Source: a bacterium
Lineage (GTDB): Bacteria; Vulcanimicrobiota; Vulcanimicrobiia; Vulcanimicrobiales; Vulcanimicrobiaceae
DNA: 64,000 nucleotides
NCBI GenBank assembly: GCA_021832345.1
Contig: JAKBKY010000001.1
Location: forward strand, 396,385 to 460,384
Reading direction: 5' to 3'
The first letter of the stretch is position 1. Every line of letters begins with the position of its first letter. The position numbers and the translations under genes were made by a program. The notes beneath the pieces are model-generated. The model was not told the origin of the DNA. It did no database searches and was given only the letters and a program-made list of their open reading frames with translations. Positions 1-64,000 of the stretch are shown piece by piece.

Positions 1-449
1 CAGCGCTCTCGGTCAGTTCGAAGTTTATCTCAAGCGGGCCGATCGTTTCGATCGAATCGCGCGGTTCGAACGTGACGACGCTGGAGGCAAACGACACGGC
101 GATCAGTCCACCACTCCCTCTTGCGGTGCTCGTCAACGGAAACACGGCATCCGCCTCGGAGATCACCTCGGGTGCGATTCAAGATACCGGCGTAGGCGTA
201 ATCATCGGCACCAAGACCTTTGGTAAGGGCGTCGTTCAAACGATCTATCGCCTACCGGGCAAGTCCGCCGTGAAGATTACGACGGCGCGGTATCTTACGC
301 CGCTCGGTCGTTACATCAATCACCGCGGCATCATCCCGGATATCGTCGTGCATGAGAACAAGCACCCGCGTTACGGTCAGCCGGCGCACGACGCGCAGTT
401 GCGCCGCGCAATGCAGTACCTTGAGGATCGCCTAGCGCACAGCGCCTAG
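1..449 (+). CDS. S41 family carboxy-terminal processing peptidase, 3' part
   Basis: The reading frame is open from base 3, so the 5' end lies outside the window; only the C-terminal ~148 residues are visible. They hold the S41 (CtpA/Tsp) catalytic core: the nucleophile motif NGNTASASE followed by the general-base lysine segment GTKTFGKG, then a C-terminal tail with GRYINHRGIIPDIVV typical of the family end. S41 proteases act in the periplasm, usually through an N-terminal export signal and PDZ domain (not visible here), trimming C-termini of envelope proteins. The gene converges on rne, and its stop codon forms the left foot of a hairpin. Both catalytic residues are present, so it looks functional. 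Confidence 0.9.
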   Translation, partial: ALSVSSKFISSGPIVSIESRGSNVTTLEANDTAISPPLPLAVLVNGNTASASEITSGAIQDTGVGVIIGTKTFGKGVVQTIYRLPGKSAVKITTARYLTPLGRYINHRGIIPDIVVHENKHPRYGQPAHDAQLRRAMQYLEDRLAHSA

Positions 450-468
450 CGGGGTGGCTTCCCCGCTA
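447..468. terminator. Bidirectional hairpin between convergent ctpA-like gene and rne
   Basis: TAGCGGGG (447-454) pairs perfectly with CCCCGCTA (461-468) around a 6-base loop. The TAG stop of the protease is 447-449 and the TAG stop of rne is 468-466, so both stop codons form the outer base pairs. There is no strong T-run, so intrinsic termination is an inference from the stem and the convergent context. Confidence 0.6.
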
Positions 469-3276
469 CTTGGCACCCTTCTTGCGCCCGCCCGCCGGCG
501 CCGTCGAACTCTTGCGAGCGGGCGCCGCCTTTGCGGCGGGCTTTACGGCGGGCTTTGCGGGCTTTGCGGATTTACCGGCTTTACCGGCTGCCGAGGCCTT
601 GGATGCCGCCTTGGGTTTGCCGGCGGTTGCCTTAGCCGGCGTTGGCTTGGTAGCACCGGCCTTGCGGATGGACAGCGACGCAGCCTTCTTGGCGACCGCC
701 GGCTTGGCCGCCACCTTGCGGGTCGGCAATGCCGCTGGGCTCTTCGTCACCTTGGGCTTGGCGAGAGTCGTTGCCCGGCGCCCGGGCTTGGCCGGCGCAC
801 CCACCGCTGGCCTCGCCGCCGCGACCGGCGGGCCGGCTGGGACAAGCTTCGGCGGGCCTCCGGGCGAGGCCGACGGACCGGGAAGCGCGGTAAGCACCGC
901 GGTCGCCAGCGCCCGGCTCTTCGGGGCTCGACGGCGACGCGCAGGCGTGGCAAGTCGAGGTGACTCTTCGTGCGCAACCAGGCTCGGCGGCGGCGGTTCG
1001 ACGGCGGGCGGGCCGGCTTTATGCAGCGTCGCAATCGCACGAGAGGGTTCAGGTGGAGCTGTATGCCCGGTGGCTTCGGCCGCGCCATCGGCACCCACGC
1101 GAAAGATGTGACGATCGGGAAGCGGTAGACCAGCCGCAACGCCCGCACCACCACGACCGCGACGCCGGCGCCGGCGCCGACGCCGCTGCGGCTCACCTTC
1201 ACCGCCTGCGCCGAGCCGATCGGCCGGCACCTCTTCGGCGAGCGGCGGCGCCGCGACCGGCGCTGCCATGCTAACGGCCGCCGGTTGCCCAATCCGTGGA
1301 GCCGCGGCACCACCGTGCCCACGACGGCGACGATGACGCTTGCGGCGACCCGTCTGGTCATCGGCGTGCTGCACCTCGCCCTCGGCGATAACGATCGCAT
1401 CGACGGCCTTCTCACCCTTGGCTTCAGCGACCAGCGCCTTATCCTGTGCCTCTTCCTCTTCGGTGGTGGTCGTGATGCCGATCGGCGGACGCGACTGCGC
1501 CGCTTGGGCGGCTTCCTTGGCAAGTTCGCGCAGGGCGGCCGTCTGCTGCGCAGCGGTGAGCGGCGCCTTACGCTTCTGCCGACGTTTACGCTCTACCGCG
1601 GCTGCGCTCACAAGCTCGGCCAGCACGTAGTCCTCGTCCACATCGATGATGCGAACTCTGGCATCGCTGCCCGCATTGTTGGCGGCATTTTCAACTTCAA
1701 TGATTCGATTGCCGATATATGCGGCAGCCGAGGTGGCCGTCGGCAGACGCCCGGAGAGCAACGCCACCGGGAGCTCGTCACCAACGCGCACCGCTGCACC
1801 CGATACCGCCTCGGCAGCGCGCTCGATGCGAGTTACTTCGGGATGGAGTGTCGCGTCCACGCGAATGTGGATAGCGACACCAAGTTCGCGGCTCAGCTCC
1901 TGACATTCGTTCTCATACCAAAATTCGAGTTGAAGCGCAACGCTCGGCGCGGCATAGATGTCGACGGCACCGGAGGTTTTCTGTGCGGTGTCACGCAAGC
2001 GGCGCAACGTTTCGATTGCGACCGACTGCGGCGACATGACAGACCCCAAACCGCTGCAGGTCGGGCAGGTCCCGCGCAGTTGCCCGCCGAGATCCTTACC
2101 GACTCGCTTGCGTGTGAACTCCAGCAAGCCCAAGTTCGAAAAGGACTGGATGGTCGAGCGCGTACGATCGTGCCGTAGGCCCTCTTCGAGCGTCTTGATG
2201 ACCTTGTTGCGCGCGGTCTCCGACGACATGTCGATAAAATCGACAACGATTATGCCGCCGATATCGCGCAGTCGAACCTGGCGCGCAACTTCGGCGGCCG
2301 CTTCGACGTTGGTTTTCCCGATTGTATCCTCGAGATTCTTGCCTCCGGTAAACTTGCCGGAGTTCACGTCGATCACCGTCAGCGCCTCGGTCGTCTCGAT
2401 GACGATCGAACCACCGGACGGGAGGTTGACCTTCGGCTTCATGAGGCGATCGATCTCTTCGTCGATCTTGTAATCCGTGAAGAGCGCTCTGCCGCCTTTG
2501 TAATGCTCGACTCGATCGAGGTACTGCGGGCCCAAGAGTTGTAGGAAGGTTTGTACCTTTCGAAACTCTTCGGCATCGTCGATGAGGACGCGATCCACGT
2601 CGGCCGTGACGAAGTCGCGCGCCGCTTTATAGACGAGATTCATGTCCTTGTGCAGGAGCGATGGCGACGCCGCCCGTTTATACATCTCCAGAATCCCGTG
2701 CCACATGCGGATAAGCACACCGAGATCTGCAATCAGTTCGGCTTCGCTGACACCGGCTGCCGCCGTGCGCACCACCGTCGCCATGTCTTCGGGACGAATT
2801 CGCTTCATCACGGCATTGAGACGATTACGTTCTTCGGCAGATTCAATCTTCCGCGAGACCCCGGAGTACCGGCCGGTCGGCATGAGGATCAGGTAGCGCC
2901 CCGGCAGGGAGATGTTCGTCGAGATGCGCGCCCCTTTTAGGCCACGCGGTTCCTTGACGATCTGCACAAGGGCGTCGTCGCCTCGTTTGATTTTCTCGCC
3001 GATGGTGAAGCCGCTACGCCCCTGCGTGATCTCGACATCCCCAATATTGAGGGGTTGCTTATTGATATCGTCGACGTAGAGGAAGGCATTGCGCCCCAAT
3101 CCGATGTCGACGAAGGCCGCGCCCATGCCGGGCAAAACGTTCTGGACCTTCGCTTTGTAGATCGAGCCGATAACTTTTTCTTCGCGCTCGATGTAGAGTT
3201 CGGCGAGCGCACCGTCCTCGAGAATGGCGACCCGGTTCTCCCAGGGGTCGCTCGAGATGAGGATCTCGGTTGACAC
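466..3276 (-). CDS. rne: Ribonuclease E/G family endoribonuclease, RNase E type
   Basis: 936-aa endoribonuclease for mRNA decay and rRNA processing. An S1 RNA-binding domain occupies about residues 33-125. The Mg-binding aspartates are in VIDVNSGKF (D303) and VVDFIDM (D346), and the zinc-link cysteines are in CPTCSG (C404, C407). From the GTG start at 3276 these positions equal the E. coli RNase E numbers as I recall them, which supports that start over the ATG 27 codons upstream; an AGAGGG stands about 12 bases before it. The last ~400 residues are low-complexity, first Arg/Gly-rich, then an Ala/Lys/Pro histone-H1-like tail, probably disordered and used for RNA or partner binding. It lies downstream of the CPBP cluster on the same strand, after a 450-base non-coding stretch. 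Confidence 0.95.
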   Translation of the reverse strand: MSTEILISSDPWENRVAILEDGALAELYIEREEKVIGSIYKAKVQNVLPGMGAAFVDIGLGRNAFLYVDDINKQPLNIGDVEITQGRSGFTIGEKIKRGDDALVQIVKEPRGLKGARISTNISLPGRYLILMPTGRYSGVSRKIESAEERNRLNAVMKRIRPEDMATVVRTAAAGVSEAELIADLGVLIRMWHGILEMYKRAASPSLLHKDMNLVYKAARDFVTADVDRVLIDDAEEFRKVQTFLQLLGPQYLDRVEHYKGGRALFTDYKIDEEIDRLMKPKVNLPSGGSIVIETTEALTVIDVNSGKFTGGKNLEDTIGKTNVEAAAEVARQVRLRDIGGIIVVDFIDMSSETARNKVIKTLEEGLRHDRTRSTIQSFSNLGLLEFTRKRVGKDLGGQLRGTCPTCSGLGSVMSPQSVAIETLRRLRDTAQKTSGAVDIYAAPSVALQLEFWYENECQELSRELGVAIHIRVDATLHPEVTRIERAAEAVSGAAVRVGDELPVALLSGRLPTATSAAAYIGNRIIEVENAANNAGSDARVRIIDVDEDYVLAELVSAAAVERKRRQKRKAPLTAAQQTAALRELAKEAAQAAQSRPPIGITTTTEEEEAQDKALVAEAKGEKAVDAIVIAEGEVQHADDQTGRRKRHRRRRGHGGAAAPRIGQPAAVSMAAPVAAPPLAEEVPADRLGAGGEGEPQRRRRRRRRRGRGGAGVAAGLPLPDRHIFRVGADGAAEATGHTAPPEPSRAIATLHKAGPPAVEPPPPSLVAHEESPRLATPARRRRAPKSRALATAVLTALPGPSASPGGPPKLVPAGPPVAAARPAVGAPAKPGRRATTLAKPKVTKSPAALPTRKVAAKPAVAKKAASLSIRKAGATKPTPAKATAGKPKAASKASAAGKAGKSAKPAKPAVKPAAKAAPARKSSTAPAGGRKKGAK

Positions 3277-3726
3277 GTTGTATTGTAACCCTCTAGTTAG
3301 GGGCGAGCACCGGGCCCGGCTTCGAACTCCTCCGCGACGACACCCCGGCAGGCTCACTCATATCGAAGAGGAGACTCCTGCGGATGCTATCGAGCGGGCA
3401 CGTCACCTGGGACGCTTGCGGCGCTCACCAGAAAAGCTGTTTCTCCGGCTGGGTGTTCCGGCCAGTCTTCCTATGAACCTGCACGGCGGCCGATAGCCTC
3501 CCTCTACCACTCTCGCCACGCGGGACGAAGGAGAGCGAACTGGCGCTCCCTGAAGTCTGTTTGCGAGCGGCGCGCTCGCTGCGACGGGCCGCCGCTCGGC
3601 ATTCGAACATTTGCGGATATGCGGCGACGGGGGGCAGCCCGCAATCGTGCCCACCGCCGATCACCCGTACGGTGTCGTACGCAGTCCGCAGAACGCTCGT
3701 CACCGAACGCCGGCACAGCGCGGCTG
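3277..3726. other. 450-base region without a recognisable gene; possible rne leader
   Basis: No ORF here has convincing codon use, and I recognise no RNase P RNA, tmRNA, SRP RNA or tRNA on either strand. The stretch is GC-rich and can form local stems. Lying directly upstream of rne, it could hold a promoter and a long 5' leader; E. coli rne has a long autoregulatory leader, but any parallel here is inference. Confidence 0.4.
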
Positions 3727-3849
3727 TCATCTGTGATGAAAAAATATGATCGGGATAGCCGTCCATAGCGTCCAGATGGATACGGCTATTACAATTCCGA
3801 ATACCACCCAAAAAATCGCAGGTCGCTGCTTCTTATCTCGCATCGGCAT
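3727..3849 (-). CDS. Small single-span membrane protein (40 aa), unrecognised
   Basis: Read directly from the sequence: ATG at 3849 (alternative ATG 3843), stop TGA 3729-3727, 40 codons. The N-terminus is charged (MPMRDKKQRP), followed by one hydrophobic segment at about residues 11-36 rich in I, V, W and F, and a C-terminal HHR. AGGA stands about 9 bases before the start. It begins 3 bases after the stop of the 121-aa gene upstream, which implies translational coupling. I do not recognise a family. The topology (positive N-terminus, short tail) predicts an N-in, C-out membrane peptide. It could be a chance ORF, but the ribosome site, spacing and clean transmembrane pattern argue for a gene. 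Confidence 0.55.
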   Translation of the reverse strand: MPMRDKKQRPAIFWVVFGIVIAVSIWTLWTAIPIIFFHHR

Positions 3850-3852
3850 CTC

Positions 3853-4218
3853 TCAGTTCCTGCATGCTAATTCCATCGCCCTAAAATCAAGCCCATTGGC
3901 TATAACGGCTAGCGCAAGAAGAGCATCGGAGATCGGATCGGCAAATCCGTGCATTGCAGCCACAATCATGGCTGCTTGCAGTGCGGCCGTAGACGCGGCG
4001 AACGCGTCCTCTGCAGCTGCACACGAGCTGCCTTGGGGGACCGGCCCTCCTCCGCTGGTCGTCTTCGAGCCGCTTCCCTCCAGGGCCAGCCGATTCCCCT
4101 GATACATCTTCATGCTCATGGTATTGGCATTGGTTGGACTGACACCGCAGCATATCGACCCGTGTAACGAGTACACGTCGGCGGTGAAATTAAAGATGCC
4201 CTGTCCAATGTACGTCAT
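3853..4218 (-). CDS. Hypothetical protein (121 aa) in CPBP protease cluster
   Basis: ATG at 4218, 44 bases after the CPBP protease stop. The same frame stays open further upstream inside the protease gene, but that part is a shadow. The protein has four cysteines, two adjacent (CC at 23-24, then C66 and C119), a Gly/Ser/Thr-rich middle (residues 48-65, with SGGGPVP), and an alanine-rich, mostly hydrophobic C-terminal half (67-117) that could form membrane-associated helices. I recognise no domain. The split into a polar N-terminal part and a hydrophobic helical part, next to an intramembrane protease, resembles a precursor or small membrane-active protein, but this is speculation. It is followed at 3 bases by the 40-aa membrane peptide. 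Confidence 0.45.
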   Translation of the reverse strand: MTYIGQGIFNFTADVYSLHGSICCGVSPTNANTMSMKMYQGNRLALEGSGSKTTSGGGPVPQGSSCAAAEDAFAASTAALQAAMIVAAMHGFADPISDALLALAVIANGLDFRAMELACRN

Positions 4219-4262
4219 AAGAATGTGATTCCCAAGCTTGAATTGACCCCCGCGCCCTCGCT

Positions 4263-4982
4263 CTATCGCGTGGGCCAGGCGGCCCAGACACCGAATAAGA
4301 ACATCAGCAGATCCCAGGTATAGTGCGTAATCAACGTGGTCCCAAGCGATGTATAGCGCAAACGCAACCAGCTGAGAAGCGCGATAAAGGGAATGAGCGA
4401 AAGGTCCGTACTTAGGTGGGCGCCAAAAAACACGATGCCGGTGAGAATCGCTCCGGCCAAGCCTCCAAGATACTGCTGTAAGCGCGTTTGCAGCCACACC
4501 CGGAAGATCATCTCTTCGACGAATGGACCTATTGGCAGCATTGCTAGCAGCAGCAAGGATGGCGCGTACACGGATTTCTGCATGTAGTCGCGGAGCGAGG
4601 TGTGAAAGCTATAGCTCAGGCTGATGATCAAGCCTGCCCACGGCAGGAAGAGCGTCAGTGCGGGAACGAGCCCGATGAACAAAACCCTGCGCGTATCGAG
4701 ATCCCCGAAGAATATGCGCTTGAACTCGTGTCTTTTCCAGCACACGAGTGCCACAAGCGGAAGCCCGAAGCCAATGTTGTATGCAATCGCGCCTCCTTCC
4801 TGATAGGTGAGCGGGAACTTGAACCCGTACCTTAAGAGGAATCCATCGCCTGCGGCCAGGCCCACAAATGTAAGGATAAAGGCAGCGCAGCACCCCACAA
4901 GGACAACGCCCAAGCGAGTGGAGGTGATAAAGTCGAGAAAATACTGCTCGGCTTGAGGTCGCGCGACTGAGCGACGGAACAT
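4263..4982 (-). CDS. CPBP family intramembrane metalloprotease
   Basis: 239 aa with several membrane segments. It carries the CPBP (Abi/Rce1-like) motifs: VEEMIFR with E156/E157 and R161, FFGAH with H189, and a third motif HYTWD (H220, D224), together the metal-binding and catalytic set. Family members cut prenylated or other membrane-proximal substrates; in bacteria they are often linked to bacteriocin self-immunity or peptide maturation. ATG 4982 is preferred because GGAAAGGG lies just upstream and the residues before it look non-coding. It heads a minus-strand group with two tiny unrecognised genes. The substrate is unknown. Confidence 0.8.
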   Translation of the reverse strand: MFRRSVARPQAEQYFLDFITSTRLGVVLVGCCAAFILTFVGLAAGDGFLLRYGFKFPLTYQEGGAIAYNIGFGLPLVALVCWKRHEFKRIFFGDLDTRRVLFIGLVPALTLFLPWAGLIISLSYSFHTSLRDYMQKSVYAPSLLLLAMLPIGPFVEEMIFRVWLQTRLQQYLGGLAGAILTGIVFFGAHLSTDLSLIPFIALLSWLRLRYTSLGTTLITHYTWDLLMFLFGVWAAWPTR

Positions 4983-5245
4983 GATGCTTTGGCCCTTTCC
5001 CTGTGAATCAGGACGATTCAGGCCTTCCACCGCTGCCGACCGGGAGTGCCGATTCCCGTGCTCGACCCACACGAATTCCCGAAGCGCCAATATACGAAAA
5101 CGCTTGCGCGCCGCCTCGGCCTTGGCGCGCGACCGCCAATCTTGCTGAGCGCACCCGCGAACGCCTCGCCGTAGTCGCCCAAACGCCCACAGGCACACAA
5201 TGAGGCCCGTCTGGCCCTCCGGATGGCCGGGAGTCGCCCGAGTCC

Positions 5246-6313
5246 CTAAGCATTGCCGAGAAGGTCGCGATCCTTCTGCGAGTAGATATTGAGCAGGACC
5301 CCAATGGACGCAAAATCGGTGAGCAGGGCCGAACCACCGTACGACATGAACGGCAACGGGATCCCGGTAATCGGCATGATTCCAATCGTCATGCCGATAT
5401 TTACGAGGATGTGAAACGTCAGCATGGCGACGATCCCACCGGCAAGCAGAAACCCGAATCGGTCGCGAGCGACCAGCATCGTACGAATCCCACCATAGAG
5501 CACGACGCCGTACAGCACAAGCAGCACCAGGGACCCTAGGAACCCGAACTCTTCGGCCAGCACGGTGAAGATGAAGTCGCGCGAGTGCTCCGGGACGAAG
5601 TTGAGTTGGGTCTGCGTACCATGGTGAAAGCCGCGCCCCAGGAGTTGCCCGTTCCCCACGGCGATCTTTGACTGATCGAGATTATACCCCGCGCCCTGGG
5701 GGTCGGCATGCGGGTTGAGGAACACGAAGAGCCGCGCTTTTTGAAACGGCTTGAGCACGACGTTGGTCAACGCAGTAAAGGCAGCCACGGCGATGACGCC
5801 CCCTGCAAAGACGGCGAAGTGCCGCAGCTTGGGTAAGCCCAAGAAGAGTTGCGCGGTGAGAATCCCCAAAAGAACCAAGGTCGTACCGAGGTCGGGTTGT
5901 TTGAGGATCAACAACGCAGGCAGCGCGACGGCGAGCAGCGGTCGCAGAAGATCGCGTAAGCGATCGTAACTCCCCCGGCAGAGTACGGCTGCAAGCGATA
6001 TCGCAACGACAAGTTTGGCCGGCTCCGACGGCTGAAACGTGCCAAGGGGTCCAAGCGAAATCCAGCGCTGCGCCCCGAGCGCGCGGTGGCCGGCGACGAG
6101 AATGAAGAGCAGCAACAGGACATTGAGCGCATAGATATACGGCCACAGACGACGCCAGTTCCGGTAATCGATCTGCGAGCACACCAGCATGACCCCAATG
6201 CCCAGGGCTCCAAAGAGCGCCTGCTTCGCATATTCAGCCCCGACGCTTCGCTCGTGAAAATCTGCCGATTGAATGCACGCAATGCCGAGCAATGTAATCA
6301 ATACCGGCGTCAC
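5246..6313 (-). CDS. rodA: RodA, SEDS-family peptidoglycan glycosyltransferase
   Basis: A multi-pass SEDS protein that polymerises lipid II for rod-shaped elongation, working with a class B PBP and MreB. The family signatures are clear: QPSEPAKL, the KQPDLGTTLVL segment, NLDQSKIAVGNGQLLGRGF, VPEHSRDFIFTVLAEEFGF, and the C-terminal PLPFMSYGGSALLTDFASIGVLLN. The GTG start at 6313 is provisional: coding-like residues continue upstream (YLKRATRTVNWPLA) to near the minE stop at 6370, but no ATG/GTG/TTG is available there, so the true start may be a rare codon. It is the last gene of the min operon, tying division-site placement to elongation. Confidence 0.93.
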   Translation of the reverse strand: MTPVLITLLGIACIQSADFHERSVGAEYAKQALFGALGIGVMLVCSQIDYRNWRRLWPYIYALNVLLLLFILVAGHRALGAQRWISLGPLGTFQPSEPAKLVVAISLAAVLCRGSYDRLRDLLRPLLAVALPALLILKQPDLGTTLVLLGILTAQLFLGLPKLRHFAVFAGGVIAVAAFTALTNVVLKPFQKARLFVFLNPHADPQGAGYNLDQSKIAVGNGQLLGRGFHHGTQTQLNFVPEHSRDFIFTVLAEEFGFLGSLVLLVLYGVVLYGGIRTMLVARDRFGFLLAGGIVAMLTFHILVNIGMTIGIMPITGIPLPFMSYGGSALLTDFASIGVLLNIYSQKDRDLLGNA

Positions 6314-6369
6314 CGCCAGCGGCCAGTTTACCGTGCGCGTTGCACGCTTGAGGTACGGAAGAAGGTGAA

Positions 6370-6774
6370 TCAGGTAACGGTTACCGCCTTGGACGCAGGC
6401 TTCTTGCGGCGCTTGCGACGCGGAAGCGCGGCGCTCGCCGGAGCGTTCGGATCATCGCCGGCAACGCTTGCGTGAGCGGCAGGCAGAGACGCCGCCGCGG
6501 GCGCCGCTGCCTCAACCTTGGGACGGTTCACCGCGAGAATCGGGATGTTGGCCAGCATCGCCAGCGCCGAATCCTGCTGCTCGAAGCTGACCTCGATCTT
6601 GGTTCGATCGACTTCCACATAGCGCGAGATCACTTCAACGAGGTCGATCTTCAACTGTTCGACAAGTTCGGGCGCAAGCGAAAGGTGGTCACTCATCAAG
6701 ACCAGCCGCAGTCGCTCCTTCGCTGTGGAACTCGAACCGGACTGCCCGAACATTCGTTTGAGAAACTCAATCAT
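6370..6774 (-). CDS. minE: MinE, cell division topological specificity factor
   Basis: 134 aa. The N-terminal helix (MIEFLKRMFGQ), the SSSTAKERLRLVLMSDH contact segment for MinD and the fold core (ISRYVEVDRTKIEVSFEQQ) match MinE, which stimulates MinD ATPase and restricts MinCD to the poles. Typical MinE is under 100 aa; here an extra ~45 residues follow, Ala/Pro-rich and ending in a basic cluster RRKRRKK. The basic tail could add membrane or nucleic-acid contact (inference). It follows the distal minD by 2 bases. Confidence 0.93.
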   Translation of the reverse strand: MIEFLKRMFGQSGSSSTAKERLRLVLMSDHLSLAPELVEQLKIDLVEVISRYVEVDRTKIEVSFEQQDSALAMLANIPILAVNRPKVEAAAPAAASLPAAHASVAGDDPNAPASAALPRRKRRKKPASKAVTVT

Positions 6775-6776
6775 GG

Positions 6777-7622
6777 CTAGCGACGCCCTCCGAAGAAAGA
6801 ACCCAGGCGACCAAAGAGCGATTCCTTGGCTTCCACCATCGGAGCCGCCACGTCATCGCCGGCAAGGCGCGCGGCAATCGCGCGATAGGCGTTCGCCGTT
6901 GCCCCTTCGCTGCGCAGGGCCAACGGTTCACCCCGGTTCGTGCTTACGATGATCTCCGGTTCGTCGGCGATAACGCCGAGAAGCGGCAGGCGCAGGATCG
7001 CATTCACGTCATCCACCGAGAGCATCTTCCCTTTGCGCACCAGCAAGGGCCGCAGACGATTTACGATCAACTGCGGGCGGAACGCACTGCCGAGCAAGCC
7101 GACCACGCGGTCGACGTCGCGCACGGCCGATACCTCCGGGGTACAGACAACGATCGCTTCTTTTGCACCGATAACCGCGTTTTGAAAGCCGCGCTCGATG
7201 CCGGCGGGTGAATCGATGAGAACGTAGTCGAACTTCGTTCGCAGCTCTGCGACCACCGCTCGCATCTTCTCCATATCGACTTCATCTTTCTCGCGCGACT
7301 GAGCAGCCGCAAGCAAGAAGAGCGTGGGCGAGTGCTTATCCGTGACGAGGGCATCGTCGAGCGTCACGCGCTCTTCGAGGACGTCGAGAAGATGGTAGCG
7401 GACGCGATTCTCCAACCCAAGCAGAATGTCCAGATTACGCAGGCCGACGTCGGCATCGATCAGCGCAACCTTGGCACCGCGCTGCGCAAGCGCCGTCCCC
7501 AGATTAGCGGTCGTCGTGGTCTTGCCGACCCCGCCTTTGCCCGACGTAACGACGATGGCACGACCGAGGGTGGGCGCCGGTTGCGTGAGGACGACCGGTG
7601 ACTCTGCTTTGAGTTCGTGCAT
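6777..7622 (-). CDS. minD: MinD paralogue 1 (distal copy), septum-site ATPase
   Basis: 281 aa ParA/MinD-type ATPase. The deviant Walker A GKGGVGKTTT sits at about 28-37 because of a ~20-residue N-terminal extension (MHELKAESPVVLTQPAPT) that E. coli MinD lacks. LIDADVGLRNLDILLGL and LIDSPAGIERGF are the switch/Walker B signatures. The C-terminal KESLFGRLGSFFGGRR is an amphipathic membrane-targeting helix. It starts 1 base after the stop of the other minD, so the two are probably co-translated. Both carry all catalytic motifs. Confidence 0.93.
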   Translation of the reverse strand: MHELKAESPVVLTQPAPTLGRAIVVTSGKGGVGKTTTTANLGTALAQRGAKVALIDADVGLRNLDILLGLENRVRYHLLDVLEERVTLDDALVTDKHSPTLFLLAAAQSREKDEVDMEKMRAVVAELRTKFDYVLIDSPAGIERGFQNAVIGAKEAIVVCTPEVSAVRDVDRVVGLLGSAFRPQLIVNRLRPLLVRKGKMLSVDDVNAILRLPLLGVIADEPEIIVSTNRGEPLALRSEGATANAYRAIAARLAGDDVAAPMVEAKESLFGRLGSFFGGRR

Positions 7623-7623
7623 G

Positions 7624-8418
7624 TTATCCCGCTTTCAGAGCGCCCAAAAGACGCCCGAAGAATCCCGGCTGATCGAGGTTACTAAACGGTACGATCTCGC
7701 CTTCAAGCCGGCGAGCGATCTTTTCGTAAAGGGTGCGCAATCGACTGGTATCGTCGAGGGCCACAGGCTCACCTCTATTGGTCGTATCGATGATCTCTTC
7801 GTCGTCGGGGACGATTCCCAACAACTCGGTCGAGAGAACTTCGCAAACGTCCTCGACCGAAAGCATGTCGCCGCTACGCACCATCTCCGGGCGGATGCGG
7901 TTGATGATCAAGCGCATCGGCAAACGCCGTTCGTTGAGTTTGCCGACAACCCGATCGGCATCGCGAATCGCACTGACCTCGGGGGTCGTCACGATGATCG
8001 CTTCGTCGGCGCCTGCTACGGCATTGCGAAAGCCTCCCTCGATACCGGCGGGGCAATCCACGAGGACAAAGTCCGCAACCTCGCCGCATTGGCGAACGAC
8101 GCCGGCGAACTGCTCGGGCGTGACGGCATCCTTGTTGCGAGTCTGCGCCGCCGGAAGGATGGAGAGGCACTCCCCGAAGCGCTTATCGCGGATGAGGGCT
8201 TGGCGCAACTGACACCGCCCTTCGATCACCTCAACCAGATCGAAGACGATGCGTTTTTCGAGGCCCAGGACCAAGTCCAGATTGCGCAACCCAATGTCGG
8301 CATCGATCAACACGACGCGATGACCGCGCCGGGCAAGTGTGGCGCCGAGATTCGCAGTGGTCGTGGTCTTCCCCACGCCTCCTTTGCCCGACGTGACGAC
8401 GATCTTGCGAGCGCTCAC
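7624..8418 (-). CDS. minD: MinD paralogue 2 (proximal copy), septum-site ATPase
   Basis: 264 aa and colinear with E. coli MinD: GKGGVGKTTTTANLG near residue 10, LIDADIGLRNLDLVLGLE, LVDCPAGIEGGF, the SVEDVCEVLSTELLGIVPDD region, and a C-terminal amphipathic helix FFGRLLGALKAG. GTG 8418 is chosen because it overlaps the minC stop as GTGA and has an AGAGG ribosome site. This copy is the more canonical of the pair. It recruits MinC to the membrane in an ATP-dependent way; MinE releases it. Confidence 0.94.
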   Translation of the reverse strand: MSARKIVVTSGKGGVGKTTTTANLGATLARRGHRVVLIDADIGLRNLDLVLGLEKRIVFDLVEVIEGRCQLRQALIRDKRFGECLSILPAAQTRNKDAVTPEQFAGVVRQCGEVADFVLVDCPAGIEGGFRNAVAGADEAIIVTTPEVSAIRDADRVVGKLNERRLPMRLIINRIRPEMVRSGDMLSVEDVCEVLSTELLGIVPDDEEIIDTTNRGEPVALDDTSRLRTLYEKIARRLEGEIVPFSNLDQPGFFGRLLGALKAG

Positions 8419-9395
8419 TGATCTGCCTCTTCTCTGGACGGTTCCCAACGATCGTAGGGGATGATCATAATTTGCGCTTCGCGCACGATGGCGACCTCCG
8501 GCTGCGGAGATCTCTTTGCGGGCGGAGCGTCGGCGGCGATGGAGGTCGCGATCCGCAGTTGGGTCGCCGCAAGGTCGAGCGCAAGCACGACCGCGCCGGC
8601 ATCTCCCTGGGCGCCCGCATGCGCGACGCCGGCCAGGCGCCCGAAGACGAGAATATCGCCGGTCGCGACCAACTCCGCGCCGGGATTGACATCGCCGACC
8701 ACGACGAGGTTGCCGAGTTGATGGAGGGATTGGCCACCCCGCAGGGTGCCGACGTGGTAGCGGGTGGCCGGTGACTCGACCAGACTCAAGGGAGTCTCGC
8801 CGGTGGGGCCGCGTACCGGAGCAACGACGCGCGGAACACTCGGCTCGCCGCGGCGACGGCGCGACGCGATATCCGAACGGGCTCCGGCAAAGTCGGCGAT
8901 CAGCGACCGAGCGGCCTCCGAGAGAGCGACCTCGCGCTTGGGCCGTAGCGCCCGTCGCCGCTCGAGCTCTCCGTCCGGCGAGCTGCGCGCCGGCACGAAG
9001 GCCAGCCCACGAGCCGCCGCTGCCGGAGAGACCGCCGGCCCGCCGGAGAGGGCTCGCAGGATGATCCCCGCCTCGTTCAGGAGCTCGCCGGCCGCGGCCA
9101 GCAGCGCATCACTAGGCGCCTGGTCACCGCAGGCTAGGGTTGCGTCGGTTCCGCGATAGAAGCCCGGGCGAGCGTGCAGGATCGTCGCGAGCTCCTCGAG
9201 CGTCGCCGCAGCGTCGCGTCCGGCCAGCGTAATCTCAAGTCCGGTTCCCTTGCCGCGTAGCAGCGTCACGATAGCACAGCCGTCTTCATACCGAATCGCG
9301 CGCGGATTCCCGCGCGGCGGTGACGAACCCTTGCTCCCTCCACATCTCCTACACAGCTTCTTTTCGTTATCCACACCGAATACACAGCACTCCAC
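8415..9395 (-). CDS. minC: MinC, septum site-determining inhibitor
   Basis: Inhibitor of FtsZ assembly. An N-terminal MinC_N-like domain spans about residues 34-120 (TGLEITLAG, FYRGTDATLACG). A ~90-residue Ala/Arg-rich linker follows. The C-terminal beta-helix domain carries the conserved RGGQSLHQLGNLVVVGDVN, ATGDILVFGRLAGVAHAG and ALDLAATQLRIA. The start is uncertain: GTG 9395 and GTG 9374 are both possible with weak ribosome sites, and the extra N-terminal part includes CRRC. The last codon overlaps minD (GTGA). It is the first gene of the min-rodA operon and is divergent from the M48 protease. Confidence 0.88.
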   Translation of the reverse strand: MECCVFGVDNEKKLCRRCGGSKGSSPPRGNPRAIRYEDGCAIVTLLRGKGTGLEITLAGRDAAATLEELATILHARPGFYRGTDATLACGDQAPSDALLAAAGELLNEAGIILRALSGGPAVSPAAAARGLAFVPARSSPDGELERRRALRPKREVALSEAARSLIADFAGARSDIASRRRRGEPSVPRVVAPVRGPTGETPLSLVESPATRYHVGTLRGGQSLHQLGNLVVVGDVNPGAELVATGDILVFGRLAGVAHAGAQGDAGAVVLALDLAATQLRIATSIAADAPPAKRSPQPEVAIVREAQIMIIPYDRWEPSREEADQ

Positions 9396-9482
9396 TGCAA
9401 CGCCGGGAGAGGCCGCGGCGTTCTGTAACTATCCAGGGACTGAAACACCAAGGGGTTCGCAAGGTAGAAGGAAAGCAGCCGT

Positions 9483-11492
9483 ATGCTTCGTCGAATCGCT
9501 CCCATCACCGTCATTCTCTCGCTTTTGCTCGCCGCGATTCCCGCACCGTCACCGGCGCTGTCGACCGCGGCCGAAGTTCAGATCGGCAAGGCCGAAAACC
9601 GGCAACTCGTGCGCAGCGTCGTTATCGAGAAAGATCCATTGCTCAACGCATGGGTTCGCGGGATCGCCGATAACCTGTGGAGGCAGGTCGCCCGCAAGAA
9701 GGTTCCCTACAGCATCCGCATCATCCAATCCAATCAAATCAACGCCTTCGGCACCGAAGGCGGCTACATCTATGTCTACGACGGGATGCTTGATTTCGTG
9801 CAGTCGGACGATGAACTCGCCGGCGTTCTCGGGCACGAAACCGGACATATCGAGCGACGCAACGTCGTGACCTATCAGGCGAAGTCCGAAATCCTCGGGG
9901 CCCTTTTCAGCATCGCGGCGCTCTTTTCACCCATTATCTACAACTTCGGAAACATCGCGGAGGCCGGCCTTCTCGCAAAGATGTCGCGCGTCGATGAACT
10001 TCAGGCCGACCGCTATGGCTTGCAGCTCATGGCACGCGCGGGTTACGACCCGGAAGCGATGATCACCATGATGCGCCATCTGGGCGTCCTCAATGCACAA
10101 CACAGCGACCTCGTCTCCAACTACTTAGCCAGTCACCCGCCCTCAAACGCGCGCGTGGCGCATCTGATGGGTTATCCGGAGCTCGATCCCACCAAAGTAA
10201 CCACCGCCGAGCGCTTGGTTCGCGCCCTCAGCGACGAAGAACGCGCACGCTATGATACCGCGGCCAGGCAACTGACCAAGGTGCTCAAGACGGAGCCCGA
10301 TAATCCAGAGGCCCTCCTTAAACTCGCTCAGGCCCAGATCGCCCTTGGACTCATCAACAAGAGCGAGCAGACGCTGGCTCTGGCAGCCCAATTCGGCACG
10401 GACAACACCAAACGCATTGCGCTCGACCGCATCGCCGCACTGCAACAGATGCAGGAGCGTAGCCTTGCTCTACACCAGCCGGATCTGACGAACCTCCGAA
10501 CGCAGATGACCGGCGCGCAGACCCGGCTGCTGAGCGACGGCGCTCAAATCACCCTCCGCGCCAAACAAGGCGCGGCACAGTTACGGGCGGTCAATCGGCG
10601 ACTCCACGCACTGCAATACGAAATCCCAAACTTTAGCAACGTTAACGTGCGCAAGGATTCTCGCCTCGCGGCGATTACACATGATCTGACGACCATTGCA
10701 CGGGCCATCAATAGTGCGATGGAGCAAGCGCAGGACCCGATCAACGGCGTGGGCACACTCTCGGCCAAGAAATCCACCGGGCTCATCGCCGAGAACGCGG
10801 CGATCTACAAGAAGATGCAGGCGCCGCTGGCGCTCACGCCGATCCCGCGTGATTCGCTCGCCGTACTGCCGGAGTATCCCACCGTCCTGCACGAGCTTGG
10901 GCGCACCGATAACGACATGCTGCGCGGGGTTGATGCCGCTCGCGCGTCCTTGCTGCTCATGGATAGTTCCATCAACGATCTCGATACATTCTTACGGCAA
11001 TTTTCGACGGTGCAGATCAACGCTTTTGGAGATATCAGCCAACCCAGCTACGATGCCCTGATGCCGCAGCTACGCACGTGCTACGATCATTTCGACCGAG
11101 CCGCTAGTGCCGCGTCGCAGGCGGCTCAGCTCTACAACATGGCCCGCTCGCGCCAGCTTGCCGCTCGGATTACTCTGCTCGGCGTTGGAACCTCCGCCGA
11201 GCGCTATGCAACCCTGCAATATGCGCTACGCCTTCGTTTTAACTCGGGAGGCATTGCCTACCAACAGATGCGCCGGCAGAAGTTGACGCCGGGGCAAGTC
11301 GCCGCCGCCACGATTATCGCCGCCGACACGAAGAGTACCCCGCAGCAGGTGATCGATGCAGCACGCGCCGCGCATCTCTCCATCGTCGATGAAGGCAACG
11401 CCCGCGGCATGGAATCGTGGCCCCTCGAAATCTTTATGGGCCTGCTCTATCTCGACTACACCGACGATCCGCTCGAAGAAGTGCAAGGCTGA
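9483..11492 (+). CDS. Exported M48 family metalloprotease with TPR-like region (BepA-like)
   Basis: 669 aa. A Sec signal peptide (residues 1-29) is followed by an M48 peptidase domain: HETGH at 118-122 (zinc ligands H118 and H122, catalytic E119) and the downstream glutamate in DELQAD (E172). TPR-like helices follow (about 245-320), then a long alpha-helical C-terminal part (320-669) with no family I recognise. BepA/YfgC-type proteins monitor outer-membrane protein assembly in the periplasm, which fits a diderm. AAGGAAAG precedes the ATG. At 669 aa it is longer than BepA (487 aa); the extra helical domain is unusual. Confidence 0.88.
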   Translation: MLRRIAPITVILSLLLAAIPAPSPALSTAAEVQIGKAENRQLVRSVVIEKDPLLNAWVRGIADNLWRQVARKKVPYSIRIIQSNQINAFGTEGGYIYVYDGMLDFVQSDDELAGVLGHETGHIERRNVVTYQAKSEILGALFSIAALFSPIIYNFGNIAEAGLLAKMSRVDELQADRYGLQLMARAGYDPEAMITMMRHLGVLNAQHSDLVSNYLASHPPSNARVAHLMGYPELDPTKVTTAERLVRALSDEERARYDTAARQLTKVLKTEPDNPEALLKLAQAQIALGLINKSEQTLALAAQFGTDNTKRIALDRIAALQQMQERSLALHQPDLTNLRTQMTGAQTRLLSDGAQITLRAKQGAAQLRAVNRRLHALQYEIPNFSNVNVRKDSRLAAITHDLTTIARAINSAMEQAQDPINGVGTLSAKKSTGLIAENAAIYKKMQAPLALTPIPRDSLAVLPEYPTVLHELGRTDNDMLRGVDAARASLLLMDSSINDLDTFLRQFSTVQINAFGDISQPSYDALMPQLRTCYDHFDRAASAASQAAQLYNMARSRQLAARITLLGVGTSAERYATLQYALRLRFNSGGIAYQQMRRQKLTPGQVAAATIIAADTKSTPQQVIDAARAAHLSIVDEGNARGMESWPLEIFMGLLYLDYTDDPLEEVQG

Positions 11493-11503
11493 GCGGCGCG
11501 ACG

Positions 11504-12487
11504 ATGTCTGCTGCGGTAGGTGCTCGCGACTTCCTCCATCTCGTCCGCAAGGGCGTCGATATCGGTGCGGTGCGCGCTCACGTCGGCAAACCTTTCCGCT
11601 TCCTGCTCTGCGGTGATCGCAACCTTGTCGCAGAGTTTCGCGCACTTCTCCTCACCGGCGGCGACGCATCGCTCGCCGAAGGAGCGGCGTGCTTAGAGAC
11701 GATCGATGCGGCTGCGCCGCCAAGCGATCTGCGCGATGCACGCGTCGTCGTTTCGCTCACCTACGGCGGCTTACCGGATGAAGCGGCCCTCGCGCGCCTC
11801 TGTGCGACCGGTTTGCCGGTATTGGCCGTCTGCGTGAACGATGCCGCGGCCGTGCCGCCGCCAGGAGCCGCTCCGCTGCGCGGGTCATGGGCACGATACT
11901 CCGTCCCGGAACTCACGGCAACCGAACTCAAGGGAGCGGTCTTCCCTCACCTGGTCGAATGCGCGCGCGGCGTGGAGATCGCTGTGGGACGCAGGCTTCC
12001 GGCGCTGCGAGAGACGGTTGCGGCCAAACTCACCCGCGGTGCCGCCGCCAACTCGCTGAAGATTGCACTCGCAAGCGCAACGGTCGAAAGCATTCCGTTG
12101 CTCGGCCTGGTCCTTGGCGCCGTCACCTCCGCGAGCGACACCGTCGCGATCACGGGCATTCAGATGATGCTCTTGCTCCAGATTGAAGCCGCCTACGGCC
12201 GAGATCCCGATTTTGGGCGACTCTGGCAGCTCTTGCCGGTCATCGGCGGCGGGTTTGGCTGGCGCACCCTGGCGCGCGAACTGGTCGGCTTCATCCCCGT
12301 CGCCGGCATCCCGATCAAAGGCGCCGTCGCCTATGCGGGGACCGTCGTTGTCGGCGAGGGCGTCATCTTCTTTCTCGAACGGGGACGACACATGACGCCA
12401 AGCCAAGCCGGAGCGCTCTACGAACGCACCAAGAACGAAGCGCTACGCACTGCGGGCCAACTCTTTACTCGACTGCGCCGCAAATAG
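11504..12487 (+). CDS. DUF697 domain protein with degenerate GTPase-like N-terminus
   Basis: 327 aa starting at ATG 11504, 11 bases after the M48 gene. The first ~140 residues alternate strand and helix like a small G domain (FRFLLCGDRN, VVVSLTYGG, LPVLAVCVND) but lack a Walker A lysine loop. The second half matches the DUF697 pattern: small residues around two membrane-associated helices (VESIPLLGLVLGAVTSASD, VAITGIQMMLLLQIEAAYG, then GFIPVAGIPIKGAVAYAG). DUF697 proteins are usually tied to Era/YcjF-type GTPases at the membrane; their function is unknown. Co-transcription with the protease is likely. Confidence 0.65.
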   Translation: MSAAVGARDFLHLVRKGVDIGAVRAHVGKPFRFLLCGDRNLVAEFRALLLTGGDASLAEGAACLETIDAAAPPSDLRDARVVVSLTYGGLPDEAALARLCATGLPVLAVCVNDAAAVPPPGAAPLRGSWARYSVPELTATELKGAVFPHLVECARGVEIAVGRRLPALRETVAAKLTRGAAANSLKIALASATVESIPLLGLVLGAVTSASDTVAITGIQMMLLLQIEAAYGRDPDFGRLWQLLPVIGGGFGWRTLARELVGFIPVAGIPIKGAVAYAGTVVVGEGVIFFLERGRHMTPSQAGALYERTKNEALRTAGQLFTRLRRK

Positions 12488-12493
12488 CTTCCA

Positions 12494-13204
12494 CTAGACC
12501 ATCTCAAGCAGCGCCTCGTCGTCGAGCGAGCGCAGCTCCGGCGGTGCGCCGGCGCGTATGCTTGCCGCAAGCCGCGCCGCCAGGCTGCGCCGAGCCTGCG
12601 GATCGAGCGTCGCGCGGCGCGCAAGAAACCCAAGAACGATCGCCCGACGCTCAGCATCAAGCCACGAGCCGCCCGCGCAGGAGCCCGTCGCCGGCGCGAT
12701 CCGGCCTTCGCGCACCACGATGGTGCCGGCGGCGAAGTCTCCCAAGCGTTTGTTCTCGGAAGAGAGCAGCGCACTGATCGCGGAAAGGATATAGAAACCC
12801 AGGAGCATCTCCGCGATGCGCAAGATATTGCGGATGATGGACCCGGTGAGATCGAGCGGGAAGCCCCCGTCGCGAACGACGCGAAGGCTCAAGGCGCGCT
12901 TGCCCGGAGTCTGGCCGCCCATGTATGCCTCAAAGACGATGAAGTACGCAAAGAAGATGATGAAGAGAATCACGACCAGGAGCGCGATGCCGATCGCCAT
13001 TCCCAGTCGTTGCTCCGCGGGTAGGGTGTGCGAGGTCTTGGGCAACCGAGAGCCGGCATAGGCCAAGCCCCCGAAAATAGCCGCCGCGAGCACGATCTGA
13101 ATGCCCAAATCGACCATGACCGCCAACATCCGGCTCCCGATTCCGGCCAGGTCATAGGTCAAGGTGACGCTCTCGGGCGTACGGATATCCAATCGGCGTT
13201 CCAT
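12494..13204 (-). CDS. RDD family integral membrane protein
   Basis: 236 aa. The RDD signature residues lie in the first membrane segment (IGSRMLAVMVDLGIQIVLAA: R, then D in the helix) and the conserved GGQTPGKRALSLRVVR follows the second. Three or four membrane spans are followed by a cytoplasmic C-terminal tail of ~80 residues. RDD proteins frequently sit beside SpoIIM-like and MoxR genes, as here, and some are proposed to act as transporters. It is divergent from the SpoIIM-family gene (61-base gap) and ends 6 bases from the convergent DUF697 gene. Confidence 0.85.
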   Translation of the reverse strand: MERRLDIRTPESVTLTYDLAGIGSRMLAVMVDLGIQIVLAAAIFGGLAYAGSRLPKTSHTLPAEQRLGMAIGIALLVVILFIIFFAYFIVFEAYMGGQTPGKRALSLRVVRDGGFPLDLTGSIIRNILRIAEMLLGFYILSAISALLSSENKRLGDFAAGTIVVREGRIAPATGSCAGGSWLDAERRAIVLGFLARRATLDPQARRSLAARLAASIRAGAPPELRSLDDEALLEMV

Positions 13205-13265
13205 CCCTTACCGCTTCGACACGTTTAGCATGGGCCTTTGCCCTGCTTGAGGAAAGGCGCCCGTC

Positions 13266-14270
13266 GTGAACCAACATCGCTTCGTCGAAAGCCGGCGTCC
13301 GTCGTGGGAGCGCCTCGACGCGCTGCTCGAACGGTTCGCCCGCAAAGGAGGCGGCTGCCTCTCGGCCGAGGAGGTCGGCGAACTCGGGCCCCTCTACCGG
13401 CACGCCGCAGCCGACCTCGCCTATGCCCGCGGCGCGAGCTACGACACTCCGCTGATCGATATGCTCAATCGTTTGGTCGCGCGCGCCCACGCCCGCGTCT
13501 ATGCCCACAATGCCACCCCCGAAACCAACGCGATCCTGGCGTTTTTCTCGACGACGTTCCCGCGAGAGTTTCGACGGTCCATCGGCTATATCGGCATCTG
13601 CACGCTGCTGACGATCGCGTGCGCAATCGTCTCCTATGTGGTCATCTACAATCGCCCCGGAGACGCCTTTTCGCTCTTGCCGACAGCGTTGATCTCACCG
13701 GAGATTCACAAGAGTCTTCACAACTCAAACTTTGCATTCAACGAAACCAACTCACCGGCGGTAGCCGCCCAAATCGTCACGAACAACATTCGCGTTGCCT
13801 TCCTTGCGTTTGCCGGTAGCGCGACGCTGGGAATTCTGACGATTTGGGTCATCATCCAAAACGGACTCATGCTGGGTGGAGTCGGCGCGCTCTTCACGCG
13901 GGCGGGATTCGGCTATGACTTCTGGGCGACCATCGCTCCGCACGGATTCATCGAACTCACCGCGATACAAGTTGCCGGAGCCGCCGGCCTCCTCATCGCC
14001 GCCGGAGTCCTCTACCCCGGCGACTTGCGCCGGCGCGATGCCTTGGTCATCAACGCCAGGCGGGCCGGCACGCTCATCCTCGGCGTCGCCGCGATGCTCA
14101 GCATCGCCGCGACCATCGAAGGGTTCTTCTCCCCTTTACGCTTACCGGCAAACCTTCGCATCGGGTTCGGGCTGATGACCGCAGTGGCGCTGGTTGCCTA
14201 TTTCGCTTTGGCGGGACGTGCTAGCAGGTCGCGGGAAAAGGCTGGTGCGGCTATCGCGCCGTGGTTTTGA
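13266..14270 (+). CDS. Stage II sporulation protein M (SpoIIM/DUF95) family membrane protein
   Basis: 334 aa from a GTG start. After a ~100-residue cytosolic helical N-terminus (FVESRRPSWERLDALLERF is the family's usual opening) come five or six membrane segments, including NNIRVAFLAFAGSATLGI and APHGFIELTAIQVAGAAGL, the conserved SpoIIM core with the HGxxE motif. In non-sporulating bacteria the family accompanies MoxR/DUF58/RDD genes, which is exactly the setting here; no link to sporulation should be read into it. Confidence 0.85.
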   Translation: MNQHRFVESRRPSWERLDALLERFARKGGGCLSAEEVGELGPLYRHAAADLAYARGASYDTPLIDMLNRLVARAHARVYAHNATPETNAILAFFSTTFPREFRRSIGYIGICTLLTIACAIVSYVVIYNRPGDAFSLLPTALISPEIHKSLHNSNFAFNETNSPAVAAQIVTNNIRVAFLAFAGSATLGILTIWVIIQNGLMLGGVGALFTRAGFGYDFWATIAPHGFIELTAIQVAGAAGLLIAAGVLYPGDLRRRDALVINARRAGTLILGVAAMLSIAATIEGFFSPLRLPANLRIGFGLMTAVALVAYFALAGRASRSREKAGAAIAPWF

Positions 14271-14297
14271 GGCGGTTTCGAGGAGCGAGGAGCGCAG

Positions 14298-14312
14298 AAT
14301 GACCGCGTCATT
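14298..14312. terminator. Short inverted repeat between convergent genes
   Basis: AATGAC-CGC-GTCATT is a 6-bp perfect stem with a 3-base loop, lying in the 76-base gap between convergent SpoIIM-family and DUF58 genes. No clear T-run follows, so terminator activity is only inferred. Confidence 0.3.
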
Positions 14313-14346
14313 TCAGCAACGAGCGACGACGGAAGCGACAACCCAT

Positions 14347-15678
14347 CTAAATCAAGCCGCGTTGCTTCACGCGCAGGTACGAGTCGATCAATCGTACCCC
14401 CAACGTCGGCGCCGGAGCATCGATCGTCACGACGCCGACTCGCTCGAGGGCCAGCACCGTCGCCTGGCGCTCGCGGTCAAGTTCGAGTGCTACTGCGCTG
14501 CGATATGCGGCATCTATCGTCTGCGGCTCACTTCCCAATGCAGACTCTACCGCCATGTCATTCATAAAGACGCACACAACGAGGTGATGGCGAGCGAGAT
14601 ACCCGATCTCCGAACGCATGGCCCCGCCGGCACTCGCTCCGGCTGCATCGGAGAGCAGCACCACGAGAGAGCGTTTACGCAGGTAGCGCCGCACCGCCGC
14701 CAAGGCACCGGCGTAATCCGACTCCTCGAAACGCGGCTCAAGATCGTAGAGCAACTCACCGATCTGCCCTGACGACGACTTGCTCGGGCGAGGCGCACAA
14801 GCGGCCAATACGTCCCCCGCAAAGGCAAGCGCTCCCACGCGATCGCTCGTCAACGACGCAATGGAGGCAAGCGAAAGTGCCGCTGTCACGGCATAATCGA
14901 GTTTTCGCAGCGTCCCGACGCGAGGGGTCATCAACCGGCCGCAATCAAGGACGATAAACACGTTCTGGCCTCGCTCCACCTCACGCTCGATGGCCATCAA
15001 CTTACCGCGCCGAGCGGTGGCCTTCCAATCGATGTCGCGTGGGCTATCTCCCGTCGTCCATTCGCGCAGTGAGGCGTACTCGCGTCCAACTCCACGACGA
15101 CGCAACGCTCGCAGTCCCGCATCGACGGCATGACTGCGCAGATGCAAGGCGCCGTAGCGCTCCACCGCAGAGAGATCCGGGAACACTCGCCACTGCAAGG
15201 CAGCGGGGATAACCATGCGACGGCGTAGTAAGCCGAATCGGTTTTCGTACCACGCGTAGAGCGTATCGAACGAATCCCTTCCCCGAGCGACGGGAGTAGC
15301 GCGGCGTTTCAGCGTCGCCCGTGAACGAGAACCAACGCGGCCCGTCGCCTCACGCTCGTGCAGCGACAACGTTCGCGCAGACGCTTCGGCGATTCCGAGG
15401 AGAATTGCTTGCCCGGAGCGGTTCGTCACGTCGTAGAGCAGATCGCAGGGCCGGCGTAGTGCGACCGAAGCGAGCGGACCGCGTACCACGTCCAGCGCCT
15501 GGCGCGGCGGCCCCACCCACAGATCCACTAGCGTCGCGATGCCCAGACCGGCCGACATGACCAGCGCTACCGGCAACAGGAGCCGAACTCCCGGGGAGAA
15601 TGCCAGTGCCGCCGCGACGGCTCCGAGCAACCAGAACCAACGCGGTGTCATCCAGAGGCGCAGCCGGAGCCTACTCAC
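14347..15678 (-). CDS. DUF58 domain protein (MoxR-associated, vWA-like)
   Basis: 443 aa from GTG 15678, which overlaps the end of the MoxR gene by 8 bases; residues upstream of it are shadow of MoxR. Two membrane helices near the N-terminus (WFWLLGAVAAALAFSPG and the next) precede a long extracytoplasmic or cytosolic middle. The DUF58 core then appears: ASLREWTTGDSPRDIDWKAT, RRGKLMAIEREVERGQNVF and IVLDCGRLM, leading to a vWA-like fold. DUF58 proteins are thought to act with MoxR chaperone ATPases in maturing envelope or enzyme complexes. It is the last gene of the four-gene operon. Confidence 0.85.
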   Translation of the reverse strand: MSRLRLRLWMTPRWFWLLGAVAAALAFSPGVRLLLPVALVMSAGLGIATLVDLWVGPPRQALDVVRGPLASVALRRPCDLLYDVTNRSGQAILLGIAEASARTLSLHEREATGRVGSRSRATLKRRATPVARGRDSFDTLYAWYENRFGLLRRRMVIPAALQWRVFPDLSAVERYGALHLRSHAVDAGLRALRRRGVGREYASLREWTTGDSPRDIDWKATARRGKLMAIEREVERGQNVFIVLDCGRLMTPRVGTLRKLDYAVTAALSLASIASLTSDRVGALAFAGDVLAACAPRPSKSSSGQIGELLYDLEPRFEESDYAGALAAVRRYLRKRSLVVLLSDAAGASAGGAMRSEIGYLARHHLVVCVFMNDMAVESALGSEPQTIDAAYRSAVALELDRERQATVLALERVGVVTIDAPAPTLGVRLIDSYLRVKQRGLI

Positions 15679-16633
15679 GCGGCACTGGGGTAGCGGCAAG
15701 AATATCCGCGAGGATCTGCGTTGCTCGTACGCCTTCGATTTCGGCCTCCGAGCGCAGGATGAATCGATGCGCGAGGACCAGTGCGGCGACATCCTTGACG
15801 TCATCCGGAGTCGCAAAGTCACGACTGTCCATGGCCGCGGCGGCTTGGGTTGCAAGCAGAAGGGAGACGCCTGCACGTGGTGAGGCTCCAAGCGCCAAGC
15901 GCGCATGGTCTCGCGTTGCAGTGACGATGCGTTGCGCATAGCGCGCGACGGCCCGCGCAACATGCACGCGGCGGACCGTCGCTTGCGCCTGCCGAATCTC
16001 TGCCAAGTTCGCGATGACCGTCACGTTGGACGCTCCCAGGGAACGCGCATCGAACCCCGCTGCCACGCGCTCCAGCAAACGCGCCTCGTCCGCCTCCGAT
16101 GGATACCCGGTTTCCACCTTCACGAGGAAACGGTCAAGTTGCGCCTCGGGAAGCGGATACGTGCCTTCGTATTCGACCGGATTCTGCGTCGCACAGACCA
16201 TGAAGGGATCCGGGAGATCGATCGGCAGACCATCCAAGGTGACGCGACCTTCTTCCATGGCTTCGAGCAGCGCCGCCTGCGTCTTGGGCGGAGTGCGATT
16301 GATCTCATCAGCCAGCACGACGTTTGCCACGATTGGGCCGGCATGGACCGAAAATTCGGCGGTGCGCGGGTCGAAGACGGTGGTGCCTACGATGTCCGAA
16401 GGCATGAGGTCGGGGGTGAATTGAATGCGACGAAACTCGAGTCCCAGACTGTACGCAAAGGCACGAACTGCAAGCGTCTTGCCCGTTCCCGGCACTCCCT
16501 CGATCAAGGCGTGTCCCCGAGCCAGAAGTGCAATCGTCAGCGCAAATGACAGGTGCTCTGCGCCGACGACCGCCTCTGCGATGCCATGCGCCAGACGCGC
16601 GGCTAACTGCCCTACCTGCGAAGAGTCGGTCAT
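15671..16633 (-). CDS. MoxR family AAA+ ATPase
   Basis: 320 aa. Walker A GVPGTGKT at 46-53, Walker B NVVLADEINR, the family's PPKTQAALLEAMEE, ATQNPVEYEGTYPLPEAQLDRF (sensor 1 and pre-sensor region) and GASPRAGVSLLLATQA (sensor 2) are all present. MoxR ATPases act as chaperones for partner proteins, commonly DUF58/vWA proteins encoded beside them. The ATG overlaps the preceding gene's stop (ATGA), indicating translational coupling. Confidence 0.93.
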   Translation of the reverse strand: MTDSSQVGQLAARLAHGIAEAVVGAEHLSFALTIALLARGHALIEGVPGTGKTLAVRAFAYSLGLEFRRIQFTPDLMPSDIVGTTVFDPRTAEFSVHAGPIVANVVLADEINRTPPKTQAALLEAMEEGRVTLDGLPIDLPDPFMVCATQNPVEYEGTYPLPEAQLDRFLVKVETGYPSEADEARLLERVAAGFDARSLGASNVTVIANLAEIRQAQATVRRVHVARAVARYAQRIVTATRDHARLALGASPRAGVSLLLATQAAAAMDSRDFATPDDVKDVAALVLAHRFILRSEAEIEGVRATQILADILAATPVPRE

Positions 16634-17769
16634 CGGAGTTCCTTTCGGAGACGAACATAAGCATCTGCTGCGCGCAAGACATCCTCGTCGCTTAGTCGAT
16701 CGAGCATAGCTCGGCGAGAGAGGTCGGCCAGGTCCAAGCGCAAGGCTGAGCGGTCGATTCGCGGAACGATCTGCTCGGCGTCACACTCAGCGGCAAGTCC
16801 AAAGCGCCGCCGAGCGCGCACGAGCGCATCGGCGGCGAAGAGGCGGACGGCATAGCGAGCCGCATGCGCTCGACGGAGCACACCGGCCATAGCGTCGACG
16901 TAGGCTACGTTGCTGCGTTCGTCCGGTGCGTTGAGTGAGATGGGCGGCATGCTGCGTATGTTGGCGCCGATCAAACCTAGCACCACGATGGCAAGCACGA
17001 TAAAGATCGCGACATGAACGGGTCTTGGCAACACGCTCCAAAAGCTCTCGTCAGCGACGTAGCCGTGAACGCGCTCGTCGAAGGCCACCGCTCCGTGACC
17101 TGCAAACAGATCGACGGCAAAACGTGCGTTATCAGCTCGTGCAATCCACGCATTGCCAAAGAGTTTAGGAGCGCAGATCGCAATCACCTGGCCTTTGCCG
17201 AGCGGATAGGCAATGGCGATGGACCCGTGGGCCGTTGCGAGCAGCGGAGCCGCCTTGGGTATCGCAAACCCAAAGAGGGAGCGGATGACCACTCGAGCTC
17301 GGCTGACTCCCTGCAGCAGCGGACCACGTTCAATCGGCACGGCGTTGCGACTGCGAGCGGCGATGCGCACCGTGCCGGGTACGCCGATGATCCCGGCACC
17401 GGCTCCGCCGAAGTGGGAGGACAGGAGCACCAGACGGCCGCCACCCGCAACGAACTCTTTGAGGCGAACCAAGCTCGCATGGTCGAGCGGATCGTACGGC
17501 AGACGGGCGCGCTTTTCAGGTCTCCACGTCGAGATGACCAGCGTTCGTACATTACGGGGAAGCAATCCGAGATGCGCTTGGAAACGGCTGACGGAGACAT
17601 GCTCGGCGCGCAACACCGCATAGAGAGCACGATAGCCGTTGCGCCCCGAATCGTAGGTGGAGTAGGTCGATACCTGCACCTGCCTGCCGCCTTTGCTTAT
17701 CCAACCGATCCCCACCAGCACAAGCAACGCGACCACGATGGCCACCTGTTCGAAACGGCCGAACTTCAC
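16630..17769 (-). CDS. DUF4350 domain membrane protein
   Basis: 379 aa from GTG 17769, overlapping the DUF4129 stop as GTGA. One N-terminal membrane helix (QVAIVVALLVLVGIGWI) is followed by the DUF4350 region (STYDSGRNGYRALYAVLRA, LVISTWRPEK, LKEFVAGGGRLVLLSSHF), which resembles the fold of a periplasmic sensor or glutamine-amidotransferase-like domain. A second membrane helix (AIFIVLAIVVLGLIGANI) and a helical C-terminal part with a pattern seen beside MoxR systems follow. Function unknown; position in a DUF4129-DUF4350-MoxR-DUF58 operon is typical. Confidence 0.8.
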   Translation of the reverse strand: MKFGRFEQVAIVVALLVLVGIGWISKGGRQVQVSTYSTYDSGRNGYRALYAVLRAEHVSVSRFQAHLGLLPRNVRTLVISTWRPEKRARLPYDPLDHASLVRLKEFVAGGGRLVLLSSHFGGAGAGIIGVPGTVRIAARSRNAVPIERGPLLQGVSRARVVIRSLFGFAIPKAAPLLATAHGSIAIAYPLGKGQVIAICAPKLFGNAWIARADNARFAVDLFAGHGAVAFDERVHGYVADESFWSVLPRPVHVAIFIVLAIVVLGLIGANIRSMPPISLNAPDERSNVAYVDAMAGVLRRAHAARYAVRLFAADALVRARRRFGLAAECDAEQIVPRIDRSALRLDLADLSRRAMLDRLSDEDVLRAADAYVRLRKELR

Positions 17770-18674
17770 GGCGCGGCTCCGCCGGAGAGCGTTTGTGTAA
17801 AGGCCATGCGAGCGCGTTCCCAATCTTGGGCCACAATCGGTCGCTCCATATAGGCGGCCGCAACGTACACTTCGGCAAGGGGATCAAAGCAATCTCCGAG
17901 TGCCGCGCTCTCACGGCGCAGGCGCAGACGCACGTCGCGCACGGTGGTTCCGGCTTGTGCGCTGATCGTGCCGCGCATATCCAGCGCCGCCACGGCGGCG
18001 ACAAACAGGCCTCGGACGGCTGCGGCAAAATCATTGGCCTGTGCCATTGCTTCGGCACGGCGGTAGGCCAGGTTCGGATCGACGCTCTCCAAGCTATCCG
18101 CCGTGTGCGGCAGTTTCGACAGAGGGCGCAACTGCGTGAGCAACAGACGAAGCACAACGCTCAGCACAAGGACCACGGCAGCGATAGCGATCAGCATACC
18201 GACCGATACCCGTGTGGCGACGCCGGGGTGGATCCCGTGCGTCAAGGAGTTCCATACCTGCTGCAGCCATCGCAGAAAGCGGTGCCACGCCTGCAGCCAC
18301 CACGGCGCTGGGCTTACAGCCTGCAGCTTGCGGCGTAACTGGTACCGGCCGGGGATGGAGAGTTCCACGCGAGCGATCGTCCGAGGATCGTGGGCTAGGG
18401 TCAGGCCCACCTGATCTCGCCCAGCGCGCAGGCGCGCCAGCGTTTCCGTGAAGAGGCGTTGCTGCACGGCGCGTTTTGCAGGCGGGGTGACGCGAGCGAG
18501 AGACGTGCGATTGATCTGCTCCCAGCGCGCTCGTAGCCAGCTCGGAGCGAGCAGCGCGGGACGCCCGAAGGCGGGCTGCGTCGAAACGCTCACGAGCACC
18601 GCCAGAGCGACGCCGGCGAGGATGCGCACGGCGCGATGCACCCTAGAGCGTGATCCCGCGATCGAGGAACTCAC
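17766..18674 (-). CDS. DUF4129 domain protein
   Basis: 302 aa from a GTG start. It has an N-terminal signal or membrane helix (ILAGVALAVLVSVS), a ~110-residue extracytoplasmic part, a second membrane helix (SVGMLIAIAAVVLVLSVVL) and a cytosolic DUF4129 domain (YRRAEAMAQANDFAAAVRGL to YVAAAYMERP). DUF4129 is found C-terminally in transglutaminase-like proteins and stand-alone beside MoxR operons. It is the first gene of the coupled operon. Confidence 0.75.
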   Translation of the reverse strand: MSSSIAGSRSRVHRAVRILAGVALAVLVSVSTQPAFGRPALLAPSWLRARWEQINRTSLARVTPPAKRAVQQRLFTETLARLRAGRDQVGLTLAHDPRTIARVELSIPGRYQLRRKLQAVSPAPWWLQAWHRFLRWLQQVWNSLTHGIHPGVATRVSVGMLIAIAAVVLVLSVVLRLLLTQLRPLSKLPHTADSLESVDPNLAYRRAEAMAQANDFAAAVRGLFVAAVAALDMRGTISAQAGTTVRDVRLRLRRESAALGDCFDPLAEVYVAAAYMERPIVAQDWERARMAFTQTLSGGAAP

Positions 18675-18759
18675 CGAGGGTCGAGCGAGCGCAACGCAGC
18701 GTTCAACAAATGGCCTACGGCTGCGGCATTGAACACATGGTCAATACTCCGACAGCCTC

Positions 18760-19704
18760 CTAGGACCATCGAGCGACGCCGACAGCGAGATCGACACCGT
18801 CGCGGCGAATGCGCAGATCGAAGTAGTACACCGAGAGCAGCACCGGCAAGAAACTTCCACCGAGCGTCGTCACCAGCACATTGATGAGGATCTCAAGCGG
18901 CAGGGTAGCCACTTTTGATGCCACGACCAGCGCGATCATGCCAAGACCGCCGATGGAGATCACGCTTTGCAACACGCCCCAGGCGAGCGTCAGCAGAATC
19001 GCTCGCCACCATTGGTCCCGCGCGAAGACGCGCGCAAAGCCGCGACCCAGCGCAGCGAAGACGCCCCCGTCTTCCAACGTCATGGTGCAGAGCGCGTAGG
19101 CGCCCGCCAACAACTCGAGCGGCAGCACCAGCAGAAGCGCAAGGGCCACGATTACCGCGAGGACGCCTGTCACGATCCCAAGGATCGGAAGCACATGAAA
19201 CGCCCACACGACCGCGAGGATCGCGACAACCGCGACGATGACGAAGCCGGCGTACCAGACGAGAGTAGCCAGCGTCACCAGGAGCGCCATCGCGACGCCG
19301 CGTGGCCAACGCGAGAACGCCGAACGCAGGCAACCGACCAACGTCGCCGGCTCGCCACGGTACCGTGCTGCGACGCCGATGGCACATGCTTGATAGAGCA
19401 GCGGTTGTAAGAGCAGAAACTGGACGAAACCGGTGATCACCATCGGAACGGCATCGGCGCTGAATTGCGCCGACAAGCGCCGAGCTTGCGGGGAGCCCGG
19501 ATGCGCGAGTATCGTCCCTAAGTGACCGAGAAACGCATTCCCGTGCATCTCAAAGGGGAAGACGAGCGCTGCATTGACGAGCGCAATCACCAGACCGATC
19601 CCTAAGAAGAGCCAAGCATTACGCACGTAGATCGTTACGGCGCGGTCGAAGAGCTCGCCGAGCGAAAGGGGTCGTAACGGCAGCACATCACCTAATGGTT
19701 GCAT
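18760..19704 (-). CDS. Multi-pass membrane protein of unknown function
   Basis: 314 aa. It opens with PLSLGELFDRAVTIYVRNAWLF, a start typical of YciC/DUF975-like and glycerophosphodiesterase-membrane-domain proteins, then about six hydrophobic segments. The last part (FAALGRGFARVFARDQWWR, then the helix LLTLAWGVLQSVISIGGLG) repeats the pattern of the family. No catalytic residues are visible. It lies 85 bases upstream of the DUF4129 operon on the same strand and may belong to it. Subfamily assignment is tentative. Confidence 0.7.
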   Translation of the reverse strand: MQPLGDVLPLRPLSLGELFDRAVTIYVRNAWLFLGIGLVIALVNAALVFPFEMHGNAFLGHLGTILAHPGSPQARRLSAQFSADAVPMVITGFVQFLLLQPLLYQACAIGVAARYRGEPATLVGCLRSAFSRWPRGVAMALLVTLATLVWYAGFVIVAVVAILAVVWAFHVLPILGIVTGVLAVIVALALLLVLPLELLAGAYALCTMTLEDGGVFAALGRGFARVFARDQWWRAILLTLAWGVLQSVISIGGLGMIALVVASKVATLPLEILINVLVTTLGGSFLPVLLSVYYFDLRIRRDGVDLAVGVARWS

Positions 19705-19824
19705 AGAGGTGGCCTTCTTGAGGATTTGGGCGGGCTCCTATGGCAGAAGCCGGGATGGGGCGGCTCCCGTACGCCGGAACAGCGCGCCCCACGATCACAA
19801 CTACGTAGGCTCCTTCCGATGAGC

Positions 19825-20646
19825 CTATATTGTGCCGCGGACAAAGGGTTCGATGACATGGGCGTGTTGGGGTGAAACTGCAACGTAGTTGGAGTATTCA
19901 AAATACTCTTCGTACAGGGCATAATTCAGGGTGAACAGCCCTTCGCGCTTGAGTAGGTATGTAGCGTAGCCTCGTTCTTTGAGAAACGAAAAGGCCCCAA
20001 AGAGTGTGTCGCCGGCAAGTTGCCAAGCGCGATTATACTCGAATTGAACGAGCGCGATGCGCTTGGCGTCCAAGGATTCACGCGCGCCGCGAAGGATACG
20101 GAAATCGTAGCCTTCGGCGTCGATCTTGACGAAGTCGACAGATGGCCAGTGTAGGCGGTCGATTTCCGCATCTAACGTCGTCACGGTCACCATCCGATTC
20201 TCCCCCTCGATGCGCGTGAGCCCCGGTACCAGCGAACTACCCTTCCCTGCATTGTTTTCTTCGAGAAAGCTCAGCGCCCCGGAGCGATCGCCTAGCGCAA
20301 CGTCAAAAATCTGGATCCGCGCGTCATTTGTACATCGCGACCGTAAAACGGCGAAGGCGCTCTGCGAAGGCTCATAGGCAACGAACTGCGCCTCGGGTTG
20401 GGCGAGTTGCTTCAAAGCGAGAGTCCAGTCTCCGATATTGGCGCCGACATCGATGAAATAGTGCCCCTCGCGTGCTATGAGTGTGCGCAGCCACGCTTCA
20501 CCGGTCGCCAGTGTGTCTGGGCTCTCAGCCAAGTGATACTTGATGACACATCTGCATTGGTTTCGAATTCGCACCGCTATGCGAACGAGAAACGGCGACA
20601 TCGCAACGATACGCTGAATGCGGTCGAGCGCAGTTCTCAGGCTCAA
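19825..20646 (-). CDS. FkbM family SAM-dependent methyltransferase
   Basis: 273 aa from a TTG start with a strong AAGGAG 7-8 bases upstream, which decides the start. The SAM-binding motif is FIDVGANIGDWTLALKQLA, followed by FVAYEPSQSAF (motif II acid) and the FkbM signature VDFVKIDAEGYDFRILRGA. FkbM enzymes O-methylate sugars, glycolipids or secondary metabolites. No biosynthetic cluster surrounds it here, although LPS and glycan genes are elsewhere in the window; the substrate is unknown. Confidence 0.88.
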   Translation of the reverse strand: MSLRTALDRIQRIVAMSPFLVRIAVRIRNQCRCVIKYHLAESPDTLATGEAWLRTLIAREGHYFIDVGANIGDWTLALKQLAQPEAQFVAYEPSQSAFAVLRSRCTNDARIQIFDVALGDRSGALSFLEENNAGKGSSLVPGLTRIEGENRMVTVTTLDAEIDRLHWPSVDFVKIDAEGYDFRILRGARESLDAKRIALVQFEYNRAWQLAGDTLFGAFSFLKERGYATYLLKREGLFTLNYALYEEYFEYSNYVAVSPQHAHVIEPFVRGTI

Positions 20647-21122
20647 GAGTTACTCCTTCGAAGTAGCAACACTTGCCGGCAGAGACCGACTTTGAGTCGC
20701 CCAATGCCAGCAAGCGCTATGCAATTACCGATTCGCGCCTAGGTGGCAAACGGGAACAATAGTTTGAAGTTGTACGTGCTCACCGTTCCGATTCGGTTGC
20801 TATTGATTTCTCCCGGATTGACTTCACCTGGGTGATTATCACGGTAGAGAATACCGTCAGGACCGTAGTACAGAAAGCCACCGCCCGAAGTTGTTGGAAC
20901 TGTTACGAAGTATCCAGTCGCAGTATGGAGTTACTGCCTTCGCTGGGCAAAGAAGAACTCAGAACCGCTCCTCTGCTGGAACGCCATGGGTTCAAGCTCC
21001 ACACTCAGCGCTTGATTGGCTCTCTGTGCGATTCGTTAGGCCGGTAGTTCGTCCTGCACCACGTGTTGCGCGTGCGATCGGGCAAACGGAATCGAGCGCG
21101 CAGGCGATCCGGCGACCCTACG
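20647..21122. other. 476-base stretch with only broken coding remnants
   Basis: No intact gene fits here. On the minus strand, short protein-like runs in a single frame are broken by a stop at 20931-20933 and by another stop further upstream near 21040. This suggests an old, decayed gene between the FkbM gene and the winged-helix regulator. Confidence 0.4.
20739..20930 (-). pseudogene. C-terminal remnant of an unrecognised protein
   Basis: 63 codons open up to TAG at 20741-20739, with no ATG, GTG or TTG start. The sequence reads as a plausible globular protein end (TSGGGFLYYGPDGILYRDN, then GEINSNRIGTVSTYNFKLLF). Just upstream, after an in-frame TAA, the same frame continues with ANQALSVELEPMAFQQRSGS. 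The YGPDGILY element recalls secreted or pilin-like protein ends, but no family can be named. It is either decayed or a chance open stretch. Confidence 0.35.
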
Positions 21123-21479
21123 CTATTGCGAGGTGCCGGCGGAGGGAACGGCGCGCGCCGGCGACGGCGTGCGTTTGGCGGCTCGTTGAACCTCTCGCAC
21201 GATGGCTTCCAGCGCATCGATGTACTCGACGAAACGCGCGCGTCCCGTCTCAGTGATGCGGACCATCGTCTGCGGGCGCCCGTTGCCGGTCCGCCGTTCG
21301 CTCTCGACGATCTGCTCTTCGGCCAACGCATGAAGGTGCCGATTGAGGTTGCCGTCGGTGAGGCCACAGACTTCCTGTAAGCGCGTGAACGACATCCCGG
21401 CCGCCTGGGTCACCAAAGCGCTGCAGATCGCCAGCCGTCCGCGTTCGTGAAAGACACGATCCAAACGCGTCGCACTCAT
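21123..21479 (-). CDS. Winged helix-turn-helix transcriptional regulator
   Basis: 118 aa. The pattern is that of the small winged-helix 'DNA-binding' (ArsR/MarR-like) family: LDRVFHERGRLAICSALV, TRLQEVCGLTDGNLNRHLHAL (recognition helix), then the wing RRTGNGRPQTMVRITETGR. These regulators are typically encoded next to a membrane protein whose expression they control; here the ATG overlaps that gene's stop (ATGA). Confidence 0.87.
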   Translation of the reverse strand: MSATRLDRVFHERGRLAICSALVTQAAGMSFTRLQEVCGLTDGNLNRHLHALAEEQIVESERRTGNGRPQTMVRITETGRARFVEYIDALEAIVREVQRAAKRTPSPARAVPSAGTSQ

Positions 21480-22081
21480 ACGTTACACTCCCGCTCGCGC
21501 ATCAGCATGATGCCGATAGCGATCTGTCCAAGGCCGAATCCGAGCGGCAGGACCCACCATGAAAGCGTCAGTGAGGCCGGCGCAAAGAGGAGCGCCATGC
21601 CGGCGACTAGGAAGAGCGCGGCGATCCCGACTGCACCACGTGGGATCGTCGTGCGCGAAGCCAGCAACCCGACTCCATAACAGCCGTACCAGACGCCGGG
21701 GAGCAGGTCGAAACGCCGATTCGCCACAAGCGCGAACGAGAACGCGGCGCCGAAGATGAGCGCGGGCAAGATCGATATCCCGACGGTCCGCGTCTGCCAG
21801 CGATCGCGTATACTGGCGTCGCTGACGAACCACTGCGCGATGGCTCCGTAGTTGACGAGCGCTGCCGCAGCGCAGCAAATCAGCCATATAGCGAAGTAGA
21901 TGCGCCCCTGTGCCGCCCCCATCGGCAGAGGAACGAGGACCGCTTGCACCACGCCCGCGACCAATGCAAAAGCGCCCGAGGTCGCCGCCGCGATCCCGGA
22001 GTAGCCCTTGAAGCGCTGCGAGACCGCTAAGCGCTCGCGCACCTCAGCGATATCTAACAACGCCCGTTCCAGGTCCGTCAT
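21476..22081 (-). CDS. Conserved membrane protein paired with winged-helix regulator
   Basis: 201 aa from ATG 22081. A short amphipathic N-terminus (MTDLERALLDIAEVRERLA) precedes about six membrane segments. Pairing of such six-span proteins with small winged-helix regulators is frequent in Acidobacteria-like genomes. The function is unknown; no transporter or enzyme motif is visible. Confidence 0.7.
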   Translation of the reverse strand: MTDLERALLDIAEVRERLAVSQRFKGYSGIAAATSGAFALVAGVVQAVLVPLPMGAAQGRIYFAIWLICCAAAALVNYGAIAQWFVSDASIRDRWQTRTVGISILPALIFGAAFSFALVANRRFDLLPGVWYGCYGVGLLASRTTIPRGAVGIAALFLVAGMALLFAPASLTLSWWVLPLGFGLGQIAIGIMLMRERECNV

Positions 22082-22125
22082 CAGCTTGGATGTATCACAA
22101 AGCCTGCACGGAAACAAGCTCCATC

Positions 22126-22734
22126 TTAGAGGACGCGTCGCCCTTCGAGGGCCCGAGCGAGCGTCACCTCGTCTGCATAGTCGATGTCGCCGCCGATCGG
22201 CAACCCGTAGGCCAGTCGCGTCACCGCCATCCCCAGCGGCTGCAGGAGGCGCCCGACGTAGAGAGCGGTCGCTTCGCCTTCGGCGTTCGGATTGGTCGCC
22301 AGGATAATCTCCGCCGGAGCGTCGGCACCGACGCGTTCGACGAGTTCCTTGACGCGTAACTGAGCCGGCCCGATGCCGTCCATCGGGGAGATGAGCCCAC
22401 CGAGCACGTGGTAGCGCCCCTTGTACGCTCCCGTGCGCTCGATCGCGTAGATGTCCTTCGCTTCGGCAACAACGCAGATCATCGAAGCATCTCGACGCTC
22501 GTCGCTACAGAGATCGCACGGATCGTGCTCGGTGAGCGAGTAGCAGGTCGTACAGAGATGCACCTTATCTTTAACGGCTAGAATCGCTTCAGCCAACGCC
22601 TGGGCCTCATGCCGCGGACGATTGAGCAGATAGAAAACCAGCCGCGCGGCCGTCTTCGGCCCGATGGTCGGCAGCTTTGAAAACTCGTTAATCAGCGCTG
22701 CCACCGGTTCGGCAATCGCTCGAGGCACCGGCAC
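22126..22734 (-). CDS. recR: Recombination protein RecR
   Basis: 202 aa, usual length. The helix-hairpin-helix (FSKLPTIGPKTAARLVFYLL), a four-cysteine zinc finger (CTTC ... CDLC) and the TOPRIM domain (MICVVAEAKDIYAIE, LATNPNAEGEATALY) appear in order, and the C-terminal RLAYGLPIGGDIDYADEVTL is diagnostic. RecR works with RecF/RecO to load RecA at gaps. GTG start at 22734. The order dnaX-ybaB-recR is classical. Confidence 0.97.
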   Translation of the reverse strand: MPVPRAIAEPVAALINEFSKLPTIGPKTAARLVFYLLNRPRHEAQALAEAILAVKDKVHLCTTCYSLTEHDPCDLCSDERRDASMICVVAEAKDIYAIERTGAYKGRYHVLGGLISPMDGIGPAQLRVKELVERVGADAPAEIILATNPNAEGEATALYVGRLLQPLGMAVTRLAYGLPIGGDIDYADEVTLARALEGRRVL

Positions 22735-22751
22735 GAGAGGGCTCGCGCCGC

Positions 22752-23063
22752 CTACGTCAGCCCGGGGATGCGCAAGCCACCGGTCACGGCCGACATACGG
22801 CGACTCGACTCTTCGGTGGATTTTCGCAAGGCGTCATTGACGGCAACGGTGATGAGATCTTCCAGCGTTTCAACATCTTGTGGATCTACCGCCGCCGGCG
22901 CGATCTTCACTGCGTTCAAGCGCTGATCGCAGGTCATCTCGACGGTGACGCTTCCGCCTCCCGCGGTGCCGGTGACCATCGTCGCGGCAAGCTCTTCTTG
23001 AGCGCGCGCCATCTCGCTTTGCATGCGCTTCATCTGCGCGAGGAGCTGGGCTTGGTTCATCAT
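22752..23063 (-). CDS. ybaB: YbaB/EbfC family nucleoid-associated protein
   Basis: 103 aa. It starts NQAQLLAQMKRMQSEMARAQEEL and carries GTAGGGSVTVEMTCDQRLNAVKI, the YbaB core. The dimeric DNA-binding protein is encoded between dnaX and recR in most bacteria. The start overlaps the dnaX stop as ATGA (a second ATG follows at once). Confidence 0.95.
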   Translation of the reverse strand: MMNQAQLLAQMKRMQSEMARAQEELAATMVTGTAGGGSVTVEMTCDQRLNAVKIAPAAVDPQDVETLEDLITVAVNDALRKSTEESSRRMSAVTGGLRIPGLT

Positions 23064-24649
23064 GCTTCGGGTATCCGTTCGGTGAGGTACGTGAGCAGGA
23101 GGGTGGCGTCTTCGGCACCATCCTCTCCATTCGCTGCAGCGGAGCTCGTTTCGTCCGGCTCGGCCCGCGGCACTTGCGCCCGCGGCGGCGCCGGCACGCC
23201 ACTCTCCACGACGAGTTGCACGCGCATCGCCGCACCGAGCACATCTGCAATCGCGCTTTCCAACAACGGCAGATGCTCGCGCAGAGCCTGATGGCTCCAG
23301 CTATCGGGAAGTTTTAGAATGACCGCACCGCGCTCGACGCCGTCGATCTGTGCTCGCGAGAGAGGGGCTCGCAGTGATTGGCGTTCACTCTCGACCTTTC
23401 CGCGAATCGACTTCCATCCGGCGCGGACTCGCTGCAGCGTGACCTCGCCGCTGCGCGGCGCGGGCGCCGTGACCATCGGCTCGGCATGGGGCGACGGTGC
23501 CCGACGGGCCGACGATGCAGGCCGGGCAGGCGTCGGGGCTGGGCTCGGTGCGGGCGGCGATGCCTCCTCACCGGCGAGGACGAAACGAAGCAGCGCCGTC
23601 TCAAGCTCCAAGCGTGGATTGCCGGAGTTCCGCGCTAACGCCACGGCGTCTGCCAAAAGACGTAGCGCGCGGACACCGGTCGCTTGCGTCATCGCCGGGG
23701 CTCGTTCCGAGGCGCGAGCGGCATCCTGCGGCGCCAGATCGCGGGCGAGCAACTCCGGATCGATCCGCGCCACCAGCACGTTGCGAAACTCCGCGATCAG
23801 CGCGCGACCGAGGACCAGCATGTCGGCACCGGCGTCGGCCGCTTCGTCGACGAGCCGAAGGGCCTGACCGGCGTCCTCGGCCAGGAGCGCATCCATCAAC
23901 GGCCCGGCGAAGTTGCGCCCCGTCGCCCCAAAGGCGAGGTCGAGGGTCGCCGCCGTGATCGACGCGCCGGGGTCGGCAAAGGAGGCCACCTGTTCGAGCA
24001 TGGTGAGCGCGTCGCGCAGGCCGCCGTCTGCGCGGTAGGCGATCGCGGCCAGCGCCGCAGCCTCGATGGGAATCTGCTCTGCCCGAGCGATCGTCTCCAT
24101 GCGTTCGATCATCACCGGAATCGGAATGCGGCGAAATGCATAGCGCTGACACCGCGAGAGGATCGTGACCGGTAACTTCTCGGGCTCGGTGGTCGCCAGG
24201 ATAAAGAGCGCGTGGGCGGGCGGCTCCTCGAGCGTCTTCAAGAAGGCGTTTGCGCCTTCTTTGGTGAGCATGTGCGCCTCATCGATGATGTAGATCTTCA
24301 TCCGCATCGCGGCCGGTGCGAACTTTACGGCATCGCGCAGGGCGCGAATCTCGTCGATTCCGCGGTTACTGGCAGCATCGATCTCCAAGACATCGAGCGC
24401 CGTCCCCGCAAGCATCGAGAGGCAGAACGGGCAACTGTTATCCGGCGCGGCCGTCGGACCGTTGACGCAGTTGACGCAACGGGCGAGAATCTTGGCAGCG
24501 GAGGTCTTCCCGGAGCCGCGCGGCCCGGAGAAGAGATAGGCGTGGGCCAGTTTTCCGCTCCCCAGGGCACTGGCCAGGGTGCGAACCACCGCGTCCTGCC
24601 CGACCAGGTCCGCGAAGCTTGCGGGACGCCACGTACGATAGAGCGACAC
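23060..24649 (-). CDS. dnaX: DNA polymerase III subunit gamma/tau
   Basis: 529 aa. Clamp-loader ATPase with Walker A GPRGSGKTS (42-50), a zinc module C58/C61/C73/C76 (CVNCVNG ... CPFC), Walker B DEAHML and the arginine-finger SRCQRYAF. The Ala/Pro-rich linker after about residue 360 and a C-terminal domain with VERGAVILKLPDSWSHQALR indicate a tau-type protein. GTG start at 24649. No slippery A6 tract was noticed, so a separate gamma form is not predicted. Confidence 0.96.
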   Translation of the reverse strand: MSLYRTWRPASFADLVGQDAVVRTLASALGSGKLAHAYLFSGPRGSGKTSAAKILARCVNCVNGPTAAPDNSCPFCLSMLAGTALDVLEIDAASNRGIDEIRALRDAVKFAPAAMRMKIYIIDEAHMLTKEGANAFLKTLEEPPAHALFILATTEPEKLPVTILSRCQRYAFRRIPIPVMIERMETIARAEQIPIEAAALAAIAYRADGGLRDALTMLEQVASFADPGASITAATLDLAFGATGRNFAGPLMDALLAEDAGQALRLVDEAADAGADMLVLGRALIAEFRNVLVARIDPELLARDLAPQDAARASERAPAMTQATGVRALRLLADAVALARNSGNPRLELETALLRFVLAGEEASPPAPSPAPTPARPASSARRAPSPHAEPMVTAPAPRSGEVTLQRVRAGWKSIRGKVESERQSLRAPLSRAQIDGVERGAVILKLPDSWSHQALREHLPLLESAIADVLGAAMRVQLVVESGVPAPPRAQVPRAEPDETSSAAANGEDGAEDATLLLTYLTERIPEA

Positions 24650-24724
24650 CCGGTGGGACTACGCAGCCGCGTTTGGCTGAGCCTGCCCAGGGGTACATCG
24701 TTTATGCGTGGATCTTTACCCCCT

Positions 24725-24743
24725 TTCTACCGGTAGGGTAGAA
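24725..24743. promoter_or_regulatory. Inverted repeat in the dnaX-recQ divergent promoter region
   Basis: TTCTACC (24725-24731) and GGTAGAA (24737-24743) form perfect 7-bp arms around GGTAG; within it CTACCGGTAG (24727-24736) is also a palindrome. It lies 45 bases before recQ and about 75 before dnaX, where an operator would be expected. No known binding consensus was matched. Confidence 0.35.
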
Positions 24744-24788
24744 TCGGGTGTTCTTTCGGCAGACGCGCACGTGAGTAGGCGACGATAG

Positions 24789-26444
24789 ATGACCGTTCTC
24801 GATTTAGGAGTCGAACTCCGAGAAAAACTCGGGTTCACCGCCTTCTACCCCGGCCAAGAAGAGGTCGTCCTGCGCGTGCTCGCGGGCGAAGACACGCTGG
24901 CTATCCTGGCCACCGGTGCAGGCAAGAGCCTCACCTACCAGCTCTCCGCGCTCTTGCTTGAAGGAACGACCCTGGTCGTCAGCCCGCTGATCGCTCTCAT
25001 GAAAGATCAGCTCGATATGTTGCGGGGTCTTGGCGTTACCGACGTCGTCGCGCTGAACTCGACGCTCTCGGACGAACAAGAGGCGGCAGCCCTCGAACGA
25101 ATCGCCTCGGGGCGCGTAAAGATCGCGTACACGACGCCGGAGAAACTCGAGGACGAATCCTTCATCAACCTGTTGCGGAAGATCAACGTCCCGCTCTTCG
25201 TCGTTGACGAAGCCCACTGCATCAGCCAATGGGGACACGATTTTCGCCCGGCATATCTAGCGCTCGGTTCGGTGATTGCCAAGCTCGGCAAACCGACCGT
25301 CCTCGCTCTGACCGCCACCGCCACCCCAGCCGTACGCGATGACATCCTCCATCAGCTCGACATCGAACATATCAAACCGATCGTCCGCGGCTTCGACCGT
25401 CCCAATCTTATCTATGAAGCGCGGCGCGCCGACAAGGAAGCCGATAAGCTCAAGGCCATCTCGACGCTCTTCTCGGGCCAACAAGCTCTTGCCGGGACGG
25501 GGATCATCTATACGGCTACGATCAAGAACGCCTTGGAGGTCTGCGCGTTCCTTACAGAGCAGCTCGGCATTCCGGCGGCGGTCTATCACTCAAAGTTGCA
25601 CAAGCACGAACGCACACGCGTTCATGAGTTGTTCATGAACGAAGAGATCCGTGCGGTCGTCGCAACCAATGCCTTTGGCCTGGGCATCGATAAGCCGAAC
25701 ATCCGCTTCGTCGTCCACTACGACTTACCGGGATCGCTGGAGGCCTACGCGCAGGAGGCCGGCCGCTCGGGACGTGACGGAGACCCATCACGCTGCATCC
25801 TCGTCTATCGGATGAGCGACACGCGCGTGCAGAACTACTTCCTAACGGGCAAGTATCCCGGCGTGGAAGAGGTGCAACGCGTCTTCGGAACGATCAAAAT
25901 CTTCGGCGATCAGTCCAGCGGCGTGACGATGACGGATCTGCGCAAGATTCTACAGCTTCCGTTGACGAAACTTAAGGTCATCATCGCGCTGCTCAAGAAA
26001 TCGGGGTACATCGAAACGCTGGGGCGGTCCTCGTACGGCTTGACTGAGGCGGTGCGCAAGAACCGCGAACTCGTTCTGAGCCTGGCCAACTACGAAACCA
26101 AGAAGTCGTACGATCAGAGCAAACTTGCGATGATGCTGCAGTACGCCGAGACCACGGCCTGCCGCCGCCGATTCATCCTCAACTACTTTGGGGAGGACTA
26201 CCACGCCACCAACTGCGGTGCATGCGATAACTGCTTGCGGGCCAGCGCCGGCGGCGGGAATGCCCTGACTCCGGGCGCATCCACCGGGCCGTTTAGGATC
26301 GCCGACGTCGTCCTGCACCCCAAGTTCGGACAAGGCACTGTAGAGCGAGCTGAGAAAGACTTCGTGACCGTGCTCTTTCCCAACGTCGGCTATAAGACGC
26401 TGCTCACCTCATCGGTGACGCGCGGCGCCGCAAAGATCGCGTGA
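24789..26444 (+). CDS. recQ: RecQ family ATP-dependent DNA helicase with C-terminal Tudor-like domain
   Basis: 551 aa. Superfamily 2 helicase: Walker A ATGAGKS (K46), DEAH box D140-H143 in [17 protein letters not shown], motif [24 protein letters not shown] and [10 protein letters not shown]. The RQC zinc ligands are C...CGACDNC, ending about residue 482. Instead of an HRDC domain the last ~50 residues (502-545: [32 protein letters not shown]) look like the Tudor-like domain at the C-terminus of PcrA/UvrD, which contacts RNA polymerase. RecQ unwinds DNA 3'-5' in repair. Divergent from dnaX. Confidence 0.92.
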
Positions 26445-26459
26445 CCGCGGGCGCGGCCG

Positions 26460-28175
26460 TTGCAACTGCGTAACTTCCGTCTCGCCGAGGCGCTCCTAGC
26501 GGCCCTCTTCCTCGCAGGTGCCGGGATCGCAGCACTGGGCGCGGCGCCGGCGCCCGTGGCTACCCCGTTGCCGCCTAGCCCACCGTCAACGCCGGCCCCG
26601 CCAAGCGGTTTCCCAACCGGCACGCCGCCGCCAACGCTGTCCCTTCCATCGGCCGCTCCCAGCGCACTGCCGTCCGCCGCGCGAGCGGCACTGCCCAGCC
26701 CAACACCAACCCCGACGCAGCCGCCGATCGACGTGCAACCCGCCGCAGCCGACCTGCCGGTCGGCTCTTCGGTGACGCTCCAGGTCCAGAGTGCGCTTGG
26801 CAATCTGACGGTGACGGCGCAGAATCCAGCGCTGCTCACGGTGACCATCAACCAGCCCGCAGAGACGGTAACGCTGGTCGGTGTAGCACCGGGTGCCACG
26901 GCCCTGACGATCACCGATCAACGGGGGGTCAGCGCCATCGTCCCCGTGCGCGTCGCCTATAATGCCGGAACCTATGCCGAGAACGCCTCGCTGCAGCTCA
27001 CCGGCGATCCGGCCGGCCCCGAGTTCGTGAAAGCCGAGGCTGCGGCGCTCGCCCGGTCGCTGGCGCAAGCTCGACCGGGGGCTCAGATCGTCGCAGGAGC
27101 CGGCGACGTCTCTTTCGAGCACGCCCTCGGTCAAGACGACGTCGCCGACGTGCCGGTACCGGTCTTGATCCAAGGCAACGGTGACTTCTCGGTCTCGGGA
27201 ACTACGATGGTTAGGGTCGAGAACGTCGCGGCACCGCGAATCTCACCCGACTCACTCATGATCAGCGACTTCCCGGAGAAGCTCCTGCACAACGGCTTGC
27301 TCTTCACAGCGAAGCTGCGGCACGAAGTTCCCACGAGATTTCTCTACTACCACTATAATCCGCCGGGTCAACCGGATCGACGCATCGTCTTGCGCGTTCA
27401 CAACTACTCGCCGGAGCCGGCAACGCTGCAATTTATTGAAGGCCGCGCAGGCCCCTACCGCAATGGGCTTGAGGTCGGGCACGATTCGACCAAGACCTTT
27501 CTCGTTCGCCTCGTGCATAACGAGGGGCGCCTCATCGAGATCCCCGGAGACGGAACGATGAATCTCGTCGAACAACTCCTCCCGGCAGGCGATATCGTGA
27601 ATAACCTCATGCAACTGCGCGTGCTCAACGGAGGAACGGTCAACCTCACGCTCTTCGCCCAGAATGCTTCGGGCAGCCCCGACGAGTCGCTCGCCAACAT
27701 CAAGCTGCTCAACGGCACGCACCGCCACGCGCGTGGAATCTTCGCCATCCCGGAGTTACACTACGCCGCGCAATGGAATGTTACCGATCCTTACCTGGAG
27801 CTGCCTATCGGGCAGATCCCTCTGCCCAATCTGCTCAAGGGGCACGCGTTGGCCGGCGATTACGGCGTGCTGCAGTCCTTTGTCGTCAACATCATTAATC
27901 CGATGCCGACTCCGCAACATGTCGCCATCTACGAAAACCCGCGTGGCGGCACGGCCACCGGCACATTCCTCATCGACGGCACCATCGTGCAATCGCATCA
28001 GGTTCCGGCCTTCTCTCGCTTTAAGATCCGCCAGTACGTGATCCCAGCCAAGGGTTTCGTGCGGGTCACCATCGTCACCATGCCGGAGAGCGCCTCGAGT
28101 TATCCGCTGCGCTTGATCTTTGCCCCGGATGACGGCTCCGTACCGCCGGGCGCTCCAGGCTCCCCGATCTACTAG
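26460..28175 (+). CDS. Secreted protein with proline-rich linker, function unknown
   Basis: 571 aa from a TTG start 15 bases after recQ. A signal peptide (residues ~5-28, ending LGAAPAPVA) is followed by a Pro/Ala/Ser/Thr linker (30-90). A beta-rich domain comes next (VGSSVTLQVQSALGNLTVTA, VTLVGVAPGATALTITDQRG), Ig-like as in pilus or bacterial surface proteins. The remaining ~400 residues are also beta-rich (FLYYHYNPPGQPDRRIVLRV, VNIINPMPTPQHVAIYENP) without a known catalytic motif. The family was not recognised. It ends in a hairpin facing the convergent glycosidase gene. Confidence 0.75.
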   Translation: MQLRNFRLAEALLAALFLAGAGIAALGAAPAPVATPLPPSPPSTPAPPSGFPTGTPPPTLSLPSAAPSALPSAARAALPSPTPTPTQPPIDVQPAAADLPVGSSVTLQVQSALGNLTVTAQNPALLTVTINQPAETVTLVGVAPGATALTITDQRGVSAIVPVRVAYNAGTYAENASLQLTGDPAGPEFVKAEAAALARSLAQARPGAQIVAGAGDVSFEHALGQDDVADVPVPVLIQGNGDFSVSGTTMVRVENVAAPRISPDSLMISDFPEKLLHNGLLFTAKLRHEVPTRFLYYHYNPPGQPDRRIVLRVHNYSPEPATLQFIEGRAGPYRNGLEVGHDSTKTFLVRLVHNEGRLIEIPGDGTMNLVEQLLPAGDIVNNLMQLRVLNGGTVNLTLFAQNASGSPDESLANIKLLNGTHRHARGIFAIPELHYAAQWNVTDPYLELPIGQIPLPNLLKGHALAGDYGVLQSFVVNIINPMPTPQHVAIYENPRGGTATGTFLIDGTIVQSHQVPAFSRFKIRQYVIPAKGFVRVTIVTMPESASSYPLRLIFAPDDGSVPPGAPGSPIY

Positions 28176-28207
28176 CCGCTTCGCGCTATGCGTTGACGCA
28201 AGCGGTT
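28174..28207. terminator. Hairpin between convergent secreted-protein and glycosidase genes
   Basis: AGCCGCTT (28174-28181) can pair with AAGCGGTT (28200-28207) with one G-T pair, loop 18 bases, followed on the plus strand by TCATTT. The stop codons of both convergent genes (TAG 28173-28175; TGA 28209-28207) flank or enter the stem. Moderate support only. Confidence 0.4.
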
Positions 28208-30666
28208 CATTTCGGCGTAATCTCGATGAGCGCAAAGCCCCCGGCGTCGATGACCAGCGCAATGCCGTCGAGAATCGCCTGCTTCTTCATCGTTCCTCGC
28301 TCTTGCCAATCGTTCCAAACGGTCGAGAAGATGCGTACCGTGTGTTCGTCCTGCGGTAGCGTCGCAAGAGAGGCGGCAGCGGTAACGGCCTGCGTGCCCG
28401 AGTTGCCGACAAAGAGCAGTGTCCGCTCGCGATCGGCGAACGCGACGAGGGTTGCGCGAGGATCGGTCGCTTGGCTCTGCTCCGTAATATCCTCCGCATA
28501 GTGCGTCAGAGGCGCGTCGCAAGGCAGGTCGGAGGTCGTGTAGACGTGCAGGCCATCCGGCATCCGCACGGCGATCCAAGCGATCTCCTTGCCGCGAAAC
28601 GGGACGTTCGTGGCAGTGAGCCAACGCCAATCGTCGGCAAGCGACGGACGTATCCGCGCCTGTTGGCCGGCCACGTCCAGACCACCGGCACCCTCGATCG
28701 CCGCCCAGAGGTAGCGCGGCGCATCCCAGGGCGAGAGCATCATGCCTTGGTTGACCAGGATCTCACCGTGAAGCCACTCCGAAAACTGACCGGGCACGGT
28801 ATTGTTGTGCCGGGGATCGCTCGAAAAGTGCCGGAAGCTCGTCGAGAGCGCCTTGGCCATGAAGCCCGGGTTGTACTGCGCCGCCGCAAAGGCGTACCAA
28901 AATGTCACAGCGACCCAGACACCTCCAAGCAGCCCGTAGCCGTTGGTCGGGCCGTAACTCAAGTCATCGCGCGGCACCGTCCGTATGCCGGCATCGGTCC
29001 AAAATGCAGCATCGCTCAGCGTCCCGATGATACGTGCCGCGCGTTCGGGTGGGGCGACACCAAAGAGCACCGGGAAGACGAGATCTGCGGTGACCTCGCT
29101 GCGGCGCGAACCGTCAACATCGAGGGTTAGGTAGTACAGGTCGTTATCAGGATTGACGAGGTGCGCGTTGATCGCCTCGCGTAGGGCCGCCGCCGAGGCA
29201 CGGTATTTTGAGGCTGATTGCTCGTCTCCAAGGAGTGCCGCCATCTCCGAGAGTGATTGGAGTGCGGCATAACATTCGGAGTTGATTTCGGTTGAGGCTC
29301 CGCTAATCCGATAGTTTTGAATGACGTTGCGCCACCCGACGATACCCCAGTCTGAACTCCGTGTCGCTGTGCACCATACCAGGCCTTGTTCGTTGCGTTG
29401 TGAGAGCATATACTCCATCGCGCGGACGGCACGCGGATAGCACTCCTGCAAGAACTCTCTGTTAGCGGTGACGGCATAATGGTGCCACAAGGCAATCACC
29501 GCCAATGGAGTGTTATCGTTGACATTGAGACCGTAGTCTTCGCTCTTATCGTTGCGGACATCGTAGTATTCGACAATCTTTCCGCTGGGCTCTTGAAGCC
29601 GGAAATAAGCCCCCAATGAATCACGCGCAAAGTCATGGTTGAGGTAGTCTGCGCCGAACGACATCCATGCCGTATCTCGTCCAACGCTATTGTTGCTGCG
29701 CGTCGGATCGTTCACAAAGCACCACCCGGTAGGCGCATACGTTTGCACTCGCAACATATTTGCCTTTGCCCAGAGGACGCCCTGATTGACATCGTGGTTT
29801 GGCGTTCGAAGAATGGACCGGCGCAAGTATTTCCAATAGTGCGCAGACGTCTGCGTTAGGGCACCCTCACCGCCCGGACAGCGTTTTCGAGCAGTCGCTA
29901 GATCGTCGCGCGACGTCGCGGAGATCACACAGAGCAGGTTGACCCACCGGTCCGCCCCGGGTTCTAAGTCGATAGCGAGGTGAAAGGCGCCGACGGGATC
30001 GGGTCCCAGCGCCACGACCCTTGCGGCCAGTTCGCCCGGCGACGTGCGCGCCACGACCTTCCCGCGATTGTCACTGACTTCCCAGCCTTGGGCGGCCTCA
30101 AGCGGTCCAAAGAACCGAATCTGCGATGGACTGCTGCGGTTCCAGGCCACAATCCCTCCCAAACGCTCGTCATACTCTGCGGCGATATCGGGAGCGGTAT
30201 CTCCGCGCAACTCGCAAAAGGCATAGAGATCGAACGAGACCGCCGCCGCAGACGGATTGGTAACATGCACACGGTAGTACACCGCCGGCGGCGGGACTGC
30301 ACCCTCGCCCGCGTCGTGATTATAGGCAAACACCTGCTCGTGGACGCTGACGCCGTTGTCGAGCGTATGCACGTAGTCCTGGCGCTCGGGATGTATATGA
30401 AACTGCCCGTGGTGACGCGCCAGGCGCACCGTGCTGCGGCGATCCCAGTAGCTGACGTCGAGGGCGCCAAAGTACCGGCACCCTGCATCGCTGCCAAAGA
30501 TGGTCGCGATTGCTCCGGTCGGCTTGAGAATGACGAAGCAGCGCGGCGCCCCAAGGGTGCTGCCTTGTGCCATTTGGTCGTCGTCGAGAACGTAGGCGAA
30601 GCGCTCATCCACGGAGCTCCCGGTGGAGGGTTCGACCACAGGCCCAATCAGGTCGTAACGCGCCAT
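28207..30666 (-). CDS. Six-hairpin (alpha/alpha) glycosidase-like protein
   Basis: 819 aa from ATG 30666 with AGGG upstream; 30 further in-frame codons upstream look non-coding. An N-terminal beta-sandwich part (about 1-280: FVILKPTGAIATIFGSD, YYRVHVTNPSAAAVSFDLYA) precedes an all-helical catalytic-like domain (WAKANMLRVQTYAPTGWCF, SVGRDTAWMSFGADYLN, NDNTPLAVIALWHHYAV, STEINSECYAALQSL, YGPTNGYGLLGGVWVAV) and a C-terminal beta domain. This order resembles GH94, GH63, GH78 and amylo-alpha-1,6-glucosidase-like families. No signal peptide, so cytosolic. The exact family and substrate cannot be told; nearby GT4 suggests glycan or storage-sugar turnover. Confidence 0.75.
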   Translation of the reverse strand: MARYDLIGPVVEPSTGSSVDERFAYVLDDDQMAQGSTLGAPRCFVILKPTGAIATIFGSDAGCRYFGALDVSYWDRRSTVRLARHHGQFHIHPERQDYVHTLDNGVSVHEQVFAYNHDAGEGAVPPPAVYYRVHVTNPSAAAVSFDLYAFCELRGDTAPDIAAEYDERLGGIVAWNRSSPSQIRFFGPLEAAQGWEVSDNRGKVVARTSPGELAARVVALGPDPVGAFHLAIDLEPGADRWVNLLCVISATSRDDLATARKRCPGGEGALTQTSAHYWKYLRRSILRTPNHDVNQGVLWAKANMLRVQTYAPTGWCFVNDPTRSNNSVGRDTAWMSFGADYLNHDFARDSLGAYFRLQEPSGKIVEYYDVRNDKSEDYGLNVNDNTPLAVIALWHHYAVTANREFLQECYPRAVRAMEYMLSQRNEQGLVWCTATRSSDWGIVGWRNVIQNYRISGASTEINSECYAALQSLSEMAALLGDEQSASKYRASAAALREAINAHLVNPDNDLYYLTLDVDGSRRSEVTADLVFPVLFGVAPPERAARIIGTLSDAAFWTDAGIRTVPRDDLSYGPTNGYGLLGGVWVAVTFWYAFAAAQYNPGFMAKALSTSFRHFSSDPRHNNTVPGQFSEWLHGEILVNQGMMLSPWDAPRYLWAAIEGAGGLDVAGQQARIRPSLADDWRWLTATNVPFRGKEIAWIAVRMPDGLHVYTTSDLPCDAPLTHYAEDITEQSQATDPRATLVAFADRERTLLFVGNSGTQAVTAAASLATLPQDEHTVRIFSTVWNDWQERGTMKKQAILDGIALVIDAGGFALIEITPK

Positions 30667-30814
30667 CAGAGCCCTGCTGCCCGAGATCGGGTTCGCGGAA
30701 CGCCGCTCGACGCATACGCTGATGCGCCGGTTGCACTCGCGCACTCGGGTGTCCATAAGATCATGATGCTCACGGTATACCCGCCATGCGACCGCTCACG
30801 TCGGGATACGGTGC

Positions 30815-31837
30815 CTACGTTGCCAACGCGCGTTGATAGACGCCGGTCATGGCCTGCGCCATGGCCGGCCAAGCGAATCGCGTAACGGCGCCGGCGCGCA
30901 GCGCCTCGGCACGTAGCTGCGCCTGCGAGGACCCCAGAGCCTCGCGCAACGCGGCGGCCCACGCTTGCCCGTCATCGGGCGCGATCAGGGGCGCGCCGTC
31001 GCCCACGACCTCCGGCAGAGAGCCGGCGTCGGAGACCACCAGTGGAACGCCCGCGCAGAGCGCCTGCGCTGCAGCGTACCCGAAGCCTTCGTAGCGAGAG
31101 GGAACGGCGGCCACCGCGCACTCGGCATGCAAGGCGATCAACTCCGCACGGCTCACGTAACCGCGCAGTTCGACCCGCTGCGCGACCCCAAGGCGTCCGG
31201 CAAGCGCGAGGCACTCTTGCGCGTAGGGAGTCCGCGGCCCGACACTCACCAGCCGCGCGTACGGCACGGCGGGAAGCGCGCGTATCAGCACGGCGAGATT
31301 CTTTCTCCGCTCGACGGTTCCGACCGCCAAGATGGTGGTGCCGTCACTGCGGCGTTGCAGCCGCGCGTACTCTGGGGCGACACCGGGATAGACCACATCC
31401 ACGCACGCCGGATCGATGCCGCCAAACTCACAGAGCTCCGTGCGTGAAAACGTCGAATCCACGACGATTCGACGAGCGTGGCGATAGCGTGCCAGCGAAA
31501 ATGCGCCGAAGTACGTGCGCGCATAGAACCGTGCGTGATTTTGGACTCGCAGCCACGCGACATCGTGGACCGTGACCACCGTCGGAAGCGGCAGGAACAG
31601 CGGCATCGTCCCGGAGGCACAATGCAGCAGATCGGCCCCCGAGCGCGCAGCACGCCGCGGGAGCAGCACCTGATCCCAAAGCAGGCGCCGATCGAAGCGC
31701 CATGGGCTCAACGTCGCCTCGGCTAGGGTCGCGACATCAACGCCAAGGTCTCGCAGCGCCGCCGCCAGCCCATGAACATATTCACCGATCCCGGTGGCCG
31801 TGCCGACGGCCAACTGCGCATCGAGCGCAACCTTCAT
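30815..31837 (-). CDS. Glycosyltransferase family 4
   Basis: 340 aa GT-B fold enzyme. The N-terminal domain starts MKVALDAQLAVGTATGIGEYV; the C-terminal donor-binding domain has ILAVGTVERRKNLAVLIRAL and the family motif PSRYEGFGYAAAQALCAGVP with the E...E pair, then VVSDAGSLPEVVGDGA. GT4 enzymes transfer sugars from nucleotide donors with retention, often for exopolysaccharide or LPS. It overlaps the TPR gene by ATGA, so the two probably work together. Confidence 0.9.
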   Translation of the reverse strand: MKVALDAQLAVGTATGIGEYVHGLAAALRDLGVDVATLAEATLSPWRFDRRLLWDQVLLPRRAARSGADLLHCASGTMPLFLPLPTVVTVHDVAWLRVQNHARFYARTYFGAFSLARYRHARRIVVDSTFSRTELCEFGGIDPACVDVVYPGVAPEYARLQRRSDGTTILAVGTVERRKNLAVLIRALPAVPYARLVSVGPRTPYAQECLALAGRLGVAQRVELRGYVSRAELIALHAECAVAAVPSRYEGFGYAAAQALCAGVPLVVSDAGSLPEVVGDGAPLIAPDDGQAWAAALREALGSSQAQLRAEALRAGAVTRFAWPAMAQAMTGVYQRALAT

Positions 31838-32658
31838 TGCAGCTTACGTTCCAAAGAGAGGACCGCCGGAGCTCTCGGCGCGCGCGCGCGTGCCTGCTGG
31901 AGATAGCGCACCGCCGCGACACGGTCGCCCTGCGCCAAGGCCACCATGCCTAAGCCGGCGTACGCATCGGCGCTGGCCGGATCGACGCCAAGATCGCGCA
32001 TGAACGTCACCCGCGCGGCAGGAAGATCGCCAAGATGAAACTGCCCAAAGGCGAGTGCCAGTAAGTACTTCTCAGAGTATGGCGCAAGCGTGACGGCACT
32101 ATGGTAGCGTAGGACCGCGCGAGCTCGTAAACGGCGGATCGCCGTCTGCGAGGGCGCATACCAACTGCGTTGCGTATCCAATCGCCCGAGCTCCCAGTAG
32201 GCTTCGCCCACCGCATTGGGATGCGTGCCCAGCGTTCGTAGTCGTCGTAAGAGCCTGCGCTCAACCCGGGCCGCGGCCTGCGGATGGTGCGCCGCTGACG
32301 CCCGGACGATCGCTCGAACCGCGTCGATATCCGGCGCCGCAAGATCGTAGCGCAGGGCGCGCTGCGGGTGCCCTGCGGCACGCGCGATCCGCGCCAAGAG
32401 TTCGTTGCGAATAGGAGAATCGGGCAGCGCATCGGCGTAGCGCCGGGCGGATCGAAGATCGCCTTGCTGCAGAGCAGTTCGCGCCAGCGACGTTTCGACG
32501 TACGGTGCCGGAGCAACCCGTGCGATCGTGCGATCGATTGCGACGCCGACGGAGATCGGCACACGTGCCGGAAACGACCACGACACCGCTGCGTCGTGGT
32601 AGAGCGCATCCGAACCGAGCTGCACGACACCCAGGGCAACGGTCAAGATGACGATCAC
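31834..32658 (-). CDS. Membrane-anchored TPR protein
   Basis: 274 aa from GTG 32658; coding-like residues continue upstream (LARRFAPYRAVLVAV), so the real start may be a few codons earlier and overlap the previous gene. One N-terminal membrane helix (VILTVALGVVQLG), then helical tetratricopeptide-like repeats (VETSLARTALQQGDLRSARR; VTFMRDLGVDPASADAYAGL; MVALAQGDRVAAVRYLQQA). TPRs mediate protein interactions. Coupled to the GT4 gene, so a scaffold for polysaccharide assembly is a reasonable guess. Confidence 0.7.
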   Translation of the reverse strand: MIVILTVALGVVQLGSDALYHDAAVSWSFPARVPISVGVAIDRTIARVAPAPYVETSLARTALQQGDLRSARRYADALPDSPIRNELLARIARAAGHPQRALRYDLAAPDIDAVRAIVRASAAHHPQAAARVERRLLRRLRTLGTHPNAVGEAYWELGRLDTQRSWYAPSQTAIRRLRARAVLRYHSAVTLAPYSEKYLLALAFGQFHLGDLPAARVTFMRDLGVDPASADAYAGLGMVALAQGDRVAAVRYLQQARARAPRAPAVLSLERKLQ

Positions 32659-32702
32659 TGCAACCAGTACGGCCCGGTAGGGCGCGAAGCGCCGGGCCAG
32701 GG

Positions 32703-33851
32703 TCAGAACTTCACCGTGAGCTTGAGATCTTCGTGCGTGCTGGAGAAATCGAGTTGGGGTGAGAGCATATCCTGATACCGATAGGAGCCCGCTGAGAGGG
32801 TGAGCGCCGCCGACGTTCGCGGTATCGAGAACGTGAGATGACCAAGATAGGCATCGTTACGAGCGTTGAGCGTCGTTGCACTTGAGTTGACGCCATGCAG
32901 GCGTTGTTGGTCGTATCCAACGCCGAGCGTGATGCCCGGAGTCAACGGGACCGCCACTCGCGCCCCGACGTTATGTTTGGCAACCTCGGCCGAACCCATC
33001 GAAAAAGGAAGCCCTACGATCGGCACATAGGGGAACAGCGCGGATGCGCCACGCGTATAATCGGCAAGGCTGGATGAGACATGCACGTGGAGATCGCGCG
33101 AGCCTGCGTGCACCGCGAAACTCGCCGTCGTGGCGATGCGCCGCTCGCGAAGACCACTGCCCGCCAGCGGTACACAGTTGACGCCAAGTGCACACCGGCG
33201 CATGCCTGAAGGCGCAAATGCCGGCTGCGGATCGCCGGCCGAGACGCGCCCCACCAGGCGCAAGGCGCCGATGCGCAACGCTCCCGGCGGCTGGAACTTC
33301 ATGGCGGTGCGCGGCAGAAGCATACTCTCGGCAACGTTGTGCCGATCGGGCAAGGGCGCCAATGCGATCACCGCCCGCGTGGGGACGACCACGCCCAGGC
33401 GAGTGTCAAACGGACTAAGCGCCTGCCTGCCTTGCGCAAGGGTGCCTCCGTAGTGAAACGTCGGGACCGTAATCCGGAGCATCGATGGTGCCGAGGAACC
33501 CTCAAGCGCGGCAACCGAGACCAACGGGAAAGCCATCGTTCGAGGACCAAATGCCCGAACCGACGCCGCGGGCAGCACGGGTGCCGCACCGAAGGAGAAC
33601 CCTAAGCCCCGAAGCGGCGAGCGTCCCAGTTCACCTGCCTGTTCCGGCACGGCGCCGGTCGTCAACCCGCCGAAGAACTCCGAGACCAGCACCGGGCCGA
33701 TCTGCGGAACCGCGTCAAAGATCGACGGCGCGCGAAGCGGTACAGCGGCCAGACCAATGCCCGGAAGAAGCGCCCCAGCGAACACTGCTCCGAAGATCCA
33801 GCGTACCAGCCTCCCGAGAACCACTCGATTCCTTCCGATGAGCCGAACCAT
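32703..33851 (-). CDS. Putative exported beta-rich protein, unrecognised
   Basis: 382 aa from ATG 33851. It has a signal peptide-like N-terminus (LVRWIFGAVFAGALLPGIGLA) and a C-terminal half of alternating strands ending in KLTVKF. Terminal Phe and strand pairs such as GITLGVGYDQQRL and AALTLSAGSYRYQ suggest an outer-membrane beta-barrel. The first half is Pro/Ala-rich. No homologue was recognised. It lies just upstream of the TPR-GT4 pair on the same strand, so a polysaccharide-export role is possible but unproven. Confidence 0.55.
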   Translation of the reverse strand: MVRLIGRNRVVLGRLVRWIFGAVFAGALLPGIGLAAVPLRAPSIFDAVPQIGPVLVSEFFGGLTTGAVPEQAGELGRSPLRGLGFSFGAAPVLPAASVRAFGPRTMAFPLVSVAALEGSSAPSMLRITVPTFHYGGTLAQGRQALSPFDTRLGVVVPTRAVIALAPLPDRHNVAESMLLPRTAMKFQPPGALRIGALRLVGRVSAGDPQPAFAPSGMRRCALGVNCVPLAGSGLRERRIATTASFAVHAGSRDLHVHVSSSLADYTRGASALFPYVPIVGLPFSMGSAEVAKHNVGARVAVPLTPGITLGVGYDQQRLHGVNSSATTLNARNDAYLGHLTFSIPRTSAALTLSAGSYRYQDMLSPQLDFSSTHEDLKLTVKF

Positions 33852-33897
33852 CAACCTGATACTCTAAGGTATCGTCCTTATGGGCCGAACGTTACAT

Positions 33898-34317
33898 CTA
33901 CGACGTCATATTTCTACATTCCCTGCGGAGCAGGTAACGACGCGCAATCAGGACCGCCGCATAGTCGTCGATCGGAACCGGGGGGAGTTGGAGACCGATG
34001 GGGATGATCCGGCGCCAGCCATGCGGGGGATGCTCCGCGAAGTAGAGGGCCCGGGCGCGCAGGGTCGTCTCCCGCTCGTCGATGGAGCAGAGGGGGAGGC
34101 CCATCCCTTCAAGGATCGCGCGGACCTGGCGGGCATTGGTTCCGCTCCCGAGCGCCACCACATCGATCGTCTGCGCCGCTGCCAGCCTGGCGAGAAGCTC
34201 GGAGAGCTCCCGCGGAGGAACGATCCCCCGCACCAGCACGAGCCCGGCGGGGTCGAGTACTGCGTAACCAACCTTGGCCGTGCCCGGATCGACGCCGAGA
34301 ACGCAGCCGCCGGCCAT
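33898..34317 (-). CDS. RuvX/YqgF-type RNase H-fold nuclease
   Basis: 139 aa, the usual size. The RNase H-fold first strand and aspartate are in LGVDPGTAKVGYAVLD, the second acidic site is in SIDERETTLRAR, and the third in PIDDYAAVLIARRYL. YqgF proteins process the 5' end of 16S rRNA or resolve Holliday junctions; related RuvC-like proteins have similar motifs, so the exact subfamily is uncertain. Its ATG overlaps the DUF3084 stop by one base (TGATG). Confidence 0.75.
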   Translation of the reverse strand: MAGGCVLGVDPGTAKVGYAVLDPAGLVLVRGIVPPRELSELLARLAAAQTIDVVALGSGTNARQVRAILEGMGLPLCSIDERETTLRARALYFAEHPPHGWRRIIPIGLQLPPVPIDDYAAVLIARRYLLRRECRNMTS

Positions 34318-35264
34318 CAGGGAGCCTTGGCGTGCTGCAGCGTGATGACGACGGGCAGCCCGCCGGTGTGTGGATAGATGTTTTCGGCCGCGTAGGCGGT
34401 CAGCAGATAGGTCCCATGACCCTGCGTGAGCATGGTCGCCATCCGGCCGATGTCAGGATAGGTCTGTTTGGGGTCGAAGTTCGACAAGAAGAGCGCCGGC
34501 ATCCCGTGCTTGTTCGCCTCGATCGCCACGGCGTTGCGCAGCTCGATGAGGGCGTAGTTGATGCTCACCGTCTTGCCTGAGGGGATGACGATCGAGGCGA
34601 TCGGGGTCTTCGCGGGATAGACCAGCATATCCGGCGCCTCATAGATGCCAAAGTGGATCTTATCGTGCGCGAAGAGATTTTGGTCGGCGACCGCCGCCAG
34701 CATCACGTTGCCGGCCGACAGTTCAGCTTCTAACTTGGGGTCGTTCGCGGCAGCTACCAGCTTCTTGTTCACATCCGCTGGTGGGAGGAACTTCTGCAAT
34801 CCGAGATTCGGATAGTACTCGTTGATGTACGCAACCGTCTCACGGTAGAAGCGCAGGTAGAGCCGATAACGATCTTGGGCAGAGGCGCCCTTGGGGATGA
34901 TCTGATTAAACGGTGCCATCACCGCGTTGAACGGGACCACGAGAATGCCCTCGTTCGCGCGGGTTTGCAACTGGTGTGCACGCGCCTCCAACTCACTGAT
35001 GCGAGAGTTAATCGTATTCAGCCGAAAGAAGGCGGTCTTGACTTCTTGACTGGCCAAGATAGCGCTCACGGTGACCAAAAGGGCGATCACCATCCCGGTG
35101 CCCACGGCAATGATCGTCGATGTATACTTCGGGCGCATCCCAAAGAGCGTGAGTCGCCGGCGACCGACCTGGTGCCCAACCCGATCGCCCACATAGGCGA
35201 TCACGCCTGCAAGCACGGTGATGAAGAAGACTAAGCCAAGCCCGCGTATGGTCTCTAACATCAC
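34317..35264 (-). CDS. DUF3084 domain membrane protein
   Basis: 315 aa. Two N-terminal membrane helices (GLVFFITVLAGVIAYVGD and the following IIAVGTGMVIALLVTVSAI) flank a basic loop GRRRLTLFGMRPKYT, the DUF3084 hallmark. A coiled coil (NTINSRISELEARAHQLQ) and a large domain follow. DUF3084 is common in cyanobacteria and of unknown function. GTG 35264 overlaps the LptF/G stop (GTGA); ATG 35261 is an alternative. Lying between the Lpt permease and the YqgF-like gene, it may take part in envelope transport. Confidence 0.8.
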   Translation of the reverse strand: MMLETIRGLGLVFFITVLAGVIAYVGDRVGHQVGRRRLTLFGMRPKYTSTIIAVGTGMVIALLVTVSAILASQEVKTAFFRLNTINSRISELEARAHQLQTRANEGILVVPFNAVMAPFNQIIPKGASAQDRYRLYLRFYRETVAYINEYYPNLGLQKFLPPADVNKKLVAAANDPKLEAELSAGNVMLAAVADQNLFAHDKIHFGIYEAPDMLVYPAKTPIASIVIPSGKTVSINYALIELRNAVAIEANKHGMPALFLSNFDPKQTYPDIGRMATMLTQGHGTYLLTAYAAENIYPHTGGLPVVITLQHAKAP

Positions 35265-36373
35265 ACCGCTGCCACGCGACGTAAGCGATAGGCACCGATC
35301 GCCGTAAAGATGAGGTTCGGAGCCCAGGCTGCCGGCATCGCAAGCGCCGGCAATGCTTCACCCACATACGAAAAGATCGTCGCCACCACGTAGTAGATAA
35401 AGACGATCCCCACCGCCAAGCCGAAACCCAGACCCGTGCTTCCGCCGCCTCGAAGCGACCGAATCCCAAAGGGCACCGCAATAAGGACAAAGACAAAACA
35501 AGCAAACGGCCGTGCGAGCTTCTCGTCGTATGCGGTGACATACTTGCGCAGCTCGGTTGGGGTCAGTTGCCCGGAGCGAATCACGGCGGCAATCTCGGTC
35601 AGGCTCATCTCCTGTGGGTTATTGTTCTTGATTCTCTGGACCAAGTCGGTTGGATTCTCGCCCAGTTGCACCTTCAGGGTCGGCGTATGGGGCTGCTCGG
35701 TGACCGTCCCATCACTATTAAAGCGATAACTCGATACATTGTGAAGGGTCCAACTCTTCGCCAAAAAGTGGGCTCGGCCGGCAAAGGCCACGAGGGTCGG
35801 CTGGTTGTGCGCATCGTATTGAATGATGGTCACGTTGAGCAACGCTTGGGACCCCGGCTCATAGGCCGTAGCAATCGTCTCCTGACGCCCACCACCCGGC
35901 AAGGGTGCCGAGACCGTGAGGTCGCGGTTAAAGGCGCTCGTATGGTTGATCACCACATCTTCGATGGTGGTGACTTGGTCTTGGGCAAACGGCACGACCA
36001 ACTCTTGCAGGAAGAGCGTCACAAACGAAAAGAGGACGCCGGCGACCAGCAAGGGTGCCACGATACGATTGAAACTGATGCCCCCCGCCTTCATCGCCGT
36101 TATCTCGCTCTCACCGGAGAGCCGCTGCACGGCCAGGAGCGTGCCGAGTAAGAGTGCCATCGGGATGACCAATACGACCATCGCCGGCAGCTCCCACAGG
36201 AAGAGTTCGATCGCCGCCCACAGAGGAGCGTGATCGTCGCTGACCAGTCGGCCGATGTTGAGGATCTGCGTCGCCGCAAAGATTAGGACGAACGCCGACA
36301 GGCCGAAGCCAAAGGGTCCGCTCAACTCCGAGAGGATGTACCGGTCGAGGATCGCCGGGCGCAGGCGCGCCAT
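35261..36373 (-). CDS. LptF/LptG-family LPS export permease (YjgP/YjgQ)
   Basis: 370 aa. The N-terminus ILDRYILSELSGPFGFGLSAF and the helices ELPAMVVLVIPMALLLGTLLAV and SGESEITAMKAGGISFNRI are the YjgP/YjgQ signature; a periplasmic beta-jellyroll domain and three C-terminal membrane helices follow (KLARPFACFVFVLIAVPFGI). Such proteins form the inner-membrane LptFG pair with LptB2 to extract LPS. Only one permease gene is visible, so its partner is elsewhere or it acts as a homodimer. It overlaps LptB by one base. Confidence 0.9.
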   Translation of the reverse strand: MARLRPAILDRYILSELSGPFGFGLSAFVLIFAATQILNIGRLVSDDHAPLWAAIELFLWELPAMVVLVIPMALLLGTLLAVQRLSGESEITAMKAGGISFNRIVAPLLVAGVLFSFVTLFLQELVVPFAQDQVTTIEDVVINHTSAFNRDLTVSAPLPGGGRQETIATAYEPGSQALLNVTIIQYDAHNQPTLVAFAGRAHFLAKSWTLHNVSSYRFNSDGTVTEQPHTPTLKVQLGENPTDLVQRIKNNNPQEMSLTEIAAVIRSGQLTPTELRKYVTAYDEKLARPFACFVFVLIAVPFGIRSLRGGGSTGLGFGLAVGIVFIYYVVATIFSYVGEALPALAMPAAWAPNLIFTAIGAYRLRRVAAV

Positions 36374-37116
36374 CAGAGGCGAAACCCTTCCCCAAGATAG
36401 AACTGCCGCGCAAGCGGCGACTCGAGTACCTCTTGTGCCGTACCGGAAACGTCGATCCTGCCGTTATTTAAGATATAGGCCCGGTCGACGATCGCAAGCG
36501 TTTCGCGAACTTGGTGATCGGTAATCAGGATCCCGAGTCCGCGCTCTCGTAACTGCCGAATCATCGCCTGAATATCTGCAACGGCGATCGGATCGATGCC
36601 GGTAAACGGCTCGTCGAGCAAGAGAAAGGCGGGGTCGGTCGCAAGCGCACGCGCGATCTCCACGCGGCGACGCTCACCCCCCGAGAGACTGTCGCCTCGC
36701 GCACGTTCGAAGGCACCCAGCCCAAATTCGTCCAGCAGCTCCGGCAAGCGACGCTCTTGCTCTTCCAGAGCGACTCCATTCTGCTCCCAAATCAAGCGCA
36801 GGTTATCGCCGACCGTCAACTTGCGAAAGATGGAGTTCTCTTGCGAGAGGTACCCGATGCCGGCGCGTGCGCGACGGTACATGGGAGCCTTCGTAAGATC
36901 GACCTCGCTATCGGCATCCAGGAGCGCCACACTTCCGCCATCCGGTTTCACGAGCCCGACGGCCATATAAAACGTGGTCGTCTTGCCGGCGCCGTTGGGC
37001 CCGAGCAGGCCGACCACCTCTCCGGTGCGCACATCGGCGCTCACTCCGTTGACGACGGCGCGCTCGCCATAGTACTTCACCAGACCGCGCAGTGCGATCG
37101 ATCGCCCTTGGTTCAT
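36373..37116 (-). CDS. lptB: LPS export ABC transporter ATP-binding protein LptB
   Basis: 247 aa. Walker A GPNGAGKTTT (39-48), Q-loop YLSQENSIFRKLTVGDNL, signature LSGGERRRVEIARAL, Walker B LLLDEPFTGIDPIAV and H-loop ITDHQVRETL, all with LptB-type wording. It powers LPS extraction with the LptF/G-like permease encoded next. It overlaps the preceding LptC-like lipoprotein gene by 4 bases. Confidence 0.95.
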   Translation of the reverse strand: MNQGRSIALRGLVKYYGERAVVNGVSADVRTGEVVGLLGPNGAGKTTTFYMAVGLVKPDGGSVALLDADSEVDLTKAPMYRRARAGIGYLSQENSIFRKLTVGDNLRLIWEQNGVALEEQERRLPELLDEFGLGAFERARGDSLSGGERRRVEIARALATDPAFLLLDEPFTGIDPIAVADIQAMIRQLRERGLGILITDHQVRETLAIVDRAYILNNGRIDVSGTAQEVLESPLARQFYLGEGFRL

Positions 37117-37643
37117 TGCATCTGCATCCGTGTAAACGATACGTTCGAATCGAAGCGGGAACCGCTGGCACGCATTCCATGGCGGTCAACGATATACACG
37201 TCCCCGCGCCCGTGCAGCATCCCGCCGGCCTGATCGTAGGTCAACCGACGGCACCGTAGGACGAGGCCATCGTTCGACCGTGCAGTAACACCGCCGGTCA
37301 TCGTCACCAGTTTGCGCGCTTCGTCCACGTAAGCCTGCGGCGCAGCAGCAAGTAAGCGGTGCCCGTGATGACCGTAAAACGTGATGTGGACGCGATGGAA
37401 GGTCGCAGTCGCCATCCCGTTGGCGGAACGACTTGTGTAGGAGCGCGCCGTAAGCTCGTAGAGCGTACGGTTGCCGCGCTGCTGCACGATCCGCACCGGG
37501 TGGTTACGCGTTCCGGCGCCGGTGACCAGCAAAGGGGGTGCGCCGGACACCCCGGGTGTCGGCGTCGGAGAGGCGCTCTGATGTTTTGGCGAAGGCGCGC
37601 AGGCCGCCAGCAGGGCGAAGATGAGCGCCGCCGAGCGTTTCAC
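37113..37643 (-). CDS. LptC/LptA-related lipoprotein
   Basis: 176 aa from GTG 37643, overlapping the ligase stop (GTGA). The lipobox ALLAAC gives a lipid-anchored mature protein; a Ser/Pro/Thr linker follows. The remainder is beta-strand rich (LYELTARSYTSRSANGMATA, RRLTYDQAGGMLHGRGDVYI), matching the OstA/LptA-LptC beta-jellyroll. Proteins of this family hand LPS from the inner-membrane complex across the periplasm. Its place directly before lptB supports the role; a membrane-anchored LptC replaced by a lipoprotein is unusual. Confidence 0.75.
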   Translation of the reverse strand: MKRSAALIFALLAACAPSPKHQSASPTPTPGVSGAPPLLVTGAGTRNHPVRIVQQRGNRTLYELTARSYTSRSANGMATATFHRVHITFYGHHGHRLLAAAPQAYVDEARKLVTMTGGVTARSNDGLVLRCRRLTYDQAGGMLHGRGDVYIVDRHGMRASGSRFDSNVSFTRMQMQ

Positions 37644-38839
37644 TTGAGGTCCTCGCCCAATCCATCGCGGGCCAAGACGAGCGCAAGCGCCATCGTCGGC
37701 AGCCATAAGCCGAAGATCACCACGCTCACCGTGTCGATCAAACCCTGTACCAGCGTTCCGAAGAGTCCCGCCGCGGCGGCCAGCGCCAACTGGACGTGGA
37801 TCGGTCGAGCCGCGCGCAGGCGCTGCAGGAGCGTCTGAGCGAAGCGCCACCAGGTCCACACCACCGCGGCAACGCCGATAATACCGGTCTCGGCGAAGAT
37901 CGTCAGGATAGCGTTGTGCGCGTGGAAGGCAACAGCATCGCCGTCGGGAACGCGCACGTGGGCATAGATCCGCGAGAAGTCCAGCGGTCCGACGCCGGTC
38001 AACGGGAAGCGAGCGATCGCCGAGAAGGCGGCGCGCCAGATGGATAAGCGCGTGTAGTTTTCGCTTGGATTATGGTGGAAGTTGAAGACCGCCAAGACGG
38101 CCAGGACGCTCACGGCGACGACCGCCACCGCTGAGCGCCACCTCATGCGTCCCGTGACCAGCCCATAGAACGCAACCACGGAGGCGAAGCCCACCCAGCC
38201 GGTCCGTGAGAAGCTCAAGACCAGCGCCAGCAGACCCGACCCAATCCCGCACCATGCGACGTAACGCAGCGCCGGCCGCCGCGTGGTCGTTGCCACCGCA
38301 TAGGCCAGCGGCAGAAAAACGATGAGGTAACCCGCCAACTCGCCCGGCAACACAAAGGTACCGATTGCTCGCCCGTGTCCAATCGTGTACTGCGCGGCAG
38401 GCCGGTGGGTGAGCACCATCACGATCGCAACGAGTGAGCCGAGTGTTCCCGTCGCCAGATACGACCACCAGATGGCGGAAGCGACGTGTGGCCGGCGGTA
38501 GAAGCGCAAGATGCTCAGGTGCCAAACGATGCCCAAGCCGAAGACGCCGACGAAGAGCGTGCCGGCCAGCGGATCGAGGCCGAGCAACGCGGCGAGGACC
38601 GCCGAACCAAGCCACGCGAGCAGCGGGATAAGCGTGGGCGGCGCCTCCCGTGGCGCCTGCAACAACAGCACGCCCGCATAGATCGCCGCTAGCACCATGG
38701 CGGCAAGTAAGACGGCGGCGGCGTTCGGGGGGATGACCGACACCCCGGGAACGCTCACCCCGGCGAGCATCACAAACGAAGGGAAGAGTGGAAGTGCCCC
38801 ATGCACGAGGGCAAACACGCTCGGTAGTGCGCGTTTCAC
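37640..38839 (-). CDS. O-antigen ligase-like (WaaL/Wzy_C) membrane protein
   Basis: 399 aa with about ten membrane helices. The Wzy_C/O-antigen ligase region has LSFSRTGWVGFASVV, the large periplasmic loop (SENYTRLSIWRAAFSAIARF, PLTGVGPLDFSRIYAHVR), and HAHNAILTIFAETGIIG with the conserved His. Ligases attach O-antigen to lipid A-core; polymerases look the same, so the exact reaction is uncertain. Its neighbours make and export lipid A, which favours the ligase role. Confidence 0.83.
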   Translation of the reverse strand: MKRALPSVFALVHGALPLFPSFVMLAGVSVPGVSVIPPNAAAVLLAAMVLAAIYAGVLLLQAPREAPPTLIPLLAWLGSAVLAALLGLDPLAGTLFVGVFGLGIVWHLSILRFYRRPHVASAIWWSYLATGTLGSLVAIVMVLTHRPAAQYTIGHGRAIGTFVLPGELAGYLIVFLPLAYAVATTTRRPALRYVAWCGIGSGLLALVLSFSRTGWVGFASVVAFYGLVTGRMRWRSAVAVVAVSVLAVLAVFNFHHNPSENYTRLSIWRAAFSAIARFPLTGVGPLDFSRIYAHVRVPDGDAVAFHAHNAILTIFAETGIIGVAAVVWTWWRFAQTLLQRLRAARPIHVQLALAAAAGLFGTLVQGLIDTVSVVIFGLWLPTMALALVLARDGLGEDLK

Positions 38840-40008
38840 GACGCCTCCTCGAGCATCGCGGCAAGGTAGCGGGCTATCGCAGAGGCGCCGCCCGGCGGCC
38901 CCATGCGCTCTCGACCGATGCGGCCCATCCGCTCGCGCTGCGCTGGGTCAGCCAGCAGGGCGCCGATCTGTGCGCTCGTCGTTGCGCGATCGTCCGGGAG
39001 CATCAGGAGCGCACCATCCAGCAGGCCCCGCTGGCGACGACGATACCAGGCCGACTTCGACTCCCCGGGTGACACAAGCGCAACGACCGGGACGCCGGCC
39101 GCCGCTGCAGCCTCGTTTGCCGTACCGGCCTGCCCAACGACCAGCGTAGCCCGGGCCAGGAGTGAACCAAGGCTCCCCTGCCAAGCGCGTATGCGTACCG
39201 CGTGCGTAGACGGATCGATCAGCTCGAAGGCGACGGGCGCATCGGTACCGGAACGCACCTGCCAACCGTCGCTCGCAAGGACGCTCGCGAAGCGAGTCGC
39301 CTGCAGCCCGGGTGCAAGCGAGAGCACTCCACCGATCGAGGGTTGCCGGCGCGCGAGTTCCCTGACCGTCGCGGTCAACGCGCGTGCGTGCTCGTACGCG
39401 CTCTCGCGACTGCCGGGAAAGAGCGCCAGCGTCGGGGCGAAGCCGTTCACGGCCGCTTGGACCCGCGAATCGTCATCGGTGTAGAGATCGGCGATGACAT
39501 TCCCGGGCGCAAGCGCAGGAACACGCTGTTGTTCAAGTCGCTGTGCGGTCGCCGAGTCCCTAACGAAGACGTACCGCGCACGACGCAAGACCTGACGCTC
39601 ACACGGCCCATAGGGAGCTACGTAGACGCTCTTGGCCGTCCCGACAAAACAGGTTGGAGCGCCGACCAGCAGGCTCATGCCAAGCGCGTAGATATCGCCG
39701 ACGGCGACGACCGCTGCATACCGCCGGTGCAAGGAGCGCAAGAGGCGTACTTGCTCGAGAGTGATCCCGATGAGACCGCTGCGCAGATCGGCAAGGATGT
39801 TGCGCAGGTTGAGCATCGCGATGAGGCCGCCGCTTGGCATCGCGGCCCGTGGCCCGACCTCCCGCATCGACGACGGCAAGGCAAAATCACCGACGAGCGC
39901 CAGGTGGTCGCAGCTCACGTTCGGGCGGAGCACTCCAAGCTCTTGCGCAATTCGGGCGGCAATGGCCTGCTCACCGTGACCGTTGCTCACCATCAGGAGC
40001 GCCGTCAT
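38836..40008 (-). CDS. Lipid-A-disaccharide synthase-related (LpxB-like) glycosyltransferase
   Basis: 390 aa from ATG 40008; a further 52 in-frame codons upstream look non-coding. It begins LMVSNGHGEQAIAARIAQEL and has the LpxB/MurG-like GT-B pattern PTLALFPGSRESAYEHA (phosphate loop), ARATLVVGQAGTANEAAAAAG and GVPVVALVSPGESKSAWYRRR. It is a distant paralogue of LpxB, as found in cyanobacteria under 'lipid-A-disaccharide synthase-related'. Its substrate is not known. It precedes and overlaps the ligase gene. Confidence 0.8.
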   Translation of the reverse strand: MTALLMVSNGHGEQAIAARIAQELGVLRPNVSCDHLALVGDFALPSSMREVGPRAAMPSGGLIAMLNLRNILADLRSGLIGITLEQVRLLRSLHRRYAAVVAVGDIYALGMSLLVGAPTCFVGTAKSVYVAPYGPCERQVLRRARYVFVRDSATAQRLEQQRVPALAPGNVIADLYTDDDSRVQAAVNGFAPTLALFPGSRESAYEHARALTATVRELARRQPSIGGVLSLAPGLQATRFASVLASDGWQVRSGTDAPVAFELIDPSTHAVRIRAWQGSLGSLLARATLVVGQAGTANEAAAAAGVPVVALVSPGESKSAWYRRRQRGLLDGALLMLPDDRATTSAQIGALLADPAQRERMGRIGRERMGPPGGASAIARYLAAMLEEAS

Positions 40009-40160
40009 ATCGCGCCTAGGAGTTTGTCGGGCTTGGCCCATTTTTGGATCCGGAGGCGATTTTTGTTCGGAGACGAGGCGCGAAGAGGGAGCCGCCGTAG
40101 CTTCGTGACCGATGAGCAACGATGTATTCGGCAAAAAGCGACCCGGAGACGGAAAGGTGC

Positions 40161-40892
40161 TCACGTCCGGCAGACTCCCAAAAGCGGCAACAGCTCACTG
40201 CGCTCGACGACGAAACGCTTGCGCGGCTCGTTGTACGATAGCTCGGTACGCGAAACGTAACGCGCGTAGGGACCGGCATGGACGATCGGGACCTCGTTCG
40301 CGTACTCCGGCTCGTGTAAGGTGTCATGACTGTGCCCACCCAAGATAAGGTCGATCCTTGGAACCTTCGCGGCAAGCTGCCGGTCGAGCTTCAGGCCGAC
40401 ATGCGAGAGAACGACCAGGGCCTCCCCGGGCGCAACCCGTGCGGCATACGGCGCCACCGCGGCCCACGGTTCCAAGAAGCGCCAACCGAAGATCCGTTCC
40501 CAAAAGCTTGCCGCCGGATACTGCATAATGAGCAGGCCCAGGACATGAACCCGTATGCCGTCTTGCTCGAGAATCAGCGAAGGAACAAACGGCAGGGGAC
40601 GACCCCGAAGATCCAAGAGATTGCTGCAGACGAGCGGGTGCTGCATCCGGCGCGCACGTGCCGCGAGCAATGGAGCGATGTAGTGAAACTCGCGGTTGCC
40701 GATTGCCTGAGCATCGTAACCGGCAGCATCGAACTCGGCCAGCACCGGTTCGTCGCGACGATAGATCGTTTGGCTGCCGCGCAGACTGTCGCCGCAGTCG
40801 AAGAGCAACCCGGGGCGCTGCGCTCGTAGCTCTCGTAAGCGCCCCGAGAAACCGCGCCGCCCGTGTATGTCGCTGGTGTGGTAGATGAGCAC
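40161..40892 (-). CDS. Calcineurin-like metallophosphoesterase coupled to lpxB
   Basis: 243 aa from GTG 40892, which shares one base with the lpxB stop TAG. Metal-binding motifs appear in order: TSDIHG (D8, H10), FDCGDS (D35), GNREF (N66), LSHVG (H164) and GGHSHD (H187, H189). The family's GNH(E/D) His is Arg here. The fold resembles the 5'-nucleotidase/UshA catalytic domain without the C-terminal substrate domain; no signal peptide is seen, so the enzyme is probably cytosolic. It sits in the lpx cluster, where an LpxH-like UDP-2,3-diacylglucosamine hydrolase is otherwise missing; that assignment is a hypothesis. Confidence 0.8.
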   Translation of the reverse strand: MLIYHTSDIHGRRGFSGRLRELRAQRPGLLFDCGDSLRGSQTIYRRDEPVLAEFDAAGYDAQAIGNREFHYIAPLLAARARRMQHPLVCSNLLDLRGRPLPFVPSLILEQDGIRVHVLGLLIMQYPAASFWERIFGWRFLEPWAAVAPYAARVAPGEALVVLSHVGLKLDRQLAAKVPRIDLILGGHSHDTLHEPEYANEVPIVHAGPYARYVSRTELSYNEPRKRFVVERSELLPLLGVCRT

Positions 40893-42010
40893 TACTTCGA
40901 CCCGGTCTGGGCCAGCGCTACGGCGAAACGTGCCGTTTGCTCCAGTGCGTCGCTGGGCCCTAGCGCCTGGCGCAACTCGTCCAATCCGGCTCGCTGGACG
41001 CTCGGATCGACCATCAGGGAGTCCATCGCCGCTGCCAGAAGATCGGGCGTTGCGCGCTCTTGAAGAAACTCCGGGATCAACTCGCGGCCCAACACAAGGT
41101 TTGGAAGCGTGATATAGGTGCCGCGGTAGATTTTTCGCGCGTGCTTGACGAGCAACGGTGAGATCACGTAGAGCGCGATCGACACAACGCCCAGCAAGGC
41201 ACACTCCAAGACCGCGGTGCCGGAGGCCACCCATGCCGCGTCCGCCTCCTGCGTCGCTTCGACCACGCCGCGCACCACGCGCACGTCTTGCAGCGCAGCT
41301 TTCGCCAAAGCCTTGCGCACAAGGCTCTGGGCGCCACCCTCCGCAACGCCTATCGTCACGTGCAACCGCGGGCGTTTGACACGAAGTCGTTCGACCGCAG
41401 CCAACAGAATCGGCAGATGTGCACGAATCTCTCCGCGGCGACTTCCGGGTAAGAGCGCCACTCGCCCGCCGTCGATGGGAGCCTCGGCCCGCGGATGACG
41501 AGCGCTATACCGAGCAGCCAACGGATGCCCGAAGTAGACGACGGGCAGGCGCTGCTGCTTATAAAACTCGTACTGGTGTAAGAACGCCGTCACCGGAACG
41601 CATGCAGCCGCAACGCGGTGCGCACGCACTCCATCGTCCAACCACGCCGCGGGCGGAAACCAATACAGGATGGCCCCTCGATAGCCCAGGCGCTCGCGCA
41701 ACGTGCCGGCTAAGCGCACGTTGAAGGCCCCGAAGTCGACTAACACGAGTAGATCCGGACGGGTCCGTGCGATGTGTGCGGCCGTCAGCCACATGATGCT
41801 CAGCAGTTTCGGGATGCGCGGCAATGCGGCCATCGGGCCCATGCTCGCCCAGCCGGTATGATCGCGCCAGATCCGAAAGCCGCAGGCGCGCATAGCGGCA
41901 GCACCGATGCCTTCGAACTCGGCTTGTGGATCGAAGCCCCGCATGGCTTGCGCCAAGAGCGTGGCGTTCAGTTCGCCGGAAGCTTCGCCGGTTGAGATGA
42001 AGTAGCGCAC
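40892..42010 (-). CDS. lpxB: Lipid-A-disaccharide synthase
   Basis: 372 aa GT19 enzyme joining UDP-2,3-diacylglucosamine and lipid X. The opening YFISTGEASGELNATLLAQAM and the segments LVDFGAFNVRLAGTLRERLG, LPVVYFGHPLA, VALLPGSRRGEIRAHLPILL and VASGTAVLECALLGV match LpxB throughout. GTG start at 42010, 7 bases after lpxA. Cytosolic, membrane-associated. Confidence 0.96.
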   Translation of the reverse strand: MRYFISTGEASGELNATLLAQAMRGFDPQAEFEGIGAAAMRACGFRIWRDHTGWASMGPMAALPRIPKLLSIMWLTAAHIARTRPDLLVLVDFGAFNVRLAGTLRERLGYRGAILYWFPPAAWLDDGVRAHRVAAACVPVTAFLHQYEFYKQQRLPVVYFGHPLAARYSARHPRAEAPIDGGRVALLPGSRRGEIRAHLPILLAAVERLRVKRPRLHVTIGVAEGGAQSLVRKALAKAALQDVRVVRGVVEATQEADAAWVASGTAVLECALLGVVSIALYVISPLLVKHARKIYRGTYITLPNLVLGRELIPEFLQERATPDLLAAAMDSLMVDPSVQRAGLDELRQALGPSDALEQTARFAVALAQTGSK

Positions 42011-42017
42011 GCGCGCC

Positions 42018-42785
42018 TCACTTCAAGATTCCGCGTTGCGAAGGCGCCTCCAGAAATGCCACAAACTCCCGGCCGGCCTCCGTCTGTACCGACGCTTTAA
42101 TCGCGTCCATCGCTTGCGAAACATTGTGCCGAGGATCGTAGAGCACTTTATAGGCTTGTTTGACATCCTTGCGCTCCTCAACCGAGAAACCGGCTCGACG
42201 CAACCCAACGGAGTTCAAGCCATAGGGTTGAGCCGGATTACCTTCCACGAGAATGAACGGGGGGACGTCCTTTGTGAGCTTCGAAGCGCCGCCGACAAAC
42301 GCATAGCGTCCGACGCGCGTAAACTGATGGAGGCCAGCCATGCCACCGATCGTAGCGCAGTCGTCGATCTCGCAGTGGCCGGCAAGCTGAGCGAGATTGC
42401 TCATCGTGACGCCGTTGCCGACCCGGCAGTTGTGTGCGATGTGAACGTATGCCAGTAACAAGCAGTCGCTGCCTACCGACGTGACGCCGTCCTCTCCGGT
42501 AGCACGCTGAATGCTGACATACTCGCGAATGACGGTACGGTCGCCAATCTTTGTGAAAGCACGTTCGCCTACGTACTTGCGATCCTGGGATGCCGAACCG
42601 ATGGTTGCGAATGGATAAACGTTACAGTCGTTGCCGATCTCGGTCCATCCGTTCACCACAATGTGCGCTTGGAGCACCGTACCGCTGCCAACAGATACAT
42701 CTTCTCCGATGACGCAGTACGGACCAACTTCAACGCCGCGTTCGACGCGTGCGTTTGGGTGGACGATCGCCGTTGGATGAATCAT
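42018..42785 (-). CDS. lpxA: Acyl-ACP--UDP-N-acetylglucosamine O-acyltransferase
   Basis: 255 aa, the left-handed beta-helix enzyme starting lipid A synthesis. Hexapeptide repeats run from IHPTAIVHPNARVERGV on; the catalytic His is in YVHIAHNCRVG (H118), and FATIGSASQDRKYVGE is diagnostic of LpxA rather than LpxD. The C-terminal helical domain carries GLNSVGLRRAGFS. It overlaps fabZ by ATGA. Confidence 0.96.
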   Translation of the reverse strand: MIHPTAIVHPNARVERGVEVGPYCVIGEDVSVGSGTVLQAHIVVNGWTEIGNDCNVYPFATIGSASQDRKYVGERAFTKIGDRTVIREYVSIQRATGEDGVTSVGSDCLLLAYVHIAHNCRVGNGVTMSNLAQLAGHCEIDDCATIGGMAGLHQFTRVGRYAFVGGASKLTKDVPPFILVEGNPAQPYGLNSVGLRRAGFSVEERKDVKQAYKVLYDPRHNVSQAMDAIKASVQTEAGREFVAFLEAPSQRGILK

Positions 42786-43261
42786 GCGTGCAAGACCACA
42801 GCGTCCGCACCGAACATCCGGGGATCAGAGGCGATCGAGAACATGAGTTCGGCCGCGCAGACAAGTTGTCCGTCAACGTTTGCTTCGGCACTCACCCAGC
42901 CGATATTTCGGCGATGGCGCAACAATTGAACCTCCATCATCAGCCGATCGCCTGGGACGACGGGGCGACGGAACTTCGCTTTGTTGATACCGGCAAGATA
43001 GGGCGTCTTGCGCGAAAACTCGCCGGGTTCCAGCAGGACCGCACCGCCCAACTGGGCCATCGCCTCGATCATGAGTACCCCGGGGAAGAGCGGGTTGTTC
43101 GGGAAGTGGCCCGTGAAGATCGGCTCGTTGTACGTGATATTCTTGTATCCGACGGCACGTACCCCAGGCTCGAGTTCGACGATCCGGTCGATCAAGAGGA
43201 AGGGGTAGCGATGCGGCAAGATCTCCATGATCTGTCGAATGTCGAGTTCAGCCACGGACAT
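42782..43261 (-). CDS. fabZ: 3-hydroxyacyl-ACP dehydratase FabZ
   Basis: 159 aa hot-dog fold dehydratase. IMEILPHRYPFLLIDRIVE and EPIFTGHFPNNPLFPGVLMI with catalytic H52 and E66 (in IEAMAQ) are the FabZ hallmarks. It competes with LpxA/LpxD for 3-hydroxyacyl-ACP, so its place between lpxC and lpxA is common in bacteria. ATG 43261 lies 14 bases inside the lpxC end; the longer in-frame extension is lpxC shadow. Separate gene, not the LpxC-FabZ fusion of Bacteroidetes. Confidence 0.96.
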   Translation of the reverse strand: MSVAELDIRQIMEILPHRYPFLLIDRIVELEPGVRAVGYKNITYNEPIFTGHFPNNPLFPGVLMIEAMAQLGGAVLLEPGEFSRKTPYLAGINKAKFRRPVVPGDRLMMEVQLLRHRRNIGWVSAEANVDGQLVCAAELMFSIASDPRMFGADAVVLHA

Positions 43262-44105
43262 GACTCCCAGGGGCGAGGTCGGCGAGAAAGCGTTGCCGGA
43301 GCGCGCGCACGGCTCGAGCGTGCAGCTCGTGCCCGCTCTTGATAGCGACGATCTCCGCGAGGGGCCAGAGCCCAAGTAAAGAGAGATCGCCGAGCAAATC
43401 CAAGACCTTGTGCCGCACGACTTCGTTCTGCCAGCGCAGAGGCTGCATGGGGCCATCCTGGGTGAAGACGAGTGCATTCTCCAAGCTTCCGCCCAGCGCC
43501 AAGCCACGTGTGCGCAGGGCTTCAACTTCATGCAAATAGCCAAAGGTGCGCGCCGGGGCGATCTGCCGGGCATACTCCTGCGCAGCAATCTCGCCGTCAA
43601 AAAACTGCACCCCGATCGGTGCTGGAAAATCAGCCACAAAACGTACGCGGAAGCGTTCGGAGGGCAGGGCGATCACCAACTGCTCCCCGCGCGCAACGAC
43701 CAGAGGCTGGGTGATGACCAGGAGCGGGCGCGCTCGCGCCTGTTCGAGGATGCCGGCGCATTCTATCGCCTCCACGAACGGGCGGCCACTGCCGTCCAAG
43801 ACAGGAATCTCGGGACCGCGCACGTGGATATCGGCGTTGCTCACGCCCATGGCAAAGAGGGCGGAGAGCAGGTGCTCTACGGTTGAGACGCTGACCCCAT
43901 CTCGACCGATCACGGTCGCTCGCGAGGTATCGACGATATACTCGGCCAGGGCCGGAACGCGCAGATGTCCATCCAGCACAAAGGTGATGCCGGCGTCGAT
44001 CCCGGCTGGACGTACCTCGATGGCGCAGCCGGCCCCCGTATGAAGCCCGACGCCATCGAAAGCACAGGGCCCGCAGAGCGTGGCCTGCGCTATCTCGGTC
44101 GGCAC
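43248..44105 (-). CDS. lpxC: UDP-3-O-acyl-N-acetylglucosamine deacetylase
   Basis: 285 aa zinc deacetylase, the committed step of lipid A synthesis. Motifs: FDGVGLHTG, TVEHLLSAL with zinc ligand H78, RHKVLDLLGDL with H232 and D236, and the catalytic SGHELHA (H259). GTG 44105 puts the zinc His at 78, next to H79 in E. coli; the longer GTG at 44153 would overlap lpxD by 38 bases and add residues without homology. Confidence 0.95.
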   Translation of the reverse strand: MPTEIAQATLCGPCAFDGVGLHTGAGCAIEVRPAGIDAGITFVLDGHLRVPALAEYIVDTSRATVIGRDGVSVSTVEHLLSALFAMGVSNADIHVRGPEIPVLDGSGRPFVEAIECAGILEQARARPLLVITQPLVVARGEQLVIALPSERFRVRFVADFPAPIGVQFFDGEIAAQEYARQIAPARTFGYLHEVEALRTRGLALGGSLENALVFTQDGPMQPLRWQNEVVRHKVLDLLGDLSLLGLWPLAEIVAIKSGHELHARAVRALRQRFLADLAPGSHVRG

Positions 44106-44115
44106 GTTTGGGTGT

Positions 44116-45138
44116 TCAGTCGCGCGCGCGCGACCGTTCGAGGGCTTCGACACGAGCGATTAACTTCGGGAGGTTGCGGAGTTGGACCTCGAACCGAAGA
44201 CGCTCTCGATGCTCGCGGGCGGGAGTCCCGGAGACCATGGTTCCATCGGGGATATCGCCCCATACGTGCGAGCCGCCGGCAATGGTGACGCCCGACCCAA
44301 CCGTGAGGTGTCCCTTGAAACCGACCTGCCCTCCGACGCGAACGAAGTCCCCGATAACGGTGGTCCCCGCGAGTCCGCTCAGAGCTGCGATCGCACCGTG
44401 GCGCCCCACGCGGCAGTTATGACCGATCTGCACGAGATTATCGATCTTCGTTCCGCAACCGATGGTCGTACTGCCGGTCTGAGCGCGATCGATGCACGTG
44501 TTGACACCGACCTCGACATCGTCCCCGAGCACGACGTTGCCTATCTGGGGAATCCGCCGCAGGCGATTCTCCATGAACGCCCAGCCGAACCCTTCGCTGC
44601 CAACCGTGCTGCCGGCATGGAGGACCACGTTGCTTCCGAGGACGCAACGGTCCATAACCCGCGCGTGAGGGTGCAGCCAACAGCTCGACCCGAGCCTCGC
44701 GTCGGGACCGACGTACGCGCCAACGCCGATAATGCTCCCCGGATCGACACATGCGTGCGCCCCAACGAAGGCGTGTGCATCGATGTAAACGTCGTCAGCC
44801 AGGATTGCCGTCGGATCGATGACGGCGCTCGGATGGCGATAGGGCCCCTGTGGTCTCGCCGGCTCGAAGGCCGTCAACAGCGTTGCCAGGGCCGCTCGGA
44901 CGTTGCCGACCACGAGCAAGGGCTTCGAGTATGTCGCACCTTCGACGAGCGCGGTCTCAACGAGGATACCTGCTGCACTCCCCTCAAGCGCCCGTTCCAG
45001 ATATCGCTCGTCCGTGGCAAAGGTCAGGGTCGTATCGTCGGCATCCTCGACCGCAGCGATGCCTGCGATCAAAACGCTCGCATCCCCGACGGTACGACCG
45101 TCGACGCGCGTCGCAAGCTGGGCCAGGGTCCCGAGCAT
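44116..45138 (-). CDS. lpxD: UDP-3-O-acylglucosamine N-acyltransferase
   Basis: 340 aa. N-terminal uridine-binding domain (LATRVDGRTVGDASVLIAGI; LTFATDERYL), then a left-handed beta-helix of hexapeptide repeats with GSTVGSEGFGWAFME and the catalytic His in LVQIGHNCRVG (H240), and a C-terminal helix. It adds the second 3-hydroxyacyl chain in lipid A synthesis. Confidence 0.96.
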   Translation of the reverse strand: MLGTLAQLATRVDGRTVGDASVLIAGIAAVEDADDTTLTFATDERYLERALEGSAAGILVETALVEGATYSKPLLVVGNVRAALATLLTAFEPARPQGPYRHPSAVIDPTAILADDVYIDAHAFVGAHACVDPGSIIGVGAYVGPDARLGSSCWLHPHARVMDRCVLGSNVVLHAGSTVGSEGFGWAFMENRLRRIPQIGNVVLGDDVEVGVNTCIDRAQTGSTTIGCGTKIDNLVQIGHNCRVGRHGAIAALSGLAGTTVIGDFVRVGGQVGFKGHLTVGSGVTIAGGSHVWGDIPDGTMVSGTPAREHRERLRFEVQLRNLPKLIARVEALERSRARD

Positions 45139-45144
45139 GGGTTC

Positions 45145-45552
45145 CTACGAAGAGGGCGAGGGTGACGGTTTCTCGACGATGCCGAGAGCCTTCTCGACCT
45201 GGGCCGTGATACTGACTCCGCCATAGCCCACGCCCTCACGCGTGAGGACGAGCGTCAGGTGTTGTTTGCTTGCGATCTTCGCGGCTGCGTCTCGAACCTG
45301 ATTCGAAAGGTTGCGTTCGATCGTCGCATACTTCACCTGCAGGGCAACGGCCTGGCGAATCTTCTGCTGCTTACCGACCTTGCTCTTGACAAGTGCTTCT
45401 TCTGCAGCGCTGAGGCTCTGCTGTGCCGCATTGTAAGCCGGCCAGTTTGCCGTGATGCGCGACACGTTGACCAAGCCCACCGGGCTCGATGTTCCGCACG
45501 CGGCCAGAAGACAGGCCATACCTAGGGAGGCAAAAACCAATTGCTTTTTCAC
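45145..45552 (-). CDS. OmpH/Skp-like lipoprotein, short
   Basis: 135 aa with a lipobox in LLAACG (Cys 19), then VGLVNVSRITANWPAYNAAQ and a helical stretch with a C-terminal strand LTLVLTREGVGYGG, the Skp fold order. Skp is normally a soluble periplasmic trimer; this one is lipid-anchored. It overlaps the next upstream OmpH-like lipoprotein by 4 bases and directly precedes lpxD, as skp does in proteobacteria. Confidence 0.78.
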   Translation of the reverse strand: MKKQLVFASLGMACLLAACGTSSPVGLVNVSRITANWPAYNAAQQSLSAAEEALVKSKVGKQQKIRQAVALQVKYATIERNLSNQVRDAAAKIASKQHLTLVLTREGVGYGGVSITAQVEKALGIVEKPSPSPSS

Positions 45553-46835
45553 TTGTTTAAACTCTCGATGTCCTTCGTGACTTGATTCGTGAGATCGTAA
45601 CCGCCGCTTGCGGCGATAACGCCTTGGAAAACGACTCGGAGTCCGAGCCTACGCGCGACGCGCTGTGCGTCGTTCCGAACCTGGGTCTCCATCTGACGGT
45701 AAAGAGACACCCGCCGGCGTTCGAGTTTGGCCAGCTCCTGCCCGGCAGCGCCGGTTGCCCCTGCATTCGCGCCGGTAAGGGCGGCATATTGCCGGTCGAT
45801 ATCGGCTTTTGTGCTGTCGTAGTTCGCGATGATCTTCTGTGCTTGGGCTTCGAACTCGCCGGTGAACTGATGGTGAATGGTCTCGATCTTTGCTTTGGTT
45901 GCCGGCGAAAGATTCTGCGGGAGCGGCGCCGGGCCGAGGGCGCGCAACTTTGCCAGCACGGCGTCTCGTTGCATCGCGACCTTGCTCTGAGAATCGCGCT
46001 GAATGTTCTGGGCTTGCTGGGCGATCTGCGCGTTCGTTCTGGCCTGGAGCTGCTTGCCGTATGCCGTCAGGCTTGCCTTATGGCGGTTGCGCATCGCGTC
46101 GATCGCAGCCCGCTCGCGTTGCTCGATGGCTTTGAGCTCACCCTGTAGGCGCTTTTTGGTCGCACCGTCCAGCGCTAGATTCGACAGGCGCGTCTTGATC
46201 GCGACAACCTTTGGCGCATCCTGCTTTGATAACGAATAGGAGAGTTGCGCCTCTCTCTGCTGGTCTTCCATCACGCGCGCCTGATACTTTCGTGCTGCCT
46301 TGAGCTGGATCTGATGCGCGATCTTGGCGATAGTCGCACGATCCTCTCGCACCACGCTCTGCTGATAGCGCACGAAGCCTTGCGTCGCTTGCTTGGCAAT
46401 CGCTTGCGCTTGAGCGGCGGACGTTGCGCCCATCGACTGCCCGGCACGATCTCCCGCGCCCGTGTTCCCCACCGCGGCTAAAGCAGCGGCAATCGCTGCC
46501 CGTTCGCGTTGTTCGTAGTCTGCTCGCGTTTGAGCTAAGATGCGACTCGTTTGTTCGCCTGCCACTTTGAGTTCCTGGGCCAACTGCGTCGTTTGCGCGG
46601 CGATTCCGGCGGTGGAGGGCGGCGGCGACCCGGCGTATTGAAGTTTAACGGCAGCGATGGCGTCGTTGAGCTTCGTAAGTTGCGGGTAGAGGGGATCGTG
46701 CTTGATCACCTGATCGACGCGAACGTACCCGACGCCGCGAATCTTCGCCGAGTTCACATCAACCCGAGCACAGCCGGCCATGAGTGCTGTCAACATTACG
46801 GCAACGACGAGCGCACGTTTATTTGAGAAGCGCAT
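45549..46835 (-). CDS. Long OmpH/Skp-like lipoprotein
   Basis: 428 aa from ATG 46835 (ATG 46844 is possible), overlapping the tandem-Skp gene end. Lipobox LMAGC, then GVGYVRVDQVIKHDPLYPQL (an OmpH-type start) and a very long helical region rich in Gln/Ala/Arg/Lys (about 60-350), ending in LGLRVVFQGVIAASGGYDLT, an OmpH-type closing strand. The helices are far longer than Skp tentacles, suggesting an extended coiled coil. Probably a periplasm-facing lipoprotein of the outer-membrane assembly pathway; function inferred from fold and place. Confidence 0.72.
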   Translation of the reverse strand: MRFSNKRALVVAVMLTALMAGCARVDVNSAKIRGVGYVRVDQVIKHDPLYPQLTKLNDAIAAVKLQYAGSPPPSTAGIAAQTTQLAQELKVAGEQTSRILAQTRADYEQRERAAIAAALAAVGNTGAGDRAGQSMGATSAAQAQAIAKQATQGFVRYQQSVVREDRATIAKIAHQIQLKAARKYQARVMEDQQREAQLSYSLSKQDAPKVVAIKTRLSNLALDGATKKRLQGELKAIEQRERAAIDAMRNRHKASLTAYGKQLQARTNAQIAQQAQNIQRDSQSKVAMQRDAVLAKLRALGPAPLPQNLSPATKAKIETIHHQFTGEFEAQAQKIIANYDSTKADIDRQYAALTGANAGATGAAGQELAKLERRRVSLYRQMETQVRNDAQRVARRLGLRVVFQGVIAASGGYDLTNQVTKDIESLNK

Positions 46836-47622
46836 TTTGGACATCTTTGGTGATGTCCACCCCCCCGAAGACCACGTCGGCACGATCGATCACAACCAGC
46901 AGACCCTTTTTCTTGGCGGCTGCGGCGGTGGCGGAACGGGTCTTGTCGACGAGCGGCTGCAACAACTGCTTCTGCTTGGCCGCAACCTTCTTATTGTACG
47001 ACGCAGCGACCGCAGTTCGCTCTGCGTTGTTCTTGGCCGCGTTGAAGCGTTGCTCGTAGATTTTGCGTTGGGCTTGCACGTACTTGCTGAGCTTCTGGTC
47101 GGCCTCCTTCACCGTGGGCAATGAGTCCAGGGCGTTGTTGTCGACGAAGCCGATCTCGGAGGGTGGCGGCGTTGCCGTCGGTGCCGTGATCGCCTGGCTG
47201 CTCGAGAGCAGCGCCACCACGGCCTTCGTAACGTTCTCTCCGCCGTAGACGACGATGCGCTTGTCGACAACGATGGAGAGGTGGTTCTTCGCGGCCACCT
47301 GTGCAATCGCCATCTGCGTGCGTTCCAGCACAGGTCCCATCAGTTCATTCTGCTTATCCGAAAACTTCTGCTGAAACTCCAGCGCGACGCGCTGGCGATC
47401 CGCATCGGTCTTGGCGCCTTTCATGGCCGCCACGAACTGGCGATCGAGAACCGCCTTGGCTTGAGCCAGTTGAGTATTGGCCTTGGCAAACGTGGGCAGA
47501 CTGCCGACCTGCGCCTGGTTGAGGTACCCCACGCCAGTAAGGTCCGCGGCGATGGCGGCCGGGGTGAGCGCGACGGTCGCGACGGTTGCCGCAAGGCATA
47601 AATGAATAAAACGAGTTTTCAT
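46819..47622 (-). CDS. Exported tandem OmpH/Skp chaperone-like protein
   Basis: 267 aa from ATG 47622 (GGAG upstream). A signal peptide (VALTPAAIAA) precedes two OmpH repeats: residues ~30-145 (GVGYLNQAQVGSLPTFAKAN ... LSIVVDKRIVVYGGENVT) and ~160-267 (EIGFVDNNALDSLPTVKEAD ... LLVVIDRADVVFGGVDIT). Skp trimers normally have one such domain per chain. Encoded 13 bases after bamA, as expected for a chaperone of outer-membrane proteins. Confidence 0.85.
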   Translation of the reverse strand: MKTRFIHLCLAATVATVALTPAAIAADLTGVGYLNQAQVGSLPTFAKANTQLAQAKAVLDRQFVAAMKGAKTDADRQRVALEFQQKFSDKQNELMGPVLERTQMAIAQVAAKNHLSIVVDKRIVVYGGENVTKAVVALLSSSQAITAPTATPPPSEIGFVDNNALDSLPTVKEADQKLSKYVQAQRKIYEQRFNAAKNNAERTAVAASYNKKVAAKQKQLLQPLVDKTRSATAAAAKKKGLLVVIDRADVVFGGVDITKDVQNALLK

Positions 47623-47635
47623 GTCTCTCCGTGTC

Positions 47636-49900
47636 CTAGAAGCTTTGTCCGATCCCGAAGCTCGTATGCCAGCCGTTCTGCCCTCGCCCGAAGTCGATGC
47701 GAACGGTGTGAATACCAAGCTGCGGAAGATCGAAACGGAAACCAAATCCGTAGTCGCCGAGGTTCGTCCAATTCCCAGGATAGCCGACAACGCGATTTGT
47801 AAACGGGTTCAAGAGCGGGACTGCGCCCCGGATCCGATAGCGCAACTGATCGACGAACAGGGCTAAGGTCAACTTTCGATCGAGCGCAATCGGCTGGCGA
47901 AGCTCGACCTGTGCTAAGCCGTAGTCCGTGCCGTAGAAAACGCTGTTATATCCGCGCATCACCTGGTCATCGAAGGTGAAGAGTTCGCTTGGAGGGATCG
48001 TTCCGGTTGTCAAGCCGACTTCGCCGTGCAGGGCCAGGGTTGCATCTTTGAGGACCGGGATGAACTTTGCCGCGTTCAAGAGCGACTTCGTGTACTTGAA
48101 GCTCGACCCCATCCCCGGGGATGAGATCGTCTCCATAAGCGAGCCGTACATCCCATGACGCGGATTAAAGATATTATTTCTGGTGTCGGTCTGCACGCCG
48201 AAATTGAGGTATGTTAAGCGGTAAGGCATGCCCGTATTGACGTTGGCAATGGAACTTGCGGCGATGCCGAAACTGCCGTTGGTCGTGATATTCGACGTCA
48301 AAGGATTAGGCGTAGGCCCAACCAAGACGTTGGGCTGACCTCCTTGGAAGAAGTACGGCGGCGGGGCGACGGTTGAGTTGGAGATCGTCTGCCCGCTCGC
48401 ACCGAGGAGCAGCTGGGTGTAGTAGTTCAGGCGACGGCCAACCTGGACCGTAAGCCCGGCGGCTTTCGCCGTACTGGTGGCGGCCGTGCCGCCGATAGGA
48501 GAGCTCAGTCCGTTGGAATAGAGAGTGACCGGCACCGGAGCCGGTGTGCCGCCGATCGCCGGAGCCGGCGCGATGGTTCCTTGCGTGGAGACGGGGTAGA
48601 TCGGGTAATAGTACGTTGACCCGTTGGCAAAGAGCGTCGCCGAGAGACTGTACTTCTGCGACTGCGGCGTATCGCCGACATAGGGAATCGTCGCAGAGAG
48701 CTGCGAGACGTACGTGCGCACACCGCGTTGGAAGTTCACCTGTACGCCGTTTCCGGTACCGTGGAGGTTGCTATCGGTATATCCGACCGTACCATAGAGG
48801 CCTTGCCCCATGATACCGCCGGAGTATCCGAAACCAACCGATGCCGTTGCGGTACGCTGTTCCGTCACCTGCCAATTGATCGTGATGTCTTGAGGGCGCT
48901 TGGGATTGGGGCCGGCTTTGGGGTTAAAGTTCACTTTTGAGAAGAATCCGGTGTTCTGCAGACGTTCGTAATCCTGTTTGATGGCTGAACGCGTGATGAT
49001 CATGCCGGGCTTGAGCGTCAAGAGGCGGCGAATGACCTGGTCTTTGGTCTTCGTATTGCCGGTGATCTGCACGGCGCCGACCTTCGCAACCCAGATATCG
49101 TACTTCACGTTCGCAGAGTCGTTCTTGAGGTTGATCGATCCGGGATCGATTCCCCCTTCAAAGCGACCGACGATCAGATTGTACTTCTTGTAGATCTTCT
49201 CGATGGCTTTAGCGTCCTGCGAGCGCATCTCGTTGGAGTATTCGACGCCGGGCTTGGCCGCCAACTTTGGAAGGATGGCCGCCGGGGGCAGAATAGGGTC
49301 ACCGCCGATCAAGATCCGGCGAATCGTCAGGCCCTCTTGGACCTGGAGCGTGAGGACGCCCGTCTTCGGATCGAGGTGAAGATCCTTGACATGGGTTGGA
49401 AGCTGCCCCGAGTAGCCGATACGCTCGTAGTAACTGTTGATCTTGAGGACGTCTTGACGGAAGGTATTCGTATTGAAGACCTGGCCCACGGAGGTGTCCA
49501 TCAGCGCCAGCAACGTGTCGCTAGGGACGTGCTTGTTCCCGTGAAAGACGATCTTGGTGATGACCGGATTCTCGACCACGCGATAGGTGATCGCCAGGCC
49601 GTTGGGCCGCTCTCGAATGAGCGGCGGCGCAACGTCGGCAAAATACCCCATGGCGTTCAGACGCGCGAGGTCCGCCGAGATGAGTTTGGGGCTATAGCGC
49701 TCACCCGGTTTGGCCTCGAGGATCGGCAAGATTTCGGACGACGGCACATGGGTATTGCCAACGATGTCGACCGAGATAATCTTCGGCGCGGTCGCCGACT
49801 GTGCCACCGATGCGAGGCACACAATGAGCACGGCGAGGACAAACACGGCACTCGCATACCGCGCGAACGCGGCGCGCGCTCGCCCTTGGTTGCTGATCAT
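47636..49900 (-). CDS. bamA: Outer membrane protein assembly factor BamA
   Basis: 754 aa. Signal peptide (AVFVLAVLIVCLASVAQS), then several POTRA domains (IISVDIVGNTHVPSSEILPI; ITKIVFHGNKHVPSDTLLAL; AVQITGNTKTKDQVIRRLLT) and a C-terminal barrel with the lid motif MRGYNSVFYGTDYG (family VRGF/Y) and terminal Phe (GIGQSF). It inserts beta-barrel proteins into the outer membrane. A Pro/Ala/Gly-rich insertion (TIAPAPAIGGTPAPVPVTL) lengthens one extracellular loop. The first listed in-frame start is TTG 49903; ATG 49900 was chosen. Confidence 0.95.
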   Translation of the reverse strand: MISNQGRARAAFARYASAVFVLAVLIVCLASVAQSATAPKIISVDIVGNTHVPSSEILPILEAKPGERYSPKLISADLARLNAMGYFADVAPPLIRERPNGLAITYRVVENPVITKIVFHGNKHVPSDTLLALMDTSVGQVFNTNTFRQDVLKINSYYERIGYSGQLPTHVKDLHLDPKTGVLTLQVQEGLTIRRILIGGDPILPPAAILPKLAAKPGVEYSNEMRSQDAKAIEKIYKKYNLIVGRFEGGIDPGSINLKNDSANVKYDIWVAKVGAVQITGNTKTKDQVIRRLLTLKPGMIITRSAIKQDYERLQNTGFFSKVNFNPKAGPNPKRPQDITINWQVTEQRTATASVGFGYSGGIMGQGLYGTVGYTDSNLHGTGNGVQVNFQRGVRTYVSQLSATIPYVGDTPQSQKYSLSATLFANGSTYYYPIYPVSTQGTIAPAPAIGGTPAPVPVTLYSNGLSSPIGGTAATSTAKAAGLTVQVGRRLNYYTQLLLGASGQTISNSTVAPPPYFFQGGQPNVLVGPTPNPLTSNITTNGSFGIAASSIANVNTGMPYRLTYLNFGVQTDTRNNIFNPRHGMYGSLMETISSPGMGSSFKYTKSLLNAAKFIPVLKDATLALHGEVGLTTGTIPPSELFTFDDQVMRGYNSVFYGTDYGLAQVELRQPIALDRKLTLALFVDQLRYRIRGAVPLLNPFTNRVVGYPGNWTNLGDYGFGFRFDLPQLGIHTVRIDFGRGQNGWHTSFGIGQSF

Positions 49901-50049
49901 CAACTACTCGTTGTCCCTTGCGGATATATCTGCAGGCGGCCATAGCCGCGGAGTGCGCGCCGCGATAGGCGCGCCGTTTCGACCCGGGTCGCCCTGTTCG
50001 CGCCGGGAGCCGCTGCTCCTTGCAGCTTAAGGAACACTCCTGGGAGATT

Positions 50050-53000
50050 TCACTTAATCCGCTGCTGGAGGGTGAAGCTGAACCCGCTCTGCCCGCCGAT
50101 CGCTTGGCCGACCGGCAAACGAGATATCCCGAAGAGTCCGCGCGATACCTCTGACAGCGTCGAGGGACCGGTCGTAAAGAAGACGGAGAACTCCGCTGCG
50201 GTCTGACGGTTCGGGGCATAGTTCAGCGCAAACGACTGTCGCGCAGGGATGCCGAAGGTTGTCTGGTAGATGGCGGTGACGAAGCGGCTCACCCGCCGCC
50301 GCAGGTTCAGCCCGACATCCCCATAGTAATCCACCGAGAACCCGACGCTGCCCAGGCCCAAGCCCGACCCGAGGACGTTCTCCAGCGGCGCGAGGACCCC
50401 GGAGGTGAACTGCGCGTTGAGGATGTTGAAGGCTTCCTCCCCCACCGTGATGCTGCCGCTGGCGCTCTGCGTGAGTACCCCGGGCAGGAGCGCTCCCGTC
50501 CCCGGCGCAGGCGCGCCGCGCAAGGTCTGGATCGAGGCGTTGGGAATGCCCACACCTGAGTTCCCTGCGTCGAAGGCGATGCCGTTGACAAACCCGCCGA
50601 GCGGAGCCAAGAGCGCGATGATCTGGTCGCGGGTGTAACCCGGCGGATTCGAAGAGAAGCTGACCGCCAGGTGGTTGACCGGCCCCCGCACGGCGATGCG
50701 AATGTCCGCCGTACCGTAAGGGTTGCGCGCCTGGTTGGGATCCGGATTGACGACATGGGTCGAACCGACCGCTCTGACCGTTGGAATGAGCCCGCCCTCC
50801 GGAGTGAAGCTCAGCGTCCCTCGCCGTAAGAGGAAGGCCCGGTCGAAGTAGGTGACCGTCCCGCTCGTCGCGGTGAATTTGCCGTCCAAGCGCGGCGAGC
50901 CGAGCGTCCCGGCAACCTGAATGCCCCCGCGTCCGCTGAAGTCTAGCCCGGCACCGTAGCCATTCCCCCGAACTTGAACATTGCTCGCAGCCTGCAGGTC
51001 CAAGTGGAGCTTCAGGCCGGCGAGCCCGGGTGGCAGGCCCCCGGCTGCGCTCTGCGAGCCGGCGGCCAGAAACGCCGAGAACGGGATGACCGTATCGCGG
51101 AAGGTCGCCGCCCCACGTAACGTGGGCGCGGCACCCAAGGCGCGCTTGAGTGTCAGCTTGGCGTCGACGCTGCCGGCGGCATAGTTCGGCACGTTGAACC
51201 CCGCGTTTTGGGCAACCGCGTCGAGACGGTAGCTCGGCGCCTCGGGTGCCGCCATGCCGCGAGAGAACGCCACCCGGCCGCGCGCGGTGATTCGCCCCGC
51301 GCCCATGCCGGCGGCAAATGCGGTCAAGGTTGCCTGCGAGCGTGCAAACTGTAGCCGGGCGCTCGCGCCTGCGATCGGCACCCTCTCAAGGTTGCTGCTG
51401 TAGCGTCCGCCGGAGAGGGTGACCTCTCCGAAGAGCTGCGGCGAGGCCACGCTGCCGCCGATGCCCACGTGGCCGTTGACGCTGCCTGCGAGCGCTGCTC
51501 CGGGCCCGAGCAGGCTTGCGAAGGTGGCCGGATCGAGGTTTTGAACGGCCACATCGAGACTGATCGGGCTGCCCGAGGGACCGAGCCGAAAGGGGTCGAG
51601 CTGGAGCGGCAGGGTTCCGGCCAGGGTTGCCGATCCATGCACGAAGGTCACCCCGGCGTCCTTGACCTCGATCCGACGCCCATGCAGCACGACGGCCCCG
51701 AAGAGCGAGGCCACCGGTACGCCGTAGAAGGCAGCGTTACGGGCATCGACCGCACCCCTGAAGTGGGGCGAGTGCGGCGTTCCCGTCACGCTCGCCGTCG
51801 CCTCAAAGTGCCCGGCCACCGGGAGATTCGTCTTCATCGTCTGCGCCAAGAGATGCGCTAAGCTATCGGTGCTCGCATGAATCTCCAACTTCAGCGGATC
51901 GTCCAACCCCAACCCAAAGCTTCCGCTCCCCTGGGCGTCGAGCGCGGAGGTCACCAGATCCGCCTGCGCAATCTCGACCCGCGACCCGCGGCTGTGCAGC
52001 GATACCCGCAACGAGCGGATCGGCACACGCCTGAAGACGCCATCGTCCAGCTTCGCAGAGACGGCCCCCGCGAGGGCTGGATACCGGCCACGAACATCTC
52101 CGTGTGCATCGAGTCGACCGAGCAGCGGCACCTGGGGGAAGCCCAGTGCCGGCAGCCAGGTGGAGAGATCCAGATGAGAGAGATTCGCATTCACGTTGTA
52201 GGTCGAGGCCATCACCAGGTGGGCCAAGCTCGTCGGTTTCGCCGCCAAGATGCTCCCGTTGGCGCGGAGGAACCCATGTGTGCCGCCGACATCCAGCGAG
52301 CCCGAGATGGTGTTCCTGCGGCTGAGCCAACTCGCCCGCGTGTTGCCGATCGGCAGCGCCAAGTACCGCAGGCCTTGGATATCGACGGCGGCGTTGCTCG
52401 CCACCCGGCGGCCGCCAAACGCCAGCCCTACGCGTATCGAGCCCGTTCCGGCAAGCGTACACCCTGTGTCGAAGAAGTTATCGAAATCGCTCAGGTCGGC
52501 ACGACGGCTGACGAACGAAAACCGGCCGCCGCCCGACCCGTAGGCGCCGGAGACGTGGACCCGCGTAGAACCGAACGTGGCGATGCCGTTGGCCGCAGCC
52601 ACCGCACCGGATGCGACCCGCAGGTCGGCTGCGCCATCGACGAACGGCAGCCCGTTGATCGATCCGGCGCCCAAGCGGACGGGGCCCGCCAGGCGCGCTT
52701 GGGTTCCCAGGCCGTCTAGGCGCAGGTCACCGCCGATGGAAGCCTGGCTGCGATCGCTGGGCAGAGCAAAGGCATGGAGTGTGGAGGCAAGATCGGCCTC
52801 CGGTACCCGGACCTGAAAGGCATAGGTCGGTGCGCTCCCACTCAATCCCGCATACCCGGTGATGAAGCCGGGGACCGGGCCAAGGTAACCGACGCCGCGC
52901 TCCACCGTCAACCGGCGGCCATCGAAGGCGAGATGGGCGGTCCCGCCGACCCCGAAGGTGCCGTATCGGCCCGCTCGCAGGACGACGACGCCTTGAAACC

Positions 53001-55305
53001 CCGGTCGCGGCCTCCCGGGCAGGACGGTGCCGCTTGCCCAGAGGCGACCGCGCTGCAGCGGGAGGCCAAACGCCCCGAGATCGGCGGCCTGAACGCCGAG
53101 GGCGGTGATGTCCAGTGCCGGCGCCGGCTTCGTCTTTGCCGTCGCTCCCAGCCGGCCGGCCGCGATGAGCTCCCCGCCGGCCACCGTCGCTCGTAACGCA
53201 TCGACCCGCAAGCCGCCATCGGCATACTCCACGGTGCCGAGCGCTCGCTGCACCGGCACGCCATGCACGCGGGCGTTCGTGAACCGTAACCCGTCACTCT
53301 GAATGACGACGCGGCCGGGAGTAAACGCCAGGGAAAGTTCTCCGGCAGCGTCTCCGGTCGCGGGCCAGCCCGCGAGGATTCCGTGCAGACCCGCGAGCCT
53401 GGTCGCGAGCTTGCCTCGAAGCGTAAGGCCATCGGAGCCGAGCATCCCGTGACCGGCAAAGTTTCCCCAAGGGCCGTTGGCGCGCACCATGTCCAGATTC
53501 GCGCCGGCCGGATCACCGGCAAAGCTCGCCGTCACTGCCCCAAAGCGCAATCCCTCAAACGTCGCAGGTCCCCCCGAGAGGCGGCCGGCCAGGACGCGCG
53601 CGGGACCGGTCGCGGCCACCACGGAGAGTTGCCCCAGAGAGCCGTTGATGGGCGGCAGTTGCACAAGCCCCGCGTCGAGCATCGGCACCCCGGCCGGTGC
53701 GTGTAACGCGAGATGACGAGCGTCGAGCCACAGCGCACTTGAGCCGGCCGGCCGGTCGAGACGGTAACCACCCTCGATGAATCCCTTCGGGCTACGCAGG
53801 TAGAACGGCCCGACGCTCCCGCGCCCCTTTCCATCAAACGAGAACAGCGCACCGGCAGCAGTCGCGTTCGCCGCGAAGAGCGTCCCGTGGACGTCGAAGG
53901 CCCCATCCAATCCCTTCGCCGTGGCTTCGATACTCACGCGCGGGCGGTGCAACACCTGCGCGACGTATGGGAAGCGCCGCGCCGGGGCCGCGGCCCGCAG
54001 CGCCAGGTGTGTCCGCAGATGTGCGCCGAGGAGAAAGGCGCCTCGTGCGACCACGGGGACGCCGTCAAAGCGCGCCTGCGCCGGCCAGAGGGTGACGACG
54101 TTGTTCGAAACGGCCGCATGCGCGACCACATCGCGCAGCGGGTAGTGGGCGTAGCGTGCCTGCGACGCGCGCGCCGCAATGAGGAGAACCGGAGCATCGA
54201 CCGGGCCTTCAAGCAGAGCGCGTAGATGGACGCGACCGTGGAGCGGCCGAGTTTGCGTGAACGCAAAGGCCGTTTTCAATTGCCCGAGATTTCCCGTTGC
54301 AGCCATCGCCAGCCGAAACTGCGGTGTTGCCCTGCCGAACACCGCGCCGTTCGCCCGGACCGGTACCCCGGCGATGTCGGCATCGATATGGCGAGAGAAA
54401 ATCGCGTTATCTACAAGATGGATGCGCGCCGTGAACCCGTCGATTGGCCGCGCGAGCGCGTCCAGCGCTAACCGTGCTCCGGAGACGTCAACCGATCCGC
54501 TGAGTAAGTAGTCGATCGGCGCGTGGGGCTTGACCCCGAGCGCATCGCTACGGAGCAGCAGGTGCGTGGCCTGCCCACCCTCGATGCGAACCGCACTTGA
54601 GTTGATGGCATAGTTCACCAACGCTTGTAACGGCACTCGATCGGCCACGAGACGATTTCGGGCGTAGCCGAGACGACGGTCGATCGTGCCTGCGGCGCGC
54701 AGCCGGCCGCCGCTTGGCCTACGAAAGCGTGCCGTCGCCATGTAGGTGGTCCTCCCAACGGAGTCGATGCCCGCCCGGAGGTTGATCTCGCTCAAGGTGA
54801 TGCGTCGTGCAGCCGGATCCAACCGGGTGTGATCGTCCACCTCCAGGCTCCCGTCAAGCACCTGGAGACGCAGACGAAACGGCACGCCGTTGGGGCGCTT
54901 GGGAGCGCTTGGACCCGCCGGGATCGCGCTCGGCACCGGAATATCGTAGCTGCCGTTGCGAGAGCGCACGATACGCAACCTCGGCCGATCCAAGACGACG
55001 TCGGTCAAGCCGAACCGATGGCCGCTGCCCGGCAGCAGACCGCGCAGAGTATAGTGCATATCTAAGCGCGGGAGCGTGAGAATGGGCGTACGCCCACGTG
55101 TCACCCGAACGTCGCGCACCAGCAAGCGGCTCGATGTAAGCTGCACACTTGCGACCCGAATGGTATCTCCCAACAGCGGGCCAACGATCGCCTCAAGCGC
55201 TCCGCGCGCAACGACGTCACGCGTTGCACCAAGCATAACCAACCCCACGACGATCGCCCCGATCATCGCCAGCGCCATCCGGTTCGGTTTGCGCACCTGC
55301 GTCAC
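50050..55305 (-). CDS. tamB: TamB/AsmA-like inter-membrane transport protein
   Basis: 1751 aa from GTG 55305. An N-terminal membrane anchor (MALAMIGAIVVGLVMLGAT) leads to a very long run of beta strands with AsmA-like repeats and ends in the TamB domain (DUF490): SGTVTYFDRAFLLRRGTLSF, NPYGTADIRIAVRGPVNHL, GYTRDQIIALLAPLGGF, and RRRVSRFVTAIYQTTFGIP. TamB-type proteins bridge the periplasm, moving phospholipids and assisting OMP assembly. It is about 490 residues longer than E. coli TamB. Next to bamA, 149 bases away, as in many diderms. Confidence 0.92.
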   Translation of the reverse strand: MTQVRKPNRMALAMIGAIVVGLVMLGATRDVVARGALEAIVGPLLGDTIRVASVQLTSSRLLVRDVRVTRGRTPILTLPRLDMHYTLRGLLPGSGHRFGLTDVVLDRPRLRIVRSRNGSYDIPVPSAIPAGPSAPKRPNGVPFRLRLQVLDGSLEVDDHTRLDPAARRITLSEINLRAGIDSVGRTTYMATARFRRPSGGRLRAAGTIDRRLGYARNRLVADRVPLQALVNYAINSSAVRIEGGQATHLLLRSDALGVKPHAPIDYLLSGSVDVSGARLALDALARPIDGFTARIHLVDNAIFSRHIDADIAGVPVRANGAVFGRATPQFRLAMAATGNLGQLKTAFAFTQTRPLHGRVHLRALLEGPVDAPVLLIAARASQARYAHYPLRDVVAHAAVSNNVVTLWPAQARFDGVPVVARGAFLLGAHLRTHLALRAAAPARRFPYVAQVLHRPRVSIEATAKGLDGAFDVHGTLFAANATAAGALFSFDGKGRGSVGPFYLRSPKGFIEGGYRLDRPAGSSALWLDARHLALHAPAGVPMLDAGLVQLPPINGSLGQLSVVAATGPARVLAGRLSGGPATFEGLRFGAVTASFAGDPAGANLDMVRANGPWGNFAGHGMLGSDGLTLRGKLATRLAGLHGILAGWPATGDAAGELSLAFTPGRVVIQSDGLRFTNARVHGVPVQRALGTVEYADGGLRVDALRATVAGGELIAAGRLGATAKTKPAPALDITALGVQAADLGAFGLPLQRGRLWASGTVLPGRPRPGFQGVVVLRAGRYGTFGVGGTAHLAFDGRRLTVERGVGYLGPVPGFITGYAGLSGSAPTYAFQVRVPEADLASTLHAFALPSDRSQASIGGDLRLDGLGTQARLAGPVRLGAGSINGLPFVDGAADLRVASGAVAAANGIATFGSTRVHVSGAYGSGGGRFSFVSRRADLSDFDNFFDTGCTLAGTGSIRVGLAFGGRRVASNAAVDIQGLRYLALPIGNTRASWLSRRNTISGSLDVGGTHGFLRANGSILAAKPTSLAHLVMASTYNVNANLSHLDLSTWLPALGFPQVPLLGRLDAHGDVRGRYPALAGAVSAKLDDGVFRRVPIRSLRVSLHSRGSRVEIAQADLVTSALDAQGSGSFGLGLDDPLKLEIHASTDSLAHLLAQTMKTNLPVAGHFEATASVTGTPHSPHFRGAVDARNAAFYGVPVASLFGAVVLHGRRIEVKDAGVTFVHGSATLAGTLPLQLDPFRLGPSGSPISLDVAVQNLDPATFASLLGPGAALAGSVNGHVGIGGSVASPQLFGEVTLSGGRYSSNLERVPIAGASARLQFARSQATLTAFAAGMGAGRITARGRVAFSRGMAAPEAPSYRLDAVAQNAGFNVPNYAAGSVDAKLTLKRALGAAPTLRGAATFRDTVIPFSAFLAAGSQSAAGGLPPGLAGLKLHLDLQAASNVQVRGNGYGAGLDFSGRGGIQVAGTLGSPRLDGKFTATSGTVTYFDRAFLLRRGTLSFTPEGGLIPTVRAVGSTHVVNPDPNQARNPYGTADIRIAVRGPVNHLAVSFSSNPPGYTRDQIIALLAPLGGFVNGIAFDAGNSGVGIPNASIQTLRGAPAPGTGALLPGVLTQSASGSITVGEEAFNILNAQFTSGVLAPLENVLGSGLGLGSVGFSVDYYGDVGLNLRRRVSRFVTAIYQTTFGIPARQSFALNYAPNRQTAAEFSVFFTTGPSTLSEVSRGLFGISRLPVGQAIGGQSGFSFTLQQRIK

Positions 55306-55356
55306 GCCGACTCTATGCGGCCCTCCCCAAAATTGGTGGTGAGCTGCGAAGCTCTC

Positions 55357-58104
<2,748 letters not shown>

Positions 58105-58108
<4 letters not shown>

Positions 58109-59205
58109 GCCTGTACTCGTAACCGGCCCGCGTCGATCTCAAACTTGCGCGCTGCCGGAAAGCGGGAATCGAGTTCGGTCGCCGTCACGAAGCCTTGGTC
58201 GACATCCCCAATGCCTTCAAGAAACGCCGCTGCCCGCGCTGCATCGAGTTCGGAGAGGACATCGTCGAGCAGCAGGATGGGGGCTTCGCCGGTACGCTTT
58301 CGCATGACGTGGTATTCGGCAACCTTGAGGGCTAACACCGCCGTACGTTGCTGCCCTTGCGAGCCGTAGGCCGCAAGCGACGTTCCGCCCAGGAGAAACC
58401 GCAGATCATCGCGGTGTGGCCCGACCAGCGCCGTACGCCGCACCCGTTCGGCATCGCGGTGGGCTCGCAGGTGCGTCGTGAAGGCCTCCACCACGGCGTC
58501 GTGGGTGGGCGCCTGCGCCGGCACGTTCGGGTGATAGCGCAGCTCCAAATGCTCGGTTCCGGCCGACCAACGACGATGCGCTTGCTCTGCATGCAGAGCA
58601 AGCGCCTGTACCGCCTCGTCACGGGCTAACCACAACGCGGTGCCGGCCTCGATGAGGGTTTGTTCGTAGACCTCCAACAGCTCGCGATCGGCGGTCTCGG
58701 AGCGTAACATCGCGTTCTTCTGGGTGAGGGCGCGCTGATACCGCACCAGCTCGTGGTAATACGGGGGCTGCTCTTGCGAGAGCGCCGCATTGAGAAACGC
58801 GCGCCGTAGACTCGGTGCGCCGCCGATCATCTGCAGATCGGCCGGCACGAAAGTCACCACCGCAGCTCGGCCCAGAAAGCGCGCGTACCGGACGTCTTTC
58901 CCGTTAACGAGGTATCGCTTGTGCGCGCTGCGCGGGCCGCTCTCGACCATACATCCTAAACGTACGATCCCCATCCGGGAGTGAGCCTCTCCCGTGACGA
59001 CGGCTCGCGACGCGCCTTCGCGAATGACCTCGCTCTCTCTGCTGGTACGAAACGACTTTCCGGTGCCGAGCATCGCTATCGCTTCGAGGAGATTGCTCTT
59101 CCCTTGCGCATTGGCACCGAGAAAGACGTTTAGCCCGGCGGCCGGCTCCAGCTCCAGCTCGCGATAGTTACGAAAATTCGTAAGCTCGATGTGGGGTAGG
59201 CGCAC
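58105..59205 (-). CDS. recF: DNA replication and repair protein RecF
   Basis: 366 aa SMC-like ATPase. Opening LPHIELTNFRNYRELELEPA, Walker A GANAQGKSN (30-38), signature-like YGSQGQQRTAVLALKVAEY and Walker B LLLDDVLSELDAAR are all present. RecF loads RecA at gaps with RecOR. GTG start 59205 directly after the dnaN stop. Confidence 0.97.
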
Positions 59206-60321
59206 TCACTGTCGCAGCGGCATGAGCACATAGAGAAGGTTCGAGCCTTGTTCGGTTTGCGCCGGTCGTATGGCGGCCGGCGACAGCGGACCGAGAAACT
59301 CTATCGCTGTTTGTGGCGTCTCGATATGATCGAGGATGTCTACTAAATAACGCGCATTAAATGCAATGGTGAGATCATCTCCGCTCTGCTCGACTTCGAG
59401 TTCTTCATAGGCATTCCCGGAGATGTCGGAACTCGCGGTAACGACGAGGATGTGATTTGTTACCGCTAACTTTACCATGCTCGCTCGGTCGCCGGCGACG
59501 AGTTGAGCACGCTTAAGCGCTCCTTTTAGCCCTTCCGTATTTACTTGGATCGAGCGGTCGAACTTCGCCGGAATTACCTGCCCATAGTTTGGATACTGAC
59601 CGTCAACTAGCCGTACCGTCAGCGTCATGTCTCCGGCCGAGATACGTAGTTGATTACTGTGGGTACCAAGCGCGGTGAGCGTTACTCGCTCGGCATTACC
59701 GAGGTTTCTGGCCGCTTCACCTAAGGCACGGGATGGGACGATAAAGCGTTCATGTACGGAGACGCTCTCGTTAAGGTTTAGTTCATATTTTGCTAAGCGA
59801 TAGCCGTCGGTAGCAACTAATCGTAGCGTCGTTCCTTCGACCTCCAGTAAGGTTCCCATTAACACGGCTCCCCGCGCCTCTTCGTTCGAGGCGGCAAAGA
59901 TCGTGCCGGTAACGGCGTCGCGAAAACTCTTTACCGGTAGAGAAAACGTAACCCCACTTGAGGCGGGGGGTAATGGTGGATACTCATCCGGTGGTAACGC
60001 GTGAAAATCGTAGTTACTGCGCGTAACCTTAACACTTACCCGCGTCGGTGAACCGGAGAGTTCCAGGGCTCCGGGTGCGAGGTTCGCGAGAAAGCTTGAG
60101 AAGAGCCGCGCGGGAACCGTCACGCTGCCGGGTTCCTGAACCTCTGCCGGAAACGCTTGTTCGAGCGTCAGTTCTAGGTCCGTCGCACGGACGGCGATCT
60201 TTCCATCTTGCGTGGTAAAGAGGATGTTGGAAAGAACGGGAACCGTCGTGTGAACATTCACCACTTTGCTGGCTGCTGCGACGGCTGCTGCGATCTCTTT
60301 TGTCGTACAGGTAAACTTCAT
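59206..60321 (-). CDS. dnaN: DNA polymerase III subunit beta (sliding clamp)
   Basis: 371 aa, usual length for a three-domain clamp: MKFTCTTKEIAAAVAAASKV, ATDLELTLEQAFPAEV, SNEEARGAVLMGTLLEVEG, VATDGYRLAKYEL, and the C-terminal YVLMPLRQ ending, typical of the clamp. ATG 60321 with GGTGGA upstream. The gene is visibly lower in GC than its neighbours in its 5' half. Confidence 0.97.
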   Translation of the reverse strand: MKFTCTTKEIAAAVAAASKVVNVHTTVPVLSNILFTTQDGKIAVRATDLELTLEQAFPAEVQEPGSVTVPARLFSSFLANLAPGALELSGSPTRVSVKVTRSNYDFHALPPDEYPPLPPASSGVTFSLPVKSFRDAVTGTIFAASNEEARGAVLMGTLLEVEGTTLRLVATDGYRLAKYELNLNESVSVHERFIVPSRALGEAARNLGNAERVTLTALGTHSNQLRISAGDMTLTVRLVDGQYPNYGQVIPAKFDRSIQVNTEGLKGALKRAQLVAGDRASMVKLAVTNHILVVTASSDISGNAYEELEVEQSGDDLTIAFNARYLVDILDHIETPQTAIEFLGPLSPAAIRPAQTEQGSNLLYVLMPLRQ

Positions 60322-60455
60322 TGTCCACCGATCGTGTAAAGCGTTACGGGAGTGTTATTATAATAGTTAGAGAGTCGTCGTAGTAGTAGTGCGGTGCATA
60401 GCGAGGAGAAGTTACTATTCGCCCGCGGGAAGTGCGTTTCCGCCAAGTATAACAT

Positions 60456-60555
60456 GTGGATGGAACCTAAGCTGAAATCCACATATCCACGTTCTGAAGT
60501 CCCTGACTCTTTATACACGATCCTAGGGAGACCCTGTGTTAGGTAATGTGGATAG
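60456..60555. other. DnaA-box-like cluster between dnaA and dnaN
   Basis: Matches near TTATCCACA (or its complement): TGTGGATGG 60456-60464, AAATCCACA 60476-60484, ATATCCACG 60484-60492, TGTGGATAG 60547-60555. The 251-base gap is AT-richer than the surroundings. It is either part of oriC or an autoregulatory site for dnaA-dnaN transcription. Confidence 0.6.
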
Positions 60556-60572
60556 ACTGCGTATATTGGCAC

Positions 60573-61949
60573 TTACGGGGTCTGGCACATTGAGATGAGT
60601 TGCCGCACCTTGTTCCGGTAGGCCTCATCACGCTCCATCTGATCCTTAATTTTGTCCCGTGCGTACATCACCGTCGTGTGATCGCGTTTGCCGAACTCGC
60701 GGGCAATTTGCGGAAGTGAGTAACTCGTTAGTTGCGTGGCTATATACATAGCGATCTGTCGTGGCGCTGCCAGTCGCTGATCGCGCCGGCTGTTATCCAT
60801 CTCCTTGACGGTGAGCCCGTGGGCGCCGGCGACAATCTCTTTGATCTTGCCGATGGTAACGCGCTGGAGGGTTACCTGGCCAACGGCGCTTTTAAGGACC
60901 TCGCCTGCGAGGTCGATAGTAATCGGGAGTTTGGTGAGGGAGGCATAGGCGACGACCCGAATCAGGGCCCCTTCGAGTTCTCGAATATTTGAGGGAATCA
61001 CCTTCGCGATGAAGGAGGTGACCTCGTCGGGAACGGGGACGTTCTCGGATTCGGCCTTCTTGCGCAAGATAGCTTCACGCGTTTCAAGGTCCGGGGGTTG
61101 GATATCCGTGAGTAATCCCCACTCAAACCGCGAGCGGAGGCGCGCTTCGAGCGTCTGAATCTCCTTTGGGAGCCGGTCGCTCGAAATAACCAACTGGCGA
61201 CCCGACTCATGGAGCGCGTTAAAGGTGTGGAAGAACTCCTCTTGGGTGGATTCCTTCCCTTCTAAAAATTGAATATCATCAATCAAGAGCACATCGACGT
61301 GGCGATATTTGTTGCGAAACTCCAGTTGCTGGTTATTTTTAATTGCAATAATGAATTCGTTGGTGAACTTTTCGCTGGAGACGTAGACGATGTTCGCCTG
61401 GGGGTTCTCCACCAAGACGCGGTGCCCGATGGCGTGCATCAGATGCGTTTTCCCCAACCCCACCCCGCCGTAGAGGAAGAGCGGATTGTAGGCGCGTGCG
61501 GGCGCCCCAGCCACGGCTTGGGCCGCCGCGTGCGCGAACCGATTGGAGTTGCCGACGACGAACTCATCGAAGGTGTAGCGGACATTGAGATAGGCGCTGC
61601 GCAGATCATCGCCGGCGCGTACGCCGAGCATAGCCTGAGCCGCCGGCGGCGGCGCCGATGGAGTGGAAGCGGGGGCGGGGGCGTCGGCGACCGTAAATCG
61701 CAGGTCGAGGGTGGTCCCGAAGACCTCTGCCAGGACGGTGACGATCTGGCCCTTGAGCCGATGCTCGACCCACTCGCGAGCAAAGGGGCTTTGGACCGCC
61801 AAAACAAGCTCGTTGCCGTCCATGGAGAGCAAGCGCATCGGCTTGATCCACATCTCGAAGATCGGCTTGGTGAACTTCTGCTCAAGGGCGCCGACCGCGA
61901 CTTGCCATAGCTCGCGCGCGATCTCGGAGTTGCCGGTTGCGACTACCAT
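60573..61949 (-). CDS. dnaA: Chromosomal replication initiator DnaA
   Basis: 458 aa. Domain I (ARELWQVAVGALEQKFTKPI), a Pro/Ala linker (about 90-108), the AAA+ domain with Walker A LYGGVGLGKTHLMHAIG (K167) and Walker B LLIDDIQFLEGKE, and the DNA-binding signature GKRDHTTVMYARDKI near the C-terminus. It melts oriC and loads DnaB. Transcribed toward dnaN; the upstream gap contains DnaA boxes, giving the usual self-regulation. Confidence 0.98.
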   Translation of the reverse strand: MVVATGNSEIARELWQVAVGALEQKFTKPIFEMWIKPMRLLSMDGNELVLAVQSPFAREWVEHRLKGQIVTVLAEVFGTTLDLRFTVADAPAPASTPSAPPPAAQAMLGVRAGDDLRSAYLNVRYTFDEFVVGNSNRFAHAAAQAVAGAPARAYNPLFLYGGVGLGKTHLMHAIGHRVLVENPQANIVYVSSEKFTNEFIIAIKNNQQLEFRNKYRHVDVLLIDDIQFLEGKESTQEEFFHTFNALHESGRQLVISSDRLPKEIQTLEARLRSRFEWGLLTDIQPPDLETREAILRKKAESENVPVPDEVTSFIAKVIPSNIRELEGALIRVVAYASLTKLPITIDLAGEVLKSAVGQVTLQRVTIGKIKEIVAGAHGLTVKEMDNSRRDQRLAAPRQIAMYIATQLTSYSLPQIAREFGKRDHTTVMYARDKIKDQMERDEAYRNKVRQLISMCQTP

Positions 61950-62072
61950 CCTCTGCTGACGCCGTCCTTTTCCGTAAAAGTTTCGATACGTACAATGCCG
62001 CCGACAAACGTCGGGAACCCAGACGATCGAGGGCCCTCACGTTGGCTTAATCTACGGCCCATCCTGCGGGGT

Positions 62073-62261
62073 TCATCCACGGACTTATGCACTTGTCCAC
62101 AACTCGGGGAGGACGATTTTTCGGCACTTTCCGGGGCATTGGGAAAGCGTGAAACAACGGGGCAATGCAACGTGAAACGCCCATGCAGCGACCCGTTCCA
62201 GGCCGATACGGCAGGGGTGGAGCAGGCTGTTTTCCACAGGGCTATCCACAGGTGTGGAAAG
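62073..62261. other. Putative oriC: DnaA boxes between dnaA and rpmH
   Basis: In the 496-base gap between dnaA and divergent rpmH, near-consensus DnaA boxes (TTATCCACA) cluster: TCATCCACG 62073-62081, TTGTCCACA 62093-62101, TTTTCCACA 62230-62238, CTATCCACA 62242-62250, and TGTGGAAAG 62253-62261 on the other strand. Three stand within 32 bases at 62230-62261. No long AT-rich unwinding element was obvious. Gene context (rnpA-rpmH-dnaA-dnaN-recF-gyrB) is that of a typical oriC. Confidence 0.7.
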
Positions 62262-62445
62262 GCTCGCCCAAAAGGGGCCGTTGGCCGCCCGCAGGTTAAG
62301 AGCCTTAAGAAACGGCCGGCCATCGAGCGGTAGGCGGCCGGTGCAGATACTCCTGGTTGACGCCCGGGCCAAGGCCTGACTATACTATGAGGCTGTGCGC
62401 CGCCGGTTCCCGGCGGCCTCTCTTCCTACGGAGCATATCAACGCC

Positions 62446-62580
62446 ATGAAGCGGACGTATCAGCCGCATAACCGCCGTCGCAAGCGGGTGCACGGCTTTC
62501 GAGAGCGCATGAGTACTAAGAATGGACGCCGCGTCATCGCGCGCCGTCGTAAGAAGGGGCGTCATCGCCTGAGCGTCTGA
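62446..62580 (+). CDS. rpmH: 50S ribosomal protein L34
   Basis: 44 aa, [18 protein letters not shown] and then [20 protein letters not shown], complete and typical. ATG 62446 is in frame with an upstream non-homologous extension that is rejected. It overlaps rnpA by one base (TGATG). Confidence 0.98.
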
Positions 62581-62897
62581 TGCGCTGCTATGCCAGCCTG
62601 CGTCGAACGCATGAGTTCTCGGCCCTTCGCCGGCGGGGGCGGCGCATCGCGACGCCGGCGTTGACGGTCTTCCGCATGGCTGCCCGCCAAGAGGATCGTC
62701 GTGCCGTGGTCGGGATAACGGTCAGCAAAGCGGTCGGGAACGCCGTCGTCCGGAATACCGTCCGCCGCCGCGTCTCGGCGATTCTGCGGCAGTCGTTGGC
62801 GCAGCGGCGCTTGCGCCTGCTGGTCGTCGCTTCGCCGGCGGCCGCCCGTACGCCGTACGCCGAGCTGGCAGAGCAGCTCCTGGGGACTCTCGGGTGA
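62580..62897 (+). CDS. rnpA: Ribonuclease P protein component
   Basis: 105 aa. The RNR signature appears in [20 protein letters not shown], with N-terminal [16 protein letters not shown]. It binds the RNase P RNA (not found in this window) for tRNA 5' processing. Coupled to rpmH upstream and to yidD downstream (4-base overlap). Confidence 0.96.
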
Positions 62898-63112
62898 ACC
62901 CGGTGCGCGCTCTTGCGATCCTGAGCCTGCAGGGCTATCGCTTGCTGATCTCGCCGCTGTTGCCGCCGGCTTGCCGGTTCTATCCTAGCTGCTCGCAGTA
63001 CGCAATCGAGGCGATCCGGAGACGAGGCCTTCTGCGCGGAGGCTGGCTGGCGCTCGCGCGGGTCGCCCGTTGTCACCCGTGGAACCCGGGCGGCGTCGAC
63101 CCGGTCCCTTAA
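62894..63112 (+). CDS. yidD: Membrane protein insertion efficiency factor YidD
   Basis: 72 aa from GTG 62894. [40 protein letters not shown] and [15 protein letters not shown] are the conserved family blocks. Membrane-associated, it helps YidC; its place between rnpA and yidC is standard. Confidence 0.96.
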
Positions 63113-63142
63113 CCAGCTCGGCACCCCACCGAAAGGCCGTTC

Positions 63143-64000
63143 GTGCAACTCTTCCTCGCCACGTCGTGGCTCGACCCGATCGTCAACGCTCTCGCCTCGG
63201 TCGTCAACACGATCAATATCCCGGTTCACAACCTCGGCGTGAGCCTGATCATCCTTGCCGTGTTGATCCGCCTGGCGTTTTGGCCGCTGAACACCAAGCA
63301 GTTCCGTGCGATGATCGGGATGCAGAAGCTGGCGCCGCGCATCAAGGCGCTCCAGGCCCGTTACAAGGACGATGCCAAGAAGCTCCAAGAGGAGACGATG
63401 GCGCTCTACCGCGAGTCGGGCGTCAATCCGCTGGCCGGCTGCTGGCCGATGCTCTTGCAGTATCCCGTGCTGATCAGCGTCTATTGGGTCGTTCAGAACC
63501 ACCGCGATCTCTACGCGCAGACGCACTTTTTGTGGATCGGCAGCGCGCTGTCGCGCCAGTTGCCCACGTTCTTCGGCGTAAAGCTTCTCGGCACGAGCCT
63601 GGCGCACTCCGATATCCCGTTGCTGCTCCTCTACATGCTCTCGATGTACATCAGCATGCGCTACACGACCATGCCGCCCACCGATCCCGCGCAGGCGCAG
63701 CAGATGAAGATCATGCAGATCCTCTCGCCGCTGATGCTCGGGTTCTTTGCGTTTCGCGCAGAGTGGCCCTCGGCGATGGTGCTCTATTGGTTTGCCGCCA
63801 ACGTGTTGATGATGGGGCAGCAACTGCTGCTCCTCAAGCGCTACCATGAACCGTTGGCCTTCATCGACAGTGAAGTCCCGATCACCGAGAGCGCTGCGCT
63901 CCCGGTCGTTGCAGCGCAGCCCAAAGGCAACAACCGCAGCAAGCTCGCAAGCCCAGGGGCAGCCAACGGTGCCGTCACGAAGCCCAAGAACAAGACAAAG
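63143..64000 (+). CDS. yidC: Membrane protein insertase YidC/Oxa1, 3' end beyond window
   Basis: GTG 63143 (GAAAGG upstream); the frame stays open for 286 codons to the last base. The first membrane helix (VHNLGVSLIILAVLIRLAFW) carries the conserved hydrophilic-groove Arg, followed by MIGMQKLAPRIKALQARYKD (cytosolic coiled coil), NPLAGCWPMLLQYPVLISVY, and the later helices with MQILSPLMLGFFAFRAEWPS. It lacks the large N-terminal periplasmic P1 domain of proteobacterial YidC and so is of the short, Gram-positive-like type. It inserts proteins into the inner membrane. Confidence 0.93.
   Translation, partial: MQLFLATSWLDPIVNALASVVNTINIPVHNLGVSLIILAVLIRLAFWPLNTKQFRAMIGMQKLAPRIKALQARYKDDAKKLQEETMALYRESGVNPLAGCWPMLLQYPVLISVYWVVQNHRDLYAQTHFLWIGSALSRQLPTFFGVKLLGTSLAHSDIPLLLLYMLSMYISMRYTTMPPTDPAQAQQMKIMQILSPLMLGFFAFRAEWPSAMVLYWFAANVLMMGQQLLLLKRYHEPLAFIDSEVPITESAALPVVAAQPKGNNRSKLASPGAANGAVTKPKNKTK

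Follow-up and report, generated by a model that had tools for sequence, protein, structure and literature searches.

An lpx-linked metallophosphoesterase of Candidatus Eremiobacterota as a candidate fourth class of UDP-2,3-diacylglucosamine hydrolase

The window, that is, the whole 64-kb stretch of DNA that was analysed, contains the lipid A genes lpxD, lpxC, fabZ, lpxA and lpxB in this order, followed by a metallophosphoesterase gene (MPE), an LpxB-related gene recognized by TIGR03492 and a gene encoding an O-antigen-ligase-type protein (Table 1). The GTG start codon of MPE (40892–40890) has one base in common with the lpxB stop codon (TAG at 40894–40892), and the MPE stop codon ends at 40161. 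The preliminary description of this locus, which reported a calcineurin-type phosphoesterase whose GTG shares a base with the lpxB stop and which lies together with the other pathway genes, is borne out by PF00149, by the TAGTG junction and by NCBIfam models for all five upstream genes, the lpxB score being below the cut-off of its model. Its title, on the other hand, called the gene fused, whereas MPE is a separate gene that overlaps lpxB by a single base.

Table 1. Features of the lpx cluster in the window
Feature	Position	Strand	Evidence
MPE, candidate UDP-2,3-diacylglucosamine hydrolase; stand-alone UshA/5'-nucleotidase-type metallophosphoesterase domain	40161..40892	-	243 aa; PF00149 over cut-off
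TAGTG junction, overlap of lpxB stop and MPE GTG start	40890..40894	-	sequence
GNRE motif of MPE, residues 65-68 (GGC AAC CGC GAG), Arg67 for the usual His	40689..40700	-	alignment
LpxB-related protein (TIGR03492)	38836..40008	-	TIGR03492 224.5 bits, above cut-off 219.2
lpxB, lipid-A-disaccharide synthase	40892..42010	-	PF02684 5.9e-60; TIGR00215 166.6 bits, below cut-off 190.25
lpxA	42018..42785	-	NF003657 and TIGR01852 over cut-off
fabZ (start approximate)	42782..43261	-	NF000582 and TIGR01750 over cut-off
lpxC	43248..44153	-	TIGR00325 236.4 bits, above cut-off 187.25
lpxD	44116..45138	-	NF002060 and TIGR01853 over cut-off

Two further features of the cluster were observed. The conserved start of the LpxB-related gene (MTALLMVSNGHGE) lies approximately 150 bases past the MPE stop codon (40008–40164, minus strand), a distance that is below 20 bases in most relatives; the frame has no stop codon as far as a GTG at 40164, which overlaps the MPE stop codon, so that either the N-terminus is extended by 52 aa or the intervening bases are an insertion. 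At the other end of the cluster, three consecutive ORFs (45145–47625, minus strand), extending from lpxD to a BamA-like gene, resemble OmpH/Skp-type periplasmic proteins.

MPE passes the PF00149 threshold of the calcineurin-type phosphoesterases narrowly (24.8 bits, with a cut-off of 21.5) and scores just 13.9 bits in the genome-wide search with this model. Its best NCBIfam matches are the SoxB, UshA-like and 5'-nucleotidase models, and since all of them are far below their own cut-offs, MPE is named by no curated family. The top match of the single sequence, SoxB thiosulfohydrolase (TIGR04486), reaches 72.9 bits, far from the 550-bit cut-off of that model, and no sox context is present. Neither a signal peptide nor a transmembrane segment is evident in MPE (highest 19-residue Kyte–Doolittle mean 1.27), which makes the cytosolic location assumed in the preliminary description plausible. 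The C-terminal 5_nucleotid_C domain (PF02872) was found neither in MPE nor anywhere in the genome to which the window belongs, and MPE, having no evident signal peptide or transmembrane segment either, is therefore not a secreted nucleotidase.

The AF2 model of MPE, based on 44 sequences (pLDDT 96.6, pTM 0.93), has YunD, UshA and CD73 as its best Foldseek matches, while a profile search of PDB sequences matched MPE to a Thermus 5'-nucleotidase at 2.1e-27, with similar values for CD73 and UshA. Model and profile comparisons thus place MPE in the UshA/CD73/SoxB branch rather than in an LpxH-like ancestry, as a form that has lost the signal peptide and the C-terminal domain. The catalytic domain resembles that of the UshA/CD73 family of 5'-nucleotidases and UDP-sugar hydrolases in fold and sequence, but MPE differs from these enzymes in lacking 5_nucleotid_C and a signal peptide, in reading GNR for GNH and in being encoded in an lpx operon. 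The idea that MPE is a detached fragment of some UshA of the same genome was rejected, since the genome has no 5_nucleotid_C and the paralogues of the phylum split off with 100/100 support. The E. coli UshA cleaves UDP-sugars to UMP and sugar-1-phosphate, and its NCBIfam name is UDP-sugar hydrolase; the ancestral chemistry would therefore be close to that needed for the hydrolysis of UDP-2,3-diacylglucosamine, involving the same bond chemistry. A lineage-specific segment of MPE (QYPxxSxWERxFGWRFLxP, residues 124–142) is aromatic, basic and well conserved, features which suggest that it may meet the membrane or acyl chains.

Seven residues of MPE, Asp8, His10, Asp35, Asn66, His164, His187 and His189, are invariant in alignments of 49 and 44 rows and match the metal-ligand positions of the superfamily. 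Arg67, which occupies the position of the usual His of the GNH motif, is present in all 49 rows (48 distinct loci) of the first alignment, a set gathered by whole-protein similarity; it is also found in 44/44 rows of the second, which was chosen by a GNRE-requiring pattern and provides no independent evidence, and in eight further lpx-linked copies. By contrast, the motif reads GNHE or GNHD in all eight secreted-type paralogues of the phylum (approximately 490–530 aa, one of them within an open frame of greater length), which form a clade apart from the lpx-linked copies (100/100 support). The reading of the motif as GNR in the preliminary description is thereby confirmed, and its suggestion of altered chemistry takes a more specific form. 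Among the metallophosphoesterases examined by Opiyo et al., a change of the GNH His to Arg was found only in LpxH (PMC3087551), and the same restriction has been stated by Okada et al. (PMC5016852). As the substitution is otherwise reported for LpxH alone, the supposed alteration corresponds to an LpxH signature on a different branch. In Pseudomonas aeruginosa LpxH, the corresponding residue, Arg80, forms a bidentate salt bridge to the lipid X phosphate that was originally the beta-phosphate (PMC5016852).

The window's genome (2.34 Mb, 98 % complete, 11 contigs) is assigned to Candidatus Eremiobacterota, and the best relatives are labelled as Eremiobacterota and related bins (UBP9, UBP12). MPE orthologues were identified in 142 of 149 phylum genomes and in 84 of the 85 high-quality ones. 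The lpxB match of the one high-quality genome without MPE (G126) covers residues 1–186 only, as would be expected from an assembly gap at this site. The wider distribution was assessed by scanning 84,980 species genomes with the pattern [AT][MIV]GNRE[FL][HNS]Y, which yielded 107 stretches and 99 relatives; since this pattern demands GNRE, the scan says nothing on how common GNR is in general. The best 80 of the 99 relatives all belong to Eremiobacterota or to bins taken as unplaced or mislabelled, and at the sensitivity of the scan the MPE family thus looks confined to this phylum. Records titled Melainabacteria, Burkholderiales, Chloroflexi, Bacillota and Armatimonadetes (G006, G147, G012, G013 and G010, respectively) were counted as phylum genomes, their titles being treated as submitter labels.

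The same 80 loci (the best 80 of 99 relatives, chosen by the GNRE pattern and hence no independent evidence for Arg67) reveal a persistent association of MPE with lipid A genes. lpxB lies inside the fetched stretch at 76 of them, and the TIGR03492 gene directly follows MPE at 78, the two exceptions being contig ends, so that the tightest partner of MPE is the LpxB-related gene and not lpxB. In the class Eremiobacteria, MPE comes immediately after lpxB, whereas outside this class the two are separated by 0.4–3.9 kb that encode a further LpxB-like glycosyltransferase, an LmtA/ICMT-like methyltransferase or both. In G141, G143 and G144, whose lpx cluster has been broken up or inverted, MPE is positioned downstream of an lpxD and still directly followed by the LpxB-related gene. 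Neither insertions nor inversions have thus removed MPE from lpx transcription units in any of the classes, and the linkage has outlived rearrangement. Its conservation, the invariance of GNR and the lpx linkage are well beyond chance.

These properties bear on the idea that MPE acts in the cytosol as a nucleotidase or as a UDP-sugar hydrolase of general function, which would clear the UMP or UDP of the pathway or control the UDP-GlcNAc supply. Such a role would agree with the sequence and fold of MPE, which belong to the 5'-nucleotidase branch; nevertheless, it is very improbable, given the missing C-terminal nucleotide-binding domain, the replacement of the catalytic His by Arg in every MPE copy and a strict lpx linkage in all classes that would be unexpected for a housekeeping nucleotidase.

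Variation in gene content among the classes was also noted. At two loci (L055:7529-9946, plus strand, and L056:7520-9970, minus strand; family f16), LpxB and a second LpxB-like glycosyltransferase form one fused protein (805–816 aa), while elsewhere the second LpxB-like protein, with NSPGEL near its start, is encoded by a separate gene directly after lpxB (e.g. L049:9020-10279 and L047:8511-9764). In a class other than Eremiobacteria, a gene between lpxB and MPE (L046:4751-5323, minus strand) resembles ICMT and LmtA, the lipid A 1-phosphate methyltransferase of Leptospira, which suggests that the 1-phosphate of lipid A may be kept and methylated in that class. In other classes, fabZ and lpxA are separated by genes for a UDP-GlcNAc 3-dehydrogenase-like protein and a DegT-type aminotransferase, similar to gnnA and gnnB (L043:10017-12178 and L049:12341-14448, both minus strand), hinting at a possible diamino-sugar (GlcN3N) lipid A there; neither gene is present in the cluster in the window.

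The failure to recognize LpxH or LpxI in the window, from which the preliminary description started, holds for the whole genome and beyond. The genome-wide profile search that it had proposed gave no match to LpxH (TIGR01854) or LpxI (PF06230), and neither was detected in any of the 148 phylum genomes, with the E. coli control for LpxH and the Caulobacter control for LpxI both positive. LpxB was found in 143 of these 148 genomes, including all 85 of high quality. It is thus kept across the phylum, as are LpxA, LpxC and LpxD in the loci read, despite the absence from nearly all genomes of LpxK (3/148, marginal matches with one over cut-off) and WaaA (8/148, two over cut-off). The lipid A pathway of Eremiobacterota is therefore not the standard one, and since LpxK and WaaA are missing as well, the absence of a Raetz-pathway enzyme alone demands no replacement. 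The phylum thus has a short pathway comparable to that of Cyanobacteria and Dictyoglomi, for which a set of four enzymes has been reported, Cyanobacteria having lpxA, lpxC, lpxD and lpxB only (PMC3087551). The Synechococcus elongatus control was negative for both LpxH and LpxI, and no cyanobacterium was among the best 80 of the 99 relatives from the pattern scan; thus, other solutions exist, and Cyanobacteria must use something else. The literature searched contained nothing relevant on the lipid A genes of Eremiobacterota. Nevertheless, the phylum makes LPS-type lipids, as its cultured member Vulcanimicrobium alpinus is rich in 3-hydroxy fatty acids and has an outer membrane covered with LPS (PMC9758169).

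Profiles recognized three other phosphoesterases in the window's genome, which are of the ApaH/YfcE-like, YfcE-like and TIGR00282 types. Their neighbourhoods are unrelated to lipid A synthesis and none is near lpx genes, and they were set aside as the enzyme of this step by type and context. In a YfcE-like phosphoesterase of this genome (L002:1240-1971, minus strand), GNTD replaces GNHD. It is conceivable that an LpxG-type or otherwise unrecognized enzyme encoded elsewhere in the genome carries out the hydrolysis and that MPE has a different role in lipid A modification. LpxG is approximately 11 % identical to LpxH and was discovered only by complementation (PMC4807358), and the low genome-wide PF00149 score of MPE itself indicates that divergent phosphoesterases can be missed. 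However, a slim probability is assigned to this explanation, because no more than the three proteins named above were recognized, all matching models of other types and all distant from the lpx genes.

The gene order raises the main rival explanation, namely that MPE serves the LpxB-related protein rather than LpxB, for example by removing the 1-phosphate from the tetra-acyl disaccharide or by hydrolysing a different UDP-sugar lipid, after which a sugar would be added by the LpxB-related enzyme, while UDP-diacylglucosamine is hydrolysed by something else. The adjacency of the pair at nearly all of the best 80 of 99 loci (exceptions being contig ends), its retention downstream of an lpxD and apart from lpxB in G143 and G144, and the missing LpxK and WaaA are all in keeping with this scheme, as is the phosphate-free lipid A of Cyanobacteria, which have a similar short pathway (PMC3087551); the gene order fits it at least as well as it fits a UDP-2,3-diacylglucosamine hydrolase. 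On the other hand, TIGR03492 also matches S. elongatus and Deinobacterium, where MPE was not seen among the best 80 of 99 relatives, and phosphomonoesterases normally keep the His, the Arg being known only from the diphosphate-cleaving LpxH (PMC3087551, PMC5016852). The scheme moreover leaves the hydrolase step empty, and a partner that uses lipid X as an acceptor would suit a hydrolase function of MPE equally well. A UDP-2,3-diacylglucosamine hydrolase is therefore favoured, both because of the arginine and because the step would otherwise be empty, and the rival scheme appears rather unlikely.

MPE shares features with each of the known enzymes of this step. Like the beta/gammaproteobacterial LpxH, it is a two-metal calcineurin-type phosphoesterase with Arg for the GNH His, is predicted to be cytoplasmic and is proposed to act before LpxB. 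The two are not orthologous, as MPE has no TIGR01854 match and is of the UshA type in fold and sequence, and while in LpxH the GNR is followed by Asp, MPE has GNRE. LpxH also encloses lipid X with a helical insertion domain (PMC5016852), which was not found in MPE; the AF2 model predicts one short helix (130–135) instead of a four-helix insertion. Similarly to LpxG (Chlamydia CT461), MPE would be a lineage-specific phosphoesterase that fills the same gap where LpxH and LpxI are absent. The published description of LpxG, with a GNHD motif and an N-terminal transmembrane helix (PMC4807358), sets it apart from MPE, which has GNRE and whose hydropathy profile indicates no such helix. LpxI catalyses the reaction proposed for MPE but has an unrelated fold, MPE matching PF00149 and the phylum having no match to PF06230.

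As a gene of the lpx cluster, in a phylum devoid of LpxH and LpxI and with an LpxH-type arginine, MPE is the best candidate for a further enzyme of this step, and it probably represents a fourth class of UDP-2,3-diacylglucosamine hydrolase, not orthologous to the others, in which the arginine of LpxH has arisen by convergence. In the mechanism that we infer, the two-metal site formed by the seven invariant residues would activate, in the cytoplasm, a water molecule for attack on UDP-2,3-diacylglucosamine at its alpha-phosphate, the phosphate also attacked by LpxH and LpxG, and Arg67 would hold the beta-phosphate in the manner of Arg80 of the P. aeruginosa LpxH. UMP and lipid X would result, the latter serving as an acceptor for LpxB and perhaps also for the neighbouring LpxB-related enzyme. 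The proposal in the preliminary description that this protein performs the LpxH/LpxI/LpxG step thus gains partial support from the absence of LpxH and LpxI, the near-universal and linked occurrence of LpxB and MPE and the LpxH-type arginine, but it is weakened by the LpxB-related gene being the closest partner and by the additional lack of LpxK and WaaA. A broader scheme can be put forward only tentatively and is open to considerable doubt: Eremiobacterota may have a hitherto undescribed kind of lipid A pathway, in which lpxA, lpxC and lpxD are combined with a UshA-derived hydrolase carrying a convergent LpxH-type arginine, with lpxB and with a second LpxB-type glycosyltransferase (TIGR03492), in the absence of LpxK and WaaA. 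The MPE/TIGR03492 module would make lipid X and use it in a new glycosylation, and the resulting lipid A would have neither a 4'-phosphate nor Kdo.

The conversion of UDP-diacylglucosamine to lipid X is essential and has arisen anew on at least three occasions (LpxH, LpxI and LpxG), and, to our knowledge, no enzyme for it is recognized in some LPS-making phyla. If the function proposed here is correct, MPE would fill this gap in the pathway for a whole phylum. A fourth invention, from another phosphoesterase branch and with the arginine that marks LpxH, would suggest that the reaction favours that residue, and this single residue may then be used as a signature by which to recognize the enzyme in further lineages devoid of both LpxH and LpxI.
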